Shown here piece after piece: positions 1 to 26,013 of a stretch of DNA of 26,013 nucleotides; the stretch's first letter is position 1; each line of letters begins with the position of its first letter. The translations under genes were made by a program, and so were the position numbers. Source of the DNA: a virus. The stretch spans positions 1 through 26,013 of the IMG/VR virus record IMGVR_UViG_3300042395_000435; one strand, given 5' to 3'. The notes under the pieces were generated by a model, which saw only the letters and a list, made by a program, of their open reading frames with translations, ran no database searches and was not told the DNA's origin.

Positions 1-49
1 CGACAAGAAATCCACTCCCCGCTCCCGCTTCACGCCGACTGCTCATCCG

Positions 50-1645
50 GTGATGAAGCTGCCGCCCAAGGACGTGCTCTTGGCTATCGGGCCAGAGAAG
101 GGCTGGGATCTGCTGCTCAAGCGCGAAGAACTAATCCTCAAGGAAAAGGTAGATCCCTACCGCTACGGCTACCGCCCACCGATCTGGAACAAGGCCAGTC
201 AGCTACTGGAGGACAACCGCGAGATCCTTGTCATGGGCGGCAACAGATCCGGCAAAACCGAGTGGGCCGCGCGCGAGGTGATCCACAGATTGTATCACAA
301 AAAGCAATCCGTCGCGTGGTGCTTCCAAACGACCGCGCCCAATTCGATTGAGATGCAACAACCCCGCGTCTTCAAATATCTGCCGGCCGACTGGCGACAG
401 GCGCGCAAGGGCACGGTCACGAACATCACCTACTCGGTCAAGGGGGGCTTTACCGAAAACAAGTTTGTCGCACCGAATGGCAGCCAGTGCATCTTCCGCA
501 ATTACGCACAGGACATCAGCACCATCGAAGGCGGCGAGATTGACATAGCATGGTGCGACGAGTTGGTGCCGCTGGATTTCTTGGAGACATTGCGCTTCCG
601 TCTGCTCGACAGGAACGGGGTGCTCATCGTCACCTTCACCCCCATCGAAGGCTACTCGCCCACGGTAAAAGACTACCTCACCGGCGCACGCAACGTGGAG
701 GAGTGCGATGCGGAGTTGCTTCCCAAGTTTGAGGACAACAAAGGCGAGAAGGTCATCGTCGGCTACGAGAAGGTGCCCATCGTCCAGACGGGGCGCAAGG
801 GCCGGCCGATCATTTACTTCCAGACCAAGAACAATCCGTGGGCCGGCTGGGAGCGCATGCAGCAGGAGCTACGCAACGAGACGCGCGAGAAGATCCTCTG
901 CCGTGCGTATGGCGTTCCGACCCGCTCCATCAACAACCGCTTCCCGCTATTCAACGACAAGGTTCACGTCATCAAGCACGAATGGATTCCCAAGGAAGGC
1001 ACCCGCTATCAATTCATCGACCCCTGCTCCGCGCGTAACTGGGCCATGATCTGGGCGCTGTTCGATAACGCCAACCGCTGCTTCATCTATCGGGAGTGGC
1101 CCTGCCCCAACGAGTATGTCGAAGGCGTCGGCTACCCCGGCATGTGGGCCGAGCCGGATGGCAAGAAGGCGGACGGACGCCAAGGCCCCGCGCAGAAAGA
1201 CTTTGGCTTCGGGCTGGAGCGTTACATCGAAGAAATCCGCAGCGTTGAGAACGGCGAGCGCATCTTTGAAAGATGGATGGATTCGCGCTACGGCAACGCA
1301 CAGACGCTGGCCAAGGAGAGGCCGACCACGCTGATTGAGGAGATGAGCGACCTCGGCATGGACTTCTCTGCCGCCCCCGGCGACACGATTGATGAAGGTG
1401 TCGGGCTTATCAATGACTGGCTGCACTACAACACGCAGAAGCCGCTCGACGCACTGAACCAGCCCAAGCTCTACATTAGCGAGAATTGCCAGAACCTAAT
1501 CTGGTGCATGAAGGAGTGGACCGGCGCTGACGGCAACAAGGGCAGCAGTAAGGATTTCCCTGACCTCGTCCGCATGCTTGTGCTTTCCGGCTGCAACAAC
1601 GTCGAGGGCGACATCCTGCGCCCGCGCGGAGGCGGGAGTTACTAA
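50..1645 (+). CDS. terL: Terminase large subunit (DNA-packaging ATPase/nuclease)
   Basis: This is the motor ATPase and nuclease that packages phage DNA through the portal into the prohead. The ATPase domain shows Walker A GGNRSGKT (residues 63-70), Walker B IDIAWCDE (164-171) and a following coupling-type segment VTFTPIEG. The RNase H-like nuclease domain shows acidic residues at about D324 (FIDPCSARN), D411 (RWMDSRYGN) and D502/D505 (KDFPDLVR), which fit the metal-binding set. Length (531 residues) is normal for the family. The start is uncertain: the GTG at 50 and ATG at 53 have no Shine-Dalgarno sequence, and the frame is open back to base 2, so the gene may begin before the window. The small terminase subunit is not seen and is probably upstream. 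The stop overlaps the next ATG (TAATG). Confidence 0.95.
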   Translation: MMKLPPKDVLLAIGPEKGWDLLLKREELILKEKVDPYRYGYRPPIWNKASQLLEDNREILVMGGNRSGKTEWAAREVIHRLYHKKQSVAWCFQTTAPNSIEMQQPRVFKYLPADWRQARKGTVTNITYSVKGGFTENKFVAPNGSQCIFRNYAQDISTIEGGEIDIAWCDELVPLDFLETLRFRLLDRNGVLIVTFTPIEGYSPTVKDYLTGARNVEECDAELLPKFEDNKGEKVIVGYEKVPIVQTGRKGRPIIYFQTKNNPWAGWERMQQELRNETREKILCRAYGVPTRSINNRFPLFNDKVHVIKHEWIPKEGTRYQFIDPCSARNWAMIWALFDNANRCFIYREWPCPNEYVEGVGYPGMWAEPDGKKADGRQGPAQKDFGFGLERYIEEIRSVENGERIFERWMDSRYGNAQTLAKERPTTLIEEMSDLGMDFSAAPGDTIDEGVGLINDWLHYNTQKPLDALNQPKLYISENCQNLIWCMKEWTGADGNKGSSKDFPDLVRMLVLSGCNNVEGDILRPRGGGSY

Positions 1646-1851
1646 TGGCGCCCACCGGCATAGTTCCCCCACCCCCGCGCGTCCGCCCATGGCGAGGCCG
1701 CAGCAAAGAGCCGCCACGTTGCGGCGTGTGTTCCAAGCAGCTTCGTATCGACGACATCCATGGTGTGGACGAACAACTCGGCCCCATCTGCCGAGAGTGC
1801 GGCCCGCACGTCATCGTAGCCAACAGGGCCATGTATCCTTTCTGGATATAA
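1645..1851 (+). CDS. Small zinc-ribbon-like protein
   Basis: A 68-residue protein of unknown role. Two CxxC pairs, CGVC (about residues 26-29) and CREC (about 50-53), can form a four-cysteine zinc site, followed by a short C-terminal tail ending in PFWI. The N-terminus is proline- and arginine-rich. Its ATG overlaps the terminase stop codon (TAATG), so it is probably translated by coupling with terL. Small zinc-ribbon proteins next to packaging genes could bind DNA or help the terminase, but this is inference from position only. The frame is better supported than the overlapping frames because it starts and stops cleanly between its neighbours and has the paired cysteines. Confidence 0.72.
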   Translation: MAPTGIVPPPPRVRPWRGRSKEPPRCGVCSKQLRIDDIHGVDEQLGPICRECGPHVIVANRAMYPFWI

Positions 1852-1877
1852 CCATTCGCCATTCACGAATACCGAAT

Positions 1878-2174
1878 ATGACTATGTTCACCAAAACCAA
1901 AACCATCCCCATCGACCGCTATCCTGTTTCTGAAGACGAAGAGTTCGACTTCAAAGGCGCCCTTGCTTTCACCCGCGACCAAGCCCCGCCCTGCTGGCGA
2001 GCCGTCATGGTCGCCCTGCAAGACCGCATCGCGGACGGCGTGGCCTTGGCCAGCAACATGGCCACCGCCAAAGACCCCGGCCTCCTCGCCCACGCCAACG
2101 GCCAGCTCAATGCGCTGGTGGAATTGTGGGATTACTTGGAAGCCACTAGGGCCGAAGCGGCGAAGGTCCGGTAG
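1878..2174 (+). CDS. Hypothetical small phage protein
   Basis: A 98-residue protein of no recognised family, starting at ATG 1878 (a second ATG lies at 1884). The frame is open further upstream, but that part overlaps the zinc-ribbon gene and looks like a shadow. The N-terminus has acidic residues (SEDEEFDF), followed by a mostly helical, alanine- and leucine-rich C-terminal half with the segment PCWRAVMVALQDRIADGVAL. It lies between the terminase and capsid modules, where small packaging or head-completion proteins are often encoded; its function is otherwise unknown. It is followed by a 287-base stretch without a gene. Confidence 0.6.
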   Translation: MTMFTKTKTIPIDRYPVSEDEEFDFKGALAFTRDQAPPCWRAVMVALQDRIADGVALASNMATAKDPGLLAHANGQLNALVELWDYLEATRAEAAKVR

Positions 2175-2181
2175 GCGCCCA

Positions 2182-2255
2182 GCGCATACTTTCTGAGCAA
2201 TAGTTTTTGCGACTAAAGGGCAAGCGAGAATAACAACTCAGCAAAAAGTATGCGC
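2182..2255. repeat. Long inverted repeat after the terminase block
   Basis: GCGCATACTTT (2182-2192) is the perfect reverse complement of 2245-2255. Inside it CTGAG (2193-2197) can pair with CTCAG (2237-2241), leaving a 3-base bulge. The transcript could form a stem of about 16 base pairs around a 39-base loop. There is no U-tract right after it, so it is not a classic intrinsic terminator. It may end or stabilise the terminase transcript, or be part of a structured leader for the capsid genes. Confidence 0.55.
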
Positions 2256-2260
2256 CGGTC

Positions 2261-2325
2261 ACTTGTGAACAAGTCTATGCGATTCTATCCAAGTGTCGCC
2301 CCGAGACAGAAGCGAAGTATCGCAT
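2261..2325. repeat. Further inverted repeats in the pre-scaffold leader
   Basis: ACTTGT-GA-ACAAGT (2261-2274) is a perfect inverted repeat with 6-base arms. Just after it, ATGCGAT (2277-2283) pairs with ATCGCAT (2319-2325). Together with the larger inverted repeat at 2182-2255 these make the 2175-2461 non-coding stretch unusually structured. No open reading frame or tRNA fold is seen here. Confidence 0.4.
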
Positions 2326-2342
2326 AACGAGACTTTCCCGTA

Positions 2343-2371
2343 TTGACACCGCACACATTGTGTGCTATGTG
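2343..2371 (+). promoter_or_regulatory. Candidate sigma70-type promoter with a palindromic operator
   Basis: A perfect -35 box TTGACA (2343-2348) is followed by a 17-base spacer and a weaker -10 TATGTG (2366-2371). The spacer is occupied by the perfect palindrome GCACACA-T-TGTGTGC (2351-2365), which is well placed for a repressor or activator. It would transcribe the scaffold and capsid genes with a leader of about 85 bases. AGGGG at 2448-2452 is a suitable ribosome binding site for the ATG at 2462. The -10 match is only 3 of 6, so confidence is moderate. Confidence 0.45.
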
Positions 2372-2461
2372 TGAGGATAGAGAGGCGTATCGCGCTTCAC
2401 TCCGGTTCTAACGTCCCGGTTCCCCCCAGACGTTTGGCGCACCTCTTAGGGGTTTTATCCT

Positions 2462-3514
2462 ATGGCGACAGACAATGTGGCCGCGACAGCGGCGGGAGCG
2501 GACGATGTAGTTTCTATGGCACTAGCCGAGCTGGGCGTTAAGCGTCAGCCCGAGGAAGCCAAAGACGAGTCCGCTGACAAGACGATCTCTGACAACACGG
2601 ACACAACAGAGGAGCCAGAGGAGAAATCTGAGGATTCCGCTGAAGAAGTAGACACCGAGGAGGAGCCGGCGACTGAAGCCGATTCTGCCGAAGAACCCGA
2701 GGATAGCGAGGACACCGCCGCAGAAGAACCTGCTGGCGAGGAGGTTACGAAGGACAAGGTTCAACGCAGGATTGATAAGCTCGTCGCCAAGCAGCGCGAG
2801 TCTGAAGAAAAGGCCCAAGCTGCCAGCGCCGAACTGGAGCAACTACGCACCGCCAAGGCGGACCTAGAAGCCCAGCTCAACCAGACCTCACGCCCCGTTC
2901 TCACCCCTACCGCCGACAACCCGTTGGCCGATGTGGACAGTGACGAGGCCCTTCAGCAGCGCATCCAAAACGCCCAAGCGGTTCGCCGGTGGGCACTTCA
3001 GAATACGGACGGCACCACGATCAAGCAGCCCGATGGAACCGAGAAGTTCATCGAGGCAGCGGAGGTTAAGGACTATCTCGTCAAAGCTGACGACATCCTG
3101 ACCATCCACGTTCCTGCGCGTAAAGAGTGGTTGGCCCAGCGTGAGCCGGCGGTGCAAGCCGCCAAGAGCATGTTCCCCGATATCTTCAAGGAGGGCAGCG
3201 CGCTCAACCAAGCCTACAAAGCCACGATCAAGCAGGCCCCCGATCTCCTCAAGATCCCCCAGCACGAATACTGGATCGGCCTCGCCCTCTACGGCGAGCA
3301 AGCCCTCATGGCCAAGCAGCAGACCGAAGCTGCCAAAGACAAGGCCAAGAAAACTGTGTCCGCGAAGAAAGAGAAAACCGTCACACCCGTCCAGCCCGTT
3401 AGCGCGCCCCGCTCTGCCACAAAAGGCAGCTCTACGGCTGCGAAAAATCGGTTCTTCAAATCAAGCGGGTCCATGTCGGACATCGAGGACTTGGTGGGAG
3501 AACTGATCGGATAA
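2462..3514 (+). CDS. Putative capsid scaffolding protein
   Basis: This 350-residue protein is probably the head scaffold. The first 100 residues are extremely rich in Glu, Asp, Ser and Thr. A predicted coiled coil follows (about residues 99-142, KDKVQRRIDKLVAKQ onward, then Ala/Glu/Leu heptads). The C-terminal 70 residues are basic and lysine-rich (KDKAKKTVSAKKEKTV) with a short helical end SDIEDLVGELIG. An acidic start, a coiled coil and a basic C-terminus that can bind the capsid protein are typical of phage scaffolds, as is its place directly before the major capsid gene. No protease motif is seen. AGGGG lies 9 bases before the start. The functional call rests on composition and synteny, not on a family match. 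Confidence 0.65.
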   Translation: MATDNVAATAAGADDVVSMALAELGVKRQPEEAKDESADKTISDNTDTTEEPEEKSEDSAEEVDTEEEPATEADSAEEPEDSEDTAAEEPAGEEVTKDKVQRRIDKLVAKQRESEEKAQAASAELEQLRTAKADLEAQLNQTSRPVLTPTADNPLADVDSDEALQQRIQNAQAVRRWALQNTDGTTIKQPDGTEKFIEAAEVKDYLVKADDILTIHVPARKEWLAQREPAVQAAKSMFPDIFKEGSALNQAYKATIKQAPDLLKIPQHEYWIGLALYGEQALMAKQQTEAAKDKAKKTVSAKKEKTVTPVQPVSAPRSATKGSSTAAKNRFFKSSGSMSDIEDLVGELIG

Positions 3515-3542
3515 ACCCCATCACTTAGAAAACTCACACAAT

Positions 3543-4547
3543 ATGTCACAAGGACTTGTTCATCCGGCCACCGGACTGCGCGAAGACTTGGCTGACGTGA
3601 TCTCGGTCATCGACCAGAAAAACACGCCCGTCACTTCCCGCATCAAAGCCGGCTCGGATCTCACCAATGGCTCTGTCTTCTCATGGCAGGCCGACAGCTA
3701 TAACGACCCGTCGTTCGACGGTGTCCTCACCAACGCCGACGTTACCACGTTCGACGATCCCGCCAAAAACCGCGTCCTCCTTTCCGGCCGCGCCCAGAAG
3801 TTCCGCCGCAGCATCAAAGTCGATGACTTCGCGCAGAACGTCGATAACATCGCTGGCGTTGGCAAGAAGAAGGAAATGGCTCGCGGCGTTTCCCGCGCCC
3901 TCATCGAACTGAAGCGCGACATGGAAAGCGCCTTCTGCTCCAGCAACGATTCGCAAGAGCAGAGCGGCATTAACCCATATAAAACTCGCGGCCTCGGTTC
4001 GTGGATCTCCAGCTCGGCTCAGACCGACCTGCCTGTTCCCGCGTCGTTCCGCACGCCGTCCGCCTCGATCAACACGACTGCTACCTCCTCTCTCACCGAG
4101 AGCGATGTGGCCGCCGTTCTTCAGAGCGTCTACGAGCAGACCGGCACCATCGACACGATGGATCTGGTCACTGGCCCGAACCTCAAGAAGCGCTTCAGCG
4201 AGTTCACCCGCTACTCCAGCGGCAGCAACACCGCTCTGAGCACCCGTCAATACACCGCTTCGCTCAATGACCGCACGGTCATCAGCACGGTGGACACCTA
4301 CATCGGCGACTTCGGCACAATTAATTTGGTGCCGACCTTGTTCAATGCGAAGGACGCAGCCGCTGCCGTTCAGTCGGCCCGTGGCTACCTCCTCAACATG
4401 GATATGTTGGAGTCCCGTTACGGCCGTCGCCCCCGCTTCCAAGAATTGGAAGACCAAGGCGGTGGACCGCGTGGCCTCGTTGACGCCATTGCCGCGCTGG
4501 TGTGCTGGAACCCGAAGGGCCTCGGCGAGTTCGCCGCGACTTCCTAG
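3543..4547 (+). CDS. Major capsid protein, SU10/DUF5309-like
   Basis: This 334-residue protein forms the phage head shell. It begins with a segment typical of this family (REDLADVISVIDQKNTPVTS) and has the diagnostic central block, a RAQKFRRSIKVDDFAQN segment followed by a KKKEMARGVSRALIELKRD helix (about residues 84-131), as in the SU10 major capsid group (DUF5309). That group has an HK97-type fold and is found in several podovirus and siphovirus lineages. Length is normal. It follows the scaffold candidate by 28 bases; the ribosome binding site is weak. The gene ends with two TAG codons in tandem, which fits a highly expressed gene. Family assignment was made by eye. Confidence 0.88.
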   Translation: MSQGLVHPATGLREDLADVISVIDQKNTPVTSRIKAGSDLTNGSVFSWQADSYNDPSFDGVLTNADVTTFDDPAKNRVLLSGRAQKFRRSIKVDDFAQNVDNIAGVGKKKEMARGVSRALIELKRDMESAFCSSNDSQEQSGINPYKTRGLGSWISSSAQTDLPVPASFRTPSASINTTATSSLTESDVAAVLQSVYEQTGTIDTMDLVTGPNLKKRFSEFTRYSSGSNTALSTRQYTASLNDRTVISTVDTYIGDFGTINLVPTLFNAKDAAAAVQSARGYLLNMDMLESRYGRRPRFQELEDQGGGPRGLVDAIAALVCWNPKGLGEFAATS

Positions 4548-4577
4548 TAGCAACCTCAATTAAGGAATAACAAAACT

Positions 4578-5039
4578 ATGAAAGTCTACGAACTGCCCGC
4601 AGAAACCAAAGCCGCCTTCGGCTACACCCACAAGGTCATCCTCGACCACAACGACCTGACCGACACCGATGACGCTCAGACCATCAACCTCATCCCTGTG
4701 GTTGCTGGCACGGCCGTCAAATCCGCCGCCACCCGCCTCGTCAGCGTGTTCGACAGCTCGGACGCCGCGACTATCACCACCACAGTGGAGATCGGTCACA
4801 ACGACACCACGGCTGACCCGAACGCGTTCATCACCTCGCAAGAGCTGAACCCGAGCGGCACCGAAGTGTTCTACAAGGTCAACCCGTCCACCACGCCCCA
4901 CGCCTTCTTGGAAGGCACGGCAGCCTCGCCCAAGTATATCCAAGCGGCCTTCGCTTGCACTTCGGGCGACAGCTTGGCCGATCACAACACCGGCGAACTT
5001 GAGGTCTTCCTTGAGATCGTTGACGTGAACGCGCTCTAA
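4578..5039 (+). CDS. Putative head decoration/minor capsid protein
   Basis: A 153-residue protein rich in Thr, Asp, Ala and Val with alternating hydrophobic residues, as expected for a beta-rich fold. It has no transmembrane or signal segment and no recognised catalytic motif. AAGGA (about 4562-4566) is a good ribosome binding site for ATG 4578. It lies 30 bases after the major capsid gene and before the portal gene, where head decoration or cement proteins are commonly encoded. Its codon use matches the capsid gene. The role is inferred from position and composition; a head-fibre or other minor virion protein is possible. Confidence 0.72.
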   Translation: MKVYELPAETKAAFGYTHKVILDHNDLTDTDDAQTINLIPVVAGTAVKSAATRLVSVFDSSDAATITTTVEIGHNDTTADPNAFITSQELNPSGTEVFYKVNPSTTPHAFLEGTAASPKYIQAAFACTSGDSLADHNTGELEVFLEIVDVNAL

Positions 5040-5051
5040 GCGTCTTAACAC

Positions 5052-5082
5052 ACTGCGGCCCCAGCAATGGGGCCGTAGCAGT
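5052..5082 (+). terminator. GC-rich hairpin after the capsid genes
   Basis: CGGCCCC (5056-5062) pairs with GGGGCCG (5069-5075) around the 6-base loop AGCAAT. ACTG (5052-5055) also pairs with CAGT (5079-5082), leaving a TAG bulge. There is no U-tract after it, and the next ATG is only 5 bases away at 5087. It may be a weak terminator, an RNA-end stabiliser that keeps capsid mRNA high, or a structure that limits translation of the next gene. Confidence 0.45.
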
Positions 5083-5086
5083 TAGG

Positions 5087-5419
5087 ATGTCAGACAATCT
5101 ATGGTCAGAACTTGTCCTCGATCTCGGGGATGAGATGGCCGACGCGGTCAAGCAAGAGCTGATTGCCGGTTGGAACGCCGATGCCGTTCTTGCCGCCACT
5201 CGCCAACGCCAGATCGCCGAAGCCAGTGCGCGCATAGAGCAATGCGCCATCGAAGGCATCGGCCAGAAGGACATGAGCATAGACGCTGACGCTTATTGGT
5301 CTTGGGAAGCAGCGGAGCCGGGATGCTGGAAGGACAAATCTTTCCGCGACTGGTTCAAGAAAAAGAACCCCGAGACTGTTGTGCCTTATACCCCCCGCAA
5401 AACCACTGTCCTCATCTAA
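5087..5419 (+). CDS. Hypothetical protein upstream of the portal
   Basis: A 110-residue soluble protein of unknown function. The first two thirds are helical and alanine-rich (DEMADAVKQELIAGWNADAV, then ATRQRQIAEASARIEQC). The C-terminal third is aromatic and basic (YWSWEAAEPGCWKDKSF, then FRDWFKKKNPE). AGG lies almost on top of the start codon, so initiation may depend on the hairpin just before it. Its stop overlaps the portal start (TAATG), suggesting matched synthesis with the portal. A role in head assembly is plausible from position only. Confidence 0.72.
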   Translation: MSDNLWSELVLDLGDEMADAVKQELIAGWNADAVLAATRQRQIAEASARIEQCAIEGIGQKDMSIDADAYWSWEAAEPGCWKDKSFRDWFKKKNPETVVPYTPRKTTVLI

Positions 5420-7527
5420 TGATTAAAGCGCCCAAGCCCGAGGACATCACCAAGATCCTTTACGAGATCGACCAAGCCGACGCGGACGGCAGCCAATATG
5501 TTCAGCGCAAGCTGCGCAACTGGAATACGCGATTCTGTATCTGGCCGGGGCAAAGTGAGGACGGGCGCAAATGGTCTGGCGCCCAAGGCAAGCAGCCGTG
5601 GCCGTGGAGCGGAGCATCCGATGTTCGCGTTCGGCTTGCCGACAATATCATTTCGGACAACACGGCCCTCCTTTGCAACGCCTTCTTTAAGTCGCGCGTG
5701 CAAGTCCAGCCGGTGGAGTCCATGGATACGGACAAACGCGCCGCCGCCGAAGCCGTGATGAAGTGGCTTATGTTCCAGCACTGTCTGGACGATCTTCGCC
5801 GTGAAGTAAAACTCGCCGCCCAATTCCGCGAAACCTACGGGCTGGCGGTTATGGCCGTGGACTGGGTGCAGAACACCCGCACCGAGATCAAATCTTTCAG
5901 CATCGAAGACGCGCAGATGATGTTGGAGCAGTCGCAAGACCCCAACCTCGCCGCCCTTCTGGAAGTGGTCATGGACCCGCTGCAAGAGGAGACCGCCGCC
6001 GAACTCTTGGGGCAGATCATCCCTGAGTTGGGCAAGGTGTCCAAGGTCCGCGAGTTCCGCGACAAGGGCCTTGTCCAGTGGGAGGAGCCTTATGTCTTTG
6101 AGAGCAAGCCGGTGTGGACCGCGCTTGAAGCATGGGAGGATGTCATCTTCCCCATTCAGACCTTCAGCCTTCAGCGCGCCGCGTTCGTTGCCCGCAGAGA
6201 ATTGCTCACAGAAGTGGAGTTGCGCGAGCGCGGCGCAGTCGAGGGCTGGGACGAGGAATGGATCGAAGCCGCCGCACAGCACAAGGGCCAGCTCAAGCGC
6301 ATCTCGCTCAACATCCACCGCACCGATCAGTTCCTCTACGAGCAACTGCGCGACATGTGCGAAATATGGCATGTTTACCGCAAGGAGAACGACCCCAAGA
6401 CCAACGCCATCCGCGTCACCCGCTCCGTGGTTAGCTACCATGTCACCGACAGGGTCGCCGTGCATGAGTTGCTGCCCTACGCCCACGGACAATATCCTTT
6501 CATCGAACTCCCCCGCGAGCGCGCCACCCGCCCTCTGCTAGAGAGCCGTGGCATCCCTGAGTTGGTGCAGACCGCGCAGGAAGAAATCAAGATCCAGCGC
6601 GACTTCCGCTCTGACCGTGCCAGCATCAGCATCCTCCCGCCCGTCAAGGTGCCAGCCAACCGGGGCAAGTTTGACTTGGTCCTCGGCCCCGGCATGCAGA
6701 TCCCCGAACGCCGCCCCGGCGAGATCGAGTGGATGAATCCCCCTCGCCCCGACATGGGCAGCATCGAAGTGGAAGCCGCCACCCGTGCGGACGTGGACAA
6801 TTACTTCGGCCGCATCAGCGATGCCGTCCCGCAGCAGCGCTACATGCTCCACACGCAGGAGCTAATCGACTCTTGGCTAATCGACATGAAGCTCTGCATC
6901 GCGCAGACCATGGCGCTGGCGCAACAGTATATGACTCCCGAGGAGGTCGCGCGCATCACCGGCAATGCCCAGTTGGCATTCAACGCAAGCCCTCAAGACA
7001 TCCGTGGGCGCTTCGACATTACCGCTGAGTTTGACGCGCGCCTCCTCGACAACGAAGCCCTCGGCGCAAAGCTCGACTACCTCGCCAAAGTGCTTGTCCC
7101 GCTGGACAGCTTCGGCGTCATCGACCGCGCCGGCTTGGTCAAATACATGTTCCAAGCCGTTGACCCGAATCTCGCCGGCCTCTTGGTGCAAGACATCGGC
7201 GCCGCCACCGCCGCCGAGCAGGAGGACGAGCAAGGCGCCTTCGCAAAAATCGCCGCAGGCACCGAGCCGCCGCTCAAGGAAGGCGGCCAAAACGCGCAGG
7301 TAAGGCTGCAAACCTTGCAGCAGATCATTCAGTCCAACCCCGCCGTCCAACAGCGCTACGCCCAAGATGAAATCTTCCGCAGCATGATCGACGCGAGAGC
7401 ACAAGCCTTCCAGTTCCAGTTGCAACAGCAACAAAACGCCGTCATCGGCCGCACCGGCGCGCAACCCGCGCTGCAAAAGATGGCGCAAGACCAGCAACTC
7501 GGCATGACCGCCCAACCCGCCGCCTAA
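5419..7527 (+). CDS. Portal protein (head-to-tail connector)
   Basis: This 702-residue protein forms the dodecameric ring through which DNA enters and leaves the head. The start is the ATG at 5419, overlapping the previous stop (TAATG); the same frame is open further upstream but overlaps the preceding gene. Portal-like features are a tryptophan-rich N-terminal segment (PWPWSGASDVRVRLADNIIS), long helical stem-type regions (SIEVEAATRADVDNYFGRIS, then VPQQRYMLHTQELIDSW), and a glutamine-rich C-terminal barrel/tail (QFQLQQQQNAVIGRTG). The length is typical of podovirus portals (about 500-750). It is the only large gene between the capsid and adaptor genes, which fits the role. The family call is by pattern and synteny. 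Confidence 0.87.
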   Translation: MIKAPKPEDITKILYEIDQADADGSQYVQRKLRNWNTRFCIWPGQSEDGRKWSGAQGKQPWPWSGASDVRVRLADNIISDNTALLCNAFFKSRVQVQPVESMDTDKRAAAEAVMKWLMFQHCLDDLRREVKLAAQFRETYGLAVMAVDWVQNTRTEIKSFSIEDAQMMLEQSQDPNLAALLEVVMDPLQEETAAELLGQIIPELGKVSKVREFRDKGLVQWEEPYVFESKPVWTALEAWEDVIFPIQTFSLQRAAFVARRELLTEVELRERGAVEGWDEEWIEAAAQHKGQLKRISLNIHRTDQFLYEQLRDMCEIWHVYRKENDPKTNAIRVTRSVVSYHVTDRVAVHELLPYAHGQYPFIELPRERATRPLLESRGIPELVQTAQEEIKIQRDFRSDRASISILPPVKVPANRGKFDLVLGPGMQIPERRPGEIEWMNPPRPDMGSIEVEAATRADVDNYFGRISDAVPQQRYMLHTQELIDSWLIDMKLCIAQTMALAQQYMTPEEVARITGNAQLAFNASPQDIRGRFDITAEFDARLLDNEALGAKLDYLAKVLVPLDSFGVIDRAGLVKYMFQAVDPNLAGLLVQDIGAATAAEQEDEQGAFAKIAAGTEPPLKEGGQNAQVRLQTLQQIIQSNPAVQQRYAQDEIFRSMIDARAQAFQFQLQQQQNAVIGRTGAQPALQKMAQDQQLGMTAQPAA

Positions 7528-7531
7528 CCGT

Positions 7532-7741
7532 ATGCATCCCAACGTCTCAGTCAGAAACATCGCCGGTCTCAATATTCCGCAGCATAACGCCGTCGAGCTG
7601 AATTACGTCTCCACGACAAACAATCTCTCAACGGTGGTCTACAAGGAGGGCAGCCAGACAGTCGCCACGCTCACCTTCACCTATGTCGGCGGCACGCCGT
7701 CCAGCGATGACGCAAAGATCGCCACAGTGACCCGCAGCTAA
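7532..7741 (+). CDS. Small structural-type protein
   Basis: A 69-residue protein with a short extended N-terminus and beta-strand pattern (NLSTVVYKEGSQTVATLTFT, then YVGGTP). No known family is recognised with certainty; similar short beta proteins occur beside phage fibre genes. It starts 4 bases after the portal stop and its own stop overlaps the next ATG (TAATG), so it belongs to the portal operon. It could be a minor virion or assembly protein. Confidence 0.62.
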   Translation: MHPNVSVRNIAGLNIPQHNAVELNYVSTTNNLSTVVYKEGSQTVATLTFTYVGGTPSSDDAKIATVTRS

Positions 7742-8262
7742 TGGCCATCAAGTTCAATCCGCTGACAGGAAACTTCGACTTCACCGGCTCCGGCGGCGGC
7801 GGCGGTGCGTCCTATATCGACGGCGAGGTGCAAAACTTCAGCGCATTGCCCACCGCCAACCCGCCAGCCGTAGACAGCGCCTACCTCGTCCGCGAACCCG
7901 AAGGCACTTGGCTCATCAGCCGCAAGCCCGCTGGCATCTACATCCGCGTTGCCACCACCGGAACACGCGCAACTGACTGGACCTACGCGGGGATTCTGCC
8001 GGATGTCTTCAACGACGCCAACTTCCTCCTCTATGACAACGCGGACAGCTCCAAAAATCTAGCCTTCCAACTCTCCGGCATCACCACCGGCACCACCCGC
8101 ACGCTGACCGTTGCCGACCGCTCCGGCACCAACGTCGTCAGCGACACCAGCGCAGGCAGCGGCAGCGACGTGGTCAACAACATCGTGAGCCTCACCCAAG
8201 CCGAATACAACGCCATCGGCAGCCCCGACGCGGCCACGTTGTATCTCATCACCGATCCCTGA
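7741..8262 (+). CDS. Fibre-like minor virion protein
   Basis: A 173-residue protein beginning MAIKFNPLTGNFDFTGSGGG, a start seen in many phage fibre and minor tail proteins. A glycine linker (about residues 17-24) separates this N-terminal piece from a beta-rich body. The C-terminus VSLTQAEYNAIGSPDAATLY then LITDP is a short motif common at the ends of phage fibre-like proteins. It probably decorates the virion or contributes to a small fibre. It is coupled by TAATG to the gene before it. Confidence 0.68.
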   Translation: MAIKFNPLTGNFDFTGSGGGGGASYIDGEVQNFSALPTANPPAVDSAYLVREPEGTWLISRKPAGIYIRVATTGTRATDWTYAGILPDVFNDANFLLYDNADSSKNLAFQLSGITTGTTRTLTVADRSGTNVVSDTSAGSGSDVVNNIVSLTQAEYNAIGSPDAATLYLITDP

Positions 8263-8265
8263 CCT

Positions 8266-9111
8266 ATGGCCCTCCTGCAAAAAGGTTATCTCGGTGCCAC
8301 GCCGCTTTGGCGCAATGTCGATTGGTTTGAGCAATCGTCCTACACCCTTGTCAATTCCACCGCCGAGGTGTCATTGACCGCCAACACCTCCGCGCACACC
8401 AAAGGTTCGTATACCGAACTCATCGCTTCCACTTCCGCCAATGCGGGACTGTTGGTGCTCATGGTGCAAGACATCGCCGTGGCCTCCACCAACACCGCGA
8501 CACTCATCGACATCGCCACGGGTGCCAGCGGGTCTGAAACAAACATTATTTCCAACCTTGCCGTTGGTGGAGCAGTAGCCACGGCTGGCCCAACAGGCGT
8601 TGCCGTTTCTATTCCGCTTCAAATCCCCAGCGGCACGCGACTGTCTGCCCGCATTCAGTCTGTGGTCACGGGCGGTAAAACGGCAACCGCACAAGTATTT
8701 CTCCTCACAGCGAGCAGCGATTACGCCACTGCGCCCACCAGCGTGGATGTCATCGGCGGCAACACGGCCAACAGCCAAGGCATCAGCTTCAGCGGAGCCA
8801 GCGGAACATGGGTGCAAGCAACGGCATCAACATCACAAGCCTACCGCGCCGTGGCCATCGTGCCGTCTACGCACAACAGCAACATCTCGGCATTTAGTCC
8901 GCAATTTGACGTTGGCGTGGGGTCATCGGGCAGCGAGCAAACTTTTGGCGCCACCATCGTCAACTACAACGGCAATGAGTTCGTGCAGTCCTCGCCGCCT
9001 TATCTATCGCTCTTTGGCCGCAACATTCCGAGCGGTTCCCGCCTCGCCGTGAAGCACAACATCGCCGCCAACCCCGATCGCTACGGCTTCTGCCTCATCG
9101 GCATCCCATAA
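8266..9111 (+). CDS. Beta-rich virion protein, probably fibre or head decoration
   Basis: A 281-residue protein rich in Ser, Thr, Ala, Gly and Val, with little charge, as in secreted or virion surface beta proteins. It has no signal peptide and no enzymatic motif. The segment ending PSGSRLAVKHNIAANPDR and RYGFCLIGIP forms a compact C-terminus. It lies 3 bases after the previous gene in a run of four small structural genes between portal and adaptor. A surface-exposed fibre or decoration role is likely but the exact job is unknown. Confidence 0.7.
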   Translation: MALLQKGYLGATPLWRNVDWFEQSSYTLVNSTAEVSLTANTSAHTKGSYTELIASTSANAGLLVLMVQDIAVASTNTATLIDIATGASGSETNIISNLAVGGAVATAGPTGVAVSIPLQIPSGTRLSARIQSVVTGGKTATAQVFLLTASSDYATAPTSVDVIGGNTANSQGISFSGASGTWVQATASTSQAYRAVAIVPSTHNSNISAFSPQFDVGVGSSGSEQTFGATIVNYNGNEFVQSSPPYLSLFGRNIPSGSRLAVKHNIAANPDRYGFCLIGIP

Positions 9112-9114
9112 GTC

Positions 9115-9552
9115 ATGCAAAACTGGCACCTCCTCTACAACACCGAAAGCGGCCAAAGCGTCTCCATCGGCACCGTCATCGCCGATCCGCTACCGGCAGG
9201 CATCACCGCGCTCCCGCTCACCGACGCCGAAGGCGAGGGACTGCAAAACGGCACCCTCATCTGGGACGCCGCCACCCGCACGCTCATCTCTACGCCGCCG
9301 CCCAGCGTCACCGCCGAAGAACACCTCCGCAGTGTCGGCCTCGCAGGCGACCGCCAGCCCACACTTTTGTATCTGCGCCAGTCCCTCACCGCCGCAGGCA
9401 AAACCTGCGCCGAGCTGGACGCCGTCGAAGCCTTCTTGCAGCAGATCCTCACCATGTTCGCCGCCAATCCGGCGCCGCAAGCATCGTGGCCGAATCCCAG
9501 CGTCACCTTTGAAGCCGCCGTTCAGTCCGCCATGCAGGCCCTCAACTCCTAA
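9115..9552 (+). CDS. Small tail/virion-associated protein
   Basis: A 145-residue protein. The N-terminal half is beta-like and proline-containing (LLYNTESGQSVSIGTVIADP); the C-terminal half is helical (EEHLRSVGLAGDRQPTLLYL, then LRQSLTAAGKTCAELDAVEA). This split layout resembles small fibre-accessory or chaperone proteins, but no family is recognised with certainty. It follows the previous gene by 3 bases and ends the four-gene structural run before a short tandem repeat. Confidence 0.7.
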   Translation: MQNWHLLYNTESGQSVSIGTVIADPLPAGITALPLTDAEGEGLQNGTLIWDAATRTLISTPPPSVTAEEHLRSVGLAGDRQPTLLYLRQSLTAAGKTCAELDAVEAFLQQILTMFAANPAPQASWPNPSVTFEAAVQSAMQALNS

Positions 9553-9557
9553 TGTCC

Positions 9558-9585
9558 CTCAACTCTCAACCCTCAACCCTCAACT
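9558..9585 (+). repeat. Tandem 7-base repeat CTCAACY between structural genes
   Basis: Four head-to-tail copies: CTCAACT, CTCAACC, CTCAACC, CTCAACT. Another CTCAACT lies at 9541-9547, inside the end of the upstream gene. The array fills almost the whole 39-base gap before the adaptor gene. No secondary structure or ribosome binding site is seen in it. It may be a slippage-derived spacer. Confidence 0.8.
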
Positions 9586-9591
9586 GACAAA

Positions 9592-10209
9592 ATGCGCACC
9601 GTCACCCTCCAAAGCATTTTGTTACGCGCATGGCAACGTGTCGGCAACGACGCCAGCACCATCGACGCAATCCCATCCGGCGCAAGAACCATGATGGTCG
9701 CCGCCGCCAACGAACGCATCGCCGACTGCTGGGAGTGGAGCGATTGGCCTGAGCTTATGCGCGTCGAAGAACGCACCGTCGAAGGCAACGACACGACCGG
9801 CTACTTCATCCCCTACGAGCAAACCGGCGAGACCGCCATGGGCGAAGTCTTCGCCGTCCTCCGCGACAACCCCGCAACCCACGTTGCACCCCGCCAGATC
9901 GGCTACACGCTCTTGGGCGACAACGTCCGCTTCCCGCAAAGCACCGACCTGCCAACAACCGTCTGGGTCAACTACCGCATCCGCCCGACCGAATACTCCG
10001 CGAGCAACCTCTCCGCGACCGTGCCCGCCGTCATCGCAAAAGCAGTCGGTCTGATGCTGAGTGCAGATTTGCTCCAAGAGGACGGACAGACCGACAAAGC
10101 ACTCGCCATGGAACAGATGGCCGAGTCCGAGCTGATCTCGCAGCGCGACAAATACTACTTTCAGCAGGGCCAACCATCCACATGGACCGCCCGCGTCAAC
10201 CAATACTAA
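9592..10209 (+). CDS. Head-tail adaptor (T7 gp11-like tail tubular protein A)
   Basis: A 205-residue protein that probably forms the ring joining the portal to the tail nozzle. The N-terminal helices (RTVTLQSILLRAWQRVGNDA, then MMVAAANERIADCWEWSDWP), a beta region with VWVNYRIRPTEYSASNLS, and C-terminal helices (MAEQ-type ALAMEQMAESELISQRDKYY) match the layout of short-tail adaptor proteins, whose usual length is about 190-220. It precedes the lysis genes and the nozzle candidate. The call is by pattern, size and synteny. Confidence 0.76.
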   Translation: MRTVTLQSILLRAWQRVGNDASTIDAIPSGARTMMVAAANERIADCWEWSDWPELMRVEERTVEGNDTTGYFIPYEQTGETAMGEVFAVLRDNPATHVAPRQIGYTLLGDNVRFPQSTDLPTTVWVNYRIRPTEYSASNLSATVPAVIAKAVGLMLSADLLQEDGQTDKALAMEQMAESELISQRDKYYFQQGQPSTWTARVNQY

Positions 10210-10212
10210 ATT

Positions 10213-10467
10213 ATGCACCCGAATACCCGCATCACCAACCGCACGTCCGGCAGCGTCAGCATCGCCGACACAACCCAAGTCAACGCCGACTTCACCAGCA
10301 TCGACGTGATGACTGACACGAAGTTTCACACCTTGACCGGCAACCTCACCGGCGCCGCCAACGCCACCGAGGCCAGCGCCGCGCTCATCAAGGCCGGAAC
10401 GACCATCGACGGCTTCTTCAGCGCCATCAAGCTGCACAGCGGCACGGTGATTGCCTACCGCAAATAG
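10213..10467 (+). CDS. Hypothetical small virion-type protein
   Basis: An 84-residue Thr/Ser/Ala-rich protein with no membrane segment. It starts 3 bases after the adaptor stop. The sequence TKFHTLTGNLTGAANATEAS and then a TIDGFFSAIKLHSGTVIAY ending looks like a small beta-rich surface or decoration protein of the kind found beside phage tail genes. Its first residues (MHPN) are the same as those of the 69-residue protein at 7532, but beyond this the two are not clearly alike. Function unknown. Confidence 0.62.
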   Translation: MHPNTRITNRTSGSVSIADTTQVNADFTSIDVMTDTKFHTLTGNLTGAANATEASAALIKAGTTIDGFFSAIKLHSGTVIAYRK

Positions 10468-10481
10468 TGAGGAGCCGCGCG

Positions 10482-10691
10482 ATGAGCCTGTCGTATTTTC
10501 ATCACAATTTCAGCACGACGGAAAAAGGCGTCATCGGCACGGCCACGTCCATCGGCTCAAGCGTCTTCTCAATGCTCCCTCACCTAGAAACAACCCTGCG
10601 AGTCGCCGGTCTATGTGTCGGCCTCGCGGTCGGCATCGTCACCCTAATTTCGGTCCTTCACGACCTGAGAAAGAAACAGAAGCAAAAATAA
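10482..10691 (+). CDS. Small membrane protein, holin candidate
   Basis: A 69-residue protein starting at ATG 10482, chosen because GAGGAG (about 10468-10473) lies 8 bases upstream; a GTG at 10467 would add 5 residues. It has a strong transmembrane segment (about residues 37-61, TLRVAGLCVGLAVGIVTLIS) followed by a very basic tail DLRKKQKQK, and a second weakly hydrophobic stretch at 20-35. The basic cytoplasmic tail is typical of small holins. Together with the next two small genes and the amidase it makes a lysis cassette. Function is inferred from topology and context. Confidence 0.6.
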   Translation: MSLSYFHHNFSTTEKGVIGTATSIGSSVFSMLPHLETTLRVAGLCVGLAVGIVTLISVLHDLRKKQKQK

Positions 10692-10692
10692 T

Positions 10693-10866
10693 ATGCGTAA
10701 CTACAAAACAACCCTGCTCGGAATCCTCACCATCATCGCCTCGCTCTCGACCGCTGGCCGCGAGTTCCTCGCCAACGGCAGCATCCCCGACATCGGCCTC
10801 ATCGCCGCCAGCCTGCTCGCCGGTTGGGGATTGGTCATGGCGAAAGACAATTCCGCCCGCCTCTGA
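10693..10866 (+). CDS. Two-segment small membrane protein (holin-like)
   Basis: A 57-residue protein, easily missed because it is short. The start MRNYKTTLLGILTIIASLST and a second hydrophobic helix IGLIAASLLAGWGLVMAKDN match the layout of a very common class of short phage lysis-region proteins. There are two transmembrane segments, about residues 7-26 and 33-52, with a short polar turn (FLANGSIPD). It starts 1 base after the previous gene and lies 4 bases before the tiny lipoprotein gene. It may be a second holin or an antiholin partner of the preceding protein. Confidence 0.65.
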   Translation: MRNYKTTLLGILTIIASLSTAGREFLANGSIPDIGLIAASLLAGWGLVMAKDNSARL

Positions 10867-10870
10867 CTGC

Positions 10871-11023
10871 ATGCCAACCCGCGCCACAAAAGCCATTGCA
10901 GTTGCGATCCTCGCCGTGAGCTGGGCTGTCGCTGCGGCTGGCTGCGTGACGGTCGGCTATGACTTCTTGAAGCAGCAAGCCACCGTCACCGTCAACCCAC
11001 CGCCTAAAGGCCACGCGAAGTAA
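10871..11023 (+). CDS. Tiny lipoprotein, possible outer-membrane spanin
   Basis: A 50-residue protein with a short basic N-terminus, a hydrophobic stretch (residues 8-23) and a lipobox AAGC with C25 as the acylated residue. The mature part is only 26 residues and contains NPPPKG near its end. Small proline-containing lipoproteins beside endolysins act as outer-membrane spanins that help disrupt the outer membrane of Gram-negative hosts, although no inner-membrane partner is recognised here. A longer frame running upstream of 10871 is a shadow of the two preceding genes. The role is inferred from the lipobox, size and lysis context. Confidence 0.58.
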   Translation: MPTRATKAIAVAILAVSWAVAAAGCVTVGYDFLKQQATVTVNPPPKGHAK

Positions 11024-11025
11024 CC

Positions 11026-11610
11026 ATGTGGAAGTGGATCAAGAGACTGTTTGGCAAAAAGTCCGCGACTGGCCCAGCGCCAGCCTCGCCGAGCTTGCCA
11101 TCCGTATCCACAACCGTCTCCACACCCGCCGCGAGCAAAGCCTACGACGAACGCCGTCTCAACACCCCGAACAAAAGCGGCCGCCCCATAACCCCGACCA
11201 TGATCGTCCTGCACCACACCAGCGGTAGCTACAACGGCAGCGTGAGCTGGTGCATGAACCCTGAGAGCAAAGTGTCCTACCACGTCATCATCGCCCGCAA
11301 CGGCAACCGCACCGTCCTCGCTGACGATACGGCCCGCTGCTGGCACGCGGGGTTGTCGAGCTGGCAGGGCGTTCCCGACTGCAACAGCTACTCAATCGGC
11401 GTGGCGTGGGACGGCAATACATACGAAGACCCGCTCGGTGAAGCGGCGATGGACAGCGCCATCCAATACATCATTCCGCGAATGAAGAAGTGGCACATCC
11501 CCATGTCCCGCATCGTCACGCACCAGCAAATCGCACCAAACCGCAAGAACGACATCAGCCCCGCCGACGCCGCGCGCTTTAAGTCACGGCTCAAAGCCGC
11601 GCTCAACTAA
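11026..11610 (+). CDS. Endolysin, N-acetylmuramoyl-L-alanine amidase (Amidase_2)
   Basis: This 194-residue enzyme cleaves the amide bond between N-acetylmuramic acid and the L-alanine of peptidoglycan to release virions. The catalytic domain covers about residues 55-190. Zinc ligands are H63 (IVLHHTSG), H166 (THQQ) and D176 (RKND), with the 10-residue H-D spacing seen in AmpD. Y85 (SYHVIIARNG) and K174 fit the T7-lysozyme catalytic Tyr/Lys pair. The Glu found in AmpD after SIG is Ala127 here. The N-terminal 45 residues are basic then Ser/Pro/Thr-rich (MWKWIKRLFGKK), perhaps a membrane- or wall-contacting extension. The stop overlaps the nozzle start (TAATG). Confidence 0.92.
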   Translation: MWKWIKRLFGKKSATGPAPASPSLPSVSTTVSTPAASKAYDERRLNTPNKSGRPITPTMIVLHHTSGSYNGSVSWCMNPESKVSYHVIIARNGNRTVLADDTARCWHAGLSSWQGVPDCNSYSIGVAWDGNTYEDPLGEAAMDSAIQYIIPRMKKWHIPMSRIVTHQQIAPNRKNDISPADAARFKSRLKAALN

Positions 11611-13736
11611 TGGCATTAGAATCTCCAGTCCAACGCGCAGGCGATGCCGGATTCATCGGCTTCGCCAGCCGCTTGAACCCGCTCACGCTACCGGCAGGCA
11701 TGCTGCAAGACAGCGTCAACATGCGCTTGGATCGCGGAGTCGCCCAAACCCGCAAGGGCAGCAAGCGCCTGACGGACACCATCGGCACGACCGGCGCCCC
11801 GCTGACACTCGACTTTACCTTGGGCACCGACAAGACCGTCACCTCGATCACCCGCAGCTCCACCACGGCCACCGTCACGGCGACCGCCCACGGATTCACG
11901 ACCGGCGACCAAGTGAACATTCGCGGCGCCGTGCAGACGGACTACAACGGCGACTTCATCGTCACCGTCACGGACGCCAATACTTTTACCTACACCGTCA
12001 GCGGCAGCCCCGCGACACCGGCCACCGGCACGATTGTCGCCAACAACGGCCCCGAAGTCCGCGACAGCTACGAGGGCGGACTCTACGCGGCCGGTGTCTT
12101 CGCCAGCCAGAACTACGACAACGCCAACGAATTCATCGTGCTCGCCGGAAGCGACAGCGCCACGCTCTACCGGCAGGGACAATCGCCGGTCGTGAAGACC
12201 TATCCGACCAGCCCCGCCGAGAAGATCGAAGGCACCGACACCGTCAGCGTGCTGCAAGCCTTTGATCGCTTGTATATCCTCCGCGAAGCCTCCCGCACCG
12301 CCACCGGCTATGAGGAAAAGCTGACGACTGCCTCCGGCATTACCGTTTCCTCGACCACGGCCACAGTCAACGTCACGGCCCATGGCTATCCGGCTGGCGC
12401 CCGCGTCCGCATCGAAGGCAGCACCACGCCCGCCTTCGACGGCCACGAATACGACATCGTCAGCAGCTCGACCAACAGCTTTACCATCACCGTTCCATCC
12501 GGCACCGCCACGCACGCCGCCGCCACGATCAAGGTGCGGAGAACAAAGCCGCCGATCTATTGGGACGGCGGCAGCGGCAACTTCGTCCGCGCCACCGCAG
12601 GCGTTCCGGCCGCAGGCGTCACCTACACGACGATGCCGAGCACCGGCTGGGCGGCTTACCACAATAACCGGCTATGGTTCGCCAAAAACCGCGACACCGT
12701 GGCGATCAGCGACGTTCTCGACCCTGACCTCTACGATCCATTCTGGAACAGCTTCCGCGCAGGCGCAGGTGGTGATGACCGCATTGTCGCCGTCCACCCA
12801 TGGGTCGAAGGCCAAGCCCTCGTCTTCTGCCGCAAATCCATCTGGCTCGCCACGCTCAATCAATTCGCCTCCACCGATGGCAGCGACTTTTCCGTCGATA
12901 CGCCGGTCAGCGGACTCACTCTCCTGACCAATGAAATCGGATGCAGCGCCCGCAACACCATCGTCACCGCGGGCAGCTTCGTCTTCTTTCTTAGCGATGC
13001 AGGCATCTACCGCCTCGACAGCCGCCTTGACTTGAAACTTCGCGGTGACACCAAGCCGCTCTCCGAACCCATCGCTGACCTTTTCAGCACTGTTGTCCAG
13101 TCCCGCGTCGAACGCAGCGCCTTTGGCATCTGGCACAACAACCGCTATCTCGTTGCCCTCCCAACCAGCGCCGACCCGCTCGACGGCAATCAGTTGGTGG
13201 TCGCATGGAACGCCTTAACGGACACATGGGAATACCGCGACATCTATCCGAGCAGCGCATCGGTCAACCAGATCCTCGTCGGAACCTACGACAACCAACG
13301 CCGCGTCTTTAGCATCCCGCGATCCGGCAACCTCTACCTGCTAGAAGAAGTCGCCGCAGCCACCGACGACCAAGCGGCCGGTGGTAGCGCGACCGGCGTG
13401 CCGGTGGTCGGAAGCATCAAAACGCGCCGCTACGACTTTGGCGACATGCACAGCAAGCGGTTCCTCCGCACGATTGCCGATGTGGTCATTCCAGCAGGCG
13501 CCAGTGTCTCGACCAAAATCAGCACGATCAACCCTGACACGACCACGACAGTCGGAACACTGACCAATAGCAACGCAACGAGCGAAGACTACAACATGAA
13601 ATCTCCAGTGCGCTACAAAGCACATAGCGCCGAAGTCGTCTACGAAACTTCCAACGGCCGACCGGAGATCCGCTCGGCATCCATCGAGGCATCGCCCAAG
13701 TCGTTGCCTCCGACCGAAACCCGCAACGCAGCATAA
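11610..13736 (+). CDS. Tail nozzle (T7 gp12-like tail tubular protein B)
   Basis: A 708-residue protein that probably forms the short-tail nozzle. The N-terminus (GFIGFASRLNPLTLPAGMLQ, then QDSVNMRLDRGVAQTRKGSK) is a pattern common in podovirus nozzle proteins. The body is beta-rich, with NNRYLVALPTSAD and EYRDIYPSSASV-type repeats of a propeller-like region. Two related segments, residues about 75-140 and 243-309, share the pattern SSTTATV-x-TAHG followed by a short NSF/NTF-T strand, as if a small domain was inserted twice. It directly follows the endolysin by TAATG overlap and precedes the tail fibre. The call is by pattern, size and position. Confidence 0.8.
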   Translation: MALESPVQRAGDAGFIGFASRLNPLTLPAGMLQDSVNMRLDRGVAQTRKGSKRLTDTIGTTGAPLTLDFTLGTDKTVTSITRSSTTATVTATAHGFTTGDQVNIRGAVQTDYNGDFIVTVTDANTFTYTVSGSPATPATGTIVANNGPEVRDSYEGGLYAAGVFASQNYDNANEFIVLAGSDSATLYRQGQSPVVKTYPTSPAEKIEGTDTVSVLQAFDRLYILREASRTATGYEEKLTTASGITVSSTTATVNVTAHGYPAGARVRIEGSTTPAFDGHEYDIVSSSTNSFTITVPSGTATHAAATIKVRRTKPPIYWDGGSGNFVRATAGVPAAGVTYTTMPSTGWAAYHNNRLWFAKNRDTVAISDVLDPDLYDPFWNSFRAGAGGDDRIVAVHPWVEGQALVFCRKSIWLATLNQFASTDGSDFSVDTPVSGLTLLTNEIGCSARNTIVTAGSFVFFLSDAGIYRLDSRLDLKLRGDTKPLSEPIADLFSTVVQSRVERSAFGIWHNNRYLVALPTSADPLDGNQLVVAWNALTDTWEYRDIYPSSASVNQILVGTYDNQRRVFSIPRSGNLYLLEEVAAATDDQAAGGSATGVPVVGSIKTRRYDFGDMHSKRFLRTIADVVIPAGASVSTKISTINPDTTTTVGTLTNSNATSEDYNMKSPVRYKAHSAEVVYETSNGRPEIRSASIEASPKSLPPTETRNAA

Positions 13737-13738
13737 TT

Positions 13739-14869
13739 ATGGCTACAGTAACAAAAGGAAAAACATTCACCAGCGGCGAGACCGTTACGCCTACCAAGCT
13801 TAACGAGCTGGTGGACAACGCGACCGTGACCTACACGTCCTCCGGCGACACCGACAACGCATCGCTGGAGGTCAGCGGCAACAAGTTTCAAGTCAAAGAC
13901 GCTGGCGTGACCACGGCCAAAATCAACGACGCCGCCGTGACGTTCGCCAAGCAGCAATCACCACAATACACCGGCTACCGCAACGCCTTCATCAACGGCA
14001 ACTTTGATATTTGGCAAAGGGGGACGAGTTTTACGGCAGATGGTTATGGTTCTGACAGGTGGTATAATGGTCGCGTTGGTTCAGCCTGCACGATGTCGCG
14101 CCAAACATTTACGCTCGGCCAAACCGATGTTCCAAACGAGCCAACGTATTTTTGCCGGATGACAGTTGCGTCTTCGGCTGGCGTCGGAAATTACGTTACT
14201 TTACAAAACCTTATTGAGGACGTTCGCACTTTTGCTGGGCAGGGCGTAACAGTCTCTTTCTACGCAAAAGCCGACAGCGCCAAACCAATATCTGTAGAAT
14301 TGCGACAACAGTTTGGAACTGGAGGATCTCCGAGTTCTGGGGTTAATGCTATCGGCACGACCAAAACCACATTGTCCTCAAGCTGGCAAAAAGTCACGGT
14401 AACAGCAACAATTCCTTCGATTAGTGGAAAAACAATAGGAACCGACAACAATAGCCGTTTGGGGTTATACATTTGGCTCGACGCCGGTTCCAATTTTAAC
14501 TCCAGCACCGACACCCTCGGCCAACAGTCCGGCACCTTCGACATCGCCCAAGTGCAGGTCGAGGCCGGTTCCGTTGCCACTCCCTTTGAGCGCAGGCCGA
14601 TTGGGACGGAGTTGGCGTTGTGTCAGAGGTATTATCGGACTCTTGGAGAATTAAGCGGAAATGGCGCAGCAGCAAGCAGCACAGACACAAGGCTCACTTG
14701 GGTGTTCGGAGCTAAAATGCGAGCGGCGCCTACCATTACGTCCACAACTGTTACTGGGTCTGCTGTAACTGCGTTTCCCAACGCCGATGGATCATGCGTG
14801 TTTGCAGGAACATCAAGTGGAAACAACATTTTGCAGTTAGGGTCTTTAACCGCATCCGCCGAACTCTAA
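13739..14869 (+). CDS. Tail fibre/receptor-binding protein
   Basis: A 376-residue protein. The N-terminus [20 protein letters not shown] is a virion-anchoring start seen in many short-tail fibre proteins. The middle holds a [20 protein letters not shown] segment that continues into DRWYNG, which starts a carbohydrate-binding-like beta-sandwich region common in phage fibres, followed by [20 protein letters not shown] and LCQRYYRT. The C-terminal 80 residues are probably the exposed tip. Base composition changes inside the gene: about 62-65% GC in flanking parts but 45% and 38% in two hand-counted 60-base lines (14161-14220, 14401-14460), suggesting exchange of the receptor-binding part. Confidence 0.76.
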
Positions 14870-14873
14870 AGCA

Positions 14874-15026
14874 ATGAACTACAAACTCACCAACCACGAA
14901 GTTGTCATCCGCTTGGCCGACAACGCCTTCATCCCTTTCGATCCCGCCAACCGCGACTACCAAGAATACTTGGCGTGGTTGGCGGAAGGCAATGAGCCGG
15001 TGGCGGCGGATGAGCAACAGCAATGA
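14874..15026 (+). CDS. Small fibre-associated protein
   Basis: A 50-residue protein starting 4 bases after the tail fibre stop. Its pattern [20 protein letters not shown] followed by AEGNEP is shared by many very short proteins encoded after phage fibre genes and by the C-termini of larger tail-fibre assembly proteins. It probably works with, or was once part of, the fibre. Its stop overlaps the next start (ATGA), so both are likely co-translated. It is short, but the recurring motif supports it. Confidence 0.62.
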
Positions 15027-15343
15027 TGCCATGGCTGCAAGCATACCAATGGGCGATGGATCACGGCGTCACTCCGCAGGAGTGGGAAAAGAAGATTCAC
15101 CGCTGCATGACAACCGGACTACTAATCAGCACAACGGAGGAGTTTGTCGCCGCGTATCCGACAGAATATCTCGGAGAGGCAGCCTATTTTGTCGTCATGG
15201 CATTCGGCGGGTCTGGTCATCCGTTGCGGCGCTTCTTGCGCTATGCGCCGCAACACTTGCCATGGGTCTTGTGGAGTCGCCGCAACGAGAAGCGAGTGCG
15301 TGCTTACCGATGGGAACAACTAGCTAAGAAAGCAGGGATATAA
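15023..15343 (+). CDS. Hypothetical protein after the tail fibre
   Basis: A 106-residue basic, aromatic-rich protein of no recognised family. The N-terminus [20 protein letters not shown] and the hydrophobic stretch [14 protein letters not shown] suggest a compact helical protein; the C-terminal third is strongly basic ([20 protein letters not shown]). There are two adjacent ATG codons (15023, 15026). The first gives an ATGA overlap with the preceding small gene. Its role is unknown; position suggests a link to the fibre or to the internal virion module that follows after 2 bases. Confidence 0.68.
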
Positions 15344-15345
15344 TT

Positions 15346-16560
15346 ATGGGATTCGGAAAACAACCTTCACCTCCAACGCTGGACTACGGCGCATCGCAGC
15401 GCCTGACTCGCGCAGACTACGAACTCAAAGAGGAGTTTATTCCAAGGCTCACTGACCGGACCGGCGATGCTGGCCGCGAGGAATATGCCCGCAACTTGGG
15501 ATTTGCCCTGCGCAGCTTTACCAATCCGGCCTCGGTCATTTATTCGCGGGAGATCGCAGACGCCAACAAGGAGCTGGCCGCCGCCCGCGAGCAGGCTGCG
15601 AGCATGGACAGTTGGCGCAGCAGCGGTGCGGGAGGCATCTTTGGTGTCGCCACCGGAAACCAGCGTTTCGACCCCATCAATAAGAAGTGGATCAGCAACG
15701 CAGAATACGACCGCCTAAAGGCAGCAGCGCCGCAGCGCGTCGCCGCCGCCGAAGCCAATCTTAACCGCTACACGCAAGCCGATCCTGTCGGTGACTTACA
15801 GCGCACCTTTGCGCCAGAGTTTGCGGCGCGCGACCGGCTGCTTGGGCAGATGGAATCGGCACAGGGTTCCACCGCAGACTTCAACAACTACCAAGACGCC
15901 CTGCGCCGTGGCATTGGCGCTGGTCAGTTGGGCGACAGCCTCATGCAGAGCGCCATGGACAAGGTCACCTCGGGCGGACGCCTGACACCGGAGGCATCCA
16001 GAGACGCCACGCAAGCCGCTCGCGTGGGCATGGCGGCGAGAGGCATGGCCACAGGCAACGCCGGTCTGGCCGCCGAAATGCTCAACCGCGACCGCTACAC
16101 GCGGCAGCGGGACTTCGAGAACCTTAACTTCGCTTCCGGCGTGCAGGCGCAAGACCTCAACCGCCGGACGGCGAACCTCGGATACCTTGGCCAAGCGGCA
16201 CAGAACATGGATCTGGAACGCGCCCGCCAGATGTCGGTGTCGCGTGATGCCTACAACTTCGGTTTGCAGACTAATCCGAAGATGATGCTGGCCGGTCTCG
16301 GATCGCCGTATGCCAACTTTACGCCGCAGGCGATTGGGCTGATGGGGAACCAGAATGTGCAGCCGGTTTATACTGGCGGCAGTTTTGGTTCAAGCAGCGG
16401 CATAGGAAGCGCAATGGGCGCTGGTGGCGCATTGCTTGGCGCCGGCGTCGGTGCGCTGTTGGCCGCCCCTACGGGCGGCATGAGCATTCCCATGGGCATG
16501 GCCTTGGGAGGATCGCTTGGAGGCGCCGGTGGCAACTTTGCCGGTTCATTCTTTAGATAA
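15346..16560 (+). CDS. Putative internal virion/ejection protein
   Basis: A 404-residue protein. The first 300 residues are helical, Ala/Arg/Gln-rich with possible coiled coils (REIADANKELAAAREQAAS and RTANLGYLGQAAQNMDLERA). The C-terminal 65 residues are glycine- and alanine-rich and hydrophobic (GSAMGAGGALLGAGVGALLA), a type of sequence that can insert into membranes. Proteins with this plan are often carried in the head of short-tailed phages and ejected ahead of DNA to form a channel. It follows the fibre genes and begins a run of four genes ending with the 1601-residue protein. The functional call is inference from composition and order. Confidence 0.7.
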   Translation: MGFGKQPSPPTLDYGASQRLTRADYELKEEFIPRLTDRTGDAGREEYARNLGFALRSFTNPASVIYSREIADANKELAAAREQAASMDSWRSSGAGGIFGVATGNQRFDPINKKWISNAEYDRLKAAAPQRVAAAEANLNRYTQADPVGDLQRTFAPEFAARDRLLGQMESAQGSTADFNNYQDALRRGIGAGQLGDSLMQSAMDKVTSGGRLTPEASRDATQAARVGMAARGMATGNAGLAAEMLNRDRYTRQRDFENLNFASGVQAQDLNRRTANLGYLGQAAQNMDLERARQMSVSRDAYNFGLQTNPKMMLAGLGSPYANFTPQAIGLMGNQNVQPVYTGGSFGSSSGIGSAMGAGGALLGAGVGALLAAPTGGMSIPMGMALGGSLGGAGGNFAGSFFR

Positions 16561-16581
16561 CAACAGAAAGAAAAACATAAT

Positions 16582-16971
16582 ATGACACCAGCACAGTTTT
16601 GGCAGCTAGAACAGCAGAACCAACAGAATCAGCAGGCGCAGGCGCAGCAGAATACCAATAACATGATGTCTGCCATCACGCAGTTTGCGCAGATGTATCA
16701 AGGGCAACAAAATCAAAAGGCGCAATTTGAGGGGGCCTACGACTATCTCTCGCAAAGAAACATGCTGAGTCCCGATCTTAATGAAAGGGTCTCGCAGTTT
16801 GTCAGAGACGGAGACTATGCGGCGGCAACGTCTTACATGGCGCCGCTGCTTTCCGAATTAGACTTTGGCCGCAAGTCGATGCTCGCCGGTCGCAGCGGGT
16901 TCTTTGATGCGGCGGGCAACTGGCAGATGGCGATGCCGGCAACCGCCGCGAAACCGTTTGTAGAATTTTAA
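16582..16971 (+). CDS. Glutamine-rich small virion-module protein
   Basis: A 129-residue protein. Residues 7-58 are very rich in Gln, Asn, Ala and Met (QQNQQNQQAQAQQNTNNMMS), followed by a helical part with YDYLSQRNMLSPDLNERVSQ. No family is recognised. It lies between two internal-virion candidates, 21 bases after one and 4 bases before the next, and is probably in the same assembly pathway. Gln/Ala-rich helical proteins of this size are frequent partners of ejection proteins, but that is only suggestive. Confidence 0.68.
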   Translation: MTPAQFWQLEQQNQQNQQAQAQQNTNNMMSAITQFAQMYQGQQNQKAQFEGAYDYLSQRNMLSPDLNERVSQFVRDGDYAAATSYMAPLLSELDFGRKSMLAGRSGFFDAAGNWQMAMPATAAKPFVEF

Positions 16972-16975
16972 TAAT

Positions 16976-17614
16976 ATGCCACCACAACAAACCAACAACC
17001 CGATGGTCTATGACGTGATCCGTTTTGGCCGCGAGGTAATGCAAATTCCAGCAGGAACGCGCATGGAGCTTGATTCCCCTCAGTATAAGTTCGTTGAAAA
17101 ACAGGCCAATAAATTTAACGAGCTTCGGATGCAAGCCATTGCCTCTGGACCCAAGGCGCCACCGCAATACTTATCCCTCACAAATCAAGAGGGGCGCTCG
17201 ATTGACGTTCTTATCAAGCCCAACGGCGAACCGCAGGTCATTGAACCCAAAATCCAAAACACCACACAGGGCATTGTCAGTATGGTGAATCCAACCAACG
17301 CTGTTCCTGTTGTCAACCCGCAGAGCCTTGAACCCTACAAGGGCTACGTTGCGTCCGGTGGAGGATGGGGTATGGGTGTGCAGCCCACGGTTGGCATGAA
17401 CAACGATGCCGCACGCGCCGCCGCAGCGGCGCAGCAGGGGCAGGCAGCGCCAGCGGCGCCCGCACCACAGGCGCAGCAACCACTCACCATGACCAATAGC
17501 GCCGGTGCGGCCATGACATTCTCCAGCCCGTATCAAGTGCGTGAAGCGTTTATGAAAAATCAAATCAATCACGACGAAGCCAAGAGTGCGCTTCTGCACT
17601 GGGGCATGAAGTAA
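16976..17614 (+). CDS. Putative internal virion-module protein
   Basis: A 212-residue protein of no recognised family. The N-terminal half is mixed (VYDVIRFGREVMQIPAGTRM; YLSLTNQEGRSIDVLIKPNG), then comes a low-complexity Ala/Gln/Pro segment (about residues 144-172) and a short C-terminal helical part (SSPYQVREAFMKNQINHDEA, then KSALLHWGMK) that looks like a small helical hairpin. The stop overlaps the start of the 1601-residue protein (TAATG), so the two are very likely made together. It may be a partner or chaperone of that protein. Confidence 0.68.
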   Translation: MPPQQTNNPMVYDVIRFGREVMQIPAGTRMELDSPQYKFVEKQANKFNELRMQAIASGPKAPPQYLSLTNQEGRSIDVLIKPNGEPQVIEPKIQNTTQGIVSMVNPTNAVPVVNPQSLEPYKGYVASGGGWGMGVQPTVGMNNDAARAAAAAQQGQAAPAAPAPQAQQPLTMTNSAGAAMTFSSPYQVREAFMKNQINHDEAKSALLHWGMK

Positions 17615-20600
17615 TGGCCGTATCGGAGGCAGATCGGTTTCTTGGCCTATCAGACCAAGACGCAGCCGCCTACGAGCGGGAACAGCGGGCAATTCTCAAC
17701 GACAGATCCCAGTGGGACAAGTCGTTGCCAGAGACACAACTCGATATTGCACCAGAGCGAGAGGACGCCCCGCTTCCTCCGATAGCCAGCAATCGGCCGG
17801 CGGCAACATCGGTTGATCCGGTGGCCGGGAATGCCGCGCCAAGCGATCTGCCCCCATGGACAGAAGAAGACGAGGCGACAAGCGCGAGCGCGGCCGAAGA
17901 CTTCCTTAACGCCCAGCAACAGCCCCTTCCCGGCAGCGATCCCGTTCCTTCTGCTGACGATTTCCTTTCCGAAAGCACTCTTCCCCCAGCAGGGGTTGGA
18001 TCGGGGGGAAGCGGTGGCGGTGGCGGCGGAACGTCAGGAAGCGACCCCACGTTCTCTCCGCAGCAAATGAGCGCGGACAGTTTTCTCCTTGCTCCAGATG
18101 AGGGCACAGACCCCGAAGGTGCCCCGTCCCTCAACCTCATCCGTGGCAACAACATCGCCAGCACATGGAACGCCTTTCAACGTGGGTGGGCCAGCGCTGG
18201 CATGGCTATGGAGATGGATGCAGAGCAGCCCAACCCCGAGGCCGTCATTGCTTACCAGCAAGAAATCCAAAAGCTGCCACCGTCGCAGGCTTACTCGATT
18301 GCAATGGATGACAGCCGACCGCCGATGGAGAGTTGGAAGGCGTTTAGCTACAATCCAGTCGGAGTCTTCGGCGAGATGATAGGCGAATCCATGGCAGGCT
18401 TTGCCCGACAAATGGCCAACAAGGGCGTGGCCCCGATGGTCTTGTGGACCGGAGCTGGTGCCCTTGTCGGCGGCCCAAAGGGGGCGTTGATTGGTGCGCG
18501 GGCGGGATACGCCAATGCCGTGGGGTTGGCCAGCCACTCGATGGAAGTGAGCAGCGGCATCTTGGATTCTTTTCAGCGGGCAGGCATCGACATCACCGAC
18601 CCGCAGGCGCTGACCGAAGGGCTGCAAGACCCCGAGCGGATGGCTTTGGCCCGAGAGTTTGCCGAGAAGGGGGCTGTCCCCGTTGCCACCTTTGATGTGG
18701 GCAGCGCTTTGATCGCCGGCAAATTGCTTGGCCGGCAAGGCACCAAGATGCTCGGTCGCCTGACCGCTGGCGCCGTGGAGACAGCGGTGCAGTCGTTCAT
18801 GGGTGGCGCAGGCGAGGCCAGCAAACAGATCGCGCAAGACGGACAGATCACCAGCGGGCGCAGTGTCCTTGCTGAAACGGCGGTGGATTCCGCCATGGGC
18901 GGCATCGACATTGCGGTCGGCACAAGGCTTGAGCGCGCCCGAGAACTCCCGCTGGGCAACGCCGCTGTCATCCCCGAGGAGCAGCTTCGGGCCGGCGATG
19001 TCAACGTAGAGCTGGGCGGCCAAACAATTTCTATTCCCGCACGGCCGATGGGGCGCGCACCGAACATGGCTCGGGCCACGCAGCAAAACATTGCCGCCAA
19101 TGCCGCCGCTGGCGGACCCGCCCCCGCGACGGCGGTGCCGCAACCGGCGCCAGCAGCGCAGCCCACGCAGCCGCAGCCAGCACAAGGATCGGTCCCGCCG
19201 CCGCCATCCCCTGCCCCAGCCAACACCAATCCCGAGCAACGTCCCCGCCAATTTGAGGAGAGGGCGAGCGAGATGCCCAACGTCCCCGAGCAGACGCAAA
19301 GCCTCATGGGCAGCGTCTATGATGTGCAGAGGTTCAAGGATTCCATTGATGCCGCCAAGGCGTGGATCAATGACTACGGGCTAGATGCCGCTCGCGCATT
19401 GATGACCGAGATTTCCGTGAGCGATGACACCCGCGCCATGACTCCGGTGGAAATAGCCATTGCCGTCGAGTTGGCTGGTCGGCTCGGCGCCATGCAAGAC
19501 TACAACGGGCAGGCCACGGTGCTAAAGGTGGTAAGCCGCAAGGGCCAGACCATGGGCGCCGCCATCGCTCACCTCAAGATCATCGGCATGATGACGCCGG
19601 AAGGCATCGTCATGTATGCCAACCGCATGATCGAGGACTACATCAACACCCTGCCGCCCGAGCGGCAAGAGGCATTGAAGAAAGCACAGTCCGTAGTGGA
19701 TCAAATTGGTGCAACGGTGGCTCAAGCCAAGACCGACATTGCCAACTCTGTCTTAAAAGAAGGGCAGTTCGGCGGCGAGCGCATCGGCCTAAGGATTAGT
19801 CGGCGCGTTGAATCCGTGCAGCAGGGCGAACAGGTCATGGTGGCCATCCGCGACGTGTTGACCGGCCCAAGCGTGAAGGAGGCGGCCAAGCCACAGATCG
19901 CCAAGATCCTGCAAGAAGCCGGACTTTCCAAGGGCGAGGCGGAATCCATTGCTTCCTCCGTAGCCAACCAATTTTACAAGGCCCTCGACCAAGTCCGCGC
20001 GCAGCTTATTGCCCCCCGCAAACCGGCCACGGGCGAGGCGCTGAAGATATTTAACCAACTGCAAGCCGACTTGAAGGCGGGCAACCTGACCGACTCGCAA
20101 TACATGTCGAAGGTGGCATCAATCTTTGGCGTGCCCGCCATGACTCCAGAGTTGGCGGCAGAGCTAAACCGTTACCGCGAACAGATCCAAGCGACCACAG
20201 ACGAAGACGTGAAGACAGTGCTCACCGCCAAGATGTATGAGCGGGCCATGAGCATCGTGCCGCAAGACATCTGGGCGCAGACGCGCGCCGTGGCCTACCT
20301 TTCCATGCTGTTCGCTCCCAAGACGTGGATCAGAAACATCGGCGGTAACACCATTCAGTTCATTGCCAACATCGGGCGAGACGCTTTCATCAACATGGTC
20401 GCCGACCCAACGCTCGGACTGTTTGATGGCGGACGGCGGACCACGGCCTCGGGCATCGGCCTCATGGGCGCGGCTGGTCGCACGGCGGCTGGCGCTACCA
20501 CGGGTGCAGCCATCGGATCAATCGTTCCAATCATTGGCACCACGGCCGGCGCGGCCATCGGCGCGGGTGCGGGACTGATCTACACCGCATCCGGCGGCAA

Positions 20601-22419
20601 GCGTATCTCGGCCATGCTCACGCCTGCCCAAGACTTTATGAAGGGGTGGAAGTGGGCGGCCAAACAAAACGCATCCAACGCCCCAAGCGAACGCAAAAGC
20701 GAACTCATGGCCGGACTTAGCCATCTGCGCGTCATGTCCAAGCTCACCACACAAAACAAGTGGGAGTTTGGTGATGTGAAGGATGTGAACCGGCAACTGT
20801 TCAGCGGTCGCGCCATGCAGATGTTGGAGTCCACGCTGTCTGTCGCCCTCGGCACTGCTGACCGTGCCTTCTGGATGGCGGAATACAGGTCGCGCCTCTC
20901 ACAGATGGAAGCGGCGGCCAAGAAGAACGGCGAATGGACCGGCCAGCCCACGCCCGAAATGATTGAGGCAGCACAGGCGGATGCCATGTATGCCATTTAT
21001 CAGAACCCGAACTTCACCAGCAAACTCATCGCCGACCTTCGCCGCACGCTCAACCGCAACAAAGAGTTTGGCCTTGGCACGGCCATTGTTCCGTTCGCCC
21101 AAGTCCCCGGCTCCATCGTGGAGAAGGGGTTCGTTGACTGGTCGCCTCTCGGGTTTATCCGCAACATCTACAGCGGAACCAAGGGTATCCTTTACGCCAA
21201 CGGGATGGCGCAGACTGGAAGGTTCGACCGCGCAGAGTTTAACAAGGCATTCTCTCAAGCGACAGTCGGCACCGGCATGTGGATGACCGGACTTTATCTT
21301 TACAAGATGGGCGTGATTACGGCCAGCCGCGAGGAGGATGAGAAGCTAGAGCAAATGCGGCAAGCCTCGGGGCTTGGGGCATACCAGATCAACCTGACGC
21401 AGCTTCGCCGGCGCATGTTGACTGGCGACTGGACTAATCCATACCCCGCAATTTATGGCGACACACTCATGGACTACAACTGGGCGCAGCCTATGTCCAT
21501 CGTGTTGGCGGCTGGCGCCGAGTATGGGAAGCAGGAAGACGCAGCCCAGCGCGAAGCAACCAAAGGCGGGCGCCCCGGCGAGCGCGCGGGCTGGCTCGCC
21601 CTTAGTATGCTGGCTGGAGCCAAGTCTCTTAAAGAAGAACCGCTACTCCAAGGCTTTGCCTCCTTCAATCGTGAGTGGTCTAACAGCGGCGAGCCGATCT
21701 CGGCCATCTACGATACGGCGCTCGGCATGCCGTCGATGTTTGTCCCGCAGATCGTCAGACAGGTCTCACAATACAACGACAACATCGTGCGCGAATACCG
21801 CAACGCAACGGGACCAGCGCTAACGGCAGACATGAAGCGGATGTTTATGAACATCGGGTCACAGCTCCCCGGCGTGTCAACCAGCTTTCCCCCGCGCTAC
21901 GACATCCTCGGGCAAGCGGTCGAGCGCTACGGATACGGTGGCAACTCGTTCTTCAACGTCTTCATCAACCCCGCTCGCTTCACGAAATACAAGGGCGACC
22001 CCGCATTCCAAGAGCTGGAGCGCATCATGTCCGTCACCGGCGAGACGAAGATGCTGCCGACCAAGATCAAGAGCAATAAGGTGGCGATCAATGGGCAGCA
22101 GATCGAGCTAACCAACGAGCAGATGGCGGCCTACCGTTACTACCTCGGCAACATGACCATGGGGATCTATTACAATAGGCTGGCCCTACCGCAATACGCC
22201 TCGGTTCCCGACCAAACGAAGGTGGATCTCTTTGTCAAAGACGTGAAGGACGTGAACGCCGCCGTGAAGGCCGGACTGTTTGGCCATAGTGTTGGTAATC
22301 TCACGCCCGCACAGCGCTCGCTTTATGGTCAGTTCATCATGGGCATCGGCCAGCAGATGCCGACCGGCATGCAGCCGCAGTCGTTCCTACCTGACCCCGT
22401 CCCCGCGCCACAAAATTAG
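17614..22419 (+). CDS. Large internal virion protein, predicted DNA-ejection protein
   Basis: A 1601-residue protein, by far the largest here. The first 160 residues are low-complexity and acidic; a Pro/Ala/Gln-rich linker lies at about 495-545. Several Gly/Ala hydrophobic segments could enter a membrane: about 271-305 (MVLWTGAGALVGGPKGALIG), 365-400, and 956-995 (TGAAIGSIVPIIGTTAGAAI). The region near 892-937 (AVAYLSMLFAPKTWIRNIGG) resembles a conserved block in very large phage and polyvalent proteins. The position at the end of the late operon matches T7 gp16-like proteins that form a trans-envelope channel. No lytic transglycosylase or protease signature was found, so an enzymatic activity is not claimed. 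Confidence 0.8.
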   Translation: MAVSEADRFLGLSDQDAAAYEREQRAILNDRSQWDKSLPETQLDIAPEREDAPLPPIASNRPAATSVDPVAGNAAPSDLPPWTEEDEATSASAAEDFLNAQQQPLPGSDPVPSADDFLSESTLPPAGVGSGGSGGGGGGTSGSDPTFSPQQMSADSFLLAPDEGTDPEGAPSLNLIRGNNIASTWNAFQRGWASAGMAMEMDAEQPNPEAVIAYQQEIQKLPPSQAYSIAMDDSRPPMESWKAFSYNPVGVFGEMIGESMAGFARQMANKGVAPMVLWTGAGALVGGPKGALIGARAGYANAVGLASHSMEVSSGILDSFQRAGIDITDPQALTEGLQDPERMALAREFAEKGAVPVATFDVGSALIAGKLLGRQGTKMLGRLTAGAVETAVQSFMGGAGEASKQIAQDGQITSGRSVLAETAVDSAMGGIDIAVGTRLERARELPLGNAAVIPEEQLRAGDVNVELGGQTISIPARPMGRAPNMARATQQNIAANAAAGGPAPATAVPQPAPAAQPTQPQPAQGSVPPPPSPAPANTNPEQRPRQFEERASEMPNVPEQTQSLMGSVYDVQRFKDSIDAAKAWINDYGLDAARALMTEISVSDDTRAMTPVEIAIAVELAGRLGAMQDYNGQATVLKVVSRKGQTMGAAIAHLKIIGMMTPEGIVMYANRMIEDYINTLPPERQEALKKAQSVVDQIGATVAQAKTDIANSVLKEGQFGGERIGLRISRRVESVQQGEQVMVAIRDVLTGPSVKEAAKPQIAKILQEAGLSKGEAESIASSVANQFYKALDQVRAQLIAPRKPATGEALKIFNQLQADLKAGNLTDSQYMSKVASIFGVPAMTPELAAELNRYREQIQATTDEDVKTVLTAKMYERAMSIVPQDIWAQTRAVAYLSMLFAPKTWIRNIGGNTIQFIANIGRDAFINMVADPTLGLFDGGRRTTASGIGLMGAAGRTAAGATTGAAIGSIVPIIGTTAGAAIGAGAGLIYTASGGKRISAMLTPAQDFMKGWKWAAKQNASNAPSERKSELMAGLSHLRVMSKLTTQNKWEFGDVKDVNRQLFSGRAMQMLESTLSVALGTADRAFWMAEYRSRLSQMEAAAKKNGEWTGQPTPEMIEAAQADAMYAIYQNPNFTSKLIADLRRTLNRNKEFGLGTAIVPFAQVPGSIVEKGFVDWSPLGFIRNIYSGTKGILYANGMAQTGRFDRAEFNKAFSQATVGTGMWMTGLYLYKMGVITASREEDEKLEQMRQASGLGAYQINLTQLRRRMLTGDWTNPYPAIYGDTLMDYNWAQPMSIVLAAGAEYGKQEDAAQREATKGGRPGERAGWLALSMLAGAKSLKEEPLLQGFASFNREWSNSGEPISAIYDTALGMPSMFVPQIVRQVSQYNDNIVREYRNATGPALTADMKRMFMNIGSQLPGVSTSFPPRYDILGQAVERYGYGGNSFFNVFINPARFTKYKGDPAFQELERIMSVTGETKMLPTKIKSNKVAINGQQIELTNEQMAAYRYYLGNMTMGIYYNRLALPQYASVPDQTKVDLFVKDVKDVNAAVKAGLFGHSVGNLTPAQRSLYGQFIMGIGQQMPTGMQPQSFLPDPVPAPQN

Positions 22420-22446
22420 GGCCGCCCCGGTTTCCCAGAGCGGCCC
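22419..22446. terminator. Hairpin between convergent late genes and integrase operon
   Basis: GGGCCGC (22419-22425) pairs with GCGGCCC (22440-22446) around a 14-base loop; the stem starts in the last base of the late operon's final stop codon. No T-tract follows on either strand. Its place between convergent operons suggests a two-way transcription stop. The remaining 53 bases to the lipoprotein stop hold nothing recognisable. Confidence 0.5.
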
Positions 22447-22499
22447 AGCGCATCACTCGACGCGCTCGTCCTTGTGGTTAGGAGACACACTTGGACAAA

Positions 22500-22868
22500 T
22501 CAGTAGCCATAGTAGCCGTATGCCGGCGGCGTGTAAATGGGGGCCGCGTTGCCTCCAAAGGTTGAGACAACTGTTGTTCCTCCCACTTGTCCTGCCGTTG
22601 TAACTCCACTTCCAGACGGAGCAACAATGATCGGTTGTGGCGCCTGCTGCGGAACGGGCGCCGACCCCTGAAACACAACAGTCGAAGGGGCGATTCCAAG
22701 CATGTCGGTCCCCGGCTGGAAGCGGATCTTCGGTTGCTTGGCCTCCCACGCCCGATACTCGGCAAGCTCCTCGGGCGTCCACTTTTTAAGAAAGGCAGTC
22801 GGATCCGTTTGCGCGCATCCAGCGGCCATCACCATGGCGGCAGCGAGCGTTAGGGTTAGCAGTTTCAT
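22500..22868 (-). CDS. Predicted lipoprotein coupled to the integrase
   Basis: A 122-residue exported protein. The signal peptide (residues 1-17, MKLLTLTLAAAMVMAAG) is followed by C18 in a lipobox-like AAGC. The next residue is Ala, not Asp, so outer-membrane sorting is expected in a Gram-negative host. The mature part has a short charged segment (LKKWTPEELAEYRAWEAKQP) then a Gln/Pro/Gly/Val-rich tail ending in PPAYGYYGY. The start at 22868 overlaps the integrase stop (ATGA); a longer open frame upstream of it is a shadow of the integrase. Being tied to the integrase it may be expressed in the lysogen and alter the host surface, for example to exclude other phages; this is inference. Confidence 0.7.
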   Translation of the reverse strand: MKLLTLTLAAAMVMAAGCAQTDPTAFLKKWTPEELAEYRAWEAKQPKIRFQPGTDMLGIAPSTVVFQGSAPVPQQAPQPIIVAPSGSGVTTAGQVGGTTVVSTFGGNAAPIYTPPAYGYYGY

Positions 22869-24016
22869 ATTGTTGGTTCTTGTTGGAATTTTTCTGGCAC
22901 GACTACGGCACGTTGCCATGTGGCATACCAGCGGCTTGTTGTGGTCGGGGTGCTGTGCCCGAGAAGATATTGCACAAGGCTGATCTTGCCGGTGGCCTCC
23001 AGCCAATCGGACCCTGCTTGCTTGCGCAATTCGTAGGCCGCCCCCTTGCGGTCGGGGATTAGGGTGCGAAGCCAGAGGTTGAACACGCGCAGGATGTAGT
23101 TGTAGCGAAGGTTCGGCGTGGGCAGCGGGATCAAGTAGTCGTCGGCTTTGAGCAGGGCATCGGCCATCCATGGTGCGATGACAATATCCCGCTCGCGCGC
23201 CCCGCCGGTCTTTAGGGAGAAACCCTCATCGGGACGCTCGCGCACACACATGGTCTTACCCTGCGGGCGGTCTTCGACCCATCCCTTGCGGGCATAGCTG
23301 ACTTCCTTGGGCGTCATGCCGAGATACCGGCAGCAGATGAAGGCGCGGCGGCGGGTCTCATCGGCGCGGCTCTCCCGCTCCATGGTGGCGAGCGTGTCCT
23401 TGGGGATGTGCTGGAAGCTGTTGGGATTGTATTTCTGCTTGGCCTCCTTGGATGCCGTGAGGAAGCCAGAGATGTCGGGCAGCGGGAAGCCGACCCAATC
23501 TTTGGTGCGAGCGAAGACGGCTTTGGCGCCGGCCAGTGTGGTGCCCTTGGTGTAGATGGCGTTCTTGTCGGCGCGCTGGTAGTCCACGGCGAGTTGGGCG
23601 GTCAGTTCGGTGGATCGGACGGCCATCACCTTGGCCTTCTCCACGTCGGTCATGGCGCGGGCGCCGGCTGTCGTCCAGCCTTTGGCTCTAGCGATGACGC
23701 GCATGAGGGCATTGGTGTTCTTCTTGTGGGTGGTGCAGTCGGTGACGGTGGCGTAGTGGTCGATGATCTGGCCCATGGTCGGGGCGCTGTCGCGCATGTT
23801 GGCTGTCTCTTTGAGCTTGGCCATGCCCTGATCCCCGAGAATAGTGAGGAACGATATGGCCTTCGCCTTGGCAATTTTCGCATCGTTCGTCTTGAGGGAA
23901 ACCCGCTTGATCTTCTTGCCCTCCATAAATCGCAGCCACCATCGGGACTCTCGCCAAAAGCAAGTGCCACGGATGCCAAACTTGGGGATCTCAATGCGGA
24001 AGGATTCAGTGTTCAT
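22865..24016 (-). CDS. int: Tyrosine-recombinase integrase with atypical active-site residues
   Basis: A 383-residue site-specific recombinase that would integrate and excise the phage. The N-terminal arm-type DNA-binding part (RWWLRFMEGKKIKRVSLKTN, residues 25-44) is followed by a core-binding region and the catalytic domain (about 205-375). Seen residues are K269 (SLKTGGARERD), R331 in YELR, H354 in LLGHS and the nucleophile Y364 in SRWY, with normal spacing (23 and 10). Two positions differ from the consensus: the His of HxxR is Y328, and the first Arg (usually G-L-R in the box before) is T235 in LGMTPKEV. GAGG lies 6 bases before the ATG. The stop overlaps the lipoprotein start. Confidence 0.92.
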   Translation of the reverse strand: MNTESFRIEIPKFGIRGTCFWRESRWWLRFMEGKKIKRVSLKTNDAKIAKAKAISFLTILGDQGMAKLKETANMRDSAPTMGQIIDHYATVTDCTTHKKNTNALMRVIARAKGWTTAGARAMTDVEKAKVMAVRSTELTAQLAVDYQRADKNAIYTKGTTLAGAKAVFARTKDWVGFPLPDISGFLTASKEAKQKYNPNSFQHIPKDTLATMERESRADETRRRAFICCRYLGMTPKEVSYARKGWVEDRPQGKTMCVRERPDEGFSLKTGGARERDIVIAPWMADALLKADDYLIPLPTPNLRYNYILRVFNLWLRTLIPDRKGAAYELRKQAGSDWLEATGKISLVQYLLGHSTPTTTSRWYATWQRAVVVPEKFQQEPTI

Positions 24017-24024
24017 AACGCCTC

Positions 24025-24053
24025 ACTATCGGACTGTGCTCAAAACGTGTCAA
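24025..24053 (-). promoter_or_regulatory. Candidate integrase promoter
   Basis: On the minus strand a perfect -35 TTGACA (24053-24048), a 17-base spacer and -10 GATAGT (24030-24025, 4 of 6 matches). Transcription would begin about 2-3 bases before the integrase ATG (24016), giving an almost leaderless message that would lack the GAGG site; readthrough from the early genes would include it. The promoter lies within an inverted repeat, so it may be repressed or autoregulated. Confidence 0.45.
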
Positions 24054-24070
24054 CTTTTGATTAGCACAGT
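24033..24070. repeat. Inverted repeat across the integrase promoter
   Basis: ACTGTGCTCAAAA (24033-24045) pairs with TTTTG (24055-24059) and AGCACAGT (24063-24070), 13 base pairs with a 3-base ATT bulge. The 9-base centre holds the integrase -35 box. This could be an operator for a repressor, a binding site for the integrase or excisionase, or a hairpin in early readthrough transcripts. Confidence 0.6.
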
Positions 24071-24132
24071 GTTGGTTTATGCTGGTTCAAAGTGGCACAT
24101 AAAAGTTCAATTTACAGAGAAAGTTTCATTTC

Positions 24133-24175
24133 GGGGGTGTAGCTCAACGGTTAGAGCAGGCGGCTCATAATCGCT
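24133..24175 (+). other. 5' half of a tRNA gene with CAU anticodon: likely phage attachment site
   Basis: The sequence fits a tRNA from its 5' end: acceptor strand GGGGGTG (24133-24139), D-stem GCTC/GAGC (24142-24145, 24154-24157), anticodon stem GGCGG/TCGCT (24159-24163, 24171-24175) and loop CTCATAA with anticodon CAT (24166-24168; Met or lysidine-type Ile). No T-arm and no 3' acceptor strand CACCCCC follow, so the tRNA is incomplete. Lying 117 bases upstream of the integrase start, it is most simply the phage half of an att site in a host tRNA. GCTCAACGG occurs at 24142-24150 and again at 24173-24181, so the core may contain a direct repeat. Confidence 0.65.
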
Positions 24176-24200
24176 CAACGGATTATTCGGGCCTTTTGTT

Positions 24201-24281
24201 TTACTCTGTAAATGTGCGGTTGTGTGCTGTTGTCACACGGATGGTGTCAAGGTGTGTGCTTTCGGTGGATCGGGCGGCCAT
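24201..24281 (-). CDS. Very short possible reading frame next to the att site
   Basis: A 26-residue frame starting MAARSTESTH whose ATG overlaps the TGA of the preceding small gene (TGATG). Its first 25 bases match, with one mismatch, a stretch of the integrase gene that encodes MAVRSTE. It has no ribosome binding site of its own and no recognisable protein features. It may be a real coupled micro-peptide, or only the fragment left of a longer gene beside the attachment site. Confidence 0.25.
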   Translation of the reverse strand: MAARSTESTHLDTIRVTTAHNRTFTE

Positions 24282-24433
24282 CACCGGGCGCCGGTGGCGT
24301 TCCTGCACCTCATGCGCATCTTGGTCGTGGGGTGCGAGATCGGGCGCCTCTGCTTGCGCTGCTTGGCTTTGGCTATCGCCCCGTCCATCAGTCGCACTAG
24401 GTCTTGCTTGGTTTCCATGGTCTCAGCGGCCAT
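24281..24433 (-). CDS. Small basic protein of the early-gene array
   Basis: A 50-residue, strongly basic protein (MAAETMETKQDLVRLMDGAI, then AKAKQRKQRRPISH and KMRMRCRN) that could bind nucleic acid. Its ATG lies in a GTGATGGCCGC copy and its stop lies in the next copy, where TGA overlaps the following ATG. A second in-frame ATG at residue 6 (in a GACCATG context like that of the 111-residue gene) could be the true start. Codon pattern and lack of stops support it, but it is short and without a known family. Confidence 0.5.
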   Translation of the reverse strand: MAAETMETKQDLVRLMDGAIAKAKQRKQRRPISHPTTKMRMRCRNATGAR

Positions 24434-24446
24434 CACTTGCCGGCTT

Positions 24447-24475
24447 AAGGGAGAGGGCGATTTGCCCCCTCCCTT
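24447..24475. terminator. Strong hairpin between two small early genes
   Basis: AAGGGAGAGGGC (24447-24458) pairs with GCCCCCTCCCTT (24464-24475), 12 positions with one mismatch or wobble, around the loop GATTT. It lies 16 bases after the stop of the 111-residue gene on the minus strand. There is no T-tract, so it may be a weak terminator or a processing/stability element that separates the upstream genes from the 50-residue gene and integrase. Confidence 0.5.
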
Positions 24476-24490
24476 GTGAGCGGCGTGTGC

Positions 24491-24826
24491 TTACAGCTTT
24501 TCTTCTTGGACCGTTATCTCCACGTTGTAGCTATAACGGAATCTGCGAATGCCTTTGACCTCATAGATGTAAAACTCCCAAGGTGTCGGCGCATCTTCTC
24601 CACTAATAACGTCATCGCTGTATATCTCTGCCTTTTCCCGGCAGTAATCCTCTGCCGCTTCCAGCGTGGCGAATGACTCGTCGCACTCCCATTCGCGGCC
24701 CTCGTCGCAACTGTAATAGACTTGGAACTCGATTGTCCCAACGTCTGTGTTGTCGCACTTTGCTTTAGGCGGGCGATTGGTGGTGCGCTTCTTGGTTGGC
24801 TTCGTTTTCATGGTCGTGGCGGCCAT
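24491..24826 (-). CDS. Hypothetical early phage protein, Lys-rich start and acidic body
   Basis: A 111-residue protein. The first 23 residues are basic (MKTKPTKKRTTNRPPKAK follows a MAATT leader); the rest is acidic and aromatic (EFQVYYSCDEGREWECDESF, ATLEAAEDYCREKAEIYSDD, PWEFYIYEVKGIRRFRYSYN), suggesting a small alpha/beta fold. The ATG at 24826 overlaps the stop of the upstream gene (TGATG) inside a GTGATGGCCGC copy; the internal ATG at 24811 is an alternative start. No family is recognised. Small acidic phage proteins of this sort often bind or block host proteins, but nothing here proves it. Confidence 0.7.
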   Translation of the reverse strand: MAATTMKTKPTKKRTTNRPPKAKCDNTDVGTIEFQVYYSCDEGREWECDESFATLEAAEDYCREKAEIYSDDVISGEDAPTPWEFYIYEVKGIRRFRYSYNVEITVQEEKL

Positions 24827-25239
24827 CACTTGATGAACACATGCGCCGGCCGTGGGGCCTGACGCATGAACTCCCACAATGCCTCCATGCTGTAGGGCAT
24901 ATCGGCGTCCCATATATCCAGCGTGCCGTCTCCCGGCCACTGGCCGAAGTCGTAGGTCACTCCATGCTTCGTCACTTTGAAGAAGTATGAGCACTTACTG
25001 TCTGTCGGGTCTTTGACTTCGACCGTGAAGTATGGTTCTTCCTTCGGGTCGTAGTCTTTGGCCTTTGGTTGTGGTCCGGCGGACATTCCGCAGATCACGT
25101 CGTCAAACGGTAGTAGGCTGGCCCGCTTCTCAATGAGCTGCGGACAAAATTGCCTAACGTGGTCGAGGCGGTCAAAATCTTTGACTACCTCCGGTTTCGG
25201 TTGCTGTTTCTTGGCTTTTGATTTCGCTGTCTTTTTCAT
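24826..25239 (-). CDS. Hypothetical early phage protein
   Basis: A 137-residue protein with a very basic first 20 residues (MKKTAKSKAKKQQPKPEVVK) and an aromatic, acidic remainder (YFTVEVKDPTDSKCSYFFKV; FGQWPGDGTLDIWDADMPYS). ATG 25239 is chosen because AAAGGAG lies 5 bases upstream; an ATG at 25269, in a GTGATGGCCGC copy, would add MAATTKQRRH and would translate the ribosome-binding cassette itself. Its stop overlaps the next gene (TGATG). No family recognised; the order and shape are those of phage early genes. Confidence 0.7.
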   Translation of the reverse strand: MKKTAKSKAKKQQPKPEVVKDFDRLDHVRQFCPQLIEKRASLLPFDDVICGMSAGPQPKAKDYDPKEEPYFTVEVKDPTDSKCSYFFKVTKHGVTYDFGQWPGDGTLDIWDADMPYSMEALWEFMRQAPRPAHVFIK

Positions 25240-25493
25240 GTGTCTCCTTTGTTTGGTTGTGGCGGCCATCACTGGACCGGCTCAAAGTCCGCGTAGTCAT
25301 CAAGAAACGCGGCCACGTTAGCCAAGGTTGGTTTGCGTTGTTCCTCGGGCAGCTCATGCCAAGAGTCGTGCCGTTCGCACTCCTCAAGCCATGCGCCGAA
25401 TGATTTTGTTACGCGCCCACCGGGGAAGCGCATGCGCGCGCTGAAATGATCCAGCGTGTGCGGTGTATCGTTTTTCATGTGTCTCCTTTGTTT
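25232..25493 (-). repeat. Repeated 23-base ribosome-binding/start cassette
   Basis: Bases 25232-25254 and 25471-25493 are identical over 23 bases on the minus strand; they contain AAACAAAGGAG, the spacer ACAC, the ATG and the first AAAAA of the gene. A shorter version, AAAGGAGACACACATG, precedes the 91-residue gene at about 25854-25869. Each cassette directs one small gene. Confidence 0.8.
25269..25478 (-). CDS. Small early phage protein
   Basis: A 69-residue protein starting MKNDTPHTLDHFSARMRFPG, with a helical acidic second half (SFGAWLEECERHDSWHELPE, then TLANVAAFLDDYADFEPVQ). AAAGGAG is placed 5 bases before ATG 25478, identical to the site of the next gene. The stop TGA at 25271-25269 overlaps the ATG of the MAATT leader of the following gene. 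Unknown family; function not assigned. Confidence 0.7.
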   Translation of the reverse strand: MKNDTPHTLDHFSARMRFPGGRVTKSFGAWLEECERHDSWHELPEEQRKPTLANVAAFLDDYADFEPVQ

Positions 25494-25580
25494 CAATAGA
25501 TGGTGCGGCCATCACCGGGTCAGCATGTTTGCCGTCCGTTCCGGCCTCTGCCCCCATTGGACAAAGGCCGGTGTCGGGCG
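25479..25580 (-). other. Gap holding a junction motif and possible micro-ORFs
   Basis: About 100 bases between two small genes. It holds one GTGATGGCCGC copy (25505-25515) and the 23-base ribosome-binding cassette, but no convincing full gene. A frame starting MAAPSIETKETHEK runs out of frame into the 69-residue gene and is probably a shadow, though at the other junctions such frames are the genuine start region. It may be where a gene was lost. Confidence 0.5.
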
Positions 25581-25856
25581 TCAAGCGGCCATCCGCTTCG
25601 GGCCGATGCGGTATGTCCGGATAAGAAAGGGACCCTCAAAATGAAGACATCCCTCTACAATGTCCCTCTTGCAACTTTCGATGTCCTCGGGAACGTCTTT
25701 CTTGCGCGTAGAAACAAGCCTTGCCGGCGCTTTTGTTCCGTCTTCAAGCAGGTATTCTCCCAATACCCCGAACGCATTGCGTCCGCAGTTGTCTTTCGTT
25801 TTGATTATTTTCGGATCGCTGATAACGAGTCCGACGACTTTTGTTTTCGTGTTCAT
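25581..25856 (-). CDS. Hypothetical early phage protein, beta-rich
   Basis: A 91-residue protein (MNTKTKVVGLVISDPKIIKT, NAFGVLGEYLLEDGTKAPAR, HFEGPFLIRTYRIGPKRMAA). Alternating hydrophobic residues suggest a small beta barrel with one helix; no family is recognised. The ribosome binding site AAAGGAG lies 7 bases before ATG 25856. Its last codons read ATG-GCC-GCT-TGA, which repeats the core of the junction motif, now used as the end of a gene. It is in line with the other minus-strand early genes. Confidence 0.7.
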   Translation of the reverse strand: MNTKTKVVGLVISDPKIIKTKDNCGRNAFGVLGEYLLEDGTKAPARLVSTRKKDVPEDIESCKRDIVEGCLHFEGPFLIRTYRIGPKRMAA

Positions 25857-25873
25857 GTGTGTCTCCTTTGGTG

Positions 25874-26013
25874 TTAGTCGTTTTCGGTGAGGAGGAAGCT
25901 GGGGATGTCGCTTTCTTTGGCGTTCGGCGCCTCCTCTGTTTTGATGTAGTCGTTCAGGTTGCCGTATTTGAAGGCCATCATGGCGTCCTCGTAGATCGCG
26001 TCTCTTGCCTCCG
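25874..26013 (-). CDS. C-terminal part of an early phage protein (cut by window edge)
   Basis: An open frame running into the window from beyond its right edge and ending at TAA (25876-25874). The visible 45 residues read EARDAIYEDAMMAFKYGNLN, then DYIKTEEAPNAKES and DIPSFLLTEND: an acidic helical end. It lies 17 bases before the next gene, whose AAAGGAG site is in that gap. The gene start and function cannot be seen. Confidence 0.68.
   Translation of the reverse strand, partial: EARDAIYEDAMMAFKYGNLNDYIKTEEAPNAKESDIPSFLLTEND

Follow-up and report, generated by a model that had tools for sequence, protein, structure and literature searches.

The 26,013-base stretch of viral DNA analysed here (the window), a partial virus record, carries the 5′ half of a host tRNA gene with the anticodon CAU next to a gene for a tyrosine integrase. 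We read this region as the phage attachment site (attP) of a temperate phage of Chthoniobacterales, an order of Verrucomicrobiota, whose integration would rebuild a whole tRNA with phage DNA upstream of it, and we put the probability of this reading at roughly 0.88. Two features are central to it:

24133–24175, + strand: phage-borne part of the att core, the 5′ half of a CAU tRNA, identified from its match to a host tRNA gene at locus L021, from the presence of its 41-nt core in 8 genomes, and from tRNA-Ile as the nearest E. coli gene.
22865–24016, − strand: tyrosine integrase gene, divergent from the tRNA half, assigned from PHROG integrase families (E = 6.7e-16 and 4.5e-9).

The block at 24133–24175 (+ strand) matches nucleotides 1 to 43 of the host CAU tRNA in L021 at 43 of 43 positions (100%, E = 2.6e-20). 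It spans the acceptor strand, the D arm, and the full anticodon arm, with the anticodon CAT at 24166–24168, and identity to the L021 gene ends with the anticodon stem. The 3′ half of the same tRNA finds only chance words in the window (best 11 nt, E = 0.11), and the 3′ half of tRNA-Arg likewise finds nothing beyond chance words. An earlier note on this DNA had described the sequence and position of the block, identified it as the 5′ and not the 3′ half of a CAU tRNA, and placed the end of identity directly after the anticodon stem, all of which agrees with the comparison to L021. That note had also pointed out that a complete tRNA in the phage would contradict the description. A covariance search of the window with Rfam returned no tRNA, even at E ≤ 1, and ARAGORN found 0 complete tRNAs in its 26,013 bases.

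In the more usual arrangement, seen in 3760 of 3919 islands according to the Islander report (PMC4383910), the mobile element carries the 3′ half of the tRNA gene, and the tRNA is restored behind its own promoter. Despite its prevalence elsewhere, such a conventional attP is extremely improbable here: the shared block consists of nucleotides 1 to 43, the window offers no match to the 3′ half, and in the integrated relative described below it is the 3′ side of the tRNA that belongs to the host.

Host tRNA genes containing the block, for which the earlier note had proposed a search, are present in eight genomes of the genome collection. These are exact matches to the 41-nt core, which includes one ambiguous base, and the genomes are named Chthoniobacterales, Chthoniobacter flavus, uncultured Verrucomicrobia, or uncultured Verrucomicrobium. 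ARAGORN labels the host gene tRNA-Met(CAU) in all eight. Because the closest E. coli gene carries a tRNA-Ile annotation in all five of the matches listed, the gene is probably a lysidine-type tRNA-Ile2 and not a tRNA-Met, as judged by similarity to E. coli only. An ATG follows the CAU tRNA at a distance of 17, 18, or 27 nt in the eight genomes with a measured gap. In L021 the product of this downstream gene is DUF520, which we take to be the YajQ family, and the gene itself to be yajQ. A single alignment runs through the tRNA and yajQ in 11 of 213 genomes of the order, with a single match in each; L025, one of the eight exact-match genomes, has no yajQ behind the tRNA.

The 5′ half is a constant feature of related phages. 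Integrase scans of viral contigs yielded 13, 18, and 10 loci, corresponding to 19 distinct contigs, and the contig L087 was added by its tRNA-half pattern. Eighteen contigs, including the window, cover the region upstream of the integrase, and three others (L004, L014, and L015) end before the site. All 18, some of which are near copies of each other, carry nucleotide 1 to approximately the anticodon arm of a host tRNA upstream of the integrase and in the same orientation. The half is derived from the CAU tRNA in nine contigs (the window, L003, L005, L006, L013, L046, L047, L048, and L087) and from tRNA-Arg(UCU) in the other nine (L007 to L012 and L055 to L057). Identity between the phage half and the native tRNA starts at nucleotide 1 and ends at nucleotides 38 to 43, either where the anticodon loop ends or inside its 3′ stem strand. 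Mean column identity over nucleotides 1 to 38 is 0.99 in the CAU contigs (7 of 9), compared with 0.75 in the 20 bases before nucleotide 1, and the corresponding values in the Arg contigs (7 of 9) are 0.98 and 0.67. Conservation that begins at exactly nucleotide 1 suggests that the half contributes to a working tRNA, as recombination alone would hardly need it.

Variation within the half also corresponds to variation in hosts. The acceptor/anticodon-stem combinations GCTCCCG/CGGA, GCGCCCG/CGGA, and GCTCCCG/TAGA each occur both in phages and in hosts; the TAGA form is found in phage L011 and host G019, and in each host the 3′ half pairs with the form present there. Such host-matched stem variants could provide a sequence-based way of pairing uncultured phages with their hosts. 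Two further ideas about the choice of target were considered and set aside. Repeated switching between the two tRNAs is not forced by the tree, which includes three very distant host rows, leaves many forks open, and requires one change. A phage need for tRNAs that read rare codons has no clear support, because the phages are lower in GC and the window is not enriched in AUA. In crude longest-ORF sets, AUA accounts for 3.6% of Ile codons in the window; two host samples have 4.2% and 4.6%, and 11 other phage stretches have 5.3 to 11.1%. AGR accounts for 9% of Arg codons in the window, ~6% in both hosts, and at most ~20% in the phages.

An integrated relative, L007 (IMGVR_UViG_2737471655_000001), supports the earlier note's description of the region as an attachment site, with the site homologous to that of the window forming a junction. 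L007 contains a complete tRNA-Arg(TCT) that is identical at 73 of 73 positions to the native gene in host genome G017. The gene on the 3′ side of this tRNA is 85% identical to G019 over 1391 bases and is syntenic with the host chromosome; on the 5′ side of the tRNA are the phage arm and the integrase. The empty site in G019 has the order S41-type protease gene, tRNA-Arg, KefC-like gene, the last of these being the counterpart of the L007 gene. The names S41-type protease and KefC-like antiporter are our presumption from the look of the sequences. The L007 record contains one match to the tRNA half and covers one junction. With host genes on the 3′ side and phage on the 5′ side, the rebuilt tRNA stands behind phage DNA in the Arg lineage. 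L007 is the one relative in which a complete tRNA with element DNA upstream is seen in the integrated state, and we infer the same configuration for the CAU lineage.

The earlier note had suggested looking for att junctions in genomes that contain the prophage, and this search gave the Arg-type junction of L007 and no integrated CAU-type phage. A close integrase is present in 0 of 213 genomes of the order, three of which have relatives at 28 to 31%, and in 0 of the eight exact-match genomes; a scan of genome contigs by integrase alignment found none. Full-tRNA patterns in viral contigs retrieved only the contig of L007 and phages with whole tRNAs of their own (L078, L079, and L081). One of these, the 210-kb phage contig L078 (IMGVR_UViG_3300042350_004191), has a tRNA cluster at 1271–1625 (Ile, CAU, Arg-TCT, Leu), among which are both types of target used by the phages studied here.

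The L007 junction also bears on two other explanations. In tRNA-dependent lysogeny, as set out in a report on mycobacteriophages (PMC10865867), integration breaks the host tRNA and a complete phage tRNA of the same isotype complements it. The window phage resembles that system in its target class, in having a phage tyrosine integrase that acts at a tRNA gene, and in that integration can cost the cell a tRNA unless the phage provides one. In the mycobacteriophages it is a whole phage tRNA that complements, whereas in the window group the tRNA itself is rebuilt: the L007 tRNA is a complete hybrid, and the shared core is 38 to 43 nt long (43 nt in the window) instead of the ~10 nt expected. Apart from this hybrid, no complete tRNA occurs in the window or in the scanned loci of its relatives, which are partial records. 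We therefore consider it improbable that the window phage depends on a separate tRNA of its own. Another explanation is that the half is no att core but a relic, or that it is transcribed into a tRNA fragment serving some other purpose, such as that of a decoy. Such roles are imaginable, and we found no evidence in their favor. In 17 free contigs the half adjoins the integrase and has a dyad on either side, and in L007 the homologous site forms the junction, which makes this explanation very improbable.

Under the attP reading, the following elements in and around the tRNA half are relevant to recombination:

24142–24150, + strand: 9-nt direct repeat GCTCAACGG, copy 1, which forms part of the D arm; found by repeat search.
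24173–24181, + strand: second copy of GCTCAACGG, without conservation in relatives.
24111–24123, no strand: near dyad TTTACAGAGAAAG, an inverted repeat 22 nt before tRNA nucleotide 1.
24200–24212, no strand: far dyad TTTACTCTGTAAA, an inverted repeat at tRNA position +68.
24164–24170, + strand: anticodon loop CTCATAA, candidate 7-bp strand-exchange region by analogy with anticodon-loop att sites.

The direct repeat had been noticed earlier and proposed to define the crossover. Both copies are real, but the repeat is present in three of the nine CAU contigs (the window, L003, and L005), and because the other six contigs with the same target lack it, it can be ruled out as a crossover marker. 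What is conserved in the flanks is a dyad (TTTACAGAG...), set at a fixed distance on each side of the tRNA half. The near dyad is at the same offset (−22) in 16 of 18 contigs and is weak, at −23, in L056 and L057. Of the 17 free attP contigs, 13 have the far dyad at +68 or +69; the remaining four (L046, L047, L048, and L087) have it in flipped orientation at +57, which is 11 bp nearer, or about one helical turn. The far side of L007 has no good dyad (6 mismatches of 13), as expected of an integrated end. These dyads are probably sites for the integrase or an accessory protein. Strand exchange probably occurs at the 7-bp anticodon loop, by analogy with the anticodon-loop att sites described in PMC8371274.

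A gap of 116 bp separates the start of the integrase gene from the tRNA half, and transcription of the gene leads away from the half. Its relation to the tyrosine integrase family is seen by sequence in the PHROG matches; the window integrase has no match in Pfam at E ≤ 0.001, none among PDB sequences, and, by tblastn at 1e-5, none among 50,697 phage records. AlphaFold, given 12 near relatives, produced a poor model (mean pLDDT 45.4). Other genes in the window encode a terminase, an SU10-type major capsid protein, and an amidase. A candidate promoter precedes the integrase:

24025–24053, − strand: sigma-70-like promoter TTGACA-17-GATAGT before the integrase, with 10 of 12 consensus bases (1 found, compared with 0.4 ± 0.5 in shuffles).

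In the proposed mechanism, the integrase would recombine the phage-borne 5′ half with its counterpart in the host tRNA gene, with the anticodon loop as the probable point of exchange. At one end of the prophage, the phage flank, the phage 5′ half, and the host 3′ half would be joined, making a whole tRNA with phage DNA upstream; at the other end, the native promoter would be joined to the displaced 5′ half. The rebuilt tRNA, along with yajQ 17 to 27 nt behind it, would be transcribed from the phage side, with transcription originating in the 116-bp gap between the integrase and the tRNA or from antisense read-through of the integrase gene. Given that the CAU tRNA is a single-copy gene in the genomes tested, a lysogen would be expected to have some transcription entering from the phage side.

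The earlier note had gone further, tying the host tRNA to a phage promoter. The DNA upstream of the tRNA in L007 is indeed phage DNA, but no promoter rises above shuffled sequence, and a phage promoter is accordingly putative. In each of the 18 phage arms scanned for sigma-70-like matches, between 81 and 298 of 300 shuffles scored at least as well as the best match. When native tRNA-Arg genes were scanned in the same way, four of five had a match that no more than 14 of 300 shuffles equalled; for native CAU genes the minimum was 19 of 300 (L025), and the other seven of eight were at 160 or more. The scan recognises native Arg promoters and mostly does not recognise those of CAU genes, and since it misses the native promoter in seven of eight CAU genes, its result for the phage arm is weak evidence. 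A more specific proposal, which we regard as doubtful, is that a phage promoter overlapping the near recombination element drives the single-copy, presumably essential tRNA-Ile2(CAU) together with yajQ. The near dyad occupies −22 to −10, the position where native −10 boxes lie. If this proposal were correct, an integrase or excision factor bound there could switch the supply of the tRNA and YajQ, and decay of the arm in a prophage would harm the host, so that the arm would be kept under selection.

The 5′-half arrangement is rare but not new, with a few precedents among other viruses and among genomic islands. Islander mapped a 5′ tDNA fragment in 159 of 3919 islands, the same configuration as in the window phage, although these islands come from computational screening of sequenced genomes of every kind and are likened to the phage as a class, not member by member (PMC4383910). 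The T7-like cyanophages P-SSP7, S-TIP37, and their relatives also combine a phage integrase with an attP that matches the first half of a tRNA; that study describes a 39-bp match to tRNA-Leu and integration at the tRNA demonstrated by PCR (PMC8776855). By the same account their attP is downstream of the integrase, whereas that of the window is upstream and divergent, and they use other tRNAs in marine cyanobacterial hosts, whereas the hosts here are Verrucomicrobial (PMC8776855). In the Thermococcus plasmid pTN3, the rebuilt tRNA is separated from its own promoter, as outlined in PMC5495485 and PMC8371274. That element is an archaeal plasmid whose integration splits its integrase gene, and its rebuilt tRNA is said there to be expressed from the integrase promoter (PMC5495485, PMC8371274); in the window, the integrase gene (22865–24016) is separate from the core (24133–24175), and integrase and tRNA are divergent. 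As the cyanophages, pTN3, and the 159 islands share the arrangement, the window phage joins a rare but known kind.

Searches of the literature on yajQ with prophages or attB, and on promoter-captured tRNA genes, found nothing on the combination. Within the literature searched, three elements are apparently new: the hosts are Verrucomicrobial, a whole integrase group uses 5′ halves, drawn from two tRNAs, and the target gene is followed by yajQ. In this phage group, with integrases aimed at two tRNAs, the uncommon 5′-half arrangement is the rule (18 of 18 contigs). It makes a seldom studied question testable, namely how a single-copy tRNA, and perhaps the next gene, comes to be expressed from prophage DNA in a lysogen.

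Several minor observations concern the rest of the window. The integrase (22865–24016) contains a conserved stretch, LGMTPKE (beginning LGM or MGM), at a position where many members of the integrase family presumably have arginine. A strong hairpin at 22414–22490 (− strand) lies between a large gene of 1601 amino acids and the genes that follow; two sub-threshold Rfam sRNA matches overlap it, and it is more likely a terminator-like structure than an sRNA. The gene-start module GTGATGGCCGCC, in which a stop codon overlaps ATG-GCC-GCC, has seven matches with at most one mismatch, compared with 0.23 expected:

24273–24284, 24425–24436, 24818–24829, 25261–25272, and 25504–25515, − strand: GTGATGGCCGCC module, also at 22821 and 23618.

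Relatives carry this module too, at the far boundary of their att region.
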